DNA of 64,000 nucleotides from Terriglobus albidus (lineage in GTDB: Bacteria > Acidobacteriota > Terriglobia > Terriglobales > Acidobacteriaceae), in assembly GCF_008000815.1 (NCBI RefSeq), contig NZ_CP042806.1, positions 5,270,001 through 5,334,000 on the forward strand. Direction: 5' to 3'. The notes beneath the pieces were generated by a model. The model did no database searches. It saw only the letters and a program-made list of their open reading frames with translations, and had not been told where the DNA came from. The translations under genes were made by a program, and so were the position numbers. Positions 1 through 64,000 of this stretch are shown in pieces (within the stretch, counting starts at the first letter, position 1; every line of letters begins with the position of its first letter).

Positions 1-582
1 AACAGGATCGGCGTTTGCTGTCATCCCCTTGAGCAGCGTCAAATTCCAGTTCAGAACCGCCAGCTCCTGCGACATGGAGTCATGCAGATCGCGTGCGATT
101 CTCCGGCGCTCTTCCAACTGCAGCGTGTCGATGGTGTTTGCCATCCGCCGCACCGCATTCTCGGCGCGATTACGCTCTGTGATGTCCTGATACAGGCCGT
201 AGACACCTTCGAGCACCCCGTCGACGATCAGGGGAATGCCATAGATCTCGACGTCGACCATCATGCCGTCCTTGCGCCGGCGCTGCGCGACCGTGTGGAC
301 CTTTTCCCCGCGCAGAACGGCCATGCTCAAGGCCTGCGCATCCTCGGTCGTATCAGGCCCGGTGATGAGCTCGTCCAACGTGGTTGCGTGCAGTTCCTCC
401 GTCGAGAACTGAAAGAGCGTGTGGAACGCACGGTTGCACATGACAAAGTCATGCCGAGCGTCGAGGGCAACGATCGCTACGGGACTGTCTTCAAACAAAG
501 CTCTCAGGTGTGCGCCCGTCGTCGTTGCCTCAAAGACTGGAGATACATGTTCCGCCAGATACAACCAATCACACTCACTCAT
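1..582 (-). CDS. PAS-domain sensor histidine kinase (HisKA_3 type), C-terminus outside window
   Basis: The reverse strand is open from an ATG at 582 to the window edge, giving 194 residues without a stop. Residues about 25-145 read as a PAS sensor domain (FEDSPVAIVALDARHDFVMC and onward, ending in the usual DITERNRAE-like linker). This is followed by EERRRIARDLHDSMSQELAV, the H-box of HisKA_3 kinases, with the phospho-accepting His in DLHD. Such kinases pair with NarL/LuxR-type response regulators; no partner is visible here. The ATPase domain must lie left of the window. No transmembrane segment is seen, so cytoplasmic sensing is likely. The gene follows the multiheme cytochrome gene on the same strand after a 409-bp gap, which is probably too long for one operon. 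Confidence 0.85.
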   Translation of the reverse strand, partial: MSECDWLYLAEHVSPVFEATTTGAHLRALFEDSPVAIVALDARHDFVMCNRAFHTLFQFSTEELHATTLDELITGPDTTEDAQALSMAVLRGEKVHTVAQRRRKDGMMVDVEIYGIPLIVDGVLEGVYGLYQDITERNRAENAVRRMANTIDTLQLEERRRIARDLHDSMSQELAVLNWNLTLLKGMTANADPV

Positions 583-991
583 GCTGCCCTCTCGGAAGTC
601 AGGATCAGGGTGATGCGTGTTTTCAATATGTTGGAGGACCCCAGCGAGTCCTCTTACGGTAGATCCACGATGGAGATTTGCTCCTCTGGCTCAGTGAGTG
701 TCTCTGAGTCTCGCAGCCGGCAGGGCGGCCAGTGAGGAGCAGGGATCAGGTTCTTTAGCATCTCGAAATAAATTGCGATACGGATGTAGCTCTCCCCTGG
801 GCATCGATGATGTTTGCCCGGATCGTTCCCATCGCAACGAGCGCCTAGAAATTGTTCGAAATAGAAACGAAGACCGCCGATACAACTGCCCAGGCGGTAA
901 CGCTCAGCGAGTGCGTTCCTGGAAAAATTGACCGATTAACATCTGATATATCACATTCCTGTAATTCGTATCCAGCTGTTCTTCCGAGTTC
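583..991. other. Intergenic region without a recognised gene
   Basis: These 409 bases separate two genes on the minus strand. Short open frames exist on both strands, but none has a convincing ribosome site or a recognisable protein. It should contain the promoter of the histidine kinase gene and the terminator of the cytochrome gene; no strong hairpin was identified by eye. Confidence 0.4.
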
Positions 992-3388
992 TCACCGTTG
1001 CCCTGAGAGCAAACGGTACGCCGTCTGCCGGGCGGATGGATCGTCACTCTTTAGCGCCAGTTCGAGCTGTTGCCTGGCTTCTACCGTCGAGCCTCTGCGA
1101 AGTGCGAGATCGGCGAGCGCGAGATGAACCTCTCCGTTTTGCGGACTAGCCGCTGCGGCAGATCGATACTCCTCTTCCGCGGCGGCGGGCTTGTTCTGCG
1201 CCATGAGGATGGATGCAAGCTCTAGATGCGCCTTCAGCTGGCCGGAGTCGAGCGCGATCGCCTGACGATACTGCGAGACTGCAGCATCGATCTTTCCGGC
1301 AGCAACAGAGATATCTCCAAGGTCTGCATAAAGAGCCGCGGAGCGTGGATCGATATGAATGGCCTGCTGCATCTGCTCCATCGCCTTCACCCACTGCTTG
1401 TTCGAGGCGAGCACGAGGGCATAACGATGATGGAGATCCGCAGACTCCGGGTTCGTGCGCAGCAGCGATTGCATGGCTGCTTCCGCCTTCTCCATATCGC
1501 CCTGGTCCGCGAGCAGCACCGCGAGATTGATCCTTGCCTCGGTCAAGCCAGGGTCGATCTGCAACGCTCTACGAAAGTTGCGTGCCGCATCGTCCGGTTT
1601 GGAAAGCCGTGTGAAGGTCAGCCCCATCAGGTTTTGTGCGTCGGCCATCTCAGGGTCCAGTGACAGCGCACGCTCGAGCGCTTGTTGGGCCTGCTGCACG
1701 TTCCCTAACTGAAGCTGGATGTTTCCCAACGTCGTGTATGCGACAGCGTCGTTCGGAGCTGCAGCAACAGCCTTCCCTGCAACCTGCAACGCTTGCGGTA
1801 GCTGATGCAACCGAGCGAGCGCCGCCGCCTGCTCCCGCAGCATTGCCGATGTGTGATCGGGCTGTTTGATTGCCTGCTCATACCAGTTAATCGCTTCAGC
1901 GTCGTTCCCCGCCCTTGCCTGGGCTGCCGCCAGGGCAAAGTAGAAGCCGGCGTGTTGAGGCTTCTGCTCTTCCAGGGCGCGCTGCAACAGAGAAATTCCT
2001 TGCTTAAGATTGGACCCTGCCGCAACCTGAGCGACTGCGTAGTACAGGTTCCCTTCTGGCATCTCCGATAACAGCCGCGGATCATACGCAACGACCTCGC
2101 CCTGGTAGGCTGGAATCGTCTCCTGGATAGGCGCCAGCAGATCATCCTTCGGCTTAAACCGCTGGATGAAATGGTCGGTCATCACAACATGAACGGCATC
2201 TTCGGTCCGACGCTTCCACATATGGCAGCCAAGGCAGTCAGAGTCGCGAGTCACCGTTGTTGCCGCGAGCCTGGGATGCTCGGCCTGATGGCATCCCTGG
2301 CAGACGGCGCGATATTGTGCGGCTCCGGCTTCTCCACGCTGCGGCCGGTGAGGGTTATGGCAAGTGATGCAGGTCATGTCGCTCTTCAGATAGCACTTCG
2401 ACTTTTGCAGCCGGTATGCCTGATGAGCCACTTCAAACCGGTCCTTCAACGCGGAGCCAGGCGCGTGGTCGAAGGCGATCTCGAAGTCCTGAAGCGGCTC
2501 TCCGGGTTTGAATGAGTATGCCGCGCGGTCATAACGACGGACCGAGTTCGGCAATGGAAGGCTCGTCGTTTCCAGGTGACACTGACGGCAGACATCCATC
2601 TGGCGCTCACGCGGCAGGTGCGCCGGATTCACAATGGTGGCGCGTACCTTCTCTTTATTCGGGAACCAGGCGCTGGCTGCCTTGACATGTGCTGCCCCGG
2701 GACCATGACAGCGCTGGCAGTCGATCCCCTCCGGAAGCTGCTCAGCGAAGGTGGCTCCATCGGACAGACTTCCGCTGCCGGGGTCTGACGATGGATAGCC
2801 ATTGTGGCAGAACATGCAATCTTTCCCGATGGCACGATGGACATCCATCTGTGTGGCCTGATCGTAGCCGGGACTCATCGCCCAGTAGCCACCCAGTTCG
2901 GTGTACCAGCTCACCGGCAGCTCGATGAGCTTGCCATCCGTTGTGCGATGAAGATAGGTACGGGCATGGTTTCCGGAGCCGATCGCGTAGTCCATGCTCT
3001 GGACATAGCTCTCAATCTCCTGCGCCGAATCCTGATTGAGCACGCTTCTCCGCAGATAGAGCGCGCCGTCCTGCTGCACCATCTCGTAGCGCTTTCCAGA
3101 GGGTTCATGCGTGATGGTATTCCGAGTTTTGAAGTCAGCAGTTTCGGTCTGCGGAGAGACCCGATGGAATGACCGTCCCATGCCGGTCTGCTTATATGTC
3201 TCGGCAATCCTGGCATGACAGCGGTTACAGCTCTGCGGAGGCGCATACCCGTTGGCATAGTGCTGATCGTCGCGGGAAGAGATTGCGCGGTGCAGCAGAA
3301 TTCCAGTGGCGCCCGCCAGCAGGGCGAGCACTGCAGCGGCGATTCGCCATCGTGAGTGCTCAAACCGGAAGAAGGATCGTGGATTCAC
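992..3388 (-). CDS. Heptaheme c-type cytochrome with TPR domain
   Basis: The 798-residue product starts at GTG and has an N-terminal membrane anchor or signal (about residues 14-33). Seven CXXCH heme sites lie at about residues 54, 191, 224, 267, 340, 363 and 385. From about residue 430 to the end it is made of tetratricopeptide repeats, for example the unit around [20 protein letters not shown]. The layout is that of periplasmic multiheme cytochromes of the NrfA/cytochrome c554-like superfamily with a TPR tail, common in Acidobacteriota. Its likely role is periplasmic electron transfer; the substrate or partner cannot be told from sequence. It is divergent from the semialdehyde dehydrogenase gene, and the tandem TTGC-N7-GCAA boxes at 3403-3438 begin only 14 bp before its start, which suggests repression by the same regulator as the rest of this block. 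Confidence 0.85.
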
Positions 3389-3402
3389 CAGTATTCACTC
3401 TA

Positions 3403-3438
3403 TTGCGTATTATGCATTGCCGTTTGACTATTCTGCAT
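3403..3438. promoter_or_regulatory. Tandem 15-bp operator pair (block-1 regulon), pair 1
   Basis: Box 1 is TTGCGTATTATGCAT (3403-3417) and box 2 is TTGACTATTCTGCAT (3424-3438); the starts are 21 bp apart. The pair lies between the divergent cytochrome and mmsA starts. It belongs to a set of seven pairs described under the other operator entries. The inferred binder is the IclR-family protein encoded at 17098-17892. Confidence 0.75.
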
Positions 3439-3504
3439 AGAAATTTGTATGGTGGCTGCACACGTCAAAGGGGTATGCTTTCCCCGACGAATCGAGGTTC
3501 AGCA

Positions 3505-5046
3505 ATGGCATCCACAGCGATCGCACCCGATCATACAGCCGCCTCAACAAGGCTGCGCGAGATCACACATTGGATTGGCGGAGCAGAGCGGGCAGGGACA
3601 TCCGGCCGTTTCGGCGACGTGTATAACCCGGCTACCGGCCACGTGCAAGCCAAAGTTCCGCTGGCTAACCGGCAGGAGCTGGAAGCAGCCGTTGCTGCAG
3701 CACGGGAGGCCTTCCCTGGCTGGTCCGCACAGCCCCCGCTGCGGCGGGCACGCGTGCTCTTCCGCTTCCGCGAGCTCTTCGAGAAGAATATGGACCGGTT
3801 TGCCGAGATCATTACCTCGGAGCATGGGAAGGTGCTTTCGGACGCCAAAGGCGAGGCGACCCGCGGCATGGAAGTGATCGAGTTCGCCACCGGCATTCCA
3901 CACCTGATCAAGGGCGAGTTCTCTGAGATGGTGGGCTCCGATGTGGATAGCTGGTCGATGCGGCAGCCGCTCGGTGTGGTCGCCGGCATTACTCCCTTCA
4001 ACTTTCCCGCGATGGTTCCTATGTGGATGTTTCCCATTGCACTGGCATGCGGAAATACCTTCGTCCTGAAGCCGAGTGAGCGCGATCCCAGCGCTTCCAT
4101 CCTGATTGCCCAACTCCTCAAGGAAGCTGGACTTCCGGACGGTGTATTCAACGTGCTGCATGGGGATAAGGAGTCCGTCGACGGATTACTGGAGCATCCT
4201 GACGTCAAAGCGATCAGCTTTGTTGGATCGACCCCGATCGCACAGTACGTCTACACCAAGGGAACCTCGCACGGAAAGCGCGTTCAGGCTCTGGGCGGAG
4301 CGAAAAACCACATGATCGTCATGCCCGACGCCGATATGGATCAGGCGGCCGATGCCCTGGTGGGCGCAGCCTATGGATCTGCCGGTGAGCGCTGCATGGC
4401 TATCTCGATTGCCGTCACGGTCGGCCATGAGACTGCCGACATCCTGCGGGACAAGGTCATCGAACGCATCGAAAAGCTCAAGGTCCTTCCCGGTACCGAC
4501 CGTGACGCCGACATGGGGCCGCTCGTTACCAAGACTCATCTTGAGCGGGTCAGCGGATATCTCGATACAGGAACGCAGGAAGGCGCCGAGCTGGTCGTGG
4601 ATGGACGGAAGAGCGCGCTGCCCAAGGGCGAAGGCTTCTTCATGGGAGCTACCATCTTCGACCATGTGAAGCCGGAGATGAATATCTATAAGGATGAGAT
4701 CTTCGGGCCGGTGCTGGGACTGGTCCGCGCCAGCAACTTCAAGACAGCGCTGGAGCTGATCAACGAACACGAGTTCGGCAACGGCGCCTCCATCTTCACG
4801 CGCGATGGCGACACGGCTCGCGAGTTTGCACGCTCGGTACAGGCCGGCATGGTGGGCATCAATATTCCGATCCCGGTGCCGATGGCCTTCCACAGCTTCG
4901 GTGGATGGAAGCGGTCTCTGTTTGGCGACCATGCAATCTATGGCATGGAAGGGGTTCGTTTCTATACGCGGCTGAAGACCATTACGGCACGGTGGCCAAC
5001 GGGCATTCGCGAGGGTGTGGATACGAAGATGCCTACGTTGGGGTAG
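3505..5046 (+). CDS. mmsA: CoA-acylating methylmalonate/malonate-semialdehyde dehydrogenase
   Basis: The 513-residue protein belongs to the aldehyde dehydrogenase superfamily. The MMSDH signature GERCMAI places the catalytic cysteine at about residue 297, and [15 protein letters not shown] and the C-terminal [10 protein letters not shown] are also family-typical. The enzyme oxidises methylmalonate or malonate semialdehyde with CoA and NAD to propionyl-CoA or acetyl-CoA. The open frame extends upstream to 3169 and an ATG at 3475 is possible, but ATG 3505 has a GAGG at good spacing and gives the usual family length. The operator pair at 3403-3438 is 67 bp upstream. In this block the enzyme probably performs the last step that delivers acyl-CoA. 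The nearest family alternative is another ALDH, but the Cys signature makes MmsA/IolA likely. Confidence 0.9.
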
Positions 5047-5712
5047 TGGATATTGGGTGGGAGCAGCGGTTTGAGTCTGCTGCTATGAAGGATATAAAAC
5101 GATGGGCTTTAGCTCTGGGCTTTCCTGGCCATCAGGAAAAGCCCACGGTTAAAGCCCCTCTCTTCTGGAGCTATATCTCTTTCCCGCATAGCTTAACCAG
5201 AGAAACTGCAACTGTTGCGCGCGGCGCAACCATTTCGCACCGCAGGTGCGAATGCCTTGCTTAAGGGGACGGCTTCAGCCGTCCCATCCCTGCCAGTAAG
5301 AGATGGCGGCTTTAGCCGCTGAGGGCTTCGTATTTTGAAAAGCAGATTTCTCCGCTAGCGCTACGAAATGACAAAAGTTGGAGCCCGAGGTTGTACTTCC
5401 GCGTGGATGAATTTGACCTCAGCGGCTAAAGCCGCAGTCTTTGTACGACCTTGTGCGGGACGGCTGAAGCCGTCCCCTTAAGCAAAACAATCGCGCGAGG
5501 CGCGATACCATTCTTCGCTTTCGGCGAAGAATGGACCAAGCAGGTCCTTCGCTAATCACCCAGCGAACAAGTTCGCTGGGGTCCGAATGCTCAGTATGAC
5601 AAATCTAGAGAGTATGGGCTCCGGAATTTGGCGCTGCACACGGTCACGTCCCCCCAACAAAAAATAGCCGTGCCGCTTTCGCGGCACGGCATTACAGGGG
5701 GCGTACAACGTC
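5047..5712. repeat. Repeat-filled intergenic region with large palindrome copy 1
   Basis: No gene is supported in these 666 bases. A large inverted repeat spans 5257-5485. Its outer arms (5257-5285 and 5457-5485) are a perfect 29-bp inverted repeat, and each arm itself contains the palindrome GACGGCTTCAGCCGTC. Inner arms at 5306-5324 and 5417-5435 are a perfect 19-bp inverted repeat. The loop holds a reverse copy of a module (GTCATTTCG through GAAATCTGCTT, about 5341-5373) that also occurs at 20826, 51955 and 53936. A second copy of the palindrome lies at 43680-43837. Short hairpins follow at 5490-5600. The convergent neighbouring genes may use these hairpins as terminators. Confidence 0.8.
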
Positions 5713-8700
5713 TTAGAAGTTGATACGGGCGGCGAGCTGCAGCAGCCTTGGCTCGTTTACCTGGGTTGTGATCTGTCCCTGCTGCGCCGAGCCAATAGAG
5801 GTATTTGGCGCGCCGAACTGGACACGGTTGAACAGGTTGAACGATTCGACGCGAAGCTGCAGGATCACTTGCTCGGTCATGTGCGTGTCCTTGAACAAAG
5901 CGAGATCGAAGTTCGCTATGCCTGGAGCACGCAGAGTGCCATCGGTACGGGATTCGTTGCCGAACTTGAAGTTGCCTGGAGCAACGAAACATGAGGTGTT
6001 GAAGTATCCGCTGTTGGAAAACTTATCTCCTAACCGCGACTGCACACGTCCTCCGATGCCCTTATTGCAACCCTGAACCACGTTCGGACGTGTCGTACCG
6101 CCCAGCGAGTAGGTGCTGACGGTGTTTGAGGCCATGGAGAGTCCCAGCGGGTAGCCCTTCTGGAAGGTCGTTACACCATTGAAGCCCCAGCCGGAGACTA
6201 ACTTATCCATCACGCCACTGACGCCGGCGGCAAAGTGCTGCCCACGGCCGAATGGCAGTGAGTAGACATAGCTGACGGTAAGACGCTGGCGCGAATCATA
6301 GCCGGAGAGCGCGTACTCTCCACCCAGATCGTTGTTGTTTTGATAGCCGGGAGCTCCGGTTGCCTCTAGCCAGGAGGTCAGCGACTCCGTGTTGGCCAGC
6401 AGCTTCGAGAAGGTATACGAGCCGAGCAGCACTCCGCCCGAAGTGAAGCGCTTCTCCATCTTCATCTGCAACGCGTTGTAGTTGCTGACGCCCACATAGT
6501 TACCCGTGTTGGAGATGGCTCCATACTGCGGGAACGGACGATAGAGCTGCGTGGAGTTGATGGTGGCATACTGCTGCGAGCCCTGATTGAACGCTGCTCG
6601 GTTGAACGGATTCGGAACCGTCTTGGTGAGGAAGCACGCGCTCGACAGGTTTGCAGTTGAGCCCACGCAGTTGGGGTCACTCGCCGCCTGATTCAGATAC
6701 GAGGCCGCGACCTGGTTGATGCTGTGGCTGTTCGGCAGGTGAGAACCATGCAGACCGGCATAAGCAGCTTCGAGTGCAACTCCGAGCGGGAGTTGACGCT
6801 GGATGGCGAAGTTCCACTGGTAGGTGGCGCCGTTCTCTTCATCCTTCTGCAGCGCATTTGCGGAGCCGCCGAGCAGCAGGTTCTGGTAGTTGGCTCCGCG
6901 GCCGGGAGCGGGCGTAATGCCGCTCGGCAACGGATTATCCAGCGTAGCGTTCGGAGTCTTGCCCGAGTCCAACGTGGTAACCGGATTGTTGGTGATGTAG
7001 GAGAGCGGCGACTGCACCGGCGACTCCGGGAACTGCAGGATTGCGGGGATCACAAACTTACCCCAGCCGGCACGAACGACCGTCTTATCATCCGGTCTCC
7101 ATGCCAAACCGAGACGCCCCGAGAAGTTGGCGAAGTGCTCGTTGCGGGTTCCCTGCCCCGGAGACACAAGATCATAGGCTCCGGTCACTGCCCGGCCGTT
7201 GATCGTAATGTTGCCGAGAACCGGATTCACCTCGTTGGGATTGAAGGTGGCGATCAGGTTGTTGGTCTCGCGGAACGTACCCGGAATCTCATACCGCAGA
7301 CCGACGTTCAGAGTCAGCCGTGGGGTCAGGTTCCAGTTGTCCTGCACGTAGTAGCCCTGGTAGTAGATGGTGCTGAACGTCGGCGGCGCAATCTGCACCA
7401 CACTTGCAGACGACGCCTGATCGACCATGTAGCCCATCAGAAATGAGGCGAAGGGATGTCCACCCGCCGCGTTGTTTCCAAACGAGGACATGAAGGTGTT
7501 GAACTGGAACGATCCGCCGGGGCTGTTGTTCTGGAAGTACTTCATCTCCATGCGGCGCAGATCCACACCCGCCTTGATGGTGTGGGTTCTGATGGTCTTC
7601 GTAATGGTCGGAGCAATGACGTAGTTGTTGTTGACTGAGAAGATATAGCCGGTACCAATTCCGTTGACCGTCGGGTTCGACAACGCAATTGCGGGCACCG
7701 TGGTCGAGCTCGGCACATTGTTCAGGCCGGAGATAGTTCCCATGTACGAGGGGAAACCGAGTTTGGTCTCGTCATACCCCAGGGTTCCAGGCGTACGAAC
7801 GTAGTTCCAGCGGGTGAAGGAGAGCCGCAGATCGCCTACCAGAGTCGGGCTGAACATGTACGAGTCACCGACAACGGTCTGGTAAGTCTTGAACGACTCG
7901 GGCGAAATGGGATCGCCGGAACGGAGACCATTCTTGTACGGATCCGATGCGGCGTTGTTTGAGTTCCACTGCGTATAACGGCCGAAGAGATTCTGCTTAT
8001 CGCCGATCTTGAAATCGACGCGGCCGTTGTACTGGTCGTTCGTGCCACCGGAACCGGCATAGGCTACGAAGTTATTGGTCACACCGGCACGTGTGGGCTG
8101 CGCATAGTACGGGAAGGCCAGCAAGTTGGTGGCGACCTTACTCCAGCGAGCCTGCGGAATGATGTTGTTCGGATACGGTGTGCGCGGGCCGGTATAACCA
8201 GGGCATCCCTGGCCTGCCGATGCAGTGCCGCCGCATGCATCGTAGATTTGCCCCGCGGTGGCTACCGAAGCCGGGCTGCCTGACGCATTGGTGCAGAAGC
8301 CGGTCGATGAGTTGAGGGTGCACAGTTCACTGAAGTCGCCTGTGCGCATCTTTACCGTCGGTACCGTGTAGTTATAGAGGCGCTTCTGCGCCTGCCGGTA
8401 GCCCTGGTAGTCGAAAAATCCAAAGACCTTATCCTTGAAGATCGGGAAGCCGATATTCCCACCGAACTGGTTCTGGTGGTACGGATTCTTGCCCAGAACG
8501 TTTGCCGGAACATCTGTATGCTTCGCGAAGTACGGGGTCGAGTTGAAGATCGTGTTGCGGACGTACTCGTATACCGTTCCGTGAATCTTATTCGAACCTG
8601 ACTTGCTGGCGATGTTGACGACGCCGCCGGTGTACATACCGTACTCAGCCGTGTTGTTGCTGGTCTGAACGCGGAATTCCTGTACAGCGTCCTGCGACGG

Positions 8701-9348
8701 CACGAGGATAGTGGCGTTGCCATAGGACACATTCACCGGAGCACCGTCATAGAGCGTGGAGCTTTGATTGGCGCTGCCGCCGCCGATCTGATAGTTGCCG
8801 GCAGCGAATACATTCTGGCCGGTCAGGTTACCTGACGAACTGCCCTGCGGAACCACGCCGGGGACAAGGCCGACCAGCGCCAGAACGTTTCTTCCATTAA
8901 GCGGAATCTCGGTCACGGCCTTGCCCTGAACGACCTGGCCGAGAGATGCATTCTCCGACTGAATGATCGGCGCCTGCGAGGTGATGGTGACCTCTTCCGT
9001 CGTCTCACCAATTGCGAGCTCTACATTCTCGCGGGTTGCCAGGGCGACCTGCACCTCGACGGGGTTGTGGGTGTAGCGTTTGAAGCCGCTTCTCTCTACC
9101 GAAAGCGTGTACTCGCCTGGGATCAGAGACAGGAACTGGAAGTCGCCGTTGTCAGCAGTGGCAACGACCTTCTTGTCTCCGGTTGCATTGTTTGTCAGTG
9201 TCACCTGGGCGCCCGGCATTACCGATCCACTCGTGTCAGTGACCGTCCCCACCACAGATCCGGCAGCGCTCTGCGCCCATGCGTGAGGAGCGATCCCCAC
9301 CAGACACAAAAGGAGCGTGCACAGGAGTGCTAATTTGATACCTTTCAT
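5713..9348 (-). CDS. Oar-like TonB-dependent outer-membrane receptor
   Basis: The 1211-residue protein begins with a signal peptide (cleavage probably after AWA at residue 25), then a carboxypeptidase-regulatory-like beta-sandwich (about 30-115), a plug-like domain with the family-typical IPLNGRNVLALVGLVPGV, and a long beta-barrel ending in aromatic F (RLLQLAARINF). GGAGG precedes the ATG at 6 bp. Acidobacteriota use such receptors for oligosaccharide or other large-substrate uptake; no ligand can be named. The gene lies 133 bp downstream of the DUF1080/FG-GAP gene on the same strand. No operator box was seen directly before it, so it is probably co-transcribed from the boxed promoter at 11440-11475. 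Confidence 0.9.
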   Translation of the reverse strand: MKGIKLALLCTLLLCLVGIAPHAWAQSAAGSVVGTVTDTSGSVMPGAQVTLTNNATGDKKVVATADNGDFQFLSLIPGEYTLSVERSGFKRYTHNPVEVQVALATRENVELAIGETTEEVTITSQAPIIQSENASLGQVVQGKAVTEIPLNGRNVLALVGLVPGVVPQGSSSGNLTGQNVFAAGNYQIGGGSANQSSTLYDGAPVNVSYGNATILVPSQDAVQEFRVQTSNNTAEYGMYTGGVVNIASKSGSNKIHGTVYEYVRNTIFNSTPYFAKHTDVPANVLGKNPYHQNQFGGNIGFPIFKDKVFGFFDYQGYRQAQKRLYNYTVPTVKMRTGDFSELCTLNSSTGFCTNASGSPASVATAGQIYDACGGTASAGQGCPGYTGPRTPYPNNIIPQARWSKVATNLLAFPYYAQPTRAGVTNNFVAYAGSGGTNDQYNGRVDFKIGDKQNLFGRYTQWNSNNAASDPYKNGLRSGDPISPESFKTYQTVVGDSYMFSPTLVGDLRLSFTRWNYVRTPGTLGYDETKLGFPSYMGTISGLNNVPSSTTVPAIALSNPTVNGIGTGYIFSVNNNYVIAPTITKTIRTHTIKAGVDLRRMEMKYFQNNSPGGSFQFNTFMSSFGNNAAGGHPFASFLMGYMVDQASSASVVQIAPPTFSTIYYQGYYVQDNWNLTPRLTLNVGLRYEIPGTFRETNNLIATFNPNEVNPVLGNITINGRAVTGAYDLVSPGQGTRNEHFANFSGRLGLAWRPDDKTVVRAGWGKFVIPAILQFPESPVQSPLSYITNNPVTTLDSGKTPNATLDNPLPSGITPAPGRGANYQNLLLGGSANALQKDEENGATYQWNFAIQRQLPLGVALEAAYAGLHGSHLPNSHSINQVAASYLNQAASDPNCVGSTANLSSACFLTKTVPNPFNRAAFNQGSQQYATINSTQLYRPFPQYGAISNTGNYVGVSNYNALQMKMEKRFTSGGVLLGSYTFSKLLANTESLTSWLEATGAPGYQNNNDLGGEYALSGYDSRQRLTVSYVYSLPFGRGQHFAAGVSGVMDKLVSGWGFNGVTTFQKGYPLGLSMASNTVSTYSLGGTTRPNVVQGCNKGIGGRVQSRLGDKFSNSGYFNTSCFVAPGNFKFGNESRTDGTLRAPGIANFDLALFKDTHMTEQVILQLRVESFNLFNRVQFGAPNTSIGSAQQGQITTQVNEPRLLQLAARINF

Positions 9349-9481
9349 TGCGTTCCTCCGAAATGGCCGTATCCGTTGCGGCCCCGGTTTGTTCTTTCAA
9401 CTGCCTTGCTACAAGCGCCGGTTGCTCAATTGCTCTTGCGATGTCGCACCAGAAAATGAATCAATGCTTCCGATCGCCGGG

Positions 9482-11407
9482 TTACTGGCTGCCGGTCTTC
9501 TTCTGCTTTCTTGTCCCCCAGAAGATGTAAGTGCCACTCCGCGTGGAGGTGACGAGGTCGATATTTCCGTCGCCTTTCAGGTCGACGGCCAGAACATCCG
9601 ATCCTCCGCCGGAGAAGTTGTGAACCAGCTCCGGCTCAAAGCGCGCTCCACCGGGACTCTTCTTGTCGCGGACGGTGCGATACACGTACAGCACCGGAGG
9701 ACCATAGGGATCGGGATCGTAGAAGTCATCCAGATGTGACCAGTAGCGCTTGGCCACAACAAAGTCGGGTATGCCGTCTCCGTCCACGTCCGCAATCGTG
9801 GAGGCATGCGGCTCGGTGAAGACCACACCGCCTGCACTCTCCGATGGGAGATGTCCCATCACCTGGTGCGGGATAAAGGTAATCTCGCCGGAGGAGGACT
9901 TCTTCTGCTCGAACCAACTGATGCCCCATCCATGTGCCTGCATGGAGGTGACAACGTCGGGGAGTCCGTCACCGTTGATGTCGTAGACACCGATCTTCGC
10001 GCCGCCGGCAGAGGTGCGTCCCCACTTGCCGAAGGGAGCGGGATGATAGGTCCACTTCGTCTCGGCATCGTTCTGAGCAGGTTGCTCCCACCAGCCGTAC
10101 GCGCCGACGATATCGACACGCCCATCGCCGTTTACATCACCGGCGCCGACGCCATGCGCGGGCCAGGGGCCATGTTCGCTGACCTTGTGAACGGTCCACT
10201 TGCCGGTGGGGTTCGAAGAATCCGGCTTGGCGTAGCACATGTAGCCGCCGCCCATATACACCAGCTCCGGCTTGCCGTCCTTGTCGACATCTGCGAGCAC
10301 GGTCTCTTCACTGTCGATGGGAGCAACGACGGTGAACTTCTCCCAGCGGCGCGACTCTCCCTTCGGATTGACATAGAGCACGGCTCCCGTCTTGCCACCG
10401 TCGGCATGACTGGTGGTCACCACATCGGGCCAGCCATCACCGGTGAAGTCCGCGGCGTGCTGCACCCAGTCCTCCATCGAGTAGTTGGTGGAGGCATTCA
10501 CGATCTGCGCGGGATAGATCTCGCGCGACTGGGTGAAGTCAGGTCCGAAGTAGATGAACGGGCCGGAGACGATATCGAGCTTGCCGTCGTGATTGAAGTC
10601 AGCGGCCGCGGCCGACCAGCCGTAGTAGAACTCGTTGATCCTCTGCATGCGGAAGTTGGGACTGACCTGCTCTTTGGGCAGCGTCTTGACCGCAATGTCC
10701 TTGTAGGCGATGGCACGGAAGTGAACGGTTCCACTCCCGACGTAGAGCGCGAACGGACCATAGCCATTCATGTTCTCGGTCGCAACGCTTACGGCGTCTC
10801 CGCCATCGTTGAAGAAGGCTCGCAGGATATCGGCATCCAGAAGCACCTCGACGTCATTCCATTCGCCAGTGCGCAGGCCATGCAACGGACGCTGCAGGGG
10901 CGCCGTTGCGCCGGCGGGCATTGGCAAGGGCTCAGGGGGAGTGAAACGACGAGCGGGCGCACCAGCGGCCGACGGTGGAGGCGCAAAACGGATCTGACCT
11001 CCGGCGAGGCGAAGCTGAGTGTGCTCTGCAAGTTTGCCGGACTCATCAAAGGTCGCGCGGTAGCCGGCCAGCTCCTGCGGCCGGATCGAGAGCATGTCTC
11101 CGCTCATACCGCTTGCGCTTTTCGCTGTGCGCATCACGATGCCCGCATTGCATTCACCTTCGCAGCGGAACTGCAGATAAACGGCGCTGTCCTGTGCAGG
11201 CTTATTGAAGACCAGCAGGCCGGTACCTGTACCGGTGATCTCACCATTGGAGGCGGACCATTGTGCGCTACCCATCTGCTGCCATCCAGACAGAGACGAG
11301 CCTGCAAAGGCGCCGTCAGGAGCAAAGCTTGGGGATTGCGCGACAAGCGCGGGAGACACGCTGACGAACAATGCGGAAGCTGCTGCAAACAGGGACAACC
11401 GTCTCAT
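9482..11407 (-). CDS. Secreted DUF1080 (3-keto-disaccharide hydrolase-like) and FG-GAP repeat protein
   Basis: The 641-residue product has a signal peptide (LRR-type start, cleavage near LVAQS at about residue 24). Residues about 35-250 resemble the DUF1080/3-keto-disaccharide hydrolase LamG-like fold (SLSGWQQMG, EWNDVEVLLDADILRAFF). The C-terminal half carries at least seven FG-GAP/VCBS calcium-loop repeats (DFNHDGKLDIV, DFTGDGWPDVV, DVNGDGRVDIV, DINGDGLPDVV, DVDGDGIPDFV), forming a predicted beta-propeller. Some DUF1080 proteins cleave 3-keto-glycosides; the propeller probably binds ligand or surface. It heads a probable two-gene unit with the TonB receptor, and boxes at 11440-11475 lie 32 bp before its ATG. 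Confidence 0.85.
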   Translation of the reverse strand: MRRLSLFAAASALFVSVSPALVAQSPSFAPDGAFAGSSLSGWQQMGSAQWSASNGEITGTGTGLLVFNKPAQDSAVYLQFRCEGECNAGIVMRTAKSASGMSGDMLSIRPQELAGYRATFDESGKLAEHTQLRLAGGQIRFAPPPSAAGAPARRFTPPEPLPMPAGATAPLQRPLHGLRTGEWNDVEVLLDADILRAFFNDGGDAVSVATENMNGYGPFALYVGSGTVHFRAIAYKDIAVKTLPKEQVSPNFRMQRINEFYYGWSAAAADFNHDGKLDIVSGPFIYFGPDFTQSREIYPAQIVNASTNYSMEDWVQHAADFTGDGWPDVVTTSHADGGKTGAVLYVNPKGESRRWEKFTVVAPIDSEETVLADVDKDGKPELVYMGGGYMCYAKPDSSNPTGKWTVHKVSEHGPWPAHGVGAGDVNGDGRVDIVGAYGWWEQPAQNDAETKWTYHPAPFGKWGRTSAGGAKIGVYDINGDGLPDVVTSMQAHGWGISWFEQKKSSSGEITFIPHQVMGHLPSESAGGVVFTEPHASTIADVDGDGIPDFVVAKRYWSHLDDFYDPDPYGPPVLYVYRTVRDKKSPGGARFEPELVHNFSGGGSDVLAVDLKGDGNIDLVTSTRSGTYIFWGTRKQKKTGSQ

Positions 11408-11439
11408 TTATGTCGAGCCTCGAAAAATATGGGCTGCCG

Positions 11440-11475
11440 CAGCATAAGCCGCAATCTATATTGCGTATTATGCAA
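11440..11475. promoter_or_regulatory. Tandem 15-bp operator pair (block-1 regulon), pair 2
   Basis: Box 2 is the full consensus TTGCGTATTATGCAA (11461-11475). Box 1 is the weaker CAGCATAAGCCGCAA (11440-11454), whose start is again 21 bp away. The pair precedes the DUF1080/FG-GAP gene on the minus strand. Confidence 0.75.
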
Positions 11476-11895
11476 ACGTCATTTTTGAAACGGAGCCATC
11501 CTAGCACCCTGATGTGCCATTGTCGAGAGGCGAATTTATGCGATTTTTTGAGAGCTGGAATTTCGCAAAAACGCACGCCAGCGCGCTGTTCAGAGGCTTT
11601 GGACCATGCGGGACACACCCATGCAACAGCGCACTTCAGCCCGTCGCTTGACGGTAGTTGGGTGGGAGCAGCGGGCTGATAAGGCACAAAATGAAGAATG
11701 GGCTTGAGCCCTGGGCTTTGTCCTGATCCTAGAGAAAAGGCCCAGCGTAGACCGTGGGCTGAAGCCCACGGCTCCCACCGATTCGAGCTACGCTCGAATA
11801 TCCCACGCCATCGCCGCAACGGATGGGCTCGCGCAGGTTTTACTACCGCCACAAAACCAATCTCGATGTCGTGTTTGAGGCGCTAGAAAGCAGAT
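11476..11895. repeat. Intergenic region with palindromic repeat (GGTGGGAGC family)
   Basis: No gene is supported here. An element at 11661-11779 is bounded by GGTGGGAGC and its complement GCTCCCACC, with internal short hairpins such as CCGTGGGCTGAAGCCCACGG. A related element bounded by the same sequences is at 33064-33217, and a short relative is at 53731-53764. It lies downstream of the cupin gene and may act as a terminator. Confidence 0.6.
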
Positions 11896-12288
11896 TCAAC
11901 CTGCATCTGGGAAGTCAACGTCTTCAAAGAAGGCGTAGTTTTTGAGGCTTGCCGGTGGAGCAAAGAAACAAGCGACCTTCATCTCAACCTCAGAGAGGTT
12001 CTGCAGCATATGGATCTCTCCCTGCGGGAAGAGAACCGCGGAGCCAGTCTGCACCTCCGCAACCTCTCCATTGACCAGCACGCGGCCGTGGCCGCTGAGG
12101 ATGTAGATCACCTCTTCGCCGTCAGGATGCGAGTGGGCCGGGCGCACCTTTTCTCCGGGAGCGACGCGAATGACCGCCATCGAACAGTACTTCGCGTCAG
12201 TGTTCTTCGGCGTCACTACCCAGCGCAGGTTTCTACCAGGAAGATCAAGCTCTTCGACCGTGCTCTCATGAATCACTTTGACTGCCAT
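11896..12288 (-). CDS. Small cupin-domain protein
   Basis: The 130-residue protein is a single cupin barrel. Motif 1 (HSHPDGEEVIYILSGHGRV, about residues 55-75) and motif 2 (FPQGEIHML, about 90-98) supply the usual His/Glu metal ligands. It is the second gene of an operon with the transketolase-like gene, starting 9 bp after that gene ends. Cupins of this kind are either metal-dependent sugar isomerases or oxygenases, or non-catalytic binders; the role here may be an isomerase step in the same pathway, but no specific function can be assigned. Confidence 0.85.
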   Translation of the reverse strand: MAVKVIHESTVEELDLPGRNLRWVVTPKNTDAKYCSMAVIRVAPGEKVRPAHSHPDGEEVIYILSGHGRVLVNGEVAEVQTGSAVLFPQGEIHMLQNLSEVEMKVACFFAPPASLKNYAFFEDVDFPDAG

Positions 12289-12297
12289 ACGTCTCCT

Positions 12298-14430
12298 CTA
12301 TCCGTGCGCAACGGCCTGCTGTACTGTCGCCGCAATCTTTGCAGGCGTCAGGCCGAAGACTTCGACGAGTTCCTCGTAGGTGGCCGAGTGGATGAACTGT
12401 TTATTGCCGTCTGCATCCAGCGTGTTCACCGTGAAAACCCGGTTGAGCGAATCAAGCCTGGCGGAACTGCGATGGCGATACAGCACCTTGAGGAAGTTCT
12501 GCCAGAGATATCCGTTGTTCTGCTCTGCGAAGAAGATGGGAAGGCCGGTCTCATACAACCGCAGCAAAAGGTCGTCATCGACCGATGGCATGTCGACCAC
12601 CATCACGTTCACGCCCGCCTTCTCGCATAGATCGGCAGCTGCAAGAGCCTCATGCACTCCCCTTCCGGAGCTGATTACGATGGCGCGATCACTTTCGCTC
12701 TGCCGCAGGACGTTGCCCTTGCCATACTCGAACTCGTAGTCGCCGTCGTAGAGTACTGCCGAGGGCGTACGCATCACACGTACATACACCAGGCCCTTAT
12801 TCCCTTCCATCACCCACTTCATGATGGAGAGCATCTGCTGCGGACACGAGACGTCGATGATCTTCAGATGTGCGACCGCGTCGAAGGTCGTGGCATCATC
12901 GTTGCCCATGTGGGTTGCGCCGTTGGTGCGGGTCTCAAAGTTGGCGGCAGTTGCAAGGAAGGTGATATCGAGGCCGTGCCCCTCGCTCAGCCAGCCATCG
13001 GCGGCCTCCATCGCTTCCAGGCGTTCCTGATGCCCGACCGCAATACGGCGAAGCACCTGCCAGTTGAAGAAGGGGCAGAAGGTGCTGCACCAGGTGTTGT
13101 AGCCCAGTGCCGCAAATCCCTCCGACATCAACATCATGTTTGCTTCGGCAACGCCGGCGTTGAGCGCACGCGCCTGGTCGACGGCGGCAATGCCGCTCTC
13201 CAGACCGCTGGTTGAAGCCAGGTCCGAGTCGATCGACACAACGCGCGGATCGCGTGCAAAGACCTTCATTCCGGCCGTCACCATCTCAGCGGCGCTGTAG
13301 CTCTTGTTCCGATCGAGTTTAGGAAGCGCGGCAGCGTCGTAGCGGATCTGCTTATCGCGCCGCGGAACACGCCTGGTCTGGACCGGGCCGATGACCTGCC
13401 TGAGGAAGTCGCTGCTGTCATCCACTGCCAGATTCATGCCGGCAGCGGCCTGCAACAGCAATTCATGGAGTGACTCATCGCCCGCGACTCGATTGAGCAG
13501 TTCCAGGAATTCCGTCACTCTTGCCGTGCGCTGCTTCTGCTGCATCTCCACTTCCTGCGCGAACAAAGCGTCGGGAACTGTCACCTTATGCTTATTCAGG
13601 AAGTCGGAGAACGCTCCAAAGCCTTTCTTCGAGTTGCAGACGATCACTGTGGGCCTGCCATTCCGCGGGCCGTAGCGGAAGGCGGTCAGTGCATCGAAGA
13701 CTCCGTCAAAGCTGGTGGCATCCACATTGAAGGCATTCCATCCGAACGACCGGAAGACATCGGCGAGCGGCGGCATGGGATAAAGCATGCGGTCGTGGAT
13801 ATCTAGCTGGCCGTTGTTGCGATCGACCAAAACACACAGATTCTCGAGGTTATGCTGCGAGGCATACATGATGACCTCCCAGCAGGAGCCCTCCTGTAAC
13901 TCTCCATCGCCCACCATGCAGTAGGAGTCGAAGCGCGGGCTGCGTTTGCCGGCGACGGCGAAGCCCTCCGCAACGCCAATTCCCTGCCCCATGGGGCCGG
14001 TGGCGATGTGGACGCCGGGGAGAACCGGACCCGGGTGACCGTTGAGCAGACTGCTGTGCGAGCGGGAGTTCTTCAGAACGTCGGCGGAGAAGTAGCCCAG
14101 CTCCGCATAGATCGACGCCATCGCAGCGACGGCATGTCCCTTGCTGAGGGTGAAGATGTCCTGCCCGCGGCGTGTGGGGTCTTCGACGTCGAGGCGCAGA
14201 AACCCGCCATAGAAGAGAGTCACCATGGGCAGAATGGCCGAGAAAGCTCCTCCGGAGTGCAGCCCCTTATCCACCGCATCGCGACTCTGTTCAAGCGTGA
14301 GGATACGGATGTCGGAGTCCTTGATGGCAAGCAGCTTCAGCATGCCCTCGCGATACATCGACTCGCGGTGCAGGGAGAGATCTCCTGAGGCGGATCTGAA
14401 GACAGCAGTTGACAGTACGGGCATGCTCAT
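12298..14430 (-). CDS. Transketolase-family TPP enzyme
   Basis: The 710-residue protein contains the full transketolase architecture in one chain. The N-terminal TPP-binding domain has GDGELQEG (about 174-181) and the metal-binding N at about 205. A pyrimidine-binding middle domain (EANMMLMSEGFAALGYNTWC) and a C-terminal transketolase domain follow. The open frame reaches 14478, but ATG 14430 has AGG upstream and leaves the operator outside the coding region. Transketolases move two-carbon units between sugar phosphates; lineage-specific members act on other ketoses, and in this kinase-poor cluster a non-standard substrate is possible (inference). The cupin gene follows in the same operon, and tandem boxes lie 26 bp upstream. 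Confidence 0.88.
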   Translation of the reverse strand: MSMPVLSTAVFRSASGDLSLHRESMYREGMLKLLAIKDSDIRILTLEQSRDAVDKGLHSGGAFSAILPMVTLFYGGFLRLDVEDPTRRGQDIFTLSKGHAVAAMASIYAELGYFSADVLKNSRSHSSLLNGHPGPVLPGVHIATGPMGQGIGVAEGFAVAGKRSPRFDSYCMVGDGELQEGSCWEVIMYASQHNLENLCVLVDRNNGQLDIHDRMLYPMPPLADVFRSFGWNAFNVDATSFDGVFDALTAFRYGPRNGRPTVIVCNSKKGFGAFSDFLNKHKVTVPDALFAQEVEMQQKQRTARVTEFLELLNRVAGDESLHELLLQAAAGMNLAVDDSSDFLRQVIGPVQTRRVPRRDKQIRYDAAALPKLDRNKSYSAAEMVTAGMKVFARDPRVVSIDSDLASTSGLESGIAAVDQARALNAGVAEANMMLMSEGFAALGYNTWCSTFCPFFNWQVLRRIAVGHQERLEAMEAADGWLSEGHGLDITFLATAANFETRTNGATHMGNDDATTFDAVAHLKIIDVSCPQQMLSIMKWVMEGNKGLVYVRVMRTPSAVLYDGDYEFEYGKGNVLRQSESDRAIVISSGRGVHEALAAADLCEKAGVNVMVVDMPSVDDDLLLRLYETGLPIFFAEQNNGYLWQNFLKVLYRHRSSARLDSLNRVFTVNTLDADGNKQFIHSATYEELVEVFGLTPAKIAATVQQAVAHG

Positions 14431-14456
14431 TGCCTGGACCTTCCATGCAAGATTAT

Positions 14457-14492
14457 TTGCATAATACGCAATATTCATTGCGTTATGTGAGG
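14457..14492. promoter_or_regulatory. Tandem 15-bp operator pair (block-1 regulon), pair 3
   Basis: Box 1 is TTGCATAATACGCAA (14457-14471), the exact reverse complement of the box at 11461. Box 2 is TTGCGTTATGTGAGG (14478-14492), a weaker left-half match starting 21 bp further. The pair precedes the transketolase/cupin operon. Confidence 0.75.
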
Positions 14493-14534
14493 CAAAGTAT
14501 ATGGAGTGGTTCCTGCGATCGTCAAGCAGTCTCC

Positions 14535-14841
14535 AGGGTGTGTCATCAAACTCCGGCCGTCAACGCCGGGAGCAGATTTTTCTGAGATCGAGGAGTGAGG
14601 AGAGAACTGTAGCCGGCCTACTGGAACGACGAGTGACGAAGAGATCGGGAAATCGGGGTCCCCAGTCAGCTTTGCTGGCTGGGGTGAAGAAAATCTGCCC
14701 CGGCCGTCAGCGTTGCGGCGCAAATTCGCCCATACTTCGTTGTCGTCCTCGACTGTGGGCCCGCCACAGCCTTCGGCCTCCGCCTCGTATGGACAAATTT
14801 GCGCTCGCAACGCTGACGGCCGGAGTTTGATGACACACCCT
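14535..14841. repeat. Nested inverted-repeat mosaic
   Basis: This intergenic stretch has outer arms at 14535-14562 and 14814-14841 forming a perfect 28-bp inverted repeat. Inside, 14704-14735 and 14787-14819 form a second, near-perfect inverted pair. A third short pair joins the AGCAGATTTTTC near 14571 to GAAAATCTGC near 14689. The whole 307 bp could fold into a branched hairpin. No coding potential is supported. It lies between divergent genes, so it is not simply a terminator. Confidence 0.75.
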
Positions 14842-14870
14842 AGCACTCGGAAAACGGAGACAATTGTTCT

Positions 14871-15827
14871 ATGCGCATTGTGATCATCGGCGGTTCCGGC
14901 CATATTGGCAGCTATCTGACACCCAGGCTTGCAACTGCGGGGCACGACGTTCTCTGTGTTAGCCGCGGCGTAAAGAATCCCTATCGGCCCGATCAGGCAT
15001 GGAAGCAGGTCAAGCATGTCGTACTGGACCGTGACGCGGAAGAGGCCGCCGGCAACTTCGGCGAGCGCATCGCGGAGCTGGACGGACAGGCCGTGATCGA
15101 CCTTACCTGCTACACCCCGGCTAGCGCCGCTCAGCTCGCCGAGGCGCTCCTGGGCCGCGTGGAGCATTTCCTGCACTGCGGCACCATCTGGATCCACGGC
15201 CATAGCTGCCAGGTGCCTACGACCGAAGACGCACCACGGTCACCGTTCGGCGAATACGGAGTCCGAAAGGTCGCCATTGAGGACTACCTGCTGCGGCTGG
15301 CGCGGACCAAGGGCTTCCCCGCGACCCTGCTGCATCCCGGTCACCTGGTCGGTACCGGATGGAACCCGATCAACCCCCAGGGCAACTTCAACCCGGCTGT
15401 CTTTACCGCTCTCGCGCAGGGAACCACAATCGCTCTGCCGAACCTTGGCCTGGAAACGGTGCACCATGTGCATGCCGACGACGTGGCGCAAGCGTTTCAA
15501 CAGGCGTTGACGCATCGGAGTGTCGCGCTCGGTGAGAGCTTCCACGTCGTCTCGGCTGCAGCTCTGACGCTTCGAGGCTTTGCCGAAGGCATGTCTCGCT
15601 GGTTCGGGCAGGAGCCAAAGCTGGAGTTCCACTCCTGGGAGAAGTGGCGGTCCCTCGTCAGCGAGAAAGATGCCCTATCGACATGGGATCACATCGCTCA
15701 CTCCCCGAACTGCAGTATCGAGAAGGCGAAGACGCTCCTTGGCTATCAGCCGCGCTATAGCTCGTTTGAAGCGGTACAGGAGGCGGTAGCTGATATGCAG
15801 AGGCGAGGGGTGATTGAGGGAAATTGA
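14871..15827 (+). CDS. NAD-dependent epimerase/dehydratase (extended SDR)
   Basis: The 318-residue protein starts with the Rossmann motif IIGGSGHIGSYL (GGxGxIG type) and continues as an extended SDR, with sugar-nucleotide-epimerase-like segments such as HLVGTGWNPINPQGN and HHVHADDVAQAFQQAL. The usual YxxxK is represented by FGEYGVRKVAIEDYLL (Tyr and Lys around residues 127-131). It probably oxidises or epimerises a sugar or sugar derivative. No operator box was seen before it, so it may not belong to the block-1 regulon. It ends in a convergent hairpin region shared with the SMP-30 gene. Confidence 0.8.
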   Translation: MRIVIIGGSGHIGSYLTPRLATAGHDVLCVSRGVKNPYRPDQAWKQVKHVVLDRDAEEAAGNFGERIAELDGQAVIDLTCYTPASAAQLAEALLGRVEHFLHCGTIWIHGHSCQVPTTEDAPRSPFGEYGVRKVAIEDYLLRLARTKGFPATLLHPGHLVGTGWNPINPQGNFNPAVFTALAQGTTIALPNLGLETVHHVHADDVAQAFQQALTHRSVALGESFHVVSAAALTLRGFAEGMSRWFGQEPKLEFHSWEKWRSLVSEKDALSTWDHIAHSPNCSIEKAKTLLGYQPRYSSFEAVQEAVADMQRRGVIEGN

Positions 15828-15949
15828 ATGATTGAAGGATTAAAGAGGAATTGAATGATGGAATAAATGAAGGATTGAATAAGGTTCAAGCGGACATCCG
15901 AGCAAAGCTCGAATCCCTTATTCAATTATTCAATCCTCCAATCATTCCA
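15828..15949. terminator. Convergent AT-rich hairpin region
   Basis: Between the ends of two convergent genes lies low-complexity sequence built from ATTGAA-like units. The left half (about 15830-15881) is largely complementary to the right half (about 15916-15957), including GGATTGAATAAGG against CCTTATTCAATTATTCAATCC. It is a plausible bidirectional terminator. Confidence 0.5.
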
Positions 15950-16963
15950 TTATTTCCAGTGCACCATCGGCAGCCCTGCGACCGGGCTCTGGAAATACGG
16001 GATACTGTGCGCCCGTAGTGAGCCGATGTAGACGGTCTTCAGATCGGGTCCGCCGAAGGTGACGCTGGCCATCCATGGAGCGATGCCGCGGCCAGTGGCA
16101 AACAGCACATCTTCGGTCACCGCGCCGGCGCGGAACTGATCTTCGAGAGCCTTCACCTTGACCGGGTCTCCTTCATCCAGAAGGACACGCTGATCTCCCT
16201 GCGGTGTAAGCACGAAGAGCTTGTCCGAGTAGACGCAGGTGCCCCAGAGATTGCCGATACTGTCGAAGGCGATGCCATCGGGCCAGGCGCCGGTTCCGAG
16301 GCTGCTGGGACCGAAGATCTCGCGCTCGCCCAACGTACCGTCGTCGTGAACGCGTAGCCGGCTGATGCAGCCGCCCGTCGTCTCAACGACGTACATATAT
16401 TCTTCCTTCCCATCCATGCGGATCTCGTTGGTGAAGTGGAAGCCCTCGGCCATGATGCGGAACTTACCGTCAATGTAACGGGCGATGTAGCCATCGGGAA
16501 GATCGGGACGCAGAGCATGCATCCAGTTCTTGATCTTCGTCGAAATCGTGATCCAGATGCGGCCCTTCGAGTCACGCAGGACGAAGTTGACCTTGCCGAT
16601 GGCCTCTCCCTCGATACTGTCGGCCAACACCTTGGATTCTCCCGTGCGCGTCATGATCTCCAGGCGGTCGGTGCCGAAGTTCGAGATCAGAATGTCGCCG
16701 TTCTCAGCAAAGGCAAGACCGTTCGGCAATGTTCCTGTCAGATAGCGAGTTGCCTCGCTGTCGGCCTGTGCGAAGTACGCCGAGATCTTCTGTGTGATGA
16801 TCTGCTGGCTGCCGTCATGCCGCAGGCGCACCACGCCACCGCGCGAGTCAGCCGACCACAGAGTCCCATCTTTCTCCGCCAGGATGCACTCCGGGCGTTG
16901 CAACCCCTCCCCGATGTACTGCAGCTTCGACGTATCGATCCCGAAATCCAGGATTGGATTCAT
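15950..16963 (-). CDS. SMP-30/gluconolactonase-family lactonase
   Basis: The 337-residue beta-propeller protein has the family marks GEGLQRPECILAEKDGTLW (metal-ligand Glu at about residue 25) and PDGIAFDSIGNLWGTCVYSD (ligand Asp region). SMP-30 enzymes hydrolyse sugar-acid lactones formed by sugar dehydrogenases. No signal peptide is seen from this start, so it is probably cytoplasmic. The frame stays open upstream to 17062, but ATG 16963 has a strong GGAGGAAG and leaves the operator pair (16974-17009, only 10 bp upstream) non-coding. It fits next to the SDR and PQQ dehydrogenases of this block as the lactone-opening step. Confidence 0.85.
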   Translation of the reverse strand: MNPILDFGIDTSKLQYIGEGLQRPECILAEKDGTLWSADSRGGVVRLRHDGSQQIITQKISAYFAQADSEATRYLTGTLPNGLAFAENGDILISNFGTDRLEIMTRTGESKVLADSIEGEAIGKVNFVLRDSKGRIWITISTKIKNWMHALRPDLPDGYIARYIDGKFRIMAEGFHFTNEIRMDGKEEYMYVVETTGGCISRLRVHDDGTLGEREIFGPSSLGTGAWPDGIAFDSIGNLWGTCVYSDKLFVLTPQGDQRVLLDEGDPVKVKALEDQFRAGAVTEDVLFATGRGIAPWMASVTFGGPDLKTVYIGSLRAHSIPYFQSPVAGLPMVHWK

Positions 16964-16973
16964 TCTTCCTCCG

Positions 16974-17009
16974 TTGCTTATAACGCAATCAATATTGCGA
17001 TATACACAG
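16974..17009. promoter_or_regulatory. Tandem 15-bp operator pair (block-1 regulon), pair 4
   Basis: Box 1 is TTGCTTATAACGCAA (16974-16988) and box 2 is TTGCGATATACACAG (16995-17009), 21 bp apart. The pair lies between the end of iclR and the start of the SMP-30 gene on the minus strand. Confidence 0.75.
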
Positions 17010-17097
17010 CAGCCTGCGCAAGACCTGAAGGCTACAGATTCCATGAAAAACGCGCCCCGCAATAGGGCGCGTTTCGTGAATCGAGGGTATAGGAGAT

Positions 17098-17892
17098 CTA
17101 TTCCTCGTCGGTCGTCTCCTCAGTGATGCTGAGCCGTTCGCCGATCTTCTTTGCGCACTGCACCACGCGCTTCGAATGGGCGGCATAGTGCTCTTTCAGG
17201 AAGCGGGTTGCGGGCGCAGAGATGCCGATGGAGCCGACGATGGAGCCGTCGTGGAGCCGGATAGGAGCGGCGATGCAGCGCATGCCTTCCATATATTCGG
17301 CCTCATCCGTGGCATATCCCCGCTGCCGGATCGCCTGGCACTCCTTGAGCAACGCTGGAAAGGAAGTGATGGTTGTCTTCGTGAACTTCTGCAGTGACGA
17401 GCCGAAGATATCCTTCAACTCTTCGTCGTCGAAGTCGGCGAGAAGCGCCTTTCCGTGGGCGGTGGCATGCATCGGAACCAGCTCGCCGGTCTGTCCGGCG
17501 ACGGCGATCACGCGCCGGGCGTGGACTGAATCGATGAAGAGTGCGCTCTTTCCTTCGCGAACGGCGAGGTGGGCGGTCTCATTCAGACCACCGGCCAGAT
17601 CCTTGAGCTCCTGGTGGGCCACGCGGACGAGCATCTTGCTCCAGTCATACTGGCGCGAGAGCGTCCAGATCGCGGAGCCGAGGATATAGTCCTTTCGGCC
17701 CGCAGGCGTGGAGAGGAAGCCGCGGCGCCTGAGGGTCTGCGCCAGCCGAAATGCACTGCTGCGGTCAACGTCGAGCAACTCTGCCAGCTCACCCAGATTT
17801 ACCGGGTGATTTGACGTGGCGACGGCCTGCAGAATCGTCAGACCGCGGTCGAGACTTTGAATGAATGGGACCTGTGCAGCTTTTTTCGGCAT
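17098..17892 (-). CDS. IclR-family transcriptional regulator
   Basis: The 264-residue protein has an N-terminal winged helix (NLGELAELLDVDRSSAFRLA, about residues 32-51) and a C-terminal IclR effector domain (AHLAVREGKSALFID, MHATAHGKALLADF, VGSIGISAPATRF). IclR proteins bind as dimers or tetramers to palindromes near promoters and respond to small aromatic or sugar-acid-like ligands. A TTG at 17922 would extend the frame, but ATG 17892 has an AGG and falls 13 bp after the stop of the TIM-barrel gene, forming an operon with it. That operon lies behind boxes at 18845-18880, so the regulator is probably autoregulated. It is the only transcription factor inside the boxed block and the likely binder of all seven pairs. 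Confidence 0.88.
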   Translation of the reverse strand: MPKKAAQVPFIQSLDRGLTILQAVATSNHPVNLGELAELLDVDRSSAFRLAQTLRRRGFLSTPAGRKDYILGSAIWTLSRQYDWSKMLVRVAHQELKDLAGGLNETAHLAVREGKSALFIDSVHARRVIAVAGQTGELVPMHATAHGKALLADFDDEELKDIFGSSLQKFTKTTITSFPALLKECQAIRQRGYATDEAEYMEGMRCIAAPIRLHDGSIVGSIGISAPATRFLKEHYAAHSKRVVQCAKKIGERLSITEETTDEE

Positions 17893-17905
17893 GTACCTAC
17901 TGTAC

Positions 17906-18817
17906 TCAACCCCTAAATCCAACTCCTATCGACTTCAGGTAGTCCCTGCTTTGCTTTGCCAGGGCAGCGGAAGGGGTCGAGGATGGATTCTTGAAATCGT
18001 TATCTAACTCGACCATAACCATACCACTAATCTTTCTGCCGTCCATCAGCTTCAGGATGGCGGGTACATCGACCTTCCCCCGGCCCAGAGGGCAATATCC
18101 CAGCAGGTGGTCGTCGTTCCCGTCAAAGTCCTTCAGGTGCATGTGCTGCACGATGGGAAGGAAGTCCTTGACGACCTTGACGGCGTCCTGTCCCCCCTTG
18201 GTCAACTGGCCCACATCGGGGCCGAACTTCAGGTGGCGGGTGTCCACCGCCTCCAGCACCGCGTAGGTCTCGTCCCGGGATTCGATGCAGGTTCCGGTGT
18301 GCTGGTGCAGCACCGGAGTGAGCCCCTCCTGCTCCACCGTCTTCGCCAGCTCGTTGAGCATGCTGACAATACCGCTCTTGCTGGCGCCAAAGTCGTAAGT
18401 ATCCCGCTTCACCGGGTTGGGGCCGACAACAAAGATGCGTCCGCCGCACTCCTTAATAAGACCGCACCACTCCTTCGCCTTGGCGAGCTGCTCTTCTTTC
18501 CGCGATGCATCCGTCAGGTTCACGGTGCAATAGCCTGAGATCAGCGGAAGGTTCTTTGCCTTCAACACCGGCGCCAGCCCGCCACGGGCCTTCCACTTCG
18601 ACAGCACGTCACCGAAGGTCTCAAAGCCGTAAAATCTCAGCGAGGAGACCGAATCAACAGCCTGCTCGATCTGGTCGTTCATCCAGGTGATGCCTGTGTA
18701 TCCCACATGGACCTGCAGCTTTCTGACGGGAGCGGCAAAAAGCGGTGGACACACGGCGGCAGCCGTCATGCCGGCTGCTCCAAGCAACAGCTCACGGCGC
18801 GTAAAAGGGCGAGTCAT
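17906..18817 (-). CDS. Tat-exported sugar phosphate isomerase/epimerase-like TIM barrel
   Basis: The 303-residue product begins with a twin-arginine signal (RPFTRRELLLGAAGMTAAAV), followed by an AP-endonuclease-2/xylose-isomerase-like TIM barrel. Visible landmarks are HQHTGTCIESRDE, LKFGPDVGQL, HMHLKDFDG and MVMVELDND, which place several His/Asp/Glu residues for a divalent metal site. Family members (IolE, IolI, ketose epimerases) isomerise or dehydrate sugars and cyclitols; the periplasmic location here suggests action before or during uptake. ATG 18817 is preceded by GGGAGG, and the open frame further upstream is ignored because it would run over the operator pair. iclR follows 13 bp later. 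Confidence 0.85.
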   Translation of the reverse strand: MTRPFTRRELLLGAAGMTAAAVCPPLFAAPVRKLQVHVGYTGITWMNDQIEQAVDSVSSLRFYGFETFGDVLSKWKARGGLAPVLKAKNLPLISGYCTVNLTDASRKEEQLAKAKEWCGLIKECGGRIFVVGPNPVKRDTYDFGASKSGIVSMLNELAKTVEQEGLTPVLHQHTGTCIESRDETYAVLEAVDTRHLKFGPDVGQLTKGGQDAVKVVKDFLPIVQHMHLKDFDGNDDHLLGYCPLGRGKVDVPAILKLMDGRKISGMVMVELDNDFKNPSSTPSAALAKQSRDYLKSIGVGFRG

Positions 18818-18844
18818 GCAGGCCTCCCTGGCAAATCTTTCCGA

Positions 18845-18880
18845 TTGCACATCACGCAATTCTATTTGCGTGAAACGCAA
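18845..18880. promoter_or_regulatory. Tandem 15-bp operator pair (block-1 regulon), pair 5
   Basis: Both boxes have perfect half-sites: TTGCACATCACGCAA (18845-18859) and TTGCGTGAAACGCAA (18866-18880), 21 bp apart. This is the cleanest pair of the set. It precedes the TIM-barrel/iclR operon on the minus strand. Confidence 0.8.
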
Positions 18881-18989
18881 CTACTCTGCCCTGCCGGAGA
18901 TATGCCTGTCAAGGATTCCCCCGACCGGAGAGAATACAAAGCATAGGCCACCGGAAAGAAAAACGGTGCAAAATTTAGGCTTTGCGATA

Positions 18990-19025
18990 TTGCACTATAC
19001 GCAATATACTTCTCTCGTTACGCAA
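18990..19025. promoter_or_regulatory. Tandem 15-bp operator pair (block-1 regulon), pair 6
   Basis: Box 1 is TTGCACTATACGCAA (18990-19004). Box 2 is TCTCTCGTTACGCAA (19011-19025), which keeps only the right half, again 21 bp away. The pair is 66 bp upstream of the two-SDR operon on the plus strand and shares the intergenic region with pair 5. Confidence 0.75.
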
Positions 19026-19091
19026 TCAACCCGGACCTGATCGAAGACAGCTTTGAGGCTGAAGTGCTGTAACTCTGCGGAAGGAGCCGCC

Positions 19092-19874
19092 TTGCCAGAT
19101 TATTCAAGCTTTCAACTGACGGACAAAATCGCTGTTGTCACCGGCGCCTCTCAGGGAATCGGCCGCGCCATCGCCATCGGTCTGGCCCAGGCGGGCGCGC
19201 ACCTTGTGCTGGCCAAGTATCCCGGCCCCCGCATGGAAGAGATCGAAGCGGTGAAGCGTGAGATCGAAGGCCTGGGGCGAAGGGCGGAGATCGTCATCAC
19301 CGACGTCAACAAGGTCGCGGACTGCCAGGCACTCATCCAAAAGACAGTGGATCACTTTGGAGGTGTCGACATTCTGGTGAACAATGCCAGCTGGACCGGA
19401 ACGGGCGATGCCGTGGATGTCACCGAAGAAGAGTACGACAAGACCTTCGACGCCACGGTCAAGAGCGTCTTCTTTGCCTCGCAGGCCGCAGGCAGGGTGA
19501 TGCTGCAGCAGCCGGAGGGCGGACGCATCATCCATATTGGGTCCAACTTCGGTGAAATTGCGTTCAAGAAACGCGCGGTCTACGCCGCGGCGAAGGCGGC
19601 AGTGCATCACATGGCCAAGGCGCTCTCTCTGGAGTGGGCGGGCAAAGGAGTTCTGGTGAACACCGTCGCTCCCTGTATTACAGAGACGGAATCGCGGAAG
19701 AACATCCTCGAACGCCCTGGGTATAAGGAGTGGGCAACGCAGGAGATGATTCCCCGCGGACGCTGGAATCAGCCGGAGGACCTGGTCGGCGCTGTACTCT
19801 TCCTCTCCAGCCCTTTTGCCGACATGATCGCAGGTCACACCCTGATGGTCGATGGCGGATGGACCATTCACTAA
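19092..19874 (+). CDS. Short-chain dehydrogenase/reductase 1
   Basis: The 260-residue classical SDR has the cofactor motif TGASQGIGRA near residue 20, NNAS near residue 99, and the catalytic YAAAK (Tyr/Lys) near residue 170 after an IIHIGSNFG strand carrying the Ser. TTG 19092 is chosen as start because GGAAGGAG ends 5 bp before it; the frame also opens at 19053. SDRs oxidise hydroxyl groups of sugars, polyols or cyclitols with NAD(P). It is the first gene of an operon with a second SDR 46 bp downstream, behind operator pair 6. Confidence 0.85.
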   Translation: MPDYSSFQLTDKIAVVTGASQGIGRAIAIGLAQAGAHLVLAKYPGPRMEEIEAVKREIEGLGRRAEIVITDVNKVADCQALIQKTVDHFGGVDILVNNASWTGTGDAVDVTEEEYDKTFDATVKSVFFASQAAGRVMLQQPEGGRIIHIGSNFGEIAFKKRAVYAAAKAAVHHMAKALSLEWAGKGVLVNTVAPCITETESRKNILERPGYKEWATQEMIPRGRWNQPEDLVGAVLFLSSPFADMIAGHTLMVDGGWTIH

Positions 19875-19920
19875 AACACAAACAGCTATCCCAGGCAGAG
19901 ATTGGGAAGGGTCACTCATT

Positions 19921-20676
19921 ATGAAGCTTCAAAAGAAGATTGCGATCGTTACCGGAGCGGGCCAGGGTATTGGGCGCGGTATCGTAGAAACGTTTGCGCG
20001 GGAAGGCGCTGATGTCGTCATCAATGATCTGCACATTGATTCGCGGACCGAAGAGGTGAAGCAATATGTCGAGTCCAGGGGCAGCCGATGCATCGTCGTT
20101 GCCGGCGATGTCTCGCAGCGTTGCCATGTGGAGCGTCTCTTCGAAGAGACCTGGGCACAGCTCGGCCCAGCAGACATCCTGGTGAACAATGCGGGCATTG
20201 AGACCATTGTTCCCTTCACGGAACTCACCGATGAACAATGGGATGCGGTAACGCAGACCAACCTGAAGAGCGAGTGGATGTGTGCCCAGACCTTCTGCAA
20301 ACGTCTTATCGCCGAAGGCCGCAAGGGCGCCATCATCAATATCGGCTCCATTCAGGCCGCACGTGTGCTGCCGGGACGCACACACTATGCTCCCAGCAAA
20401 CTGGCGGTGGAGGCGTTGACCCGCAATATCTCCGCGGAGATGGGCCCTCACGGCATTCGGGTGAACTGTATCCATCCCGGCTTGATCGATACACCGATGA
20501 TTCGCTGGGTCCTGGAAAGTCCGGAGATTCTGCCGCAGGTGGTCGCGCAGATCTCTCTTGGACGTCCGGGCAAGCCGTGCGAGATCGGCTCCGTCGCAGC
20601 ATTTCTTGCCTCAGAAGAAGCAGCCTATGTCACCGGCCAGGCTCTGTACGTCGATGGCGGCTGGGTAGGCAAGTAA
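19921..20676 (+). CDS. Short-chain dehydrogenase/reductase 2
   Basis: This 251-residue classical SDR shows TGAGQGIGRG near residue 12, NNAG near residue 90 and YAPSK near residue 155. The C-terminal IDTPMIRWV and ALYVDGGWVGK are family-typical. ATG 19921 follows GGAAGG; a longer in-frame start inside the previous gene is less likely. It is co-transcribed with SDR 1 and therefore probably acts in the same pathway, perhaps on a successive hydroxyl. The substrate is unknown. Confidence 0.87.
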   Translation: MKLQKKIAIVTGAGQGIGRGIVETFAREGADVVINDLHIDSRTEEVKQYVESRGSRCIVVAGDVSQRCHVERLFEETWAQLGPADILVNNAGIETIVPFTELTDEQWDAVTQTNLKSEWMCAQTFCKRLIAEGRKGAIINIGSIQAARVLPGRTHYAPSKLAVEALTRNISAEMGPHGIRVNCIHPGLIDTPMIRWVLESPEILPQVVAQISLGRPGKPCEIGSVAAFLASEEAAYVTGQALYVDGGWVGK

Positions 20677-21003
20677 AGCTGTATTAGAGATCCAGTGTGG
20701 TGTCCCAGAAGCCCAAAACCTGGGGCGTTGCCCAAGGCTGATATAGAGCGCATCTCCACCCCAACGAACACGTTCGTTGGGGACCCCGGCCCTTCAGCGC
20801 TTTCGTTAGGGCTGCCTTTTGTTTGTCATTTCGGAGGGAGCGGAGAAATCTGCTTTCTCTTATTTTCTTTGCCCGGGTGCCCCGCCCTCGCAACGCTAGG
20901 GTGGGTTAGGAATACCCGAGGTTCCTAAATAAAACTCAATTCGAGTTTGTCGATACGCCCTGGTTTTTGATCCATTCGAGACTCCATTCCTCTGCGCCTT
21001 CCC
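20677..21003. repeat. Composite dispersed repeat, copy 1
   Basis: The region from about 20707 to 20945 contains CCTGGGGCGTTGCCC, a hairpin around AACGAACACGTTCGTT, a module running from GTCATTTCG to GAAATCTGCTT, and a tail resembling CTCGCAACGCTAGGGTGGGT followed by AGGAATA. The same modules in the same order occur at 51785-52090 and 53815-54062, all in the same orientation. No gene is supported. Confidence 0.7.
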
Positions 21004-21051
21004 ATAGAAGTTCGAGTGGTGTACCATTCCTTCCAATAGAACTTCGAGGGG
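21004..21051 (+). promoter_or_regulatory. Direct repeats before padR, possible PadR operator
   Basis: ATAGAAGTTCGAG (21004-21016) and ATAGAACTTCGAG (21036-21048) are near-identical and start 32 bp apart. The second overlaps the ribosome site GAGGGG of padR, a position suited to autorepression. Confidence 0.4.
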
Positions 21052-21059
21052 AAAAAGTT

Positions 21060-21413
21060 ATGCCGGGAAAGACCCAGCCACAGAGTGAGATGCTGAAGGG
21101 TACGTTGGACATGATGATTCTGCGGACGCTTGTCGGCGGAGACGCGCACGGGCACACTATCGCGAAGGTCATTGAGCACACTTCAGAGAATCTCCTGGAG
21201 GTGGAGCAGGGTTCCCTGTATCCGGCGCTGCATCGGCTCGAAGACCGGAAATGGGTCTCCTCCTACTGGGGCGCGAGCGAAAACAATCGCAAGGCAAAGT
21301 TCTACCGGCTGACGGCGGAAGGCCGTAAACAACTGGTTCGCGAGACCAGCCGCTGGCGCCAGATGACGCGGGCCATCGGTCTTGTGATGGGCGAGGAGGG
21401 AGGCGCGCAATGA
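21060..21413 (+). CDS. PadR-family transcriptional regulator
   Basis: The 117-residue protein matches the short PadR family: SEMLKGTLDMMILRTL at the N-terminus, EVEQGSLYPALHRLEDRKWV as the wing/recognition region, and KFYRLTAEGRKQL near the end. In Acidobacteriota this PadR subtype is regularly paired with a large ADOP permease, as here with a 4-base ATGA overlap. It probably represses its own two-gene operon. ATG 21060 follows GAGGGG; an open frame from 20967 has no comparable site. Confidence 0.92.
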   Translation: MPGKTQPQSEMLKGTLDMMILRTLVGGDAHGHTIAKVIEHTSENLLEVEQGSLYPALHRLEDRKWVSSYWGASENNRKAKFYRLTAEGRKQLVRETSRWRQMTRAIGLVMGEEGGAQ

Positions 21414-24055
21414 GCTGGCTGCGATTTTTTCGCCGCAAACGCAAGGATGCCGAGTTGCAGGACGAGCTCGATTCCTTTCTGTCAGAAGAGATCGCCGGCA
21501 ATGTCGCGCGCGGTATGTCGCCGGGAGAGGCACGCCGGCGGGCGCGGGTGAAGCTCGGTAACTCGCAGCAGGTGCGCGAGTCGTTATGGATGCAGAACTC
21601 TCCCATGCCATTGACGCATCTCTTCCGCGACCTGAAGTACGCTTTTCGCACGCTGCGCCGCACGCCCGGGTTCTCGGTCATCGCGATTGTGGTTATGGCT
21701 CTGTGCATGGGCGCCGCCATATCCCTTTTCACCATTGTGCGTTCGGTGCTGCTAAGGCCCCTTCCCTTCCGGGATCCAGCCCGGTTGGTAGTTGTCTACG
21801 AACACCGCCGAGCAAACGGGGCGGCAGCTGATAGCCGCACTCAGGTTGCGCCCGCGGACTTCTACGATTGGCGCGCCAAAACCCACGGCTTTGAAGATAT
21901 GGCCATCATTCGTTACGCCGGGTACAACCTGACCGGCGAACGGAATGAACTGCCGGAGTCAGTCCGCGCTGCCACAGGTTCATGGAACCTGTTCCAGCTT
22001 CTGGGAGTGAAGCCGGCGTTTGGCCGGGCATTCAGTGAGCAGGAAGACCGGCCCGGCAGCACTGCCGTCATGTTGAGCTGGAGCGTCTTTGAGCGGCGCT
22101 TTGCCGGTGATCCGGCGATTGTGGGCCGTCAGATCCATCTCGACGGCCGGCCTGCCACCGTAGTCGGGGTGCTACCGTCCTGGTTTGCCTATCCCGATGC
22201 CGGTATCCAGCTATGGCGTCCCTATCAAGCCGATGCCACGCCGGAGTTCCTGCAGCATCACGATTTCCACCAGAGCCTGGTCATCGCGCGGCTGCGCCCC
22301 GGTGTAAGCCTTGCGAGCGCCCTGGAAGAGGTGGGCGCAGTTCAGTACCAGCTCCATCTGCAATATCCGCATGATCCGGTAGCGGAAGATGTTGTTCCAC
22401 GTTCGCTCAACGAAGACCTCGCCGGAAACGTGAAGAAACCTCTGAACCTGATGATGAGCGCCGTAGGCTGCATGCTATTAATCGGCTGCCTCAACGTCTC
22501 AAATCTTCTGGTGGCACGGGGTGCGGCGCGACAGAAGGAAGTAGCCATTCGCAGCGCACTCGGAGCGCGGCGAGGGACATTGATTCGTGAGCAGTTGGCC
22601 GAGAGTGTGCTGATCTGCGCCGCCGGGTGCATGGGTGGCATTGCACTATCAGTGGCTGCTACGCGGTCGCTGGCGCATGCATGGAAAGATCTGCCCACCG
22701 CGCAAGGTATCTATATCGACGGAACCGTGATCGGATTTGCATGTCTGCTCATGATCACAGCGACTCTGATCGCAGGCCTGCTGCCCGCGCTCTCAACAAC
22801 GGGCAAGGCGATGATGAATGCGCTGCAGGCTTCCGCGCGCACCGGAGCCAGCAGTGTTTCACGGACGGTACTACGCAAAACGCTGCTCACAACCGAGATT
22901 GGAATCACGGTGGTCCTGCTGGTCTCCGCAGGTCTGCTGCTCAAGAGCTTTCTACGGCTGCGCTCTACCGATGTGGGCTGCATCACCCAGAACATGCTCA
23001 CGCTGAGCTACAGCCTTCCAGAGAAGAAATACGATACGCCGGAGAAGCGAAACGCGTTCAATGAAGCGCTGCTGGAGCGCGTGAGAAACATTCCCGGAGT
23101 ACATGCTGCCGCGTTGGGAAACACTCTTCCAGGTGCGGGCTATTGGGGTGACTTCATCTTTACGGTGAAAGAGCACCCTCCAGTCAACGCCAGTGCAAAC
23201 CTGCCGGAGGCACTGACGCGCTGGGCCGATCCGGGATATTTCAGCGCACTCGGGATTCCGCTCGTGAGAGGCCGGTTCTTCACGGATGATGAACGCGGTG
23301 ATCGCTCCTACAAAGTGATTGTGAACAGCCAACTGGTACGGAAGTACTTCCCCGGTGAGGACCCCATTGGGCGACACCTTCACGTTCCGGCGCATCCTCA
23401 TGATGGAGCGCCCGGCATCGTCGACTACGAGATCGTAGGCGTTGTCGGCGATACCTTGTACCAGGTTGGAAAAGAGCCAAAGGCGGCCATGTACTTCCCG
23501 ATGCTCGAAGGCACCGGTTCCCAGATGCTCGCGGTGCACACAACATCGGCGCCGCTACAGTTCTCGATTCCGATACAGCGGCAGATTGCAGCGCTCGATC
23601 CGGAGCTTCCGGTTTCAGATGTGCGCACCATGGACGAGGTCATCGGCGCGTCGTTGGTGAACGCCAGCCTTAGCGCAAGGCTGGTGCTTATCTTCGCCGT
23701 TCTCTCGCTGCTGCTGGCTGCGGTGGGACTGTACGGAGTGCTGTCGTACCTGGCCACACAACGGACCACGGAACTGGGCATCCGCATGGCGCTCGGCGCG
23801 CAGCGCGATCAGCTTTTGCGATTGATGCTCGGCGATGGCATGCGTCCGGCGCTGCTGGGGCTGGGGCTTGGCCTGGCGGTAAGCTTCGTGGCGACGCGGC
23901 TCTTTGAATCGATGCTCTTCGGAACCAAGCCTCTCGATCCCGTCGTTATCTCCTGCGTTGTTGGCACACTGTTTGCGGTAGCAGTTCTGGCCTGTCTCGC
24001 TCCAGCATGGCGAGCTTCCCGGCTGGATCCGATGCAGGCGCTCCGGACCGATTAG
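21410..24055 (+). CDS. ADOP-type ABC transporter permease (MacB/FtsX-like)
   Basis: The 881-residue protein starts with the ADOP N-terminal helix region (DAELQDELDSFLSEEIAGN), followed by RDLKYAFRTLRRTPGFSVIA, the usual entry into the first MacB-like unit. Two FtsX/MacB_PCD units follow: the first with membrane segments near residues 85-110 and 340-470, and the second ending in the C-terminal membrane block (LVLIFAVLSLLLAAVGLYG, LGIRMALGAQRDQLL). Such duplicated orphan permeases are expanded in Acidobacteriota and lack a linked ATPase; cell-envelope stress or efflux roles have been proposed. The next gene is convergent, with only 5 bp between the ends. Confidence 0.92.
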   Translation: MSWLRFFRRKRKDAELQDELDSFLSEEIAGNVARGMSPGEARRRARVKLGNSQQVRESLWMQNSPMPLTHLFRDLKYAFRTLRRTPGFSVIAIVVMALCMGAAISLFTIVRSVLLRPLPFRDPARLVVVYEHRRANGAAADSRTQVAPADFYDWRAKTHGFEDMAIIRYAGYNLTGERNELPESVRAATGSWNLFQLLGVKPAFGRAFSEQEDRPGSTAVMLSWSVFERRFAGDPAIVGRQIHLDGRPATVVGVLPSWFAYPDAGIQLWRPYQADATPEFLQHHDFHQSLVIARLRPGVSLASALEEVGAVQYQLHLQYPHDPVAEDVVPRSLNEDLAGNVKKPLNLMMSAVGCMLLIGCLNVSNLLVARGAARQKEVAIRSALGARRGTLIREQLAESVLICAAGCMGGIALSVAATRSLAHAWKDLPTAQGIYIDGTVIGFACLLMITATLIAGLLPALSTTGKAMMNALQASARTGASSVSRTVLRKTLLTTEIGITVVLLVSAGLLLKSFLRLRSTDVGCITQNMLTLSYSLPEKKYDTPEKRNAFNEALLERVRNIPGVHAAALGNTLPGAGYWGDFIFTVKEHPPVNASANLPEALTRWADPGYFSALGIPLVRGRFFTDDERGDRSYKVIVNSQLVRKYFPGEDPIGRHLHVPAHPHDGAPGIVDYEIVGVVGDTLYQVGKEPKAAMYFPMLEGTGSQMLAVHTTSAPLQFSIPIQRQIAALDPELPVSDVRTMDEVIGASLVNASLSARLVLIFAVLSLLLAAVGLYGVLSYLATQRTTELGIRMALGAQRDQLLRLMLGDGMRPALLGLGLGLAVSFVATRLFESMLFGTKPLDPVVISCVVGTLFAVAVLACLAPAWRASRLDPMQALRTD

Positions 24056-24060
24056 GATGC

Positions 24061-26346
24061 TTACTTTCGAATCACAGGCAGGGCGAAGACGTAGTAGCCC
24101 TGCGTTGTCTTCCCACCGGCAGGCTCAGCGCTTCCCTGGTTGGGCTCTGAAGGCTGCTGATCGCCAACGGGGATTCGCTCCGGATTGGGACGAGCACTAA
24201 TCGCAATGTATTCTCTGCCTGCAACCTCGTAGACCGTGGGAATGCCCTCCGGTCCTGCGGGCACGGAGAGCTCGCCGAGCTGCTTGCCTGTGTCCTTGTC
24301 GTAGAAGTGCAACTTACCGTCAGACTTGGTCGGCACGATGATCAGGCCGCCTGCGGTGACCGTAGCTCCTCCACGAGGCCAAAAGCTGCCCGTCCCGGTG
24401 ATGCCCTTCTCCGCCAGCGCGGCTACTTCTCCCATGGGAATCCGCCATTTGATCTCGCCCTTGTTCATGTCATAGGCCGTCAAGGATGACCAGGGCGGGC
24501 TGATCGCCGGCAGACCATCCGAAGAGTTCATGTAACCGTAGCCGGTCCAGTAGCGTATTCCCCCGGGGCCGAGCTTGCTTGCTGTCGCCGGTGGCGGAGC
24601 CATGAGCCGGGTCAGCACGTCCGGCGCGATCTTTGCCTTCTCCGGCGACTTCAGATAGGCGATGAGACGGTCGATGTCGTTGTCATCAAGATCGGGGAAC
24701 GCCGGCATCGGAGCCAGCCCCGTCTTGACCGCAGTGCGCACCCGATCCGCACCCGCCCGCTGGATCACGCCATCGAGCGAAGGAATCGCCGGCGGTTGCC
24801 CTTTGCGGTCGACGCCATGACAGGCGCGGCAGTTCTGCAGATAGGTCACCATCCCGGAATTCTCCGGTGGACCGGTGACGACGCGCTTCGGAGGTTTGGC
24901 TTCGAGGTGCAGCAGCGACGGCGCATCTTTCGACATGACATAGAAGGTCGAGGTTGAGGCATCCACCGCTCCCGATCCCCAGTTGGCGCCGCCGTTGTTT
25001 CCCGGCGTCTCCATGGTGGTGCCCAGGGTGGGTGGAGTATAGATGCCCTCCTGGCGCGCCTCCGCGACCTGTTTGCGAATTGCTTCTCGCTCCTTCGGGT
25101 CGGCGATATAGGGGTTCACCATCTCTGGAGTAAAGGCCTGCCGGGCGAACGGAGGAACATGCGTGGGAATGGGCTGAGTCGGCCAGGGCTCCTCTCCCGG
25201 CACATCGGACTTAGGCACAGGCCGTTCTTCGATCGGCCAGATCGCTGTACCGCTGGTTCGATCGAGTACGTAGACGAAGCCGTTCTTTCCGGCCTGCACA
25301 ACGACATCCACATTCTTGCCGTCGTGTTGGATAGTCAACAGCTTCGGCCCCGTCATCAGGTCGTAGTCCCAGAGATCGTGATGCGTCGTCTGGAAGTGCC
25401 AGAGATATTTGCCGGTGCGAACGTCGAGCGCCAGGATGCAATCTGAGAAGAGGTTTGCGCCCTTGCGGTCGGCGCCGTAGAAATCATAGGTCGGCGATCC
25501 CAATGGGAAGTACGCAATGCCGCGCTTTTCGTCGATGGAGAACTCTCCCCAGTTATTCACGCCGCCAACGTACTTGTAGGCATCCTTGGGCCAGGTGTCA
25601 TAGCCCATCTCGCCGGGATGGGGAACGGTATGGAACTGCCATACGAGCTTTCCGGTGACAACATCGAAGGCACGAAGATCGCCCGGCGGCGATTCATACT
25701 CTTCCCCCGTCGCTGATCCGGTGATGTAGAGATTCTCAAAGACGCGTCCGGGCGTTCCGGACTCGATCTGGCGGATCGACTTTGGATCGCGGCCCAGGCC
25801 CTCGCGCAGATCCACGGCTCCGTTCTTCCCGAAGGTCGCGATCTCCTTTCCGGTACGCGGATCCAACTCGTGGATCTCGTTGTTCATGTGAAAGATCAGG
25901 CGGCGGTCTGAGCGATCTTTGCTCTCCCAATACGCCATGCCGCGATGCGAGATCAGACGCGGATTGTAGGTGTGATGACACCAGATCTCACTGCCGTTCG
26001 TGGCATCCAGCGCGGCGATGTCGTTGTCTTTCCCATAGACAAACATCACGCCATCTACCACCAGCGGGTTGGATCCGTACCGGAAGCCGTTGTTCCCGGA
26101 GGGATAGAACCACACCTGCTGCAACTGCCCCACATTCGAGCGATTGACCTGTTTCAGGCTCGAGTACTGCGCATCCGCGTTGGAGCCGCCATACGCGAGC
26201 CAGGAGCTGGAAGCCGCAGATTGAGGCGGCCCGGAGGCGGCGGCGGCCTCAACCTCCGGAGTAGAGTGGCGCCCATACAGGAAGCCAACGCCTGCAACCA
26301 ATGCTCCGAGAACTGCGACGGACTTTACCTTCGAACCGAATTGCAT
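24061..26346 (-). CDS. PQQ-dependent dehydrogenase with inserted cytochrome c domain
   Basis: The 761-residue protein has an N-terminal signal or anchor (residues about 8-25) and a quinoprotein beta-propeller with tryptophan-docking-like repeats (NGSEIWCHHTYNPRL, TGKLVWQFHTV, TGKYLWHFQTTHHDLWDYD). A single heme c site, CRACH, lies near residue 508 with a likely Met ligand in MPAFPDL. This is the glucose/alcohol dehydrogenase-like layout. It would oxidise a sugar or alcohol in the periplasm and pass electrons to the cytochrome domain, possibly onward to the heptaheme cytochrome. GAGGG lies 6 bp before the ATG. The operator pair at 26443-26478 is 96 bp upstream. Confidence 0.9.
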   Translation of the reverse strand: MQFGSKVKSVAVLGALVAGVGFLYGRHSTPEVEAAAASGPPQSAASSSWLAYGGSNADAQYSSLKQVNRSNVGQLQQVWFYPSGNNGFRYGSNPLVVDGVMFVYGKDNDIAALDATNGSEIWCHHTYNPRLISHRGMAYWESKDRSDRRLIFHMNNEIHELDPRTGKEIATFGKNGAVDLREGLGRDPKSIRQIESGTPGRVFENLYITGSATGEEYESPPGDLRAFDVVTGKLVWQFHTVPHPGEMGYDTWPKDAYKYVGGVNNWGEFSIDEKRGIAYFPLGSPTYDFYGADRKGANLFSDCILALDVRTGKYLWHFQTTHHDLWDYDLMTGPKLLTIQHDGKNVDVVVQAGKNGFVYVLDRTSGTAIWPIEERPVPKSDVPGEEPWPTQPIPTHVPPFARQAFTPEMVNPYIADPKEREAIRKQVAEARQEGIYTPPTLGTTMETPGNNGGANWGSGAVDASTSTFYVMSKDAPSLLHLEAKPPKRVVTGPPENSGMVTYLQNCRACHGVDRKGQPPAIPSLDGVIQRAGADRVRTAVKTGLAPMPAFPDLDDNDIDRLIAYLKSPEKAKIAPDVLTRLMAPPPATASKLGPGGIRYWTGYGYMNSSDGLPAISPPWSSLTAYDMNKGEIKWRIPMGEVAALAEKGITGTGSFWPRGGATVTAGGLIIVPTKSDGKLHFYDKDTGKQLGELSVPAGPEGIPTVYEVAGREYIAISARPNPERIPVGDQQPSEPNQGSAEPAGGKTTQGYYVFALPVIRK

Positions 26347-26442
26347 CGATCAGCCCTCTTATTACAGCCACAGACACATGGGAGGTGCGGGTACCGTCGG
26401 AACGGCAGCCGCACTTGCGGGATAATTTACGGGATCAAAATA

Positions 26443-26478
26443 TTGCGTATTATGCAATTTATCTTGCTTATTACGACG
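26443..26478. promoter_or_regulatory. Tandem 15-bp operator pair (block-1 regulon), pair 7
   Basis: Box 1 is the full consensus TTGCGTATTATGCAA (26443-26457), identical to the box at 11461. Box 2 is TTGCTTATTACGACG (26464-26478), 21 bp away. The pair sits between the divergent PQQ dehydrogenase and SDR 3 genes and could serve both. Confidence 0.78.
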
Positions 26479-26561
26479 ACGAATACTAGCAACGCGTCGT
26501 CAGCATCGTCAAGGAAGAATCTGCCATCGCGGCTTGCGTTCGCCTCTGATGGCGTTGCACC

Positions 26562-27338
26562 ATGAGTGATCGAGCGGCAATGACGCTCATGGAGAACAGC
26601 TTGACCGGGAAGCCACTGTACGGAAGAACTGCACTCATCACCGGAGGATCGCGAGGGATTGGCCGAGCCATCGCCCTGCGATTTGCGGAGGCGGGATGCG
26701 CTGTCGCGATCAACTACCTGCACGCAAAGGACGAGGCCGAGGAAGCAGTAAGCATGATTACGACGCAGGGCGGAAACGCAATTGCGGTGCAGGCCGACGT
26801 TTCACGGGAAGGCGATGTACAGCACCTGGTCTCAGTCAGCGAAGAAGCCCTGGGACCGATCGATATCCTGGTCAACAATGCAGGCATCCTGCATCGCGTA
26901 CCGCTCCAGGACCTCGATCTTGCGGAATGGAATTACACGATCCAGGTAAACCTCACCTCTTCGTTTCTGATGTCGCAGACGGTACTCGCAGGCATGCGGC
27001 GGCGCAAATGGGGACGCCTGATCTTTCTGTCGTCGATTGCGGCGCAGACTGGCGGAGTGGTCGGCCCGCACTATGCCGCCAGCAAGGCGGGCATGCTTGG
27101 CCTGATGCACAGCTATGCCAGCCTGCTGGTGAAAGAAGGTATTACCTCCAATGCCATTGCACCGGCGCTGATCGATACCGACATGATTCGCAAAGGAACC
27201 GCTGTCCAGCCGGACCTGATCCCGATGGGCCGCTTCGGCACATCGGACGAGATAGCACAGGCGGCTCTCTTCCTCGCCACCACCGAGTACGTCACCGGCC
27301 AGACGATCAACCTGAACGGCGGGTGGTATCCCAGTTAG
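26562..27338 (+). CDS. Short-chain dehydrogenase/reductase 3 (FabG-like)
   Basis: The protein of up to 258 residues has TGGSRGIGRA near residue 28, NNAG near residue 105 and YAASK near residue 172, the classical SDR set. ATG 26562, 26580 and 26589 are all possible starts; none has a clear ribosome site. It lies behind operator pair 7 and divergent from the PQQ dehydrogenase, so it probably acts in the block-1 pathway. Its TAG stop codon is formed by the junction with the repeat element that begins at 27336. Confidence 0.85.
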   Translation: MSDRAAMTLMENSLTGKPLYGRTALITGGSRGIGRAIALRFAEAGCAVAINYLHAKDEAEEAVSMITTQGGNAIAVQADVSREGDVQHLVSVSEEALGPIDILVNNAGILHRVPLQDLDLAEWNYTIQVNLTSSFLMSQTVLAGMRRRKWGRLIFLSSIAAQTGGVVGPHYAASKAGMLGLMHSYASLLVKEGITSNAIAPALIDTDMIRKGTAVQPDLIPMGRFGTSDEIAQAALFLATTEYVTGQTINLNGGWYPS

Positions 27339-27450
27339 AGCGTTTTCCCTGTTGCCAGGTGTCCCGGAAGAAGCGTGCAGCGGCGTTTCATTGCGGAAAA
27401 CGGCCATAGATGCTGAAGCCCTACATGACACCCACAGGGAAAATGCTCAA
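27336..27450 (+). repeat. MITE-like TAG-edge element, copy 1
   Basis: This 115-bp element starts with TAGAGCGTTTTCCCTGT and ends with ACAGGGAAAATGCTC, so its ends are inverted repeats. The middle has an inner inverted repeat around GGCGTTTCATTGCGGAAAACG, followed by GCCATAGATGCTGAAGCCCTA. Related copies lie at 39869-39982 and 49423-49538. Its first three bases are the stop codon of the upstream SDR gene. It fills almost the entire gap to the osmC-like gene. Confidence 0.85.
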
Positions 27451-27469
27451 GGGATTGCTACCATGACCT

Positions 27470-27874
27470 ATGAGCGAGACCGTAGTTCACTATCAGGGCG
27501 GCCTGCGCTGCCGGGCGGAACATGTCGAGTCCGGCACCGTCGTCATCACCGATGCGCCGAAGGACAATCACGGCAAGGGTGAGAGCTTCTCTCCGAGCGA
27601 GATGCTGTCCGTCTCTCTGGGTAGCTGCATCCTGAGCATTATGGCCATCGCTGCTCAGTCGATGGATCTCGATATCACTGGCGCGACAGCGACAGTCGAA
27701 AAGGAGATGGCGAACGCTCCGCGACGGTTCTCGAAGCTCACGGTAACCGTGCATGTCCCCTATGCTCTGAACGAAGAGCAGATCAGAAGACTGGAGCGCG
27801 CCGCGCATGCCTGCCCGGTACACAACATCCTGAAACCTGAGATCGACGCTGCGATCACCTTCCGCTGGGGATAG
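27470..27874 (+). CDS. OsmC-family protein
   Basis: The 134-residue protein has the OsmC/Ohr fold and both conserved cysteines (LGSCILS near residue 61 and AHACPVHN near residue 112). Such proteins reduce organic or fatty-acid hydroperoxides with thiols; the general OsmC/YhfA-like subgroup is more likely than Ohr, but this is not certain. The gene starts about 20 bp after the repeat element, so its promoter must lie in that element or further upstream. The TIGR03435 gene follows 40 bp later and may be co-transcribed. Confidence 0.87.
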   Translation: MSETVVHYQGGLRCRAEHVESGTVVITDAPKDNHGKGESFSPSEMLSVSLGSCILSIMAIAAQSMDLDITGATATVEKEMANAPRRFSKLTVTVHVPYALNEEQIRRLERAAHACPVHNILKPEIDAAITFRWG

Positions 27875-27914
27875 TCACCTCTCATCGAGAAGATGACAAC
27901 GCTATAGTGTTCCT

Positions 27915-28859
27915 GTGGGTAGACATACTCCTCCTTCAGCTTGCCGCTGGGCTCTTATCGCGCTCTCCGCACTCCCATTGGTTCTGCTTCATCAAGAAGG
28001 ACGAGCGCAATCTCCGAGCGCAGCGAAACAAAACGACGCGCTTCGCTTCGACGTCGCTTCTATCCGAGAAAATAAGTCGCCTGACGGCATCAGCTCCAAC
28101 GTGCCTCTCGGTCCTGGAAATGTCTACTCTCCAACCGGAGGTCTTTTTCTTGGGAAGAACATTCCGCTGCTGTCGTACATAGCATTTGCCTACAGGATGA
28201 CTGACGGCCAGTTGACATCGTTCCGGGCCATGGCGCCGGAGTGGGTGAGGAATGACCGATTCGACATCCAGGCACGCACCGACAAGAACGACGTGACGAA
28301 AGACGAACTGCGACTGATGATGCGCTCACTGCTGAAGGAGAGATTCAACCTGGCGGTCCACTATGAGAGCAGAGAAGTCACCGTCTATGCGCTCAAGCAG
28401 GTGAAACCTGGGCAGACTGGCCCGAAGCTGCAGCCACACCCGGCGAACTCACCCTGCCCGACAACCCTGCCGGATAAAGAACCTACTCCTCCTTCCGCGG
28501 GCAACGACGGACTTCCAGAGACCTGCGGCGGCATCCTGCTTCTGCCGGCAAGTGCACCTCATCGCTTCAACCTCGGCGGCCGCAATGTCCCGATCAGCCT
28601 GCTGGCAAACTCCTTCACAGGCTGGGGAGCGCTGGATCATCCCGTCGTTGATCAAACAGGCCTTAGCGGTGGATACGATTTCACGCTGGAGTACACGCCG
28701 GACCCGACGCAGAGTGCAACGTCTCAAAATGCGGCGGAAGATTCAGGCCCCATGTTTCGCGAAGCACTCAAACAGCAGCTTGGATTGAAGCTGGAGTCCG
28801 AAAAAAGCGACATACAGGTCATCATTCTGGACCATATTGATCACGTAACCGATAACTAA
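27915..28859 (+). CDS. TIGR03435-type secreted protein
   Basis: The 314-residue product starts at GTG with a hydrophobic leader (ALIALSALPLVLLHQEGRAQ), then the hallmark opening LRFDVASIRENKSPDG, followed by PLLSYIAFAYRM, ERFNLAVHYESREVTVYAL and the closing ALKQQLGLKLESEKSDIQVIILDHIDHVTDN. These are marks of the TIGR03435 family, which is strongly amplified in soil Acidobacteriota and has no settled function. Location is probably periplasmic or extracellular. Confidence 0.87.
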   Translation: MGRHTPPSACRWALIALSALPLVLLHQEGRAQSPSAAKQNDALRFDVASIRENKSPDGISSNVPLGPGNVYSPTGGLFLGKNIPLLSYIAFAYRMTDGQLTSFRAMAPEWVRNDRFDIQARTDKNDVTKDELRLMMRSLLKERFNLAVHYESREVTVYALKQVKPGQTGPKLQPHPANSPCPTTLPDKEPTPPSAGNDGLPETCGGILLLPASAPHRFNLGGRNVPISLLANSFTGWGALDHPVVDQTGLSGGYDFTLEYTPDPTQSATSQNAAEDSGPMFREALKQQLGLKLESEKSDIQVIILDHIDHVTDN

Positions 28860-29288
28860 AACTTTTCGCCGAAATGAGTCTCCCAGCACTGTGGAATGGG
28901 ATCCAAACCGTGTAGATGACTGTTGGAATTTCTGTTCGAAATGGAGTATTATTTGTGGCCTAAGAAAAGCTGTTAGCTTTCAGGTGACCACGGTCACTGC
29001 GTCCCCAACCCAAGCATTTCATGATGGAAAGACGGGTGCAGCCATGATTCAACCATCGCTTTCTGCCGATAACCGCGTTTCTTCGGAGATGACGGTTCTC
29101 CTTGAGGAACCACCCTCTCAACAGGCGCAGGCCCCGCCTCGGTTTGGGCCTCGCAGAGTCCCTGTCGAGGAGTATGTGTTCTGGCATAGAAGCCGCCTGG
29201 AAACCGTAGACGCGTTTCCGCCATCCCAAAAACGGGTAGCGTAACGAAGCTACGCTCTCGCAAAAACTTTAACGCATAAGCGTGCTTT
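28860..29288. other. Intergenic region
   Basis: Four hundred and twenty-nine bases hold no recognised gene apart from a doubtful small frame at 29044-29244. A weak hairpin AGCGTA/TACGCT is at about 29233-29251. Confidence 0.4.
29044..29244 (+). CDS. Doubtful small hypothetical protein
   Basis: A 66-residue frame starts at ATG 29044 (MIQPSLSADNRVSSEMTVLL and onward). It is Pro- and Arg-rich, has no signal or membrane segment and resembles nothing I recognise. A purine-rich GGAAAGACGGG lies somewhat far upstream. It may be chance. Confidence 0.2.
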   Translation: MIQPSLSADNRVSSEMTVLLEEPPSQQAQAPPRFGPRRVPVEEYVFWHRSRLETVDAFPPSQKRVA

Positions 29289-30800
29289 TTAGCGCGTGCG
29301 AAATGGCGATGCCGGCAATCCTGCGGCGTTGTAGAGAGTGCAGGTTGGGTTATCCAGCCATGCATATCTTGCCTGTAACGGATGTGGAACATCAGGGGAA
29401 CGAAGAATCAGCGTCCCGTTCTCAATCGATGCCTTTGCCGGATGAAAGACCTTGTCCGCGCCTGCGACCTCAAAGAAAGACGCGTTTGCGTCTTTGAGCA
29501 TGAGTCCTTCCCCATGTTCGAACCAGATCCTCACCTGGTCCCCGGTAACAATGGAGCTGCGATAGATCGGCCCTGAGAACTCGATATCCTCTCCGTAAGC
29601 GACCTTGCGCGCTACGCGGGAGAGACGGTCTGCAACGTCCTGTTTATTGCGTGGGTGAACATTAGCGGCTTCACCGATATCGGCGGTCACAGCCATTCCG
29701 GTGTTCTTAAAAGTTAGTGTCTGCATCTGTGCCTCGCGGATCTCAGCCCACTTGTTCGCCGGAGACGATGCCTTGACATTCGCGATCTGGACAAAGAGGA
29801 ACGGGAGGTCTCCCAGCTTCCACTGCGCTCGCCAATCCTCGATCATCGCCCGAAAGAGTGGAGCGTAGTAGGCGTAGTTCCATTCCGAGGTATTTGCTTC
29901 GCCCTGATACCAGAGCGCGCCTTTGATGGGAAATGGCGTCAGCGGAGCGATCATGGCGTTGAAGAGATAGGCAGGGTGCCATGCATTGAGATCGCGCGGA
30001 GCGGGCGCCGGCTTCTGCCCTGCTGCCGGGTTCTTTTGCGTTTGCGTAAACCGGAGTTCCTCTTCGGTGCGGCCTTCCAGGATCTTCGCCCAGGCGGCCA
30101 GGGCCGGCGTTAATTCAGGAGAGGCTGTAAGGGTACGCAAGCTGGTCCAGGCCTCTGCCGGAGTTCCTCCCCACGAAGATTCGATGATTCCGACCGGAAC
30201 GTGCTGGCTGTCTTCGATCTTGCGTGCAAAGAGATAAGCCACTGCCGAAAAGTTCAGGAGGTTGTTCTCGTCCGCCTTTGCCCAGGAGACGCCCTCTTTC
30301 AGATTTGAGAGCGGAAACTCGGAGTAGGCATGGCCAACGTTAACGATCCGGATGTCGTACTGGCTGGCCTTTCTGAGCTCGACCTCCGAGTTGGCCACGG
30401 TCTTCATGCCGAACTCCATGTTGGACTGGCCGGAGGCTACCCAGACGTCGCCGATCATCACATCCTGCAGGCGAACCTCATTCCTGCCGCGAACCACGAC
30501 CTCAAAAGGGCCCCCGGCCTTTCTGGAAGGGAGATAGACGCTCCATCGCCCAAGGTCGTCCGCTACCGCCTCGGCGGAAGCATCCTGCAGTTGCGCATGA
30601 ATCTGCTCTCCCGGCTCCGCCATTCCCCAGAGATGGATCGGAAGGTCTCGCTGCAGCACCATGTGGTCGCTGAAGATGTGTGCAAGTTCGACCTCCGCGA
30701 GGCATTGCGGGACAACGGTGCAGGCAGCAAGAAGAGCCATCCCCGCGAACAGCGTCTTCCGTTCCGCGGAGGGAAAATAGCTGTGCGTCGTCAGCCTCAT
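29289..30800 (-). CDS. Sialate O-acetylesterase-like SGNH esterase 1
   Basis: The 503-residue product has a signal peptide (about residues 15-35, ending near CLAEVE), a short N-terminal beta domain, then the SASA-type SGNH hydrolase with the nucleophile block GDVWVASGQSNMEFGM, oxyanion region GALWYQGEANT and C-terminal catalytic Asp/His region (NVHPRNKQDVADRL). Enzymes of this family remove acetyl groups from sialic acids or from plant polysaccharides. ATG 30800 is chosen because AAGGAG lies 9 bp upstream; the frame continues to 30992 over the LacI-type operator and is unlikely to be coding there. It is divergent from the fucosidase gene. A paralogue is at 52193. Confidence 0.87.
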   Translation of the reverse strand: MRLTTHSYFPSAERKTLFAGMALLAACTVVPQCLAEVELAHIFSDHMVLQRDLPIHLWGMAEPGEQIHAQLQDASAEAVADDLGRWSVYLPSRKAGGPFEVVVRGRNEVRLQDVMIGDVWVASGQSNMEFGMKTVANSEVELRKASQYDIRIVNVGHAYSEFPLSNLKEGVSWAKADENNLLNFSAVAYLFARKIEDSQHVPVGIIESSWGGTPAEAWTSLRTLTASPELTPALAAWAKILEGRTEEELRFTQTQKNPAAGQKPAPAPRDLNAWHPAYLFNAMIAPLTPFPIKGALWYQGEANTSEWNYAYYAPLFRAMIEDWRAQWKLGDLPFLFVQIANVKASSPANKWAEIREAQMQTLTFKNTGMAVTADIGEAANVHPRNKQDVADRLSRVARKVAYGEDIEFSGPIYRSSIVTGDQVRIWFEHGEGLMLKDANASFFEVAGADKVFHPAKASIENGTLILRSPDVPHPLQARYAWLDNPTCTLYNAAGLPASPFRTR

Positions 30801-30832
30801 GAGCGTCATCTCCTTGCGGGATCTTCGGCAAA

Positions 30833-30844
30833 TTAATCGGTTAA
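30833..30844. promoter_or_regulatory. LacI-type operator 1, TTAATCGGTTAA
   Basis: This is an exact TTAANCGNTTAA palindrome with the central CG typical of LacI-family sites. It lies 32 bp before the acetylesterase start, in the region shared with the divergent fucosidase gene. Confidence 0.65.
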
Positions 30845-31001
30845 CTAAAACCATGTCAAGACGTATTACCTGTAAAACATAGTTTTCGCATATACACGAA
30901 CTCCTCGACAAAACCCGGGGGAATCCCCTAATGTTGTTCCGTCGAGCGGAGGCCATATTTCCTGTTCCGAACGGCCGCCGCATTACCAACAAGGCTCAAC
31001 C

Positions 31002-32453
31002 ATGAGGATGATACCTATGAACTCTTTTGTCCTGCGCCTGGCGCTTGGTGCATGCGTTCTCTCTTCCGTATCCGCATACGGCCAACTGGAAGGGCATGCG
31101 ATCGAATCGTCCGCCACTCCCCATCCCGTGCCTGCCATCCAGGACAAGGAGACTCCGGCCCAGCATGATGCCCGCATGGCATGGTGGCGCGAGGCACGTT
31201 TCGGCATGTTCATCCACTGGGGCCTGTACGCCGTTCCCGCGGGTGAGTGGCATGGGCAGCGCACTACGCATATTGGGGAATGGATCATGAACGATCTTTC
31301 CATTCCGGTCGCCGACTACAAACAGTTCGCAACCAACTTCAATCCCACCGGCTTCTCCGCGCACGACATTGTTGCGCTGGCGAAGGATGCGGGTATGAAG
31401 TACATCGTGATCACCTCGAAGCATCACGACGGATTTGCGATGTTCGACTCCAAGACCGATCCGTTCAACATCGTCGCCGCCACGCCCTTCAAGAAGGATC
31501 CCCTTCGTGAACTCGCAGAGGAGTGCCACAAGGCCGGCATCCGTCTCGGCTTCTACTATTCGCAGGCACAGGACTGGACCGCTCCCGGTGGTGCGGCGGC
31601 CGTTCGCGGTACCCACAACAAAGAAACAGGCCACTGGGATCCGGCGCAGGATGGAAGCTTCGATGACTACCTGAAGACCAAGGCGATTCCTCAGATCAAG
31701 GAGCTGCTCTCGAACTACAAGACCGCGCCCGACATCATCTGGTTCGATACCCCGACCAGCAGGATGACTCCGGAGCGCGCCGCCGAAGTCGTGAAGGTGC
31801 TGAACCAGTATCCGAAGCTGATCTGGAATAACCGCCTGGGCGGCGGATACAAGGGCGACACCGAAACTCCGGAGCAGTACATCCCGGCGCAGGGATATCC
31901 GGGGCGCGACTGGGAGTCGTGCATGACCATCAACGACACCTGGGGCTACAAGTCGTTTGACACCAACTTCAAGTCGACCGAGACGCTGCTGCGTAACCTG
32001 ATCGATATCACCAGCAAGGGCGGCAACTACCTGCTGAACATTGGACCGGATGCCCAGGGCAAGGTTCCCGAGCCCGAGGTCGAGCGCCTGCACGCTATGG
32101 GCAAGTGGCTGGCCGTCAATGGCGAGGCTGTCTATGGAGCCAAGGCCACGCTCTTCGGAGCCGAGGCAGGATCGTTTGCTCCGGCAGAAGGCAATGCCAA
32201 GCCGAAGTTTGTTCCCGCGTGGGAGTGGCGTTCGACGACTAAGGCCAACCGCATCTACATCCATCTTTTCGCCTGGCCGAAGGGGAGCTTCCACGTAGAG
32301 AAGGTTCCGCGCACCATCACCAAGGCGTACCTGCTGGCGGACTCGTCTCACAAGGCGCTGAAGTTTACACAGAGGGATGGAGTGCTTGATGTCTCCCTGC
32401 CTGAGAAGGCGCTTGATCCGATTGCGACTGTCCTGGTTCTGGAATCGAAGTAA
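31002..32453 (+). CDS. GH29 alpha-L-fucosidase
   Basis: The 483-residue protein has a signal peptide (cleavage near VSAYGQ, about residue 27), the GH29 landmark EARFGMFIHWGLYAVPAGEW, KYIVITSKHHDGFAMFDS, and the catalytic nucleophile Asp at about residue 249 in IIWFDTPTSRM. It would release terminal L-fucose from oligosaccharides outside the cytoplasm. ATG 31002 is given; ATG 31017 is nearly as good because GAGG lies 9 bp before it. The strong hairpin at 32462-32502 ends the transcript. The gene is probably under the LacI operator at 30833. Confidence 0.92.
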   Translation: MRMIPMNSFVLRLALGACVLSSVSAYGQLEGHAIESSATPHPVPAIQDKETPAQHDARMAWWREARFGMFIHWGLYAVPAGEWHGQRTTHIGEWIMNDLSIPVADYKQFATNFNPTGFSAHDIVALAKDAGMKYIVITSKHHDGFAMFDSKTDPFNIVAATPFKKDPLRELAEECHKAGIRLGFYYSQAQDWTAPGGAAAVRGTHNKETGHWDPAQDGSFDDYLKTKAIPQIKELLSNYKTAPDIIWFDTPTSRMTPERAAEVVKVLNQYPKLIWNNRLGGGYKGDTETPEQYIPAQGYPGRDWESCMTINDTWGYKSFDTNFKSTETLLRNLIDITSKGGNYLLNIGPDAQGKVPEPEVERLHAMGKWLAVNGEAVYGAKATLFGAEAGSFAPAEGNAKPKFVPAWEWRSTTKANRIYIHLFAWPKGSFHVEKVPRTITKAYLLADSSHKALKFTQRDGVLDVSLPEKALDPIATVLVLESK

Positions 32454-32461
32454 GCGATGCA

Positions 32462-32502
32462 AACAACAAGGCGCCGGAGTGATCCTGCGGCGCCTTGTTG
32501 TT
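32462..32502 (+). terminator. Rho-independent terminator after fucosidase
   Basis: A perfect 15-bp stem, AACAACAAGGCGCCG against CGGCGCCTTGTTGTT with an 11-base loop, is followed by TTGATC. It starts 9 bp after the stop codon. Confidence 0.85.
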
Positions 32503-32628
32503 TGATCATTCGCTGTTTTAGGTTGTCATCCTTCGCTATTTCTCGGTTCAGTTAAGCGAAAAACAGTCGCGCTCCGCGCGATACCCCACCCTTTGCCTTT
32601 GGCAAAGAATGGGGCAACGAGTATCGCG

Positions 32629-33030
32629 TTAAACTTGCTCCTTCCTTAACTCCCAGGAGAAGTCGTAGAACACCCGCAGCTGATTCCCATCGAGATCGGC
32701 GACCCTGAACTCACGCAGGTTCCAAGGTTTGTCTTCCGGCTCAGCCAGAATCTGGGCTCCGGCCTCCAGCCAGCGATGGTAGAGCTCATCGACCTCCTGC
32801 TTGCTCTCCAGGTTCAGCCAGACGATGACTCTTTCTCCATTGCCGTACTCCTCGCGGAACGGCGCATTCGTCAGGAACATGCGGCACGCTCCCTGCGAGA
32901 TGCCACCGATGCCGCCGTGGTCACTCCCCCAATCGAGCTGGAAGCCAAGCACGTTGACGTAATATGCGGCCGCCGCATCGACGTTGCTGACCGGAATCTC
33001 AGGAACCGCCATGGGAAAGTGCGTAAGCAT
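32629..33030 (-). CDS. VOC-superfamily (glyoxalase/bleomycin-resistance-like) protein
   Basis: The 133-residue protein is one two-module VOC unit: AVPEIPVSNVDAAAAYYVNVLGFQLDWG opens it and FRVADLDGNQLRVFYDFSWE closes it. The C-terminal ligand Glu of classical glyoxalases is replaced by Arg-Val in this segment, so the metal site may be altered. Members range from glyoxalases and dioxygenases to antibiotic-binding proteins; the role is unknown. It stands alone between repeat-rich spacers, with no operator seen. Confidence 0.82.
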   Translation of the reverse strand: MLTHFPMAVPEIPVSNVDAAAAYYVNVLGFQLDWGSDHGGIGGISQGACRMFLTNAPFREEYGNGERVIVWLNLESKQEVDELYHRWLEAGAQILAEPEDKPWNLREFRVADLDGNQLRVFYDFSWELRKEQV

Positions 33031-33063
33031 AGTGCCAACCAGCTTACGCCAGATGAGAGAACC

Positions 33064-33217
33064 GGTGGGAGCCGTGGGCTTTTAGCCCACGGTTTACCGG
33101 CTTTGAAATGAATGGGCTTTGGCCCTGGGCCTTTTCTACCTGTGGGGCAAAAGCCCAGGGCTAAAGCCCTTCTACTTTTGGTCCTTAACCAGCGGGCTGA
33201 AGGCCGCTGCTCCCACC
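33064..33217. repeat. Palindromic repeat of the GGTGGGAGC family
   Basis: The element is bounded by GGTGGGAGC (33064-33072) and GCTCCCACC (33209-33217). It contains the hairpin CCGTGGGC/GCCCACGG (33072-33092) and a second hairpin around GGCCCTGGGCC. It is related to the element at 11661-11779 and lies upstream of the VOC gene and downstream of the GH31 gene. Confidence 0.65.
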
Positions 33218-33285
33218 GTTTCGAGCTTCGCTCGAATTGTCTGACTCGCTCCATTTATCTGGTGCGCACGATGGAGTGACTCTCA

Positions 33286-35472
33286 TCATTCGCCTCCCGT
33301 CAGAACATAGCTCGCGCCGGCGCGTGGCACGAAGGTGATGGCATGGCCATCCGTTCGCGTTGCAACAGCAGCGCCGGAGCTAGTCACCTTCACCGTCGCG
33401 ATCGAGCGGATTGCCGGCACCTTCACCGCAATCACCTGCTCGCTCTCCGGTAAGGTGAGCTGCACGGTCGATGCTTTCGCGATGGGATAGACACAGATGC
33501 GTGTCTCACCGTTGATCTTCTCCAGGGTGACTCCTGATCCCCCAATAAAGACCGGAGTCTTTTTCGCCGGCATCTCGAAGTCCTTGAGGGTCTGCTTCCC
33601 TTCATAGATCTTGCCGGTGTCGTAGTCCATCCAGCGGCCTTCGGGGAGATAGATATCACGTGTCGTCGCCGAGAGATAGTCATCGCCATAGAGAGGCGCG
33701 GCCAGCATGGCATCACCGATCAGCCACTCGTAGCCACGGGTGGTGGAGTTCTCACGGCCATGGACATTGGCATCGCTCGGGAAGGCGATGGGCAGCGGTG
33801 TCATCGTCCATGGGTAGCCGTCCGCATTTGCTTTGCGGGCGTTGCTGTAGAGATAAGGCACGATTCGGGCGTGGAACTGAGCCGAAGCCAGCATCACATC
33901 CGAGACCTCCTTGCGGAAGCTCCACGGCGGCTCGCCCATACCCATGGAAGCGTGCAGCGAGGCCCAGCGGGCATTGCGCATCATGTATGCCTCCATCTTC
34001 GGCGTGCGGTTGGTGCTGAAGTGATTCTCGCCGAAGGTGCCGCCGACGATATCGGGGTAGACATACGGGAAGCCGCTGTATGCGAAGGCGAGCGCATTGA
34101 CCGGTCCACGGTCCTGCTGCTGGTTGTAGTTGAAGTCGTTGATGCGGTGCAGGTCGCCGTTGGAGGAGAGATATCCGTTACGCTCGATGATCAACTGCTT
34201 CTGCGCAAACAGACGGCCATTGGTGGGATCGACCTTATCGTCGCGCAGGTCTTCGTATCCGCCGTACCCGTAGAAATCTTCCTTCCATCCGTTGATGCCG
34301 TAGTCCTGCCACTTCTTCACCAAACCCATGTACCAATCCAGCGCCGCCGGATTGTGGGCATCAAGCAGGTAATACGGTAGCTTCGGCCAGCCGCCCTTAT
34401 AGACCTTTGCCTGCCCATTCTCGGTAAGGAAGTAACCATGCTTTACGCCTTCGTCCGAGTAAGGTCCGCCGACAATAAAGGTGATACGCAGGCCGAGCAT
34501 GACGGCCAGTCCCTCATCGCGGAAGTGCTGAATCAACGCCTTCGGATCGGGATACTTCGTCTTATCCCAATAGCCAAAGCTGGTGGTCTCATGCATGGTG
34601 TCTGGCTCGGCGGGCCAGAAGCCTGAACCGATCACCATCCAGGTCAACGGATAGCCGTCTTTCAGGTAACGGTCTACGCTGTCGCGGACGGTGTTTGTGT
34701 TGGTCTCCCAACCGAGAGCGCCGAAGGCCTCCCAACCCACACCGAAGGCCTGATACTTCGGCATCTCTACCTTGTATCCAGCCGCTCGGCGGACACGCAG
34801 ATACTCCGCATAAATAGCGTGCGGATCGCCGAAGAAGTAATAGAGGTGCACCTTCGCCGGCGCGCGCTTCACACCCTGGACAATCTGCTGTGCTGAGGTG
34901 TGAACGATCTTTGTCGTTGGATCGATCAGCAGCTCGGCGAACTGCTGCTTCGGATAGATGACAAAGTTACTAACCAGCCGCGAGATTCCCTGCCCGGAGA
35001 GAAACGCGTCATCCGAGAATCCGGTCACATCCGTGGTGAACCACTGGCCGCCTGCCTTCTCATACTTCGCCCGATATACCGCATGGTCCGCCAATCCATA
35101 GGCTGGGCTGGCGCCGGAGGTTTGGAAGCGAAGCTCGGCCCCCGGCTCTGCGACACTTGCTTCAAGATCGGCACAGTGAGCGGAGAACGTCACCTTCAGG
35201 GACATGTGCTTCCCCGAGGGCGTACCTCCCTCGAGCGATACCGTGCTGGACGTAGCGTTCACCCGCTTGAAGCGGACTGGTTCCCCGCCAAGCAGGACGC
35301 CTGCGCTGGAGTCCGGCAACACGATATCGCCGGCTCCTGCGGCAAAGCCGTAGCGGCCTGACGACTCATCGAGATGAAAGGTCAGGCCCTGATGCTGGAG
35401 GCGGGTCTCCGCATAAAGACACGACGCACACGCGATCGCGGAGACACAAAGAAGACTGGCCAGGCGTTGCAT
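33286..35472 (-). CDS. GH31-family glycosidase
   Basis: The 728-residue protein has a signal peptide (MQRLASLLCVSAIACASCLYAE) followed by a beta-sandwich and a GH31 (beta/alpha)8 barrel. The nucleophile Asp is probably in GINGWKEDFYGYGG, and the family-typical VYPDIVGGTFGENH lies further on. GH31 includes alpha-glucosidases, alpha-xylosidases and alpha-galactosidases; which one cannot be settled from motifs. ATG 35472 with GGGAGAACT upstream is preferred to the longer frame that starts inside the receptor gene's end. It follows the TonB receptor gene after 59 bp with no operator between, so the two are probably one operon. Confidence 0.85.
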   Translation of the reverse strand: MQRLASLLCVSAIACASCLYAETRLQHQGLTFHLDESSGRYGFAAGAGDIVLPDSSAGVLLGGEPVRFKRVNATSSTVSLEGGTPSGKHMSLKVTFSAHCADLEASVAEPGAELRFQTSGASPAYGLADHAVYRAKYEKAGGQWFTTDVTGFSDDAFLSGQGISRLVSNFVIYPKQQFAELLIDPTTKIVHTSAQQIVQGVKRAPAKVHLYYFFGDPHAIYAEYLRVRRAAGYKVEMPKYQAFGVGWEAFGALGWETNTNTVRDSVDRYLKDGYPLTWMVIGSGFWPAEPDTMHETTSFGYWDKTKYPDPKALIQHFRDEGLAVMLGLRITFIVGGPYSDEGVKHGYFLTENGQAKVYKGGWPKLPYYLLDAHNPAALDWYMGLVKKWQDYGINGWKEDFYGYGGYEDLRDDKVDPTNGRLFAQKQLIIERNGYLSSNGDLHRINDFNYNQQQDRGPVNALAFAYSGFPYVYPDIVGGTFGENHFSTNRTPKMEAYMMRNARWASLHASMGMGEPPWSFRKEVSDVMLASAQFHARIVPYLYSNARKANADGYPWTMTPLPIAFPSDANVHGRENSTTRGYEWLIGDAMLAAPLYGDDYLSATTRDIYLPEGRWMDYDTGKIYEGKQTLKDFEMPAKKTPVFIGGSGVTLEKINGETRICVYPIAKASTVQLTLPESEQVIAVKVPAIRSIATVKVTSSGAAVATRTDGHAITFVPRAGASYVLTGGE

Positions 35473-35531
35473 AGTTCTCCCTGAAACAAAACATTGCTGA
35501 GTGCCCGGCCTTGCGGCCGGGCACTCGCACA

Positions 35532-38500
35532 TTAGAAGTGGAGCTTCGCACCCAACTGTAACGTACGGGCTGCGTACGATGTAGTGATGACACCCATATT
35601 GTTATTTGTGTTTACGCTGGTACCGGAGTAGGAGGTATTTGGCGCACCGAGGTTGACATGGTTCAAGGCGTTATACGCCTCAAGACGCAACTCCAGCGAG
35701 GTTCCCTCGGTGATGCGAGTCGTTTTGAAGACCGACATGTCGAAGTTGACCACGCCAGGCGCGCGCAACTTCGAGTAGAAGCGAGGCGCGTTGCCGTAGG
35801 TGTAGGCCGCCGGGTTGGTAAAGGCGAGATAGTTGAACCGGCGATATTTGCCCAGCGTATAACCGGTGGGATTCTGCATCAGCAAGGACTCGTTCAGGTC
35901 AGGCCGTGTGGCCGCGGAGTTATTCGCACCGCTGAAATTCAACGGGCGGCCTGACTCCAGCGTCATGGTGGTATTGAATTGCAGACCACCCACCAGGCGA
36001 TCCATCCATCCGCCTTTGTTCAGATAACGGCGATTACGCCCAAAGGGCAGATCGTAAAGCACTGCCACGATACCGCGGTGGGTGACGTCGATGGCGTCTA
36101 CGCTGTAATCGCCATCCAGATTGCGTGGATTCTGAATACCGTTCCCTGTCTGCGTAATGCCAGTGGTGGTAGCGATATCCGTATAGATCGGCAGGCTCAT
36201 CAGCTTGCCGTACGTATACGATCCCTGAAACTGTAACCCCTCAGCCGCGCGACGCTGCAGGGTGACATACATGAAGTTGCCATCGAAATGTGCCGAGCGC
36301 GGAAAGCTCTGCAGCACGCTGGACATATACGGATAGGGGCGCAGGAGGTTCGCGCGCGAGATGGTTGCGCCGTTCAGAGCAGAGTTTTCAGGAACCTTCC
36401 CGGCGTAAGGATTCGGCACCAGGGCATTGAGATACGCTGCTCCCTGGGAGGCGTAGCTGGGATCGAGGGTATTGATGTTCAACGTACCCAGGTTGAAGTA
36501 GCGGCCATGGTTGCCCAGGTACGAGATATCCATCACCATCTTGAACGGCAACTGGCGCGACAGCGTCAGGGTGTACTGCATGCTCTGCGGTGTCCTTGCA
36601 CGAGGCACGATGTAATAGCCGGTCTGGCCGCGGAAGGAGATCTGGCCAAGCGATGAACCCAACGGTTGCAGCGCAGGTGATGGCACACCGTTCTTGAACA
36701 GGAAGGCGGTTCCATAGGTGGTGGCGGCGTTGTAGCTGGTGGTAATGCGACCGAAACCGTTTGAACTTCCAGCAGCTTCGTCATACGAAGCCTGAGCCGT
36801 GGTGGGATAGTACATCGCATAACCGCCACGTAGGACCGTCTTGTTGTCATTCGTCAGCACGAGAGCGAAACCAAGACGCGGTCCCCAGTCGTTCCAGTTC
36901 TGGTGTACAAAGTTACGGCCTTCCCCATTCAGCCCGGCAAACCGAACTGCTCCGAGATATCCGGTAACAGGGTTGACCTGCGTAATGTCGAAGTCGCCCA
37001 TGCCGTTCTTCTTCTCGTACGGCTGCTGCTGGAAGTCCCAGCGGAGGCCGAGATTGAGCGTGAGACGTTGGTTGGCGTGCCAGTCGTCCTGTACATATCC
37101 GGCGATCTGGAGCTGACGGAAGGCGATGCCGCGCGCCAACTGCGTGCTCGCCGACGAGACATTGCCGGCAAGAAAGGTGGCAAAGCTGCTACCTACATTG
37201 CCATTGGTGGTAATCAGAACGGTGTCGGAGCCCTCCGCTGTGCTGTTCGAGCTGAAGCCATAGGAGCCGGACGCATTACCCGACTGAAGGTTGAAGCCCT
37301 CAACCCAACGGCCATCAAAGCCGAAGTGCATTGTGTGCGCGCCCAGGGTCTTGGTCAGATCGTCCAGCAATTCAAAGGTCGTGGAGGCACGGAAACCGAC
37401 CGTTCCGTTAAGCGACGGAACGCCGGAGATACTCAGGATTGGGGCAACGTCTCCACCAACGCCAGGGAGACCGATCTTCTGCGCGTAGTTCTGGTTCGCA
37501 GTCGCTGCCTGGAACGGGAAGTCAGAGCGCAAACCTGAGAGACGGAGATCGTTCACCAATGTCGGCGAGAAGATGTGCGTCTCAGCCAGCATCGCCGTAA
37601 AGTTCGAGAGCGTATCGTTGCGGTAATACAGCGGGCCAAACCCTTGCGAACCGTTGTTTGTGTAGTTCTGATAATAGGCATACCGTGCGATGACGCTATC
37701 CCTGTCGCTCAACCGGTAGTCGGCACGTCCAAGGATCGTGCGCTCGGTCGAGACCAGCTTCGGGTTCGCCAGATAGTTGTTCGCATTGGTGCAGCTATCG
37801 TAAGCGCCGACGGAGTTGTTCGGCGCGGGAATGAAGAGGTTCATCGCCGCGATGGAAACCGGGTCCTGACGCGAGGCTGAGATCTGATTATTGGGGAAGG
37901 CCTGACGCTGTGTCGTTGCCGAGCCCGTATTGGGATCGAAGATCTTGAAGGCGGTGCAGGTCCCATTCACAACACGGCGCAGATCACTGAAGTTGCCACC
38001 GCGCTCCTGCACCGTCGGGACTGAGTAGTTGATCGCCGAACCGGTGACGAACCGGTACTCTTCGTAGTTACCGAAGAAGAACGCCTTATCCCGGATAATG
38101 GGTCCGCCAAAGGTACCACCGTAGTTATTGAAGCGAAGCTCCGGTTTCGTCGTCTTTGGCAGCGCGAGCGTGGCATCGAGATAGTCGTTCCGGAAGAACT
38201 CATACGCCGAACCATGAAACTGATTCGCGCCGGAACGGGTAACGACGTTGATGACGCCGCCCGAGGTGTAGCCGAACTGCGCCGGGATAACACCCGTCAT
38301 GATGCGGAACTCCTGCACCGAGTCGGCCTTGATGTTGATGGCCACCTCGCCCAGGTAGTTCTGCAGATTGCTGGTGCCATCGAGCAGATTGTTATTGCCG
38401 CCCGGAACACCGCCCGAGATGCGGATCGCCGAAGCCTGCGTGCCGCGATTGGTGAATCCCTGATTCGTCGCGCCGGCTGCGGAGACAACACCCGGACTCA

Positions 38501-39017
38501 ATGTGGCCAGCGCAAGCACGCTGCGCCCGTTCACCGGAAGCTCCTGCACGGCACGCGTATCGATGGTGTTACTGATCTGGGCATCGACGATGTTCAACGC
38601 CGGCGGTGTCGACTCGACCACAATGCTGCTGTCGACAGTGCCAACCTGGAGCTGCGCGTTGGTCGTCACGTGAGCGGCTGCGTCCACGACAACATTGCGT
38701 GTCGTCATCGTAGAGAATCCGGCAAGACCGATCGTGACACTGTAGGTTCCCGGAGGCAGCGGTTGCGACTGGTAGAAACCATTCTCGTTGGTCGTGGCCT
38801 CGTACTTCAGACCAGTGGCGTCATTGGTAACCGTGATTTTTGCATTCGGAACAACGCTTCCGGTCGGGTCGACCACCGTTCCTCCGATGGTTCCAACGTC
38901 CTGTTGTGCGCGGCCGGTCATGGGTAGCGCCAGAAGGAGCAGGAAGGTTATCGCAATCCAGAAGCGCCTTGTAATTGTTCTCTGGCGGCGCAGGGAGAGT
39001 CGTATTTGTCTGGTCAT
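35532..39017 (-). CDS. Oar-like TonB-dependent receptor of the glycan block
   Basis: The 1161-residue protein has a signal peptide (hydrophobic stretch about 20-37, ending MTGRAQQDV), a carboxypeptidase-regulatory-like domain (VGTIGGTVVDPTGSVVPNAK), a plug domain (VQELPVNGRSVLALATLSPGVV) and a long barrel ending in LQLGAKLHF. It should import oligosaccharides released by the linked GH29, GH31, GH2 and esterase enzymes. GAGG precedes the ATG. The LacI-type site at 39038-39049 is 20 bp upstream. The SGNH esterase gene is divergent. Confidence 0.9.
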   Translation of the reverse strand: MTRQIRLSLRRQRTITRRFWIAITFLLLLALPMTGRAQQDVGTIGGTVVDPTGSVVPNAKITVTNDATGLKYEATTNENGFYQSQPLPPGTYSVTIGLAGFSTMTTRNVVVDAAAHVTTNAQLQVGTVDSSIVVESTPPALNIVDAQISNTIDTRAVQELPVNGRSVLALATLSPGVVSAAGATNQGFTNRGTQASAIRISGGVPGGNNNLLDGTSNLQNYLGEVAINIKADSVQEFRIMTGVIPAQFGYTSGGVINVVTRSGANQFHGSAYEFFRNDYLDATLALPKTTKPELRFNNYGGTFGGPIIRDKAFFFGNYEEYRFVTGSAINYSVPTVQERGGNFSDLRRVVNGTCTAFKIFDPNTGSATTQRQAFPNNQISASRQDPVSIAAMNLFIPAPNNSVGAYDSCTNANNYLANPKLVSTERTILGRADYRLSDRDSVIARYAYYQNYTNNGSQGFGPLYYRNDTLSNFTAMLAETHIFSPTLVNDLRLSGLRSDFPFQAATANQNYAQKIGLPGVGGDVAPILSISGVPSLNGTVGFRASTTFELLDDLTKTLGAHTMHFGFDGRWVEGFNLQSGNASGSYGFSSNSTAEGSDTVLITTNGNVGSSFATFLAGNVSSASTQLARGIAFRQLQIAGYVQDDWHANQRLTLNLGLRWDFQQQPYEKKNGMGDFDITQVNPVTGYLGAVRFAGLNGEGRNFVHQNWNDWGPRLGFALVLTNDNKTVLRGGYAMYYPTTAQASYDEAAGSSNGFGRITTSYNAATTYGTAFLFKNGVPSPALQPLGSSLGQISFRGQTGYYIVPRARTPQSMQYTLTLSRQLPFKMVMDISYLGNHGRYFNLGTLNINTLDPSYASQGAAYLNALVPNPYAGKVPENSALNGATISRANLLRPYPYMSSVLQSFPRSAHFDGNFMYVTLQRRAAEGLQFQGSYTYGKLMSLPIYTDIATTTGITQTGNGIQNPRNLDGDYSVDAIDVTHRGIVAVLYDLPFGRNRRYLNKGGWMDRLVGGLQFNTTMTLESGRPLNFSGANNSAATRPDLNESLLMQNPTGYTLGKYRRFNYLAFTNPAAYTYGNAPRFYSKLRAPGVVNFDMSVFKTTRITEGTSLELRLEAYNALNHVNLGAPNTSYSGTSVNTNNNMGVITTSYAARTLQLGAKLHF

Positions 39018-39037
39018 ATTCGTCAGGCCTCGTTACA

Positions 39038-39049
39038 TCAAACGTTTAA
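39038..39049. promoter_or_regulatory. LacI-type operator 2, TCAAACGTTTAA
   Basis: It differs from TTAANCGNTTAA at one position and lies 20 bp before the TonB receptor start. Confidence 0.55.
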
Positions 39050-39126
39050 CTTCTAGGATTCGGCGAATACCTGGGGGAGAGCTTTCGTCGGAACGCCAGA
39101 ATCCTAAGTTCGTCAGAGAAATCTTG

Positions 39127-39138
39127 TCAACCGTTTAA
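39127..39138. promoter_or_regulatory. LacI-type operator 3, TCAACCGTTTAA
   Basis: It differs from the consensus at one position and lies 46 bp before the SGNH esterase start. It is 89 bp from operator 2, a distance that would allow looping across this divergent region. Confidence 0.55.
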
Positions 39139-39184
39139 TCTTCAGGCAAGATTCATTTTGTTCCGTTTGAGAGGAGTCCCTTTC

Positions 39185-39871
39185 GTGCACCGTCTGTCTC
39201 TGCTCTGTCTGCTATTAGGCACAGCCTGTATTGCGCAAACTTCCCCGCCCGCGCCATCGAACTCCGCGGAGGCAGATTTTGCGCAGGCAGCGCGCTACCG
39301 CCACGCCAATGAACAACTCTCCGCGGAGGTCGTTTTTCTGGGCGACTCCATCCTGGACTACTGGGGATCGCGAGAGGGAACCTGGTTCACCTACCCCGGC
39401 TGGATCAACCGCGGCATCGGCGGCCAGACAACACAGCAGATGCTGCTGCGCGAGCGGCACGATGCACTCAATCTCCATCCGAAGGCGATCGTGCTCGAGG
39501 GCGGCGGAAACGACATGCGCCTTGGTTTTTCGCCGGAGGAGATCCGGGATAACTTCCTCACCATGGGGGAGTTAGCGGCATCGCACGGCATCCGCGTCTA
39601 CGTTGCAGAGATGACTCCCGTCTGCGACTGCGTGCGCCCTCTGACCGGCCTGCGGACGGTCGCACGGATTCGGCAACTGAACGATCTGCTGGCCGCCATG
39701 TGCAAAGAAAAGCATTGGGATTTGCTTCGTTTCAATGCGCCGCTGGCCGATGCGAACGGTTTGATGCGGGCGGAGCTGACGGTAGATGGCGTACACCCGA
39801 AGGCCGCCGGCTATGCGCTGCTGGCGCCCATTGTGGAACAGGCCCTGGCGGGCTACCGCAAGAGTCGCTAG
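39185..39871 (+). CDS. Secreted GDSL/SGNH esterase
   Basis: The 228-residue protein has a leader peptide (HRLSLLCLLLGTACIAQ) and all four SGNH blocks: VFLGDSILDYWG (Ser), RGIGGQTTQQML (Gly), LEGGGNDMRLG (Asn) and DGVHPKAAGY (Asp/His). It probably removes acetyl or other acyl groups from glycans. GTG 39185 is chosen because GAGAGGAG lies 9 bp upstream; a TTG at 39158 would spoil the leader. The stop codon TAG is at the edge of repeat element copy 2. Confidence 0.85.
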   Translation: MHRLSLLCLLLGTACIAQTSPPAPSNSAEADFAQAARYRHANEQLSAEVVFLGDSILDYWGSREGTWFTYPGWINRGIGGQTTQQMLLRERHDALNLHPKAIVLEGGGNDMRLGFSPEEIRDNFLTMGELAASHGIRVYVAEMTPVCDCVRPLTGLRTVARIRQLNDLLAAMCKEKHWDLLRFNAPLADANGLMRAELTVDGVHPKAAGYALLAPIVEQALAGYRKSR

Positions 39872-39982
39872 AGCACTTTCGCTGTGGGTGTAGTTAGGGC
39901 TTCCGCATCTACGGGCGTTTTCCGCAATGAAAACGCCGCTGCACTCTCTACCGGGATACCCAGCAACAGGGAAAATGCTCTA
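39869..39982 (-). repeat. MITE-like TAG-edge element, copy 2
   Basis: This 114-bp copy lies in the opposite orientation to copy 1. It begins TAGAGCACTTTCGCTGTGGG and ends ACAGGGAAAATGCTCTA, so TA flanks both ends. The first TAG is the stop codon of the SGNH esterase gene. The LacI-type operator 4 starts 7 bp after the element. Confidence 0.85.
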
Positions 39983-39988
39983 GACAAC

Positions 39989-40000
39989 TTAAACGATTAA
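39989..40000. promoter_or_regulatory. LacI-type operator 4, TTAAACGATTAA
   Basis: This is an exact TTAANCGNTTAA site 48 bp before the FAD oxidoreductase/MFS operon. Confidence 0.68.
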
Positions 40001-40048
40001 CCTATAGTGTTTCTCTGGCACGGTTCATACCGATGAGGGCAGGGTGAA

Positions 40049-42298
40049 GTGGTGAGAAGTCTTACGCACGTAGAAGAACGTAGCGATCTGGTCGTCGTTG
40101 GTGGCGGCCTCTCCGGCGTCTGCTGCGCTGTTACTGCGGCACGCAAGGGAATCAATGTTCTGCTGGTGCAGGACCGCCCTGTCCTGGGCGGCAATGCCTC
40201 GAGCGAAGTACGGCTGTGGGTGCTGGGTGCGACCTCCCACATGGGCAACAACAATCGCTGGGCCCGTGAGGGCGGCGTCATTGACGAGTTGCTCGTGGAG
40301 AACATGTGGCGCAATCCCGAGGGCAACCCCATCCTCTTCGACTCCATCCTGCTTGAGACCGTCAAACGCGAACCGAAGATCACCCTGCTGTTGAATACGG
40401 CCATCTATGAGCTCGACATGGATGGCGGCTCCATCGCGGGGGTACGTGGTTATAACAGTCAGAACCAGACGGCCTACACGCTGGAGGCACCGCTCTTCGT
40501 CGATGCTTCTGGCGATGGCATTCTGGGCTTTCTCGCAGGCGCCGAGTTCCGCATGGGCGCAGAAGCCCGTTCAGAGTTCAACGAAGGTATGGCTCCGGAG
40601 AACGAAGAGCATACGCTGCTTGGGCACTCGCTCTACTTCTATAGCCGCGATACCGGGCAGCCGGTAAAGTATGTGCCGCCGACATTTGCTCTACAGGACA
40701 TCACACGCATTCCGCGCTTCCGGGATATCCGTGTCTCTGATAGCGGCTGCCGTCTGTGGTGGCTGGAGTACGGCGGAGCTTTAGATACAGTAGGCCAGAC
40801 AGAAGAGATCAAGTGGGAGCTATGGGCTGTAGCGTACGGTGTGTGGAACTACATCAAGAACTCCGGTGAGTTTCCCGACGCGGAGAATCTCACGCTGGAG
40901 TGGATGGGAACCATCCCCGGCAAACGCGAGAGCCGCCGCTTTATCGGTGATGTCATCCTGACGCAAAATGACCTCGTGCAGCAGAAGGGTTTTCCCGATG
41001 CAGTATCGTTCGGCGGATGGGCGATTGACCTGCATCCTTCCGACGGAGTCTTCAGTGCAAAACCCGGATGCACGCAATATCACGCCAAGGGCGTCTACCA
41101 GATTCCGTTCCGCAGCATGTACAGCCGCAATGTTCCCAACCTGCTGCTGACAGGCCGCCTGATCAGCACCACGCATATTGCATTCGGTTCTACTCGCGTG
41201 ATGGCGACCTGCGCCAGCAACGGACAAGCCGTCGGCATGGCTGCCGTGCTCTGCACTGAGGACGGCGTGCAGCCGCGCGACCTGCTTGAGCCTGCCCGTC
41301 TGCATCGGCTGCAGCAGGATCTGCTGGCGGCAGGACAGCATATTCCTGGCATCGCCTTTCAGGCAGAAAACGATCTCTCCCGCCAGACGACGGTATCCGC
41401 GTCCAGTGAACTTTTATTGGAGGAGCTGCCATCCTGCGGTGAGCTTGCGGAAGAACGCTCTTACGCTCTTCTGGTCCCATTCCAGGATGGTCCTAGCCCG
41501 GCACTGTCGCTCTATGGTGATGTAGCGCATCCCATGACACTGCGTGCGGAGCTGTGGACCTCAGCGCATTGCGGAAACACCACTCCGGATGTGCTTGTCG
41601 CTACGCTTGACGTTTCAGTAGAAGCCGGTGATGGGGTAGAGATTCCGCTCGACTTCAAGGCACAACTGCCGGCCGTCGCCCATTACTTTGTCATGGTTCC
41701 GGTGCAACCCGGTGTTCGCCTTCATCTCAGCACAGCACAGATGCCGGGAGTCCTCACTGTCTCGCAGAAGATGAATGCCGCTGTTGCGAAGAGCCTGGTG
41801 CAAACTCCGCCTGAGGGTTCCGGCATCGACACCTTTGCCTTCTGGCTTCCGGAACGGCGGCCGAAGGCGCGCAATCTCGCTGCAAAGTTCCATCGCCCTC
41901 TCGAACTTTATCGTCCGGCCAATGTGACGAACGGTCTAAACCGGCCATGGCGTAGCACCAATGCGTGGGCTCCGGCACTGGACGACAACGCACCGGCACT
42001 CACGCTGTGCTGGGAAGAACCTGTCGAGGTACAGAAGGTGTCCATCACCTTTGACACTGACTTTGACCATCCCATGGAGTCGGTGCTGATGACACACCCG
42101 GAGCGGATTATGCCGGGATGCATCCGAGCCTTCCGCGTCTCCACGGCTGAGGGTGTAAGGTTGGCAGAGGTAACCGAGAATCATCAGACACAGTGGACTC
42201 TGGAGCTGCCGGCAGCAGTCACCACTTCAGGCCTGCATATCGATGTTCTGGAACATGGAGAAGCTCCGCCTGCAATCTTCAACGTGTCCTGCTTCTGA
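40049..42298 (+). CDS. FAD-dependent oxidoreductase (FAD_oxidored family)
   Basis: The 749-residue protein opens with the dinucleotide motif DLVVVGGGLSGVCCAVTAAR (GxGxxG), followed by GGNASSEVRLWV, SGDGILGFLAGAEFRMG and a closing FAD contact at LLTGRLISTTHIAFGSTRVM. The last 280 residues form an additional beta-rich domain that may bind carbohydrate. Family members are common in polysaccharide-use clusters, but their substrates are mostly unknown. No signal peptide is seen. It starts at one of two adjacent GTG codons. The MFS gene follows 6 bp later, and operator 4 lies upstream, so uptake and oxidation of one sugar derivative are probably coupled. Confidence 0.82.
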   Translation: MVRSLTHVEERSDLVVVGGGLSGVCCAVTAARKGINVLLVQDRPVLGGNASSEVRLWVLGATSHMGNNNRWAREGGVIDELLVENMWRNPEGNPILFDSILLETVKREPKITLLLNTAIYELDMDGGSIAGVRGYNSQNQTAYTLEAPLFVDASGDGILGFLAGAEFRMGAEARSEFNEGMAPENEEHTLLGHSLYFYSRDTGQPVKYVPPTFALQDITRIPRFRDIRVSDSGCRLWWLEYGGALDTVGQTEEIKWELWAVAYGVWNYIKNSGEFPDAENLTLEWMGTIPGKRESRRFIGDVILTQNDLVQQKGFPDAVSFGGWAIDLHPSDGVFSAKPGCTQYHAKGVYQIPFRSMYSRNVPNLLLTGRLISTTHIAFGSTRVMATCASNGQAVGMAAVLCTEDGVQPRDLLEPARLHRLQQDLLAAGQHIPGIAFQAENDLSRQTTVSASSELLLEELPSCGELAEERSYALLVPFQDGPSPALSLYGDVAHPMTLRAELWTSAHCGNTTPDVLVATLDVSVEAGDGVEIPLDFKAQLPAVAHYFVMVPVQPGVRLHLSTAQMPGVLTVSQKMNAAVAKSLVQTPPEGSGIDTFAFWLPERRPKARNLAAKFHRPLELYRPANVTNGLNRPWRSTNAWAPALDDNAPALTLCWEEPVEVQKVSITFDTDFDHPMESVLMTHPERIMPGCIRAFRVSTAEGVRLAEVTENHQTQWTLELPAAVTTSGLHIDVLEHGEAPPAIFNVSCF

Positions 42299-42304
42299 GG
42301 CGAT

Positions 42305-43552
42305 ATGACCAAACGCGCGAATCCGTGGAGTATCGTTGCCCTGCTCTTCGCGGTAGCGGTTCTTAATTATTTTGACCGCCAAAGTCTTTCCGTCGTCGCT
42401 CCACGGATGCAGGCGGAGCTGCATCTCTCCGACGTTGGTTACGGGCATGTAGTCAGCCTCTTCCTTCTGGCTTCTGCTTTTGCGTATGCGCTCTCAGGCT
42501 TCGTCTGCGACGCTCTGGGCACGCGCCGCTCCATGGCGTTGTTCGTAGCCTTCTGGTCAGCAGCGGAAGCGGCGACGGCGTTTGCCTCCTCCGTGCTTCT
42601 TCTCGGAATCGCACGCTTCTGCCTTGGACTCGGAGAACCCGGACTGTGGGTGGCCGCCCCAAAAGCCGTGGGCGAGGTTCTGGATAGGACCCGGCGCAGT
42701 CTTGCCGTGGGCATCTATACGGCCGGTGCGACGATGGGCGCAATTATCGCCATCCCCGCTATCCTGGCCATCACGACGCATCTTCCCTGGCGCAGTATCT
42801 TTCTGATTGACGGAGCCATGGGACTGCTGTGGGTTCCTGTCTGGTTGTGGATCTATCGTGAGCATCCACGTAGCGAGACCATCGCCCCAGCCGCAACGAA
42901 TGTCTTTCGCGATGTGATCGCGCAACCGCAGATGTGGCAGCTGCTGATCGCTCGCGGCATGACCGATCCGGTCTGGTACTTCTATCTCTTCTGGTTTCCC
43001 AAATATCTGCTGAGTGACCGTCATCTCACTGCGAGCCAGATGGCTCACTTCGGCTGGATGGTCTATCTGGCCGGCGGCATCGGCACCATCGTCGGCGGAT
43101 CGCTCTCCGGTGCGTTCATCCGCCGCGGCCTCGACCCAGGGATTGCCTATCGCCGCACCATGCTCTTCTCGGCATTCGCTGTACTGGTGAGCCCACTCGC
43201 TTATCTGAGCCCCGGGATTGGCATGACGATGCTGTTTGCCTCAGTCGTCGCCATGGCGCATATGTCGTGGCTCACGAACCTTACTTCGACGCTGCTGGAG
43301 GTCTTCTCGCCGCAGCAGTTAGGACGCGCGGCGGGATTGATCGCCGCTGGCAGCGCCTTCGGAGGCATGCTTTCGAGCGAGATCATCGCCTACTGCCTGA
43401 CGCATGGGGGATATCGTCCGGTGTTTATCGCGATGGGCCTGATGCATCCAATTGCGATCGTACTGTTATGGACGGCCTTCCGGGCGAAGCCTCGGGGTGA
43501 GATGCAGGTGCCGGTTGTAGGAGAAGCGCTTGTTGCGGGCGACGCGAATTAG
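42305..43552 (+). CDS. MFS transporter (ACS/hexuronate-type)
   Basis: The 415-residue protein has the expected 12 membrane segments and starts with WSIVALLFAVAVLNYFDRQSLSVVAPRMQ, the typical anion:cation symporter opening. Relatives carry hexuronates, glucarate, sialic acid or other organic anions. It is co-transcribed with the FAD oxidoreductase (6 bp gap) and probably imports the product of the extracellular enzymes of this block. Specificity is unknown. Confidence 0.88.
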   Translation: MTKRANPWSIVALLFAVAVLNYFDRQSLSVVAPRMQAELHLSDVGYGHVVSLFLLASAFAYALSGFVCDALGTRRSMALFVAFWSAAEAATAFASSVLLLGIARFCLGLGEPGLWVAAPKAVGEVLDRTRRSLAVGIYTAGATMGAIIAIPAILAITTHLPWRSIFLIDGAMGLLWVPVWLWIYREHPRSETIAPAATNVFRDVIAQPQMWQLLIARGMTDPVWYFYLFWFPKYLLSDRHLTASQMAHFGWMVYLAGGIGTIVGGSLSGAFIRRGLDPGIAYRRTMLFSAFAVLVSPLAYLSPGIGMTMLFASVVAMAHMSWLTNLTSTLLEVFSPQQLGRAAGLIAAGSAFGGMLSSEIIAYCLTHGGYRPVFIAMGLMHPIAIVLLWTAFRAKPRGEMQVPVVGEALVAGDAN

Positions 43553-44016
43553 GGCGAGCTGAGGCATCAACGGCAGCCCAAGTTCCCACTATCTTTTCTA
43601 TTTTGATTTCAACCGGTTGGTTATCGATTCTTCGCGGTCTCACCGCGAAGAATCGAATATCGCGCTACGCGCGATCGTCTTGCTTAAGGGCACGGCTTCA
43701 GCCGCGCCAAAACAGTGCTTGAAAGATTTGCGGCTTTAGCCGCTGAGGGTGGTCAATCAGATCAGGTACCTCAGCGGCTAAAGCCGCAATCTTTACTGAT
43801 GCCATTACGGGACGGCTGAAGCCGTCCCCTTAAGCAAGGCATTCGCGTTGCGCGAACGAAAACGCGGCAGTGCCGTACCTTAAATTCTCTCAAGCAATCC
43901 TTCACTTCACGGCTCCAACCACGAAGACAAAGCAGGTCCTTCGCTGACCCACCCCAGCCAGCGAAGCTGGCTGGGGGCCCCGTCCGCTCAGGATGACAAC
44001 AAAGACGGATTGTTGT
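43553..44016. repeat. Repeat-filled spacer with large palindrome copy 2
   Basis: No gene is supported. The palindrome spans 43680-43837. Its right arm (43809-43837) is identical to the right arm of copy 1 (5457-5485), and its left arm (43680 onward) has a few changes. The inner arms (43730-43748 and 43769-43787) are identical to those of copy 1. The loop is only 20 bases, while copy 1 carries an inserted module there. A hairpin CAGCCAGCGAAGCTGGCTG lies at about 43950-43975. The flanking genes are convergent. Confidence 0.8.
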
Positions 44017-45729
44017 TTATGGCAGGTCCGTCTCAAAGAGCTTCTGAACGACCTTCCAGCTATCGCGGCGTTCCCGCTCGGTATTCACCACACCCCAGCG
44101 GCGGATGCCATCAGCCGGTGTTCCACGAATAAATGACCGGTAGTCGTTCCATGTCCACAGCGAACCCCCGATCATGTATGGCCGCTGCTTTATCGCCGTC
44201 ATCGCCTCCGTGATATCCGCAATGCGCTGTGGATCGTGGATGCCGGGCTCGCCCATCTTGCCGAACTCCGTCACGAAGATGGGCTTGTCCGGAAAGAGCT
44301 CATGGGCACGGTCGAAGCGCCTGGCATAGTCGCCATAGACATTGATGGAGACAAAGTCGCAGTACTGGCTTGCCTCATCGGTACCGGTCTTCACCGCGGC
44401 ATCGCCGGTGTAGCGCGAGGCGAAAGTGATCAGGCGTGTTGCATCCAGACCGAGCGTGAAGGCGCGCATGTCGCGAGTCCAGTCGCGGCCTTCCTGCGTG
44501 TATGACTCATACTCGTTGCCGACGCTCCAGGCGACGACCGAGGGATGATTCCAGTCCTGCTCCATCATCTCCTGCATCTGCTGCTTCCAGCGTGCGCGGA
44601 TACCGGCGTCGCCCATCTGCCATGCGCTGAAGTTCCAGTTCCCTGCTTCGGGGATCAACAGCATGCCGTGACGATCCGCAAAGTCGAGCACGGCCTGCGT
44701 CTGCGGATAGTGCGCGATGCGCATCATGCGCATGTTGTCCGCCAGCATATCGCTCAGGTCCCGCTCCACAATCGCATCCGACTCGCGGAGACCTTCCTTC
44801 ATGTCTTCCGAGACACGGTTGGCCCCGTTCAGATGCACCTCTTTTCCGTTCAACAGCAGACGCGTTCCGCTGACCTGAACCTTGCGGACACCGACGTGTG
44901 CGGTGAACTCATCGTCAGCTACCTGCAGCTTCGCGTCATACAGAAATGGATCGCGGACACTCCACAGATGAGCGCTGTTGAGCGTTCCCTTCCAGGTGAC
45001 ACTGGCATCACCGTTCGCCGGGACGTTGACGGCGCGAAAGCCTGCAGTCAGGCCGGCAGCTTCTCCTTTGACGGTTGCCGATGCTGCCCGCTCGCCCGCA
45101 TTGTGCAAGGTTGCCCGGACAGTGATGGTCGCCGCACCCGTCTTCAAATCGGGATCGGCGTCGACCTTCACACTACGGAAGTACACCGGGTCACCGATCT
45201 CGATGTGGACCGGACGGACGATGCCGCCGTACGGCAGCCAGCCCACGATCGTTGCCTTGCCCACGCCGTCCGGCGTGAACTTGTCCGTCGATGGATGGCC
45301 GGTCGCCAGCGCCGGAATCGAAGTAAAAGTAGGCGTGTTATCGACGTCCACGACGACGAAGTTCTTACCGGGATGCACCAGGCGCGTGATGTCCAGGTCG
45401 AAGGCGGTGTAGCCACCTTCATGCGTTCCCGCGAGTTTGCCGTTCACCCAGACCTGGGCGACATCGTAGACCGCATCGAAGTGCAGCCGGGCGATCTTTC
45501 CCGCAGGAAGTGCCGGCATATCGAAGTCGCGGTGATACATGGCATGGCCGATGTACTTCTCGTGTCCTTCGTCGACCAGCCAGGAGTGCGGCACGCTCAC
45601 CGGCTTCCATTGTTCCTCCAGGGTGGTGCGGAAGCTCCAGCCGGCGCCATCGAGGTCAATCTTTGTTGTGGCATGTACAAAGCGGCAGGAAAGGAACAGG
45701 GTCAAGGCAAGCAGGGCGATACGCTTCAC
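44017..45729 (-). CDS. GH2-family glycosidase (beta-galactosidase/beta-glucuronidase-like)
   Basis: The 570-residue protein has a signal peptide (MKRIALLALTLFLSCRFVHA), a sugar-binding jelly roll (about 25-185), an immunoglobulin-like domain (about 190-285) and a catalytic barrel. The acid/base is Glu406 in WSVGNEYESY and the nucleophile is Glu488 in FVTEFGKMG. The length fits beta-glucuronidase-like or short beta-galactosidase GH2 members. It starts at GTG with GGAGG 6 bp upstream. An exact LacI-type operator lies 23 bp before the start, and the lacI-type regulator gene lies upstream on the same strand. Confidence 0.88.
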   Translation of the reverse strand: MKRIALLALTLFLSCRFVHATTKIDLDGAGWSFRTTLEEQWKPVSVPHSWLVDEGHEKYIGHAMYHRDFDMPALPAGKIARLHFDAVYDVAQVWVNGKLAGTHEGGYTAFDLDITRLVHPGKNFVVVDVDNTPTFTSIPALATGHPSTDKFTPDGVGKATIVGWLPYGGIVRPVHIEIGDPVYFRSVKVDADPDLKTGAATITVRATLHNAGERAASATVKGEAAGLTAGFRAVNVPANGDASVTWKGTLNSAHLWSVRDPFLYDAKLQVADDEFTAHVGVRKVQVSGTRLLLNGKEVHLNGANRVSEDMKEGLRESDAIVERDLSDMLADNMRMMRIAHYPQTQAVLDFADRHGMLLIPEAGNWNFSAWQMGDAGIRARWKQQMQEMMEQDWNHPSVVAWSVGNEYESYTQEGRDWTRDMRAFTLGLDATRLITFASRYTGDAAVKTGTDEASQYCDFVSINVYGDYARRFDRAHELFPDKPIFVTEFGKMGEPGIHDPQRIADITEAMTAIKQRPYMIGGSLWTWNDYRSFIRGTPADGIRRWGVVNTERERRDSWKVVQKLFETDLP

Positions 45730-45752
45730 GAAAAACCTCCGAGAGGGTGAGG

Positions 45753-45764
45753 TTAACCGTTTAA
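45753..45764. promoter_or_regulatory. LacI-type operator 5, TTAACCGTTTAA
   Basis: This exact TTAANCGNTTAA site lies 23 bp before the GH2 start codon. Confidence 0.7.
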
Positions 45765-45883
45765 TTATTCGAAGGAACTATTGTCAAGTGTCTTTGTTCC
45801 CTGATCGTCAATAGAACGGTCGCGCGTAGCGCGATACCCCACATAAGCTTCGCGTATGTGGGGCACCCGGATCTGTGCACTAT

Positions 45884-46918
45884 TCAGGCGGTGCTGCCGG
45901 GGATGAGTTCGTAGGGGAGGAAGACTCGCTGCGGCAGAACCCCGGCATTTTCGATCGTGTCGATCAGAAGATCTGCTGCCAGTTCGCCCATGCGGAAGGT
46001 GGGGATGGTGAACGTCGTCGGACGCGGGCGGAGATGATCGCTCGAGCCCGTGTTGCCGCGGTTTAACACGGCAATGTCTCCAGGAATCGAGATGCCGCGC
46101 ATCTCGGCGTAGTCATAAAAGTCCAGCAGAAGCTGGTCATCGGCGGTAAAGATGGCCGTTGGTCGTTTGCGTTTGGTGGAGAACCAGGTATCCAGAATGC
46201 GGATCCCCTCGGCCCGTTCGTAACCAGTACAGCCGATCCGCTCCTGCGGCAGGTCGAGCCCATAGCCCGCGAGTCCTTTGCGCAGGCCTGCGACCAGCCG
46301 CTGATGCCCGGGCAGCGTTGCCGATCCGCTGAAGAAGGCAACCTGCCGGTGTCCGTGCTCCGCGAGATATTCGGCAGCGGCCTGGCCAATGGCGGCATCA
46401 TCTACGCCGACATAGTTGATGGGCGCCTTACCGTAATAGGAGTTGATCATCGAGAACTTGATCTGGGCCCGCTGCAGCTCATCGATGGTCTTGTTCACAT
46501 CCTGAGACGTACAGGAACGCGTGTTGATGAAGATAATGCCGTCCGTAAAGCGGCTCTCCAGCATCTGATCGCGGGTCTCGCGCCCCGGTTTGCCGGTCGG
46601 CGAAAAGATCAGCAGGTTATAGCCCCGGCGCATGAGGGCGCTCTGTATACCTGAGAGCGCCTGCGCGATGAACTGGTTAAAAAAGATGGGGTCGCGCATG
46701 GGCACAACCAACCCAAGCAGCCTGGTCCGCTTTTCCGCAAGCGCCCGCGCCAGCTCATTGGGCTTATAACCCATCTCGCGAGCGATCTGGATAATACGCT
46801 CGCGCAGCTGCGCACTTACGCGCGGTGAGCCGGTCTTATTAAGGGCGATGGAAACAGCAGCAATCGAGACACCTGCAGCCTTGGCAATATCTGCAAGCTT
46901 TGGGGCCGACGATCTCAT
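45884..46918 (-). CDS. LacI-family transcriptional regulator
   Basis: The 344-residue protein has the LacI headpiece (KLADIAKAAGVSIAAVSIALN, residues about 7-27, and the hinge ELARALAEKRTRLLGLVVP) followed by a periplasmic-binding-protein-like effector domain (YVGVDDAAIGQAAAEYLAEHGHRQVAFFSG). LacI proteins repress sugar-use genes by binding palindromes with a central CG. It is the only such protein near the five TTAANCGNTTAA sites and is their likely binder. No copy of that site lies before its own start; instead a CTGGTCTG/CAGACCAG inverted repeat is there. Confidence 0.92.
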   Translation of the reverse strand: MRSSAPKLADIAKAAGVSIAAVSIALNKTGSPRVSAQLRERIIQIAREMGYKPNELARALAEKRTRLLGLVVPMRDPIFFNQFIAQALSGIQSALMRRGYNLLIFSPTGKPGRETRDQMLESRFTDGIIFINTRSCTSQDVNKTIDELQRAQIKFSMINSYYGKAPINYVGVDDAAIGQAAAEYLAEHGHRQVAFFSGSATLPGHQRLVAGLRKGLAGYGLDLPQERIGCTGYERAEGIRILDTWFSTKRKRPTAIFTADDQLLLDFYDYAEMRGISIPGDIAVLNRGNTGSSDHLRPRPTTFTIPTFRMGELAADLLIDTIENAGVLPQRVFLPYELIPGSTA

Positions 46919-46934
46919 TCAGAAATTGTATGGT

Positions 46935-47037
46935 CTGGTCTGCGTTTTGGGCCAGAAAGAGTTTAGACAGACCAGTTACATATAGTGCAGGAAACACCTC
47001 CAGGTGCAACACCTACAGGGGCAACACCTTCAGGTAT
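46935..47037. repeat. Inverted repeat and triple 15-bp tandem repeat before lacI-type gene
   Basis: CTGGTCTG (46935-46942) and CAGACCAG (46968-46975) are exact inverted repeats, with starts 33 bp apart. Further out, three tandem 15-bp units lie at 46993-47007, 47008-47022 and 47023-47037 (AACACCTCCAGGTGC, AACACCTACAGGGGC, AACACCTTCAGGTAT). They lie in the promoter region of the LacI-type gene and just downstream of the subtilisin-fold gene. The function is unknown. Confidence 0.6.
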
Positions 47038-47051
47038 CGCCGTCCAAAGCT

Positions 47052-47753
47052 CTATCGGGGTTCGTCAGGACGCTGCGTTCTGGCGTGTTGAATGCTCGGG
47101 CTGAAAAACATGCCCTGTTCTACCGGTTCGCCGGCTCTTCGACTGGGCCAGACGCGTGCGAGATAGGCCGAAACACGTGCCACAGAGAAACTGACGCCAT
47201 TGAGATTCAACTCCGGAGAAGCGCCTGGAATTTCGCGTGGATAGGGCTGTGCACCGAAGACGACCTTGGAATTCATCTGCTTCACCGTACATGCCGCATC
47301 GCCGCACGCCGTATCAGCGACGACACCGACAACTCCCGGAAGCGTGCCCGGCAGCAGAAGCTTCTCCTCAATCGCGTAGGGCGCGACCAACACGGCCCCT
47401 GCTGCGGCGATACGCGCAACGGCCCTCTCGAAAGGTTCACGGTGATCTTCGTCGGCTGTTCCCAGGCTGAGATTAATAATCTGGATGGAATTGGCCGCAC
47501 ACCATTCCAGAGCACGCACAAGCATCGGTAGATTGGTCGAGAGCGTTTTATCGAAGATGCGTACCGGCACAATCGTTGCCTCGGGAGCCAGTGCATGAAT
47601 AAGCGCTGCCACGGAAGTTCCATACCCAAGGAGGTCAAGCGTGTCCTCAACTTTACCTTCAGCAGCCAGGTTCACACCTGCCGCGAGACAACCGACATGA
47701 GAGTGCAGCGGGTTGACACCACTATCGAGAACCGCGATCCGGAGACTGCTCAT
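47052..47753 (-). CDS. Small subtilisin-fold protein lacking catalytic His (likely pseudo-protease)
   Basis: The 233-residue protein has the S8/subtilase core without signal or prodomain: the Asp strand IAVLDSGVNPLHSHV (Asp10), INLSLG (about 93-98), and the Ser-helix region NGVSFSVARVSAYLAR (Ser188). At the His motif, where HGTxVA is expected, the sequence is LLGYGTSVAAL, with Tyr44 in the His position. The AAGN oxyanion segment reads VLVAPYA, so the Asn is also lost. Size and cytoplasmic nature resemble small subtilases that work with peptide or cofactor maturation (for example QhpE, about 215 residues), but this copy is probably inactive as a protease. A short frame ends in a 4-base ATGA overlap with its start. 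Confidence 0.75.
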   Translation of the reverse strand: MSSLRIAVLDSGVNPLHSHVGCLAAGVNLAAEGKVEDTLDLLGYGTSVAALIHALAPEATIVPVRIFDKTLSTNLPMLVRALEWCAANSIQIINLSLGTADEDHREPFERAVARIAAAGAVLVAPYAIEEKLLLPGTLPGVVGVVADTACGDAACTVKQMNSKVVFGAQPYPREIPGASPELNLNGVSFSVARVSAYLARVWPSRRAGEPVEQGMFFSPSIQHARTQRPDEPR

Positions 47754-47881
47754 ACCAGCACCGCCTCATCGACGGGTGTGAGCACGGGTTCGGTTTGGCG
47801 GCCTTGCATGTGCGCATCGCACTTGCACCAGGCCGTCAGGCGTCCCCACTCGACGATTCGCCCGCCAGCATCACAATAACC
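47750..47881 (-). other. Small, possibly frameshifted reading frame coupled to the subtilisin-fold gene
   Basis: On the minus strand a frame is open from 47881 and stops at 47750 in a 4-base overlap with the next start. It encodes CDAGGRIVEWGRLTAWCKCD and then AHMQGRQTEPVLTPVDEAVL with a final V. Its only ATG (47809) would give 19 residues. A second frame just upstream encodes LLEWADRVIVMLAGESSSGD. The two read as one protein if joined by a shift of one base near 47862-47872. Either the start is hidden, the gene is degenerate, or the match is chance. Confidence 0.3.
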
Positions 47882-48007
47882 CTATCTGCCCATTCGAGCA
47901 ATGCCTGACTGGTGAATAACGATCAGCGGTAATGCAAAAGACAAAAGCCGGACCGCGAGCGATTTCTCTCGCGGTCCCGCTTTCCTTATAAACAACAAAG
48001 GAATGTT

Positions 48008-49375
48008 TCAGTTCCGCTGCAATACAAATACTGCCGTAGAGTGCGGGTCGAGCGTTACATCGATCTTTGAGGCTCCGAGCTCTTCGCTTCCCTGCCAGGC
48101 GTTGCGCAGATGGAACTTGCCTGCGGGTAGCTGCAGTGCGGTCAGCTCTCGCTGGAAGGATACGGGGGAATCTCCGACGTTGAAGACGCCGACCGCATAC
48201 TGTCCACCGGGAAGGTCCGCGGTCCAGACAATCGTGGCGCCTTCATGCAGCACCTGTCTGCTTGCCATCGCGGTCTGGTCAATGCGGAGAATCTCCTTAT
48301 TCGTCAGAAGGCTCACCGTCGCGTCATCGAGCAGTGTGAGGTTCGCACCAACAATCAGCGGACTGCGCGCAAAGGCCCAGAGGCTCAGGTGCGTTCTCTG
48401 TTCCGCAGGAGTCAAACGGGTGTGACGTGGACCGGGGCCGACATCCGGGGATGGACGCAGCTCTCCCACCGGCAGCATGTCGGCATCGGGCCAGTGACCG
48501 GGCCCAGCAAACTTGCTCCACTGCGCCGCCAGCGCGAACTGATCTTTGACAGTGCGTGGGAACGATGCCTTGGTCTCCCATACATCCCAGATGTCATTCG
48601 AGATGCGCCACATCTGTGAGAGCGAGATCACCTCTTCGGCGTGCTCGATCGCTGTAGGTCCCGGCGAGAGGCTGAGGACGATGGGGCGTCCGCTCCTTTG
48701 AATCGCCAGTTTGATCTGTTTGATCTCGCTCACCTTGTACGGATGATCGGAGATGCAGTCGACCTTCAGGAAATCGACACCCCATGAGGCATACTGCTTC
48801 AACAACGCGTCGTACCAGGCCTGACCGGCGGGCGTGTCTTTCACGCCCCAGTTGGTCGGATCCCAGGGGCAGGCATCCGTCTGGTCAGCAGCGTCGGTCA
48901 CGGTAAACTTCGAGCCCTCGATAGGAAGGTTCTGTTTCACGCTCTCGCGCGGAATACCGCGCACGATGTGGATACCGAACTTCAGACCCTGGCTATGAAC
49001 CCAGCGTCCTACGGGCGTGAAGCCGACGTTCTTTCCGTTGACGAGCGCGGAGGGAAACCGTGCCGGCACCGGGATATAGCGGCCGTTGGCATCCAGTTCA
49101 TACTGCAGCAGCTCAGGATGCGGACGCGATTCCGGGTTCTTCAGGAACCAGCCCTCGTCGATGACGGCGTAGTCGTATCCGGCAGGTTTGAGCTTACTCA
49201 CCAGCGAGGAAACGTTTTCTCGAAACTGCTGTTCATTGACGCGCAGGCCATACGAGTCCCAACTGTTCCAACCCATCGGCGGACGCGGTGCAAGCTTTGG
49301 CGCTGCCGCATGCTGGGCCTGCGACAACGGCGCCAGGGCGAGACCGATGCCGAACACAATCATCTTTGTGAGTTT
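48008..49375 (-). CDS. GH27 alpha-galactosidase
   Basis: The protein has about 455 residues from TTG 49375, with a leader MKLTKMIVFGIGLALAPLSQ. It shows the GH27 hallmark PPMGWNSWDSYGL, the nucleophile Asp in GVDFLKVDCISD and the acid/base Asp in WRISNDIWD. A C-terminal beta-sandwich follows. It would cleave terminal alpha-galactose from oligosaccharides or polysaccharides in the periplasm or outside. TTG 49375 is preferred because GGAGG lies 9 bp upstream and yields a good leader; the frame extends to 49606 across the repeat element, which is unlikely to be coding. No LacI-type site was seen before it. Confidence 0.88.
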   Translation of the reverse strand, partial: KLTKMIVFGIGLALAPLSQAQHAAAPKLAPRPPMGWNSWDSYGLRVNEQQFRENVSSLVSKLKPAGYDYAVIDEGWFLKNPESRPHPELLQYELDANGRYIPVPARFPSALVNGKNVGFTPVGRWVHSQGLKFGIHIVRGIPRESVKQNLPIEGSKFTVTDAADQTDACPWDPTNWGVKDTPAGQAWYDALLKQYASWGVDFLKVDCISDHPYKVSEIKQIKLAIQRSGRPIVLSLSPGPTAIEHAEEVISLSQMWRISNDIWDVWETKASFPRTVKDQFALAAQWSKFAGPGHWPDADMLPVGELRPSPDVGPGPRHTRLTPAEQRTHLSLWAFARSPLIVGANLTLLDDATVSLLTNKEILRIDQTAMASRQVLHEGATIVWTADLPGGQYAVGVFNVGDSPVSFQRELTALQLPAGKFHLRNAWQGSEELGASKIDVTLDPHSTAVFVLQRN

Positions 49376-49422
49376 CAAAATCGACAACCTCCAGAGAACG
49401 TTTCCAACGGACTCAACCAGCT

Positions 49423-49538
49423 TAGAGCATTTTTCCCTGTTGCTGGGCATTCCGAAGGTGAGGTGAAGCGGCGTTTTCATTGCGGAAAACGCCCATAGAT
49501 GCAGAAGCCCTACTCTACACCTACAGGGAAATGCTCTA
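49423..49538 (+). repeat. MITE-like TAG-edge element, copy 3
   Basis: This 116-bp copy has the same orientation as copy 1. It begins TAGAGCATTTTTCCCTGTTG and ends ACAGGGAAATGCTCTA, flanked by TA at both ends. Its right-edge TAG, read on the minus strand, is the stop codon of the PQQ dehydrogenase gene. The other edge lies in the upstream region of the GH27 gene. Confidence 0.85.
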
Positions 49539-51668
49539 CGGCAAAGCGAAGGCAATATACGCGGCACCCTGTGGACCTGACTTGTCACGGGCACCGCTCG
49601 CCGCAATCACGACGTACTGTTTGCCGTTCACCGAGTAGGTTGCCGGAGTCGCGGCGCCGGCATACGGCAGCTCCGCGGACCACAGCAGCTTACCTGTCCT
49701 GGCACCGAAGGCTCGGAACTTCCGGTCATAAATCGTCGCCCCGATGAAGACAATGCCTCCCGCCGTAACCACCGGGCCTCCGTATCCTTCCGATCCTGTA
49801 TTCGGCATTCCCTGCTTTACCAACTCGGGATACTCGCCCAGCGGAACCCGCCAGAGATACTTGCCCGTGTTCAGGTCGATGGCATTTAGCGTTCCCCATG
49901 GCGGCTGCACCGCTGGATAGCCATCCTTGTCCTGGAACTTCCGGTAGCCGGTGAACTGATACGGCGCATCATCTACCCCCTTGCTTGCCAATTCTCGCCC
50001 GGATCCAGGAGACTTCGTATCTTCCGTTCCGGTCAGATATCCGACCAGCGCGCGGAGCTTCTCTCCCGTCAGCCCTGGAAACGATGGCATGCGTCCGGAG
50101 CCGCCGTGAATCCGCTGCTCGATCTCGCGCACGGATATGCGGCCGCCAATGTCGACCAGTGATGGAAACTCCGGCGGATTTCCCTGCCGTTCTTTGCCGT
50201 GACAGAACGCGCATTGGCTTTGATAGACCGTCTCGCCCGGGCTAGCGTTGGCTTTGGCCTTCGTCAGTCCCCCCGTCCAGGGGATATCGTTGGAGTTCAG
50301 GATGAGCACACCCGCCGGGGTGACCGCAGAACCGCCCCACTCCACGCCGCCATCGAAACCGGGAAAGACGATCGTCTGCTTATCCATGCTCATGGGAACA
50401 AAAAGCCCGCCCCCCTTCATGGCACGGAACTCTTTCAACACCTGCTCGTGCACCTCGGGTGTGCGTGTGCTGAGGATCGACTCCGTCAGTACCTGCCGAG
50501 CATACGGCGCGGGCATTGTCGATACTGGCTGCGTCGGCGAGGTGGTCTCCCCCTCAACGTCCGAAGTTGGGAAGCCGCGTTCTTCAATAGGAAAGACGGG
50601 CTTGCCGGTTACGCGGTCCAGCACGAAGAGGAAGCCCTGCTTCGTCGGCTGAGCAATGGCATCGATCTTCTTTCCGTCATGGACAACGGTCAGCAGCGTG
50701 GACGGCGACGGAAAATCACGGTCCCAGATGTCGTGATGCACACCCTGGAAGTGCCACAGCAGTTTGCCCGTCGCAGCATCCAGCGCGAGCAGCGTATTCG
50801 CGTACAGGTTCTTGCCGGCGCGGTCGGCTCCGTAGAAATCTGACGCGGCCGACCCGGTAGGCACATAGACGATGCCCCGCTTCTCATCGAGAGCCATGCC
50901 GCTCCAGTTATTCGCGGCTCCGGCTTTCTGCCATGCTCCAGCAGGCCAGGTCTCGTAGCCGGGCTCACCAGGATGAGGAATGGTGTGGAAGCTCCACTGC
51001 AGCTTTCCTGTCTTCACGTCATAGGCACGGATATCGCCGCGCGCTGCAGGCTTTGTCTCGGCGGTGCGAAAGCCAACGATCAACAGATTTCGGAAGATCA
51101 CTCCCGGAGTCGTCGCCACCACCGGCAATTCTTGAAAATCGTCCGTTCCTAGTCCTTTCCTGAGATCGATTCGTCCCTGCTCTCCGAAGGATGGAATGGG
51201 CTTCCCATCCTCTGGATTGAGCACATACACATAATTCATGATGAAGGCGTAGAGGCGCTTCTCTCGGCCATCGCTCCACCAGGAGAACCCTCGGCTCGGC
51301 TGCGCCGCCGTAATGCCAGAGTCGAAACTCCACTGCTTCTCGCCTGTAGCAGCATTCAAAGCCACGACCCGAAGCGCGGGTGTATAGGCATATAGCGTGC
51401 CATCGACTACTAGCGGATTCGTCTGTAGCCCACCGCTGGTACCGGCGTCGAAGCGCCACACCTGCTTCAACTGAGAGACATTCTCCGGCGTGATTTGTGT
51501 CAGGGGAGAGTAGTGCGCATTGTCTTTCCCGCCGTTATAGGCGAGCCAGCCCACCTGTTTTTGCGCCGTGCCGGCTGCCGAAACTGTATGGAGGCCAGAG
51601 GTCCTTAGTAAGAGAAAGCCTGCACCTGCCATAGCGAACAGGACACCCAGCCGGCTGGTTCGTTGCAC
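49536..51668 (-). CDS. PQQ-dependent dehydrogenase with cytochrome c domain 2
   Basis: The 710-residue protein is a paralogue of the enzyme at 24061: leader (LFAMAGAGFLLL), quinoprotein propeller repeats (ATGEKQWSFDSG, TGKLQWSFHTIPHPGEPGYE, TGKLLWHFQGVHHDIWDRD), a CAFCH heme site near residue 488 with Met in MPSFPGL, and a final propeller blade. It oxidises a sugar or alcohol in the periplasm. Start GTG 51668 has GGAG 4 bp upstream. Unlike its paralogue it has no TTGC-N7-GCAA pair in front, so it is probably controlled differently. Its stop codon coincides with the edge of repeat copy 3. Confidence 0.88.
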   Translation of the reverse strand: MQRTSRLGVLFAMAGAGFLLLRTSGLHTVSAAGTAQKQVGWLAYNGGKDNAHYSPLTQITPENVSQLKQVWRFDAGTSGGLQTNPLVVDGTLYAYTPALRVVALNAATGEKQWSFDSGITAAQPSRGFSWWSDGREKRLYAFIMNYVYVLNPEDGKPIPSFGEQGRIDLRKGLGTDDFQELPVVATTPGVIFRNLLIVGFRTAETKPAARGDIRAYDVKTGKLQWSFHTIPHPGEPGYETWPAGAWQKAGAANNWSGMALDEKRGIVYVPTGSAASDFYGADRAGKNLYANTLLALDAATGKLLWHFQGVHHDIWDRDFPSPSTLLTVVHDGKKIDAIAQPTKQGFLFVLDRVTGKPVFPIEERGFPTSDVEGETTSPTQPVSTMPAPYARQVLTESILSTRTPEVHEQVLKEFRAMKGGGLFVPMSMDKQTIVFPGFDGGVEWGGSAVTPAGVLILNSNDIPWTGGLTKAKANASPGETVYQSQCAFCHGKERQGNPPEFPSLVDIGGRISVREIEQRIHGGSGRMPSFPGLTGEKLRALVGYLTGTEDTKSPGSGRELASKGVDDAPYQFTGYRKFQDKDGYPAVQPPWGTLNAIDLNTGKYLWRVPLGEYPELVKQGMPNTGSEGYGGPVVTAGGIVFIGATIYDRKFRAFGARTGKLLWSAELPYAGAATPATYSVNGKQYVVIAASGARDKSGPQGAAYIAFALP

Positions 51669-52192
51669 GATACTCCACCTCCGATGGCCAATGGATCGAC
51701 ACAGAGATTGTCTACTGCGTGCGGTCTATTTGGGAATGGAGAAGTGTTCTGCTATGGAAGCGAGCACCTGAGTATCGACAAATTCGCCTTTCGCTGAAGA
51801 ACTATAGGGCGGGCCTTCAGCCCTTGGACTTCCAACCGGCCTGATACCTGGGGCGTTGCCCGGCTGGTATAGAACGCGCCTTTCCACCCCAATGAACAAA
51901 GTTCATTGGGGACCCCGGCCTTCAGCGCTGAGACCCATGGCAAGCTTTGTTTGTCATTTCGTAGCGCAGCGGAGAAATCTGCTTTTCCACTTTTTCTACC
52001 GGGGTCCCCAACGAACTGTGTTCGTTGGGGTGAATGCTCGCAACGCCAGGATGGGTGAGGAATACCCTAAATTCCTAACAAGCTACAGAATGAATCTTTC
52101 CATCTGCTCTAAGTGGACGCGACTATGCCCACTCCGCTTATGCTTATCCTGCTATCTTGATCCCCCATCCGACACTCTTGTGGAGCTTTTGA
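51669..52192. repeat. Composite dispersed repeat, copy 2
   Basis: From about 51785 to 52090 the spacer contains the same ordered modules as 20707-20945: CCTGGGGCGTTGCCC, a hairpin around CCCCAATGAACAAAGTTCATT, the GTCATTTCG to GAAATCTGCTT module, a second hairpin CCCCAACGAAC/GTTCGTTGGGG, and the CTCGCAACGC tail. No gene is supported. The promoter of the acetylesterase gene should lie in the last 100 bases. Confidence 0.7.
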
Positions 52193-53698
52193 ATGAATCG
52201 CAATACCCTCGTCTCCTTTGCGCTGCTCTCGCTTGGCAGTCTCTCTGCGGCTGCGGAGGTTCGCCTCCCCAACGTGCTCTCTGACCATGCTGTACTGCAA
52301 CGCAGCCGCCCGATCCACATCTGGGGAACAGGCGCAACACAGGAAACCGTTACCGTCACCTTTCATGGACAAACAGCAACGGCGACGGCAAACGCCGATG
52401 GGAACTGGGAACTGTGGCTGCGTCCTGAAGAGGCAGGTGGGCCCTATGAGCTAACGGTGACAGGATCGCAGAGCAGTGTGCCCGTCAAAAGAACAGACCT
52501 GCTGATCGGCGATGTATGGTTCGCCTCCGGCCAGTCGAATATGGAGTTCCCCCTCAAGGGTTTCACCGGTGCCCCGCTGCTGAATGGCGATAAGGAGATC
52601 GCGGCGTCGACGCAGCCGAAGATCCGCCTTCTCCGTGAAAGGAAGCGCACCTCCACTGTGGTTCAGAGCGATGCGCAGGATACATGGACATTGTGCACAC
52701 CGGAGACGGCGAAGGACTTCTCCGCCGTGGGTTACTTCTTCAGCCGAGAACTCACACAGGAAGAACACGTCCCGATTGGCGTCATCGATTCAACCTGGGG
52801 TGGCACACCGGCCCATGCCTGGATGAGCGGTGAGGGTATCGCCTATGCGAACCTGCCATCAGTCGCCGCGGACGCAGCGCGAATCGCAATCGATCAAGGC
52901 CGCGCCGACACGCTGAAAGCGCGGTACGCAGCCGAGGATGCAGCGTTGAAGGAAGCCGGCAAGGAAGTGCCAACGCATGCTCGCCTTTCCTATGACCACT
53001 CCGGCAGTTGGACTCCGTCGACGCTGTACAACGGCATGGTGGCGCCCTTTACCAAGTTCGGGATCAAAGGCGTGATCTGGTACCAGGGAGAGACGGATAC
53101 AGCACCGGAACGAGCGCCTTACTATGCGCGCGTCTTCCCCGCCATGATTCAAGACTGGCGACGCCAGTGGGGCCAGGGAACTTTCCCCTTTCTCTATGTG
53201 CAGATCTCGAACTTCGGCCATGTTAACGATGGCTGGGGCCAAGTGCGGGAGGCCCAACGGAGGACGCTCGAGCTGGGGCAGACTGGCATGGCCGTTACCC
53301 TCGATGTCGGCAATCACGACAACGTACACCCATCCGATAAACAGACCGTAGCTCATCGCCTGGCGATGGTCGCGCGTGAGTCAGTTTATGGCGAGAAAGT
53401 CCAGGGCGAGTCTCCTACGTTTGTGCAGGCGACACAGGAAGGCGGAACGATGCGGGTATGGCTTGCCCATGCAACCGGCCTTCACAGTGAGATGAATCCG
53501 CTGAGCGAATTCGAAGTTGCCGGAGAGGATCACAAGTTCTCTCCGGCAGAGGCGACGATTGATGGTGAAACCATCGTCGTGAAAGCGGCCGCAGTGGCCA
53601 CACCCCGTTATGTTCGGTATGCCTGGAATGGCGGGGTTGATTGCTATGTGTACAACGGAAAAGGATTGCCATTGGGGACGTTCACGTCAGAGCGATAG
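52193..53698 (+). CDS. Sialate O-acetylesterase-like SGNH esterase 2
   Basis: The 501-residue protein is a paralogue of 29289-30800. It has a leader (LVSFALLSLGSLSAAAE), the nucleophile block GDVWFASGQSNMEFPL, GVIWYQGETDT and the C-terminal NVHPSDKQTVAHRL with the catalytic Asp/His region. It would deacetylate sialic acids or glycan side chains outside the cytoplasm. It lies next to the sialidase/aldolase block, which favours a sialic-acid-like substrate, but no GntR-type site was seen before it. GGAG lies 8-9 bp before the ATG. Confidence 0.87.
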   Translation: MNRNTLVSFALLSLGSLSAAAEVRLPNVLSDHAVLQRSRPIHIWGTGATQETVTVTFHGQTATATANADGNWELWLRPEEAGGPYELTVTGSQSSVPVKRTDLLIGDVWFASGQSNMEFPLKGFTGAPLLNGDKEIAASTQPKIRLLRERKRTSTVVQSDAQDTWTLCTPETAKDFSAVGYFFSRELTQEEHVPIGVIDSTWGGTPAHAWMSGEGIAYANLPSVAADAARIAIDQGRADTLKARYAAEDAALKEAGKEVPTHARLSYDHSGSWTPSTLYNGMVAPFTKFGIKGVIWYQGETDTAPERAPYYARVFPAMIQDWRRQWGQGTFPFLYVQISNFGHVNDGWGQVREAQRRTLELGQTGMAVTLDVGNHDNVHPSDKQTVAHRLAMVARESVYGEKVQGESPTFVQATQEGGTMRVWLAHATGLHSEMNPLSEFEVAGEDHKFSPAEATIDGETIVVKAAAVATPRYVRYAWNGGVDCYVYNGKGLPLGTFTSER

Positions 53699-54074
53699 GT
53701 TTGCCTCAGAACATTCCCTATGTAGGATTGGGTAGGAGCAGCGGGCTTTAAGCTCGCTCCTACCTAATCGAAACGTTCGGAGAATAAGTCGCCTCGGCAA
53801 ATTCGTTTCATTGCAGAACTATAGAGCGGGCTTTCAGCCCTTTAAGATCTTTGTAGACCTTGAACCTGGGGCCTTGCCCCAGGCTGATATAGAACGCGCC
53901 TTCAGCGCTCAGAGCTATGGCACCTTTTGCTTTGTCATTTCGAAGCGTAGCGGAGAAATCTGCTTTCTCGTCTCAGCCTGGGTGCCCCGCCCTCGCAACG
54001 CTAAGGTGGGTGAGGAATAACCCCAAATTCTCAACAAAACACAAAGTGAATTTATTGATACTCGTACCTATTGG
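53699..54074. repeat. Hairpin and composite dispersed repeat, copy 3
   Basis: A hairpin GGTAGGAGC/GCTCCTACC (53731-53764) follows the esterase gene and could terminate it. From about 53815 to 54062 lies a third copy of the composite repeat in the same orientation as copies 1 and 2, with CCTGGGGCCTTGCCCC, the GTCATTTCG module and the CTCGCAACGCTAAGG tail. No gene is supported. Confidence 0.7.
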
Positions 54075-54989
54075 TCACCGTCCGCTCGCGACCGGCCACT
54101 GGATACGATGCAATATCCCCTTCGGTAGATTGGCATCCATGTCCTCAATAAAGGCCTGGCGCTGGGCATCCGAGGCGAAGGCCTCGCCACTGGCCATCGG
54201 CCCACAATCGATGCCCATGTGGCGGACAGCCTCGCGTACCGCGGGAAAGAATGGATAGCGGAAGAGAATATCGAGCACCGCATTGGCGTCGTATTGCAGG
54301 GTGCGCGCTGTCTCCCAGTCTCCTTGTTGCACGGCGCGGTAGATATCGAGATACACCGGCCCCAGCAGGTTATAGGTAGTTCCAATACCTCCCTGAGCCC
54401 CCATCAGCAGCCCAGCGGCCAGCGCCTCGTCATAACCGTTGAAGACCAGCTTGCCCCGCTTCGCCAGTGAATTCAGCAGGTACATATTGAAGTCCGTGAA
54501 CTTAACTCCGAGGACATTGGGAAGATCGCAGATCTCCAGTAGCTCCTGCGGCTTCTGAAAGGCGAGCGGAGCAGCTTTGGGGAAGTAATAGACCAACAGC
54601 GGCAACGGCGAGTGCTGTGCCAGCTCCTTGTAGAAAGCCATCACCTGTTGTGAGTCCAGTGCAGGAGGTAGGCTGCTGATGGCGTGTGCCCCTTTTTCGG
54701 CCGCGTGCTCAGCGAGCTTGATGGCATCGCGCACATCCGGAGTTCCCACATGCACAAAGATCCGCTTCCCTGCCGGCAGAACCTCCATCACCGTCTCCAC
54801 CAGTTCCTTGCGGGTCTCCATGGAGAGACGCATACCCTCGCCGGTGGTTCCCGCGACATACGCTCCATCCAGCCCCTGGGAGGTCAGCTCGAGCAGAAGC
54901 TTTTGCACAGCCGGAGCGTTCAACCGGCCATCCGGGGTTAGCGGTGTGAGCAATGCGGCGTAGATGCCGGCGAATGGATGGAGTGACAA
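54075..54989 (-). CDS. Dihydrodipicolinate synthase/N-acetylneuraminate lyase-family aldolase
   Basis: The 304-residue protein is a DapA/NanA-type TIM barrel. Visible active-site parts are GTTGEG (residues 48-52 region), the Tyr at about 135 in LLVYYFPKA and the Schiff-base Lys163 in GVKFTDF, positions close to E. coli NanA. Its place beside a sialidase and a GntR regulator favours cleavage of a sialic-acid-like 2-keto sugar acid to pyruvate over lysine synthesis. The start is TTG 54989, with GGGAGG 4 bp upstream. A GntR-type operator lies 23 bp before the start. No nanE or nanK is visible in the window. Confidence 0.85.
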   Translation of the reverse strand: MSLHPFAGIYAALLTPLTPDGRLNAPAVQKLLLELTSQGLDGAYVAGTTGEGMRLSMETRKELVETVMEVLPAGKRIFVHVGTPDVRDAIKLAEHAAEKGAHAISSLPPALDSQQVMAFYKELAQHSPLPLLVYYFPKAAPLAFQKPQELLEICDLPNVLGVKFTDFNMYLLNSLAKRGKLVFNGYDEALAAGLLMGAQGGIGTTYNLLGPVYLDIYRAVQQGDWETARTLQYDANAVLDILFRYPFFPAVREAVRHMGIDCGPMASGEAFASDAQRQAFIEDMDANLPKGILHRIQWPVASGR

Positions 54990-55012
54990 GGGGCCTCCCG
55001 AAGCAATTAGCG

Positions 55013-55031
55013 ATTATTGATAATGTATCAT
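55013..55031. promoter_or_regulatory. GntR-type operator 1, ATTATTGATAATGTATCAT
   Basis: The core ATTATTGATAAT (55013-55024) is a palindrome with arms ATTAT/ATAAT. It lies 23 bp before the aldolase start. The same core, with one change in one copy, is at 60482 and 62994, in the same orientation relative to the genes. Confidence 0.65.
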
Positions 55032-55070
55032 CCCAAACGGAGACATCGTGAAAGAGAAGCAATCTCTTGC

Positions 55071-55781
55071 TTAGTCGGCGACTGTATCGGGAATCGTGGT
55101 GGAGCTGATGTGCTCGTTCACCGCTGCGGTGATGCGCTTCTCATCGCGCGACAGCAGGTCTTCCAGTAGCTTGCGGTGCGACTTTACCGCGGACTTGAGA
55201 GTCTCTCCTGCTGCTGCACGCTTCAGACTGACGAAGGCATACATCGCAACGCAGAGGCGTTCCAGGGTCTGCTCCAGCACCTCATTACCCGAGGCACGCC
55301 ACACTGTGCGGTGGAAGGCGAAGTCTTCCTCGGCCACTGCGAAATGATCGCCGTCGGCCACCATCTCCTGCATGCGCCGCAGATGGCGCTTCAATTCGAG
55401 CACTACATCATCGGTCAGATGCTCCGCTGCCAGATGAAAGGCCATCACTTCAAGGTGCCGCCGCACTTCCATCATCTGCTGGATCTCACGACGGGTGAGC
55501 TTAGTGACGGTTGTGCCGCGATCCTGGACCCGGACCACCAGGCCGAGATGCTCAAGCTGCAGCAGCGCCTCACGCACCGGAACCTGGCTGACATTGAGCT
55601 GTTTGGCGATATGGGCTTCGCGTAACGGCGTTCCCGGAGCCAGGTCACCAGAGCAGATCGCCTGCCGCAATTCCTCAAACACTCCGCGTGATTTGCTGAG
55701 CGTTCGGATTGGGTTCAGTTCCTTGGTGGGCACAGCGATGATGCTACTAGATGCCGAGCCGCAATTGGAAGCACCACTCAT
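55071..55781 (-). CDS. GntR-family regulator, FCD (FadR) subfamily
   Basis: The 236-residue protein has a winged helix (REAHIAKQLNVSQVPVREALLQLEHLGLV, about residues 53-81) and an FCD effector domain with the metal-binding His set (DFAFHRTVW, KSHRKLLED, VNEHISST). FCD regulators usually repress sugar-acid or organic-acid genes and release on binding the acid. ATG 55781 overlaps the sialidase stop by 4 bases (ATGA), so the gene is translationally coupled to it; longer starts inside the sialidase gene are less likely. It is the probable binder of the three ATTATTGATAAT sites and would be autoregulated through the receptor-sialidase-gntR operon. Confidence 0.9.
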   Translation of the reverse strand: MSGASNCGSASSSIIAVPTKELNPIRTLSKSRGVFEELRQAICSGDLAPGTPLREAHIAKQLNVSQVPVREALLQLEHLGLVVRVQDRGTTVTKLTRREIQQMMEVRRHLEVMAFHLAAEHLTDDVVLELKRHLRRMQEMVADGDHFAVAEEDFAFHRTVWRASGNEVLEQTLERLCVAMYAFVSLKRAAAGETLKSAVKSHRKLLEDLLSRDEKRITAAVNEHISSTTIPDTVAD

Positions 55782-56950
55782 TCCGGCGAGCTCCATGGCT
55801 TGGGTTGTGGCCCCTGCATCAACCACGACTTTGTTACCCGCGCTACAGAAACATGGTCAGGCTTGGTCTGCGAACCCTGTAAAGATCCGGACTCATAGAT
55901 GACATAAAGCTCCTCTTTCCCTGAGGCGAGATCGCTGTATCCGCTCACCCCGGGATCAAGGACGCGCTCATGCGACCATGTCTGTCCGTTATCCTCGCTG
56001 ACCTTTAGGGTCAGGTTTTCGCGCACACGCCACTTGCGGTCCTTTGCTCCGGGCACGTCCCGGGCATCCGGGTTCGAGAAGTACACTCGCTTCTCTGCGG
56101 CATCCGTCAGTATGCCCGCATCGCAGGTAGGGTCGAAGAGCTGTGCGTCGAAGCGCGGCTTCGACCATCCGGAGATACCATCCCCGCTCGTCGATACGGC
56201 GCGCAGATGTTCCGCGCCTCCGCTGCGAATGTTCAACATCACTTTGCCATCGGGTAGCTGAGTAGCCACCGTTTCATTGGGACTGACGATCTCAGCCGAG
56301 TCACGCGCCACCAGGGCGCCCCGCTTCCACGTCCGCCCTTGGTCGTCACTATAGACAGTTCCAACGGCAGCGGGACCATGCGCGCGTGTTCCGTCAGGAT
56401 TCAGTTTGCCATTCGCAATCCAGATCGATGCCAGCAGACGTCCATCGCGAAGTTGAATGCCGTGCCCGGTTCCCGGCGTCACCACGTTCCAGTCATAGTC
56501 GTTCTTAAACTGATCGAAGATATCTGTAATCTCCCGCTCCTGCGAGAAGGTTCGGCCATCGTCGCTGCTATCTCTGACGAAGACCTTCGCGTAGTTCTTC
56601 TGATACAGAAGATGCACCCCGCCGGTCTTGCCATCCGCGATCATCACCGCGTTATCCGTCAGCTCCTGGCCATTGCCTGCAATCATGCGCGACGGCTCCC
56701 ACGTGCGGCCGCCATCTGTGCTGCGGCGCAGTAGGATATCTGTCGGCGACCAGTCTCCTTTGGAGAGATCCTTCCGGCCTCCGCAGTAAGCGAGCAGCGT
56801 TCCTCGCTTTGTCTTCACGATACCCGGCACACGGTAGGTCGCATACCCGCCAATACCGGCATTCCACAGGTTGACACTCTCCACCTGCGCCCAGGCCGCG
56901 CCGCAGCTCAGCAGGATAGCGGCCGCGACCAATCGTAGTCTGTGTTTCAT
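55778..56950 (-). CDS. Secreted sialidase-family enzyme (GH33-type, BNR repeats)
   Basis: The 390-residue protein has a signal peptide (MKHRLRLVAAAILLSCGAAW, ending AQVES), the Y/FRIP-like motif YRVPGIV with the first triad Arg at residue 40, and Asp-box repeats (STDGGRTWEP, SDDGRTFS, SDDQGRTWKR, SEDNGQTWSH), giving a six-bladed propeller. It would release sialic acid or a related sugar acid from glycans. GGAGGAAGGG stands directly before ATG 56950; the longer open frame overlaps the receptor gene. It follows the receptor gene by 16 bp and overlaps gntR, forming one operon. Non-sialidase BNR hydrolases are the alternative. Confidence 0.87.
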   Translation of the reverse strand: MKHRLRLVAAAILLSCGAAWAQVESVNLWNAGIGGYATYRVPGIVKTKRGTLLAYCGGRKDLSKGDWSPTDILLRRSTDGGRTWEPSRMIAGNGQELTDNAVMIADGKTGGVHLLYQKNYAKVFVRDSSDDGRTFSQEREITDIFDQFKNDYDWNVVTPGTGHGIQLRDGRLLASIWIANGKLNPDGTRAHGPAAVGTVYSDDQGRTWKRGALVARDSAEIVSPNETVATQLPDGKVMLNIRSGGAEHLRAVSTSGDGISGWSKPRFDAQLFDPTCDAGILTDAAEKRVYFSNPDARDVPGAKDRKWRVRENLTLKVSEDNGQTWSHERVLDPGVSGYSDLASGKEELYVIYESGSLQGSQTKPDHVSVARVTKSWLMQGPQPKPWSSPE

Positions 56951-56966
56951 CCCTTCCTCCAAAACC

Positions 56967-59900
56967 TTAGAACGACACATGGAGCGAGAACTGAAAGTTA
57001 CGAGGATCATAGCTGGATGTGATCTGCCCGAACGAAGTACTCGATGCATCCGAGTTCGGCATCGCCAGGTTGGTATGGTTGAGCGCATTGAAGGCTTCGG
57101 CGCGGAACTGAAGCTGGGCCTCGCGCCAGATTGGAAAGAACCGCTGCAGTCCCATATCGACATTGTTGAACATTGGCCCGCGCAGCCTGGCATCGCGAAT
57201 GGGCGAGTTGCCGAAGTGACCGTCGGCAATGGCATAGGCCGCAGGATTGATCCACTGGCGGCTGCCATTGGTATTGGTATGCCGGTTTGCCGTAGGATCG
57301 CCGATTTTGTCCGGGCGCGCTCCGCCTACTCCAAGCCCATTGGAAGTTGCCTGCGTAACCGCCACCGGCACGCCGGAGACGGAGCGCTCAATAGCTGTCA
57401 ATTGGAAACCACCCAACAGTGCGGAAAAGAATCCATGCGTGAGGTAGCTCTGTCCGCGCCCGAATGGCAGCGTGTACAGACCGGTAATGGAGAAGGTATG
57501 CGTCGAGTCGAAGGCGCTTACAGCCCGCGCGTCGCGAAGGTCATACGGATTCTGGAAGGTTCCCGTGTTGCTCTGCGAGGCAAAGGAGCCGGGCGTCGAG
57601 TTGGTGATCAGCTTCGAGAAGGTGTATGCCGCCAGGAAGGTCAGGTTTTTGCTGAAGCGGCGGTCGAGCGTGGTTTGCAGGCTGTGGTAGATGGAGTCGC
57701 GATTCCCGAGCAGCACCGTAACATTGCCAAACTGCGGGAAGGCCTCCGATGCGACAGCACGCGTGACCGTGGCGTTCCCAAGCGTTCCCGGAACCTTGCC
57801 GGCAAGCGGATTTGTAACCGCGGTATTCAGATACGCTGAAGCCGTTCCGGTCTTGCCGGAGGACTGTTGCATGGCAATCGCTGTATTGATCAGCGACTGG
57901 GACGGCAGATTGATGTTCTGCGTGATGAGCAGATGCTGTCCGCGATTTCCGCTGTATAGAAGCTCAAACTTCATCTTCCACGGCATCTGCTGCTGTACCC
58001 CAAAGTTCCACTGCACAACGCGGGGAGCGTTCATCTGCCGGTTATAGATGGTCGAAAGTGCCGTACCCAAACCTGCGCTTGCCCCTTGCGGCCCGGTGGG
58101 AGCAGAGAGTGTATAGGTGCTCTGTAGCGCCGCGGCCGGTGAGGTCGAATTCGGTTTAATGGGGTTATAGATCGCATTGAACCCTGGCGCGGAGGAGTAG
58201 AAGCCATAGATCGGAAACGGACCGTTGTAGACGCCGATGCCTCCGCGGATAACAATCTTGCCATCCCAGGCCGCAGGGGTATAGGCGAACCCGAGTCGCG
58301 GAGCGTACTGGCCAGAGTCCCCCTGGGTAAAGCCACGCGGATTGCCGCCGACATTCGCATACTGCATGACGCCCGGGAGATTCACGATCGGATTTATCGT
58401 CGTGGGATCGAACCAGCCTACGGAGTTGGCGCGCTCCAGAAAGTCTGTACTGAACTGATAACGGAAGCCCAGATTGAGCATAAAGTGCGGTGTCACCTTC
58501 CAGTCATCAGCAAGGAAGAAGGCCGGCGTCGTCAGCACGGCTGAGGCATTCGGCTCCTGGTCGAAGTTGATCGTGTCCGGGAGCCCAAGCAGCAGCGAGG
58601 CAAAAGCGCTTCCCGTGGTGGAGCTTCCATTGCTAGTCTGCAGTGCATTGAACCCGAAGGCGCCGGTTGGCGAACCGGAGGTCACGAGTCCCGATGCCTT
58701 GTAAATGCGGATATCCGCACCCGCACGCAGGAAGTGGCGCCCGCGTGTCATGGAGAGGATCTGGCTCAGCTCGCGGATCGTCGTATAGCGGTCCTGAGGC
58801 GTGCCTGTTCCAACGGAGTTGAACAAGCTTACCGAAGCCGACGGCCTGACATTGACTGCAGAGCCGCTCGGCAACGCCGGAGAGACACTATAGCCGAAGT
58901 ACTGCGTGCCGATCGTGTTATCGGTAGGATCGGCAAAGTAACGGTGGAACCACGTGTAACCCGCAACCGCCGTGTACAGGATGTTCGGCGTAACGGCGTA
59001 GTTGTACGACGCCGTGTAGTTCCGCGTCGGGATCTTCACATTCTGCGTCCCACCATCGTTCACGCCAATCCCGGATGTTGCCGGTGAGTTGTACTCGTCG
59101 CGCGTCCACTTCAGGCTCAGCCGGTGCTTCTGCCCGATGTACTGATCGCCCCGCAGCGTAAAGGTATCGGTGGTCTGGTAGTTCTTCGAGACCGTGACGT
59201 AGTTATTCGAAACACCCGTAGTCGTCGGCATGGGATAGAGCGCCATTACGGTTTTGCCGAAGTCGGTAAAGCGTTGCGATGGTATCTTCTGCCCCGCGAA
59301 TGGCGTACGCGAGGCAGCTGCGTTACCGGTGCTGGGGTCGTAGACCGTGGTCGTAATCTCGGTGAAGATGCCCTGGCGCATCAGGACAGTAGGCACAGAC
59401 GCGGTTGAGTTCGATCGTGCTGCCCAGCGCAGCCCCTCATAGTCGACGAAGAAGAAGCTGCGTTTGCGCCCGTCATAGATCTTCGGAATCCACACAGGCC
59501 CGCCGATGTTGCCACCGTACTGATTGTAGTTATTCAGGGGCTTCGGCGAACCGTAGGGCAAGGCTGGCGTTGCATTGAGATGCGTACCGCGGTAGTCCTC
59601 AAAGATCATGCCGTGCAGTGTGCGCGACCCGCTTTTGGTGACGTAATTAATCACACCGCCGACTGTTGCTCCGAACTCAGCTGACATCGCACCCGACTGT
59701 ACCTGGAACTCCTGGACGGTTCCGGCCGAGGGCAGCGCAATGATAGTGCCGTCACGAGGATTGGTCATGGTAACCCCATCTACCAGGTACTCCGAGAATC
59801 CGCCGAAGTTGGTGCGGACGCCGCCATTGACCTGATAACCGGAAGAGGCCACGCTGCTGTCGCTTCCGCCGCGATTCGCTGCGGAGTTGCCGAGCGCAGT

Positions 59901-60407
59901 CTGCACGCCGGGAGTAAGCACCATCAGCGAAAGCGGATTCCGTGTCGGCAGCGGAAGCTCTTCGATCTGCTTCTGCTCAATGATCTGGCCCTTGTATCCG
60001 TTGTCGACATCGAGCGCGTTGCTCTGCGCCGCCACCACGACCTGCTCAGTAACGCTGGAGACCTGCAGCACGATATCCACATGCGCCGTCTGGCTGACAC
60101 CAACGTTGATACTCTTGACCGCCTGCTGACCAAAGCCGGGTGAGATCGCCGTAAGCGTGTATCTGCCGGGGTTGAGCTGAGGAAAGACAAAGATGCCGGC
60201 GCCATTGGATACTCTCCGAACGGCTGTTCCCGTCGCCTCATTCGAAAGCGTGAGAGCCACATTCGGCACAACGGCGCGCGAAGCGTCGGTAGTTGTGCCG
60301 GCGATCTCGCCGAAGGCCTGCGCCAGGACACGAGAAGCCGGGCTCAGAACGGCAACAACGAGAACAAGCCAGCGAAGCCGGGAAGGGACCTGGGAAACAA
60401 ACGGCAT
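56967..60407 (-). CDS. Oar-like TonB-dependent receptor of the sialidase block
   Basis: The 1146-residue protein has a signal peptide (LVLVVAVLSPASRVLAQ), a carboxypeptidase-regulatory-like domain (FGEIAGTTTDASRAVVPNVA), a plug with IEELPLPTRNPLSLMVLTPG and a barrel ending FQFSLHVSF. It should import the sugar or glycan handled by the downstream sialidase. GGAGTG precedes the ATG. It is the first gene of a receptor-sialidase-gntR operon, and a GntR-type site lies 74 bp upstream, in the region shared with the divergent metallo-hydrolase gene. Confidence 0.9.
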   Translation of the reverse strand: MPFVSQVPSRLRWLVLVVAVLSPASRVLAQAFGEIAGTTTDASRAVVPNVALTLSNEATGTAVRRVSNGAGIFVFPQLNPGRYTLTAISPGFGQQAVKSINVGVSQTAHVDIVLQVSSVTEQVVVAAQSNALDVDNGYKGQIIEQKQIEELPLPTRNPLSLMVLTPGVQTALGNSAANRGGSDSSVASSGYQVNGGVRTNFGGFSEYLVDGVTMTNPRDGTIIALPSAGTVQEFQVQSGAMSAEFGATVGGVINYVTKSGSRTLHGMIFEDYRGTHLNATPALPYGSPKPLNNYNQYGGNIGGPVWIPKIYDGRKRSFFFVDYEGLRWAARSNSTASVPTVLMRQGIFTEITTTVYDPSTGNAAASRTPFAGQKIPSQRFTDFGKTVMALYPMPTTTGVSNNYVTVSKNYQTTDTFTLRGDQYIGQKHRLSLKWTRDEYNSPATSGIGVNDGGTQNVKIPTRNYTASYNYAVTPNILYTAVAGYTWFHRYFADPTDNTIGTQYFGYSVSPALPSGSAVNVRPSASVSLFNSVGTGTPQDRYTTIRELSQILSMTRGRHFLRAGADIRIYKASGLVTSGSPTGAFGFNALQTSNGSSTTGSAFASLLLGLPDTINFDQEPNASAVLTTPAFFLADDWKVTPHFMLNLGFRYQFSTDFLERANSVGWFDPTTINPIVNLPGVMQYANVGGNPRGFTQGDSGQYAPRLGFAYTPAAWDGKIVIRGGIGVYNGPFPIYGFYSSAPGFNAIYNPIKPNSTSPAAALQSTYTLSAPTGPQGASAGLGTALSTIYNRQMNAPRVVQWNFGVQQQMPWKMKFELLYSGNRGQHLLITQNINLPSQSLINTAIAMQQSSGKTGTASAYLNTAVTNPLAGKVPGTLGNATVTRAVASEAFPQFGNVTVLLGNRDSIYHSLQTTLDRRFSKNLTFLAAYTFSKLITNSTPGSFASQSNTGTFQNPYDLRDARAVSAFDSTHTFSITGLYTLPFGRGQSYLTHGFFSALLGGFQLTAIERSVSGVPVAVTQATSNGLGVGGARPDKIGDPTANRHTNTNGSRQWINPAAYAIADGHFGNSPIRDARLRGPMFNNVDMGLQRFFPIWREAQLQFRAEAFNALNHTNLAMPNSDASSTSFGQITSSYDPRNFQFSLHVSF

Positions 60408-60471
60408 AGGGCACTCCGAAAGTCGATCTGTTCAGAACGGAGGGCAGACTATCGAAGAGCGCCAAATGATG

Positions 60472-60500
60472 TCAATAGTATTTTATTGATAATCTATTGA
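60472..60500. promoter_or_regulatory. GntR-type operator 2
   Basis: The core TTTATTGATAAT (60482-60493) sits inside a longer inverted repeat, TCAATAG (60472-60478) and CTATTGA (60494-60500). It lies between the divergent TonB receptor and metallo-hydrolase genes and could serve both. Confidence 0.65.
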
Positions 60501-60659
60501 ACGAACAAAGCAATCGATGAGTTCGATTCCATCGACCTGCGATTCCGATCAGGGCCTCGTTCTTGAGTGCCATCGAAGGTTGAATCACAGTCCGCCCGTA
60601 ACCGGAACTTCTCGGTGATTTCCCGGTTGAAGAATGGAGCAAGAGCTTACAATCCGTCC

Positions 60660-61565
60660 ATGCCTCGCTCACCCATCGCTCTTGTGCTCACGCTGCTGAT
60701 TGGTCTCGCTTCTCCTGTTGCGGCGCAAAATGTGGCGACGGGCAACCAGATCACCATCCTCTACGATGCATTCTCTGACAAGCCCGGCCTCGCGCTCGAT
60801 TGGGGCTATGCCGCACTGGTGGAGTTCGATGGCAAGCGAATCCTATTCGACACGGGCAACAATGCAGCGATGTTTGCAGCCAACATCAAACGCCTGCATG
60901 TCGACTTGTCGAAGATCGACCTCGTGGTACTGTCGCATCGCCACGGCGATCATACGTCCGGGTTGAGCTATGTGCTTTCGGTGAATCCGAATGTGCCGGT
61001 GTATGTACCCGGCGACGAAACGTTCCTGCAGACGACGCCGGTGAGTTTTTTCGCGCCTGCCACCGAGGATACTTCCTTACCAGCAAAGATGCGGTATTTC
61101 GGAGGCAATCCACCTGCGCCACCGCCGTCTCATGGGACGGCGTGGCCTGCGGCCCGATTCCATGCCGTGACAAAGTTCACCGATATCACGCCTCATATTC
61201 ATCTGATCAGTACGATGTCGGAGACTCCGGGCTTTCGCGACATGCCCGAGACGTCGCTGATTCTGGACACGCCGCAGGGACCTATCGTGATCGTGGGGTG
61301 CTCGCATCCGAGCATTGAAGCCATTCTCGCAAATGTAGTGGCCCAGACGCATGCGGGCTCGATTTTTGAACTGGTCGGAGGATTGCACATGGTCGTTTCA
61401 ACGCCAGGCCAGGTCGACCACACTGTCTCCGCGCTGCTGGATACATATCACCTGCAACGGACGGTGCTTGGTCACTGCACTGGCGAGAAGACGTTCGCGA
61501 TCTTGCGGAAGCGTCTTGGAGAAAATTATCGCTATGCTGGCGTAGGTGAAGTATTGGGACTTTAG
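60660..61565 (+). CDS. Secreted metallo-beta-lactamase-fold hydrolase
   Basis: The 301-residue protein has a signal peptide (IALVLTLLIGLASPVAAQ) and the MBL metal motif SHRHGDHTSG (HxHxDH), with further ligands probably in GCSHPSIE and GHCTGEK. It resembles the group annotated as methylaminobenzene-ribofuranosyl-phosphate-synthase-like MBL proteins, whose true substrates are mostly unknown. ATG 60660 is chosen to fit the signal peptide, but no clear ribosome site is seen, so the start is uncertain (the frame opens at 60567). It is divergent from the TonB receptor over GntR-type operator 2. Confidence 0.85.
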   Translation: MPRSPIALVLTLLIGLASPVAAQNVATGNQITILYDAFSDKPGLALDWGYAALVEFDGKRILFDTGNNAAMFAANIKRLHVDLSKIDLVVLSHRHGDHTSGLSYVLSVNPNVPVYVPGDETFLQTTPVSFFAPATEDTSLPAKMRYFGGNPPAPPPSHGTAWPAARFHAVTKFTDITPHIHLISTMSETPGFRDMPETSLILDTPQGPIVIVGCSHPSIEAILANVVAQTHAGSIFELVGGLHMVVSTPGQVDHTVSALLDTYHLQRTVLGHCTGEKTFAILRKRLGENYRYAGVGEVLGL

Positions 61566-61745
61566 GTGCGAACCCACTTATGCACTAGTACCCCCAAGCG
61601 CGCTTCTTGGCAATCAAACGGTTGATACCTACAGCATTAATCCTGATAAATAAATGCGCATCTCGTCAGGAATGCGTACTTTGGGCCGACCCTGCTGTAG
61701 TAGGCGTGCGTTGAAGGACGAGGAGTGGGAAGGAGAGCTCGTAGA

Positions 61746-62972
61746 CTAGATCGGCTCCGCACTCAAAGGGCGCATACGAATCTGAGCTGTAATGCCTGCC
61801 GCGGCCAGCATCAGAAGACCGCAACCGAGGAAGGTTCCATTCAGTCCAATCGTTGCTTTCAGTGCGCCGGCGATCAGAGCTACAGCTCCGCCAAGCATTG
61901 TGCCCGCAAAGTTCAGGAATCCGAATGCCGTGGCTCTCATCTCCGGCGGGATGCCTTCGCAGAGCACCGGCATGGTATTGCCGTCGTACATTCCCTTCCC
62001 CAGCCCAAACAACAGCATGGAGGCGCACAACAGCGAGACGTTTCCAGTTACGCTGCTGACGATCAGGCATGGCGCACCCAGCCCCAGGCCCACCGTCTGC
62101 GTCCAGACGCGCCCGCGTGCCGTCCGGCGTGCCCAGGAGTCGGCAAGAAAACCGCCGCAGAGCAGGCCGATGAAGCCTCCAGCACGGATCCAAAAGGTCG
62201 CTGTAAACCCCGCACTCGTCAGAGAGAAGTGGAAGCGTTCGTACAGATACAACGGAAACCATGTATAGATCGCCCAGTCGCAGATGGAGGCAATGCCAAA
62301 GACAGTCAACAGCGATCGGTACCCGGGAGTGCGCAGAATCACTGAGGCCGACTCCTTGAGCCCCTTCCCCGGCACCGGCGGCTCTTCCGCCTGTGTTTCA
62401 GCGGACGGGTTCCGAAGCAGATTCATCAGCAGAAAGGCATAGAGCACACCAACACCGCCGAAGATATTGAAGACGCTGCGCCATCCATGACGTGAGCCGA
62501 TCCATCCGCCCAGCGTTCCACCAAGCACTGTCCCCAGATAGGTGCCGCTGTAGTGCAGGCTTACGGCTCTCGATCGTGTTCGCGTGCCGTGGTAAGCGGC
62601 GATCATGGCCAGGCCTGCCGGTAGATAGCAGGCCTCACTGATGCCCATCAGCGACCGCATCGCCACCAGTTGCCCGTATCCCCGCACATGACCGGTCAGC
62701 AGCGTGATCAACGACCATACCAGCAGGCTGAAACAGATCATCCGCTTGCTGCCGAAGCGATCTGCAAGATGCCCCGCCAGCGGACTACTGAAGGCATACA
62801 CCCACAGGAACGAAGTCCCCAGCAGCCCAAGCTGCACCGTGGAGATATGAAGCTCCGCCTGCAGTAACGGGAAGATGGAGAAGATGACCTGCCGGTCCAG
62901 ATAGTTGAACATCCAGACAAACAACAGCAGGACAACGACGAGCCACGGGTATGCGGACTTCCAAACCTTCAC
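61746..62972 (-). CDS. MFS transporter (ACS-type) of the sialidase block
   Basis: The 408-residue protein has about 12 membrane segments and the ACS-type opening YPWLVVVLLLFVWMFNYLDRQ. Relatives carry hexuronates and sialic acids, which fits the neighbouring aldolase and sialidase. GTG 62972 is preferred because AAAGG lies 5 bp upstream; the frame also opens at an ATG 63014, but that would place the GntR-type operator inside the coding region. It is 60% likely to be the sialic-acid-like importer of this block by context only. Confidence 0.87.
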   Translation of the reverse strand: MKVWKSAYPWLVVVLLLFVWMFNYLDRQVIFSIFPLLQAELHISTVQLGLLGTSFLWVYAFSSPLAGHLADRFGSKRMICFSLLVWSLITLLTGHVRGYGQLVAMRSLMGISEACYLPAGLAMIAAYHGTRTRSRAVSLHYSGTYLGTVLGGTLGGWIGSRHGWRSVFNIFGGVGVLYAFLLMNLLRNPSAETQAEEPPVPGKGLKESASVILRTPGYRSLLTVFGIASICDWAIYTWFPLYLYERFHFSLTSAGFTATFWIRAGGFIGLLCGGFLADSWARRTARGRVWTQTVGLGLGAPCLIVSSVTGNVSLLCASMLLFGLGKGMYDGNTMPVLCEGIPPEMRATAFGFLNFAGTMLGGAVALIAGALKATIGLNGTFLGCGLLMLAAAGITAQIRMRPLSAEPI

Positions 62973-62993
62973 GGGAACCTTTCGCCACGCTAG

Positions 62994-63015
62994 ATTATTG
63001 ATAATCGATTTCAAT
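62994..63015. promoter_or_regulatory. GntR-type operator 3, core ATTATTGATAAT
   Basis: The core ATTATTGATAAT (62994-63005) is identical to that at 55013 and is followed by CGATTTCAAT. It lies 21 bp before the chosen MFS start. Confidence 0.65.
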
Positions 63016-63057
63016 CGTCAAGCGTAGAGAAAACGAATACCGTAAAGGCATACAGAA

Positions 63058-63093
63058 AAGGTCCTGCCGGTAGAGGCAGGACCTTCTCTTTTT
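63058..63093 (-). terminator. Rho-independent terminator after cupin gene
   Basis: AAGGTCCTGCC (63058-63068) pairs with GGCAGGACCTT (63075-63085), an 11-bp stem with a 6-base loop. On the minus strand it is followed by a TTTTC stretch. It directly follows the minus-strand cupin gene. Confidence 0.8.
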
Positions 63094-63490
63094 ATGCCTT
63101 GCGGTACTCCTCGTCGGTGACATGTTCGAACCAGTCCACGACCTTATCGCCCTGGCGCTCGTGAACGGCAATGTGGGTCATGGCTATCGTCGGCGATGCG
63201 CCGTGCCAGTGTTTCTCGCCGGGTTCGATCCACACCACGTCTCCGGGATGAATCTCCTGTACGGGCCCACCGTCACGCTGCACCCATCCACAGCCTGCGG
63301 TGACGATCAATGTCTGGCCCAACGGATGACTATGCCAGGCTGTCCGCGCTCCCGGCTCGAAGGTGACGCTTGCACCATTCACACGAGCCGGTTCCGGCGC
63401 CTGAAAGAGCGGATCGATACGGACAGTGCCGGTAAACCAGTCAGCCGGTCCCTTTGTCGATACCTGCGTTCCTACCTTCTTGATCTCCAT
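63092..63490 (-). CDS. Cupin-domain protein 2
   Basis: The 132-residue protein is a single cupin barrel with motif 1 [20 protein letters not shown] and motif 2 [17 protein letters not shown], giving the usual His/Glu/His metal ligands. It resembles the small cupins often annotated beside carboxymuconolactone decarboxylases and TolC/efflux genes. GGAG lies 6 bp before the ATG. The upstream TolC-family gene ends 39 bp before it, so the two may be co-transcribed. Function is unknown. Confidence 0.85.
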
Positions 63491-63529
63491 CTCTTACTCC
63501 TTTGTCCGAATCCTGATCTTTCGATGTTG

Positions 63530-64000
63530 TTAGTTAAGCGTAAATGCCGTCATTGTGCCGGTAGCCCTTGCCAGGTCGATGCGCCCCTGATTCCAGGTAA
63601 AGAGTGCGCCAATGCAGTCATCCTGTGCCCGCGCGCGCTTTGCCTGGGCCTCTGCCAGCTCGGCATTGCCTGTTACTCCCGCCTCGAACCTCCGGCGCGC
63701 CTCAGCCACCTCATCCGCTGCAAGCGTCAGGGCCATCTGGCACTCTTCGACCTGACCCGCTGCGGAGTGTAGATCCGCATGGGCACGGCGAACTTCGAGT
63801 TCGATCTTTCGGCGCAGATCCCGTTCTTGAATCTCACTCTGACGCACGATGGCCTGTGTCTCGGCGTGCCTGGCGCGGATACGGCCTCCGTCAAAGACCG
63901 GAATCTTTGCGCTCACGCCAACGGTGTGTGTGACCACGCTCGCCAGCGGTCCGACGTCTCCAGATGCAGTAATCAAAGGTATCCGCTCGCCACTGACCGC
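63530..64000 (-). CDS. TolC-family outer-membrane efflux protein, N-terminus outside window
   Basis: The reverse strand is open from the window edge to a stop at 63530, giving the last 156 residues. The sequence VGVSAKIPVFDGGRIRARHA and the helical coiled segment QERDLRRKIELEVRRAHADL through AEARRRFEAGVTGNAELAEA are typical of the second half of TolC/OMF proteins, with the usual YxxG-like turn replaced by FEAGVTG. It would form the outer-membrane channel of an RND or MFP efflux system whose other parts must lie to the right of the window. Confidence 0.85.
   Translation of the reverse strand, partial: AVSGERIPLITASGDVGPLASVVTHTVGVSAKIPVFDGGRIRARHAETQAIVRQSEIQERDLRRKIELEVRRAHADLHSAAGQVEECQMALTLAADEVAEARRRFEAGVTGNAELAEAQAKRARAQDDCIGALFTWNQGRIDLARATGTMTAFTLN

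Follow-up and report, generated by a model that had tools for sequence, protein, structure and literature searches.

The locus and its subtilase-type gene

The window (the whole 64,000-nucleotide stretch of Terriglobus albidus DNA that was analysed, to which unprefixed positions refer) carries a minus-strand open reading frame at 47052-47753(-), encoding a protein of 233 residues from an ATG. The product is matched by the Pfam model Peptidase_S8 (PF00082) with an E-value of 2.6e-8 and, over its full length, by the NCBIfam equivalog model of QhpE (NF049966) at 165.3 bits against a cut-off of 165; its counterparts in two relatives reach 165.9 and 176.9 bits on the same model. This qhpE-type gene, hereafter the orphan, comprises a constrained subtilase domain of approximately residues 1-204 followed by an unconstrained tail from about residue 205. 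QhpE itself is described to trim QhpC, the gamma subunit of quinohemoprotein amine dehydrogenase, removing a 28-residue leader from crosslinked QhpC in a single turnover prior to export by QhpF (PMC7876137).

The order GH27 gene, debris, orphan, lacI-type gene and GH2 gene is the same in all three genomes that carry the orphan. The debris, located at 47750-47915(-) with 47915 as an approximate end, was assigned to the 3' end of qhpF, an ABC exporter gene, by aligning its DNA to the window genome's intact qhpF and to the two relatives. Its last ~60 nt before the start codon (47754-47812(-)) are unusually alike between the orphans, at 91-97% compared to 84-85% for the debris above, and may be regulatory, with a possible leader or promoter as candidate. 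A scan of 46850-48100 returned no sigma-70-type promoter upstream (0 found, 0.4 expected). Between the GH27 gene and the debris, a terminator-like hairpin was found at 47950-47977(-); the two sites recorded are the same hairpin on both strands, and 1.2 were expected in shuffles. On the other side, between the orphan and the lacI-type gene, a 15-bp unit (AACACCTCCAGGTGC type) is present three times in tandem at 46993-47037. At 49424-49540 lies an element of 117 bp with inverted ends, for which at least 41 matches in the window genome reach E 0.001 or better; of 323 first-look candidates, 40 were scored, and the true number may be higher. Judged by eye, one of the relatives (G008) has a sequence of similar appearance between its GH27 gene and its qhpF debris.

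At the positions of the catalytic triad the orphan reads Asp10 (codon GAT, 47724-47726(-)), Tyr44 where the catalytic His is expected (TAT, 47622-47624(-)) and Ser188 (AGT, 47190-47192(-)), exactly as a first-pass annotation of this DNA had described it. That annotation left the conservation of Tyr44 to a comparison of orthologues, and the residue is kept in both orthologues found, i.e. in three out of three orphans, all of which read D/Y/S. Elsewhere in the family, His occupies column 44 in 60 of 60 QhpE-type rows, and GHGT is present in all ten further loci of the family search. A broader survey covered the best 80 of 386 confirmed relatives, with partly matched, more distant subtilases from about L098 on; here the triad Asp-His-Ser was found in 77 of the 80 loci, the exceptions being the two orphan orthologues and one truncated row. 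Among the 60 His-type rows (a count made without L098, all loci above L099 and the rows dropped from the tree), 42 columns reach a conservation of at least 85%. H44 is the one such column that is changed in every orphan yet not in the parent copy, whereas positions 125 and 190 are changed in the parent too and positions 47, 172 and 177 are each changed in one orphan. Nine changes, H44Y among them, map to the stem of the orphan group. Measured against these rows, the loss of His at position 44 is in excess of the family variation. The first-pass annotation also pointed to an APYA segment in place of the AAGN of the oxyanion segment. The reading of the letters stands, but its value as a sign of inactivation was rejected, as APYA is also present in the His-bearing operon QhpE of the window genome and family members differ in this segment.

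An AlphaFold2 model of the orphan, with an alignment of 49 family sequences as input, reached a mean pLDDT of 88.6 and a pTM of 0.88, with a low-scoring or disordered tail from about residue 210. The model forms a full subtilisin fold with 6ube_S as best structural match (Z 23.2, rmsd 2.9, 206 aligned residues), so that the proposed modelling of the structure recovered the fold read from the sequence. The model opens directly with the first strand of the fold, which leaves no space for a signal or prodomain, in agreement with the earlier description. The closest solved folds (6ube, 3f49, 6u9l) are subtilisins whose activity, by their titles, depends on an added small molecule; they are designed enzymes and not natural variants. 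The His is presumably the residue that was removed in these three.

A subtilisin is expected to lose most of its activity along with the catalytic His, which argues against the orphan still being an enzyme of changed chemistry, in which Ser188 would be activated by Tyr44, by a group of the substrate (substrate-assisted catalysis) or by a small molecule. Moreover, no new conserved base candidate was found in the orphans, His17 and His19 being conserved family-wide, and the retention of Asp and Ser over a short divergence carries little weight. Still, Asp10 and Ser188, together with G186 and N183 beside Ser188, are unchanged in all three orphans, and the retained Asp-Ser pair would also suit residual or unusual catalysis. 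Among the best structural matches are engineered subtilisins whose titles call them azide-, anion- or imidazole-triggered, and a slow reaction could suffice, given that QhpE is described as single-turnover (PMC7876137). On balance, changed chemistry is considered improbable.

Descent from the qhp operon and the remains of qhpF

A genome search located a second QhpE copy in the window genome at C1:2680541-2681179, with 70% identity to the orphan over residues 1-213. This copy sits in a qhp operon, where QhpA, QhpD and QhpC matches lie above their cut-offs and an ABC exporter gene in the qhpF place is followed by qhpE; QhpB, at 76.6 bits, is below its cut-off of 223.2. The operon QhpF matches only general exporter models among the matches listed (25 of 105). 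The gene in the qhpG place, which is on the other strand, has no NCBIfam family, and its name rests on its position and on matches in other qhp loci. The operon QhpE reads LGHGT and hence has the His, and the ATGA overlap of qhpF and qhpE is intact in this operon (L021: qhpF ends at 6545, qhpE starts at 6542).

A tree built from 66 QhpE-type rows unites the three orphans (100/96) and places the operon QhpE of the window genome as their sister (100/98), with the QhpE of Edaphobacter modestus branching next (100/99). Left out of this tree were L022, L023, L025 and L026 (duplicates, or genes already represented by another row), the truncated L100, and L102-L120 except L107. Both the profile score and the branching inside the QhpE tree uphold the relation to QhpE that the first-pass annotation had suggested, and on this basis the orphan is a displaced paralogue of QhpE. 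Size, absence of a prodomain, the family columns other than His and the ATGA junction with qhpF are common to the orphan and QhpE. The orphan differs in the exchange of His for Tyr in all three orthologues, so that an Asp-His-Ser triad is missing, and in its setting: there is no surrounding operon, neither qhpC nor qhpD nor an intact qhpF lies alongside, the adjoining qhpF is dead, and qhpB, qhpC and qhpD were not found in two of the carriers. As side observations, the operon QhpE of another genome of the genus (G002) scores 163.3 bits, below the QhpE cut-off of 165, and L066, from a bin with the title "Bordetella parapertussis", falls beside a Bryobacterales QhpE in the tree (100/98); the bin is probably mislabelled.

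Compared to the intact junction of the window genome, the ~165 bases before the orphan correspond to the qhpF 3' end at 67% identity over 176 columns, with seven gap events. Inside this debris lies the "cryptic short frame" of the first-pass annotation (47753-47881), which is open from a TAG at 47882-47884 to a TGA at 47750-47752, counts 43 codons with one internal ATG only, and indeed has no normal long start. Its overlap with the orphan start reads ATGA. The remark that two frames here could be joined by one base is accurate, since both match consecutive stretches of the C terminus of the window genome's own QhpF, ending in VDEAVLV. One base is lost relative to intact qhpF, and this lesion is common to all three orphan loci, including two independently assembled genomes. 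It is thus neither a sequencing error nor a private mutation, and the base error suspected at 47855-47880 was rejected. The further damage differs, with a stop directly after GGRIVE in one relative and an extra base fusing the frame into the protease frame in the other; the short frame is thus not conserved as a coding unit.

According to these alignments, the short frame is the frame-broken 3' end of qhpF and not a peptide gene, and the ATGA overlap is the inherited, ordinary qhpF/qhpE junction. The overlap had been taken as a sign of translational coupling in a pair of a pseudoenzyme and a peptide, the latter to be made from the short frame. The overlap exists; as a mark of such a pair it fails. 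Beyond the ATGA and the Cys/Trp content of the frame, that model has nothing to draw on, whereas the frame is qhpF debris without a proper start, broken differently in both relatives, and no conserved small precursor frame as in RiPP-type pairs lies upstream. The conservation of the short frame, on which the peptide reading had staked itself, was not observed. We regard the model as hardly credible and reject the peptide gene, while the pseudoenzyme half of the proposal survives.

Distribution of the orphan and of the rest of qhp

In the genus sample, three of 19 genomes carry the orphan (G000, G008, G015) and two hold an operon QhpE (G000, G002). QhpD, QhpC and QhpB gave no match in G008 (100% complete) or in G015, the latter being a bin of 91% completeness in 410 contigs, whose absences are weaker. 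Searches for QhpF in these two relatives gave only distant transporters among the matches listed. The family sample (398 genomes of a larger group) includes 13 genomes with a QhpE-type match at E 1e-20 or better; QhpD is present in 11 of them, and the two without are G008 and G015. A lenient tblastn of window 44000-51999 plus L022 and L023 for remnants of qhpA, B, C, D and G near the orphan yielded only weak, chance-level matches besides QhpE and the qhpF end. Since the orphans form one group, sister to the operon QhpE, and share the same gene order, the duplication predates the split of the three species.

The distribution bears on a possible role of the orphan as decoy or chaperone for QhpC, binding the leader of the gamma-subunit precursor uncut and thereby tuning amine dehydrogenase maturation. 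Such a role would be consistent with descent from the QhpC-processing protease and with the QhpC and intact operon retained in the window genome. However, two of the three carriers are without detectable QhpC, QhpB and QhpD, yet their orphan is under the same constraint, and a QhpC decoy is very unlikely.

Two further loci with a lone or nearly lone qhpE were noted. Edaphobacter modestus has a full operon (L043) and a second locus (L051:4537-6687), where frame shifts disrupt qhpF in its 5' part and qhpE is intact with Asp-His-Ser; no qhpA-D was found within the 6 kb fetched on each side. On contig 330 of G373 (L135:5852-6499), a His-bearing QhpE gene was found without any further qhp gene in the 16 kb read. 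An operon-type QhpE copy is also present on contig 259 of this genome, for which a contamination of 4% is listed. Survival of a lone qhpE beyond its operon may have occurred more than once, and both a second function and merely the place of qhpE at the operon end are considered as reasons.

Selection on the orphan

For codons 1-204 of the three orphans, a codon model with transition/transversion fixed at 1 gave an omega of 0.134 (lnL -1458.40 vs -1530.90 at omega 1; p 2e-33). Counting methods provided a similar picture, with a whole-gene dN/dS among the three orphans of 0.15-0.19 and a value of 0.11-0.16 within codons 1-204, close to the 0.13 between two operon QhpE proteins; dN among the orphans is 0.07-0.10. 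The tail after residue 204 is unconstrained, with dN/dS values of 0.50-1.07 in the three pairs. Differences by codon position amount to 17/13/66, 24/16/75 and 24/16/67 of 204 each in the three pairs, an excess at third positions in every case (Fisher p 1.5e-14, 8.3e-15 and 7.4e-12). The three orphans align over 612 bp without a single indel. In the debris, by contrast, the three pairs differ by 7, 4 and 5 gap events over ~180 columns, a rate that by a crude estimate predicts ~27 indel events in the gene.

The strength of the constraint depends on the yardstick. At the DNA level the gene is no more alike between the orphans than the debris (81-84% vs 80-83%), and if the debris is taken as neutral, arithmetic gives a constraint of ~0.35-0.5 of neutral, which is milder than the omega of 0.134, though this yardstick includes the unusually alike and possibly regulatory ~60 nt before the start codon. 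The open frames as such are weak evidence, because 94-257 of 4000 neutral simulations at a debris-like rate keep all three frames open; at synonymous-like rates, 1 to 8 of 2000 do so. The case for selection rests on the codon-position pattern and the absence of indels. Taking the two together with the codon model, the subtilase domain (codons 1-204) is under purifying selection, and as all three share Tyr44 and the qhpF damage, this selection acted on the His-less orphan itself.

These data have to be weighed against the view of the orphan as a slowly decaying relic, in which qhpF broke first, qhpE then lost its His, and the gene is functionless and on its way out. The plainly dead upstream qhpF and the unconstrained tail after residue 204 are in line with decay, and dN/dS of the neighbouring genes is 0.009-0.070, placing the orphan 2-20 times higher. 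Leftover qhpE genes are moreover not unique to this locus, as seen in Edaphobacter modestus and G373. Conversely, neutrality is rejected for codons 1-204, third-position changes are in excess in all three pairs and the indels predicted from the debris rate did not occur. With Tyr44 and the debris shared, the measured divergence arose after the damage. Decay without function appears unlikely.

The orphan combines a subtilisin fold, the loss of a triad residue that is conserved among orthologues, and maintenance by selection, the latter being milder with the debris as neutral yardstick. It is conserved and is probably a functional pseudoprotease.

A protease fold probably kept for another task

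We consider it fairly probable that the orphan is a QhpE-derived pseudoprotease kept for a job other than amine dehydrogenase maturation. As the comparisons show, a piece of the qhp operon, consisting of the qhpF 3' end and the whole of qhpE, became placed between the GH27 and lacI-type genes in an ancestor of the three species, either by duplication or by loss of the rest of the operon. qhpF decayed and the catalytic His was replaced by Tyr before the species split, while the subtilase domain stayed intact under purifying selection and the rest of qhp was not found in two of three carriers. Lacking the His, the Asp-Ser pair would be unable to run the normal subtilase reaction, or at best very slowly; for this reason the orphan most likely binds rather than cuts, as we infer. 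The kept fold and substrate cleft could hold a peptide or protein segment in the manner of a chaperone, sensor or regulator. Because two carriers yielded no QhpC match, the binding partner is probably not QhpC and rather another peptide or protein. Counting against the proposal, the orphan is known from three genomes only, one of them the 91%-complete bin.

Subtilase folds kept for non-proteolytic tasks after loss of residues of the triad have been described for CspC and CspA of Clostridioides difficile (PMC6636752). The Csp pseudoproteases have a prodomain and a jelly-roll insert and have lost two triad residues. The orphan, in contrast, lost only the His, has no prodomain and originates from a RiPP-type maturation protease. 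A second parallel is PIMMS2 of Plasmodium, described as a subtilisin-like potential pseudoenzyme, in which the His is absent in some orthologues and the protein is still functional (PMC5520436). PIMMS2 differs in being a secreted, membrane-anchored eukaryotic protein of unrelated lineage and setting. In the open-licence literature we found neither a His-less QhpE nor a pseudoprotease tied to RiPP leader peptides; subscription papers fall largely outside this search.

The locus has a practical consequence for annotation. The QhpE model passes the three His-less orphans as "subtilisin-like serine protease QhpE" and fails the operon QhpE of G002, so that an automated annotation would label the orphan as an active protease. 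In evolutionary terms, the orphan would represent a compact natural case of the transition from protease to non-protease, with a change at one family-invariant residue in an otherwise retained cleft. In two of three carriers the pathway of the original substrate was not detected; the third still has the active parent gene, and there parent and orphan together allow a direct comparison of active and inactive forms.

More speculatively, a QhpE-type protease that lost its operon and its His may have been recruited to a new role outside cofactor maturation, either within a glycan-use locus as a dedicated receptor or regulator that binds peptides, or as a natural Asp-Tyr-Ser subtilase with a new reaction; we hold this further step to be rather unlikely on present grounds. 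If true, it would mean that the peptides which QhpE-type folds can bind and handle are not limited to QhpC, and this second role may extend to further orphan qhpE genes, such as those of Edaphobacter modestus (L051) and of G373 contig 330.
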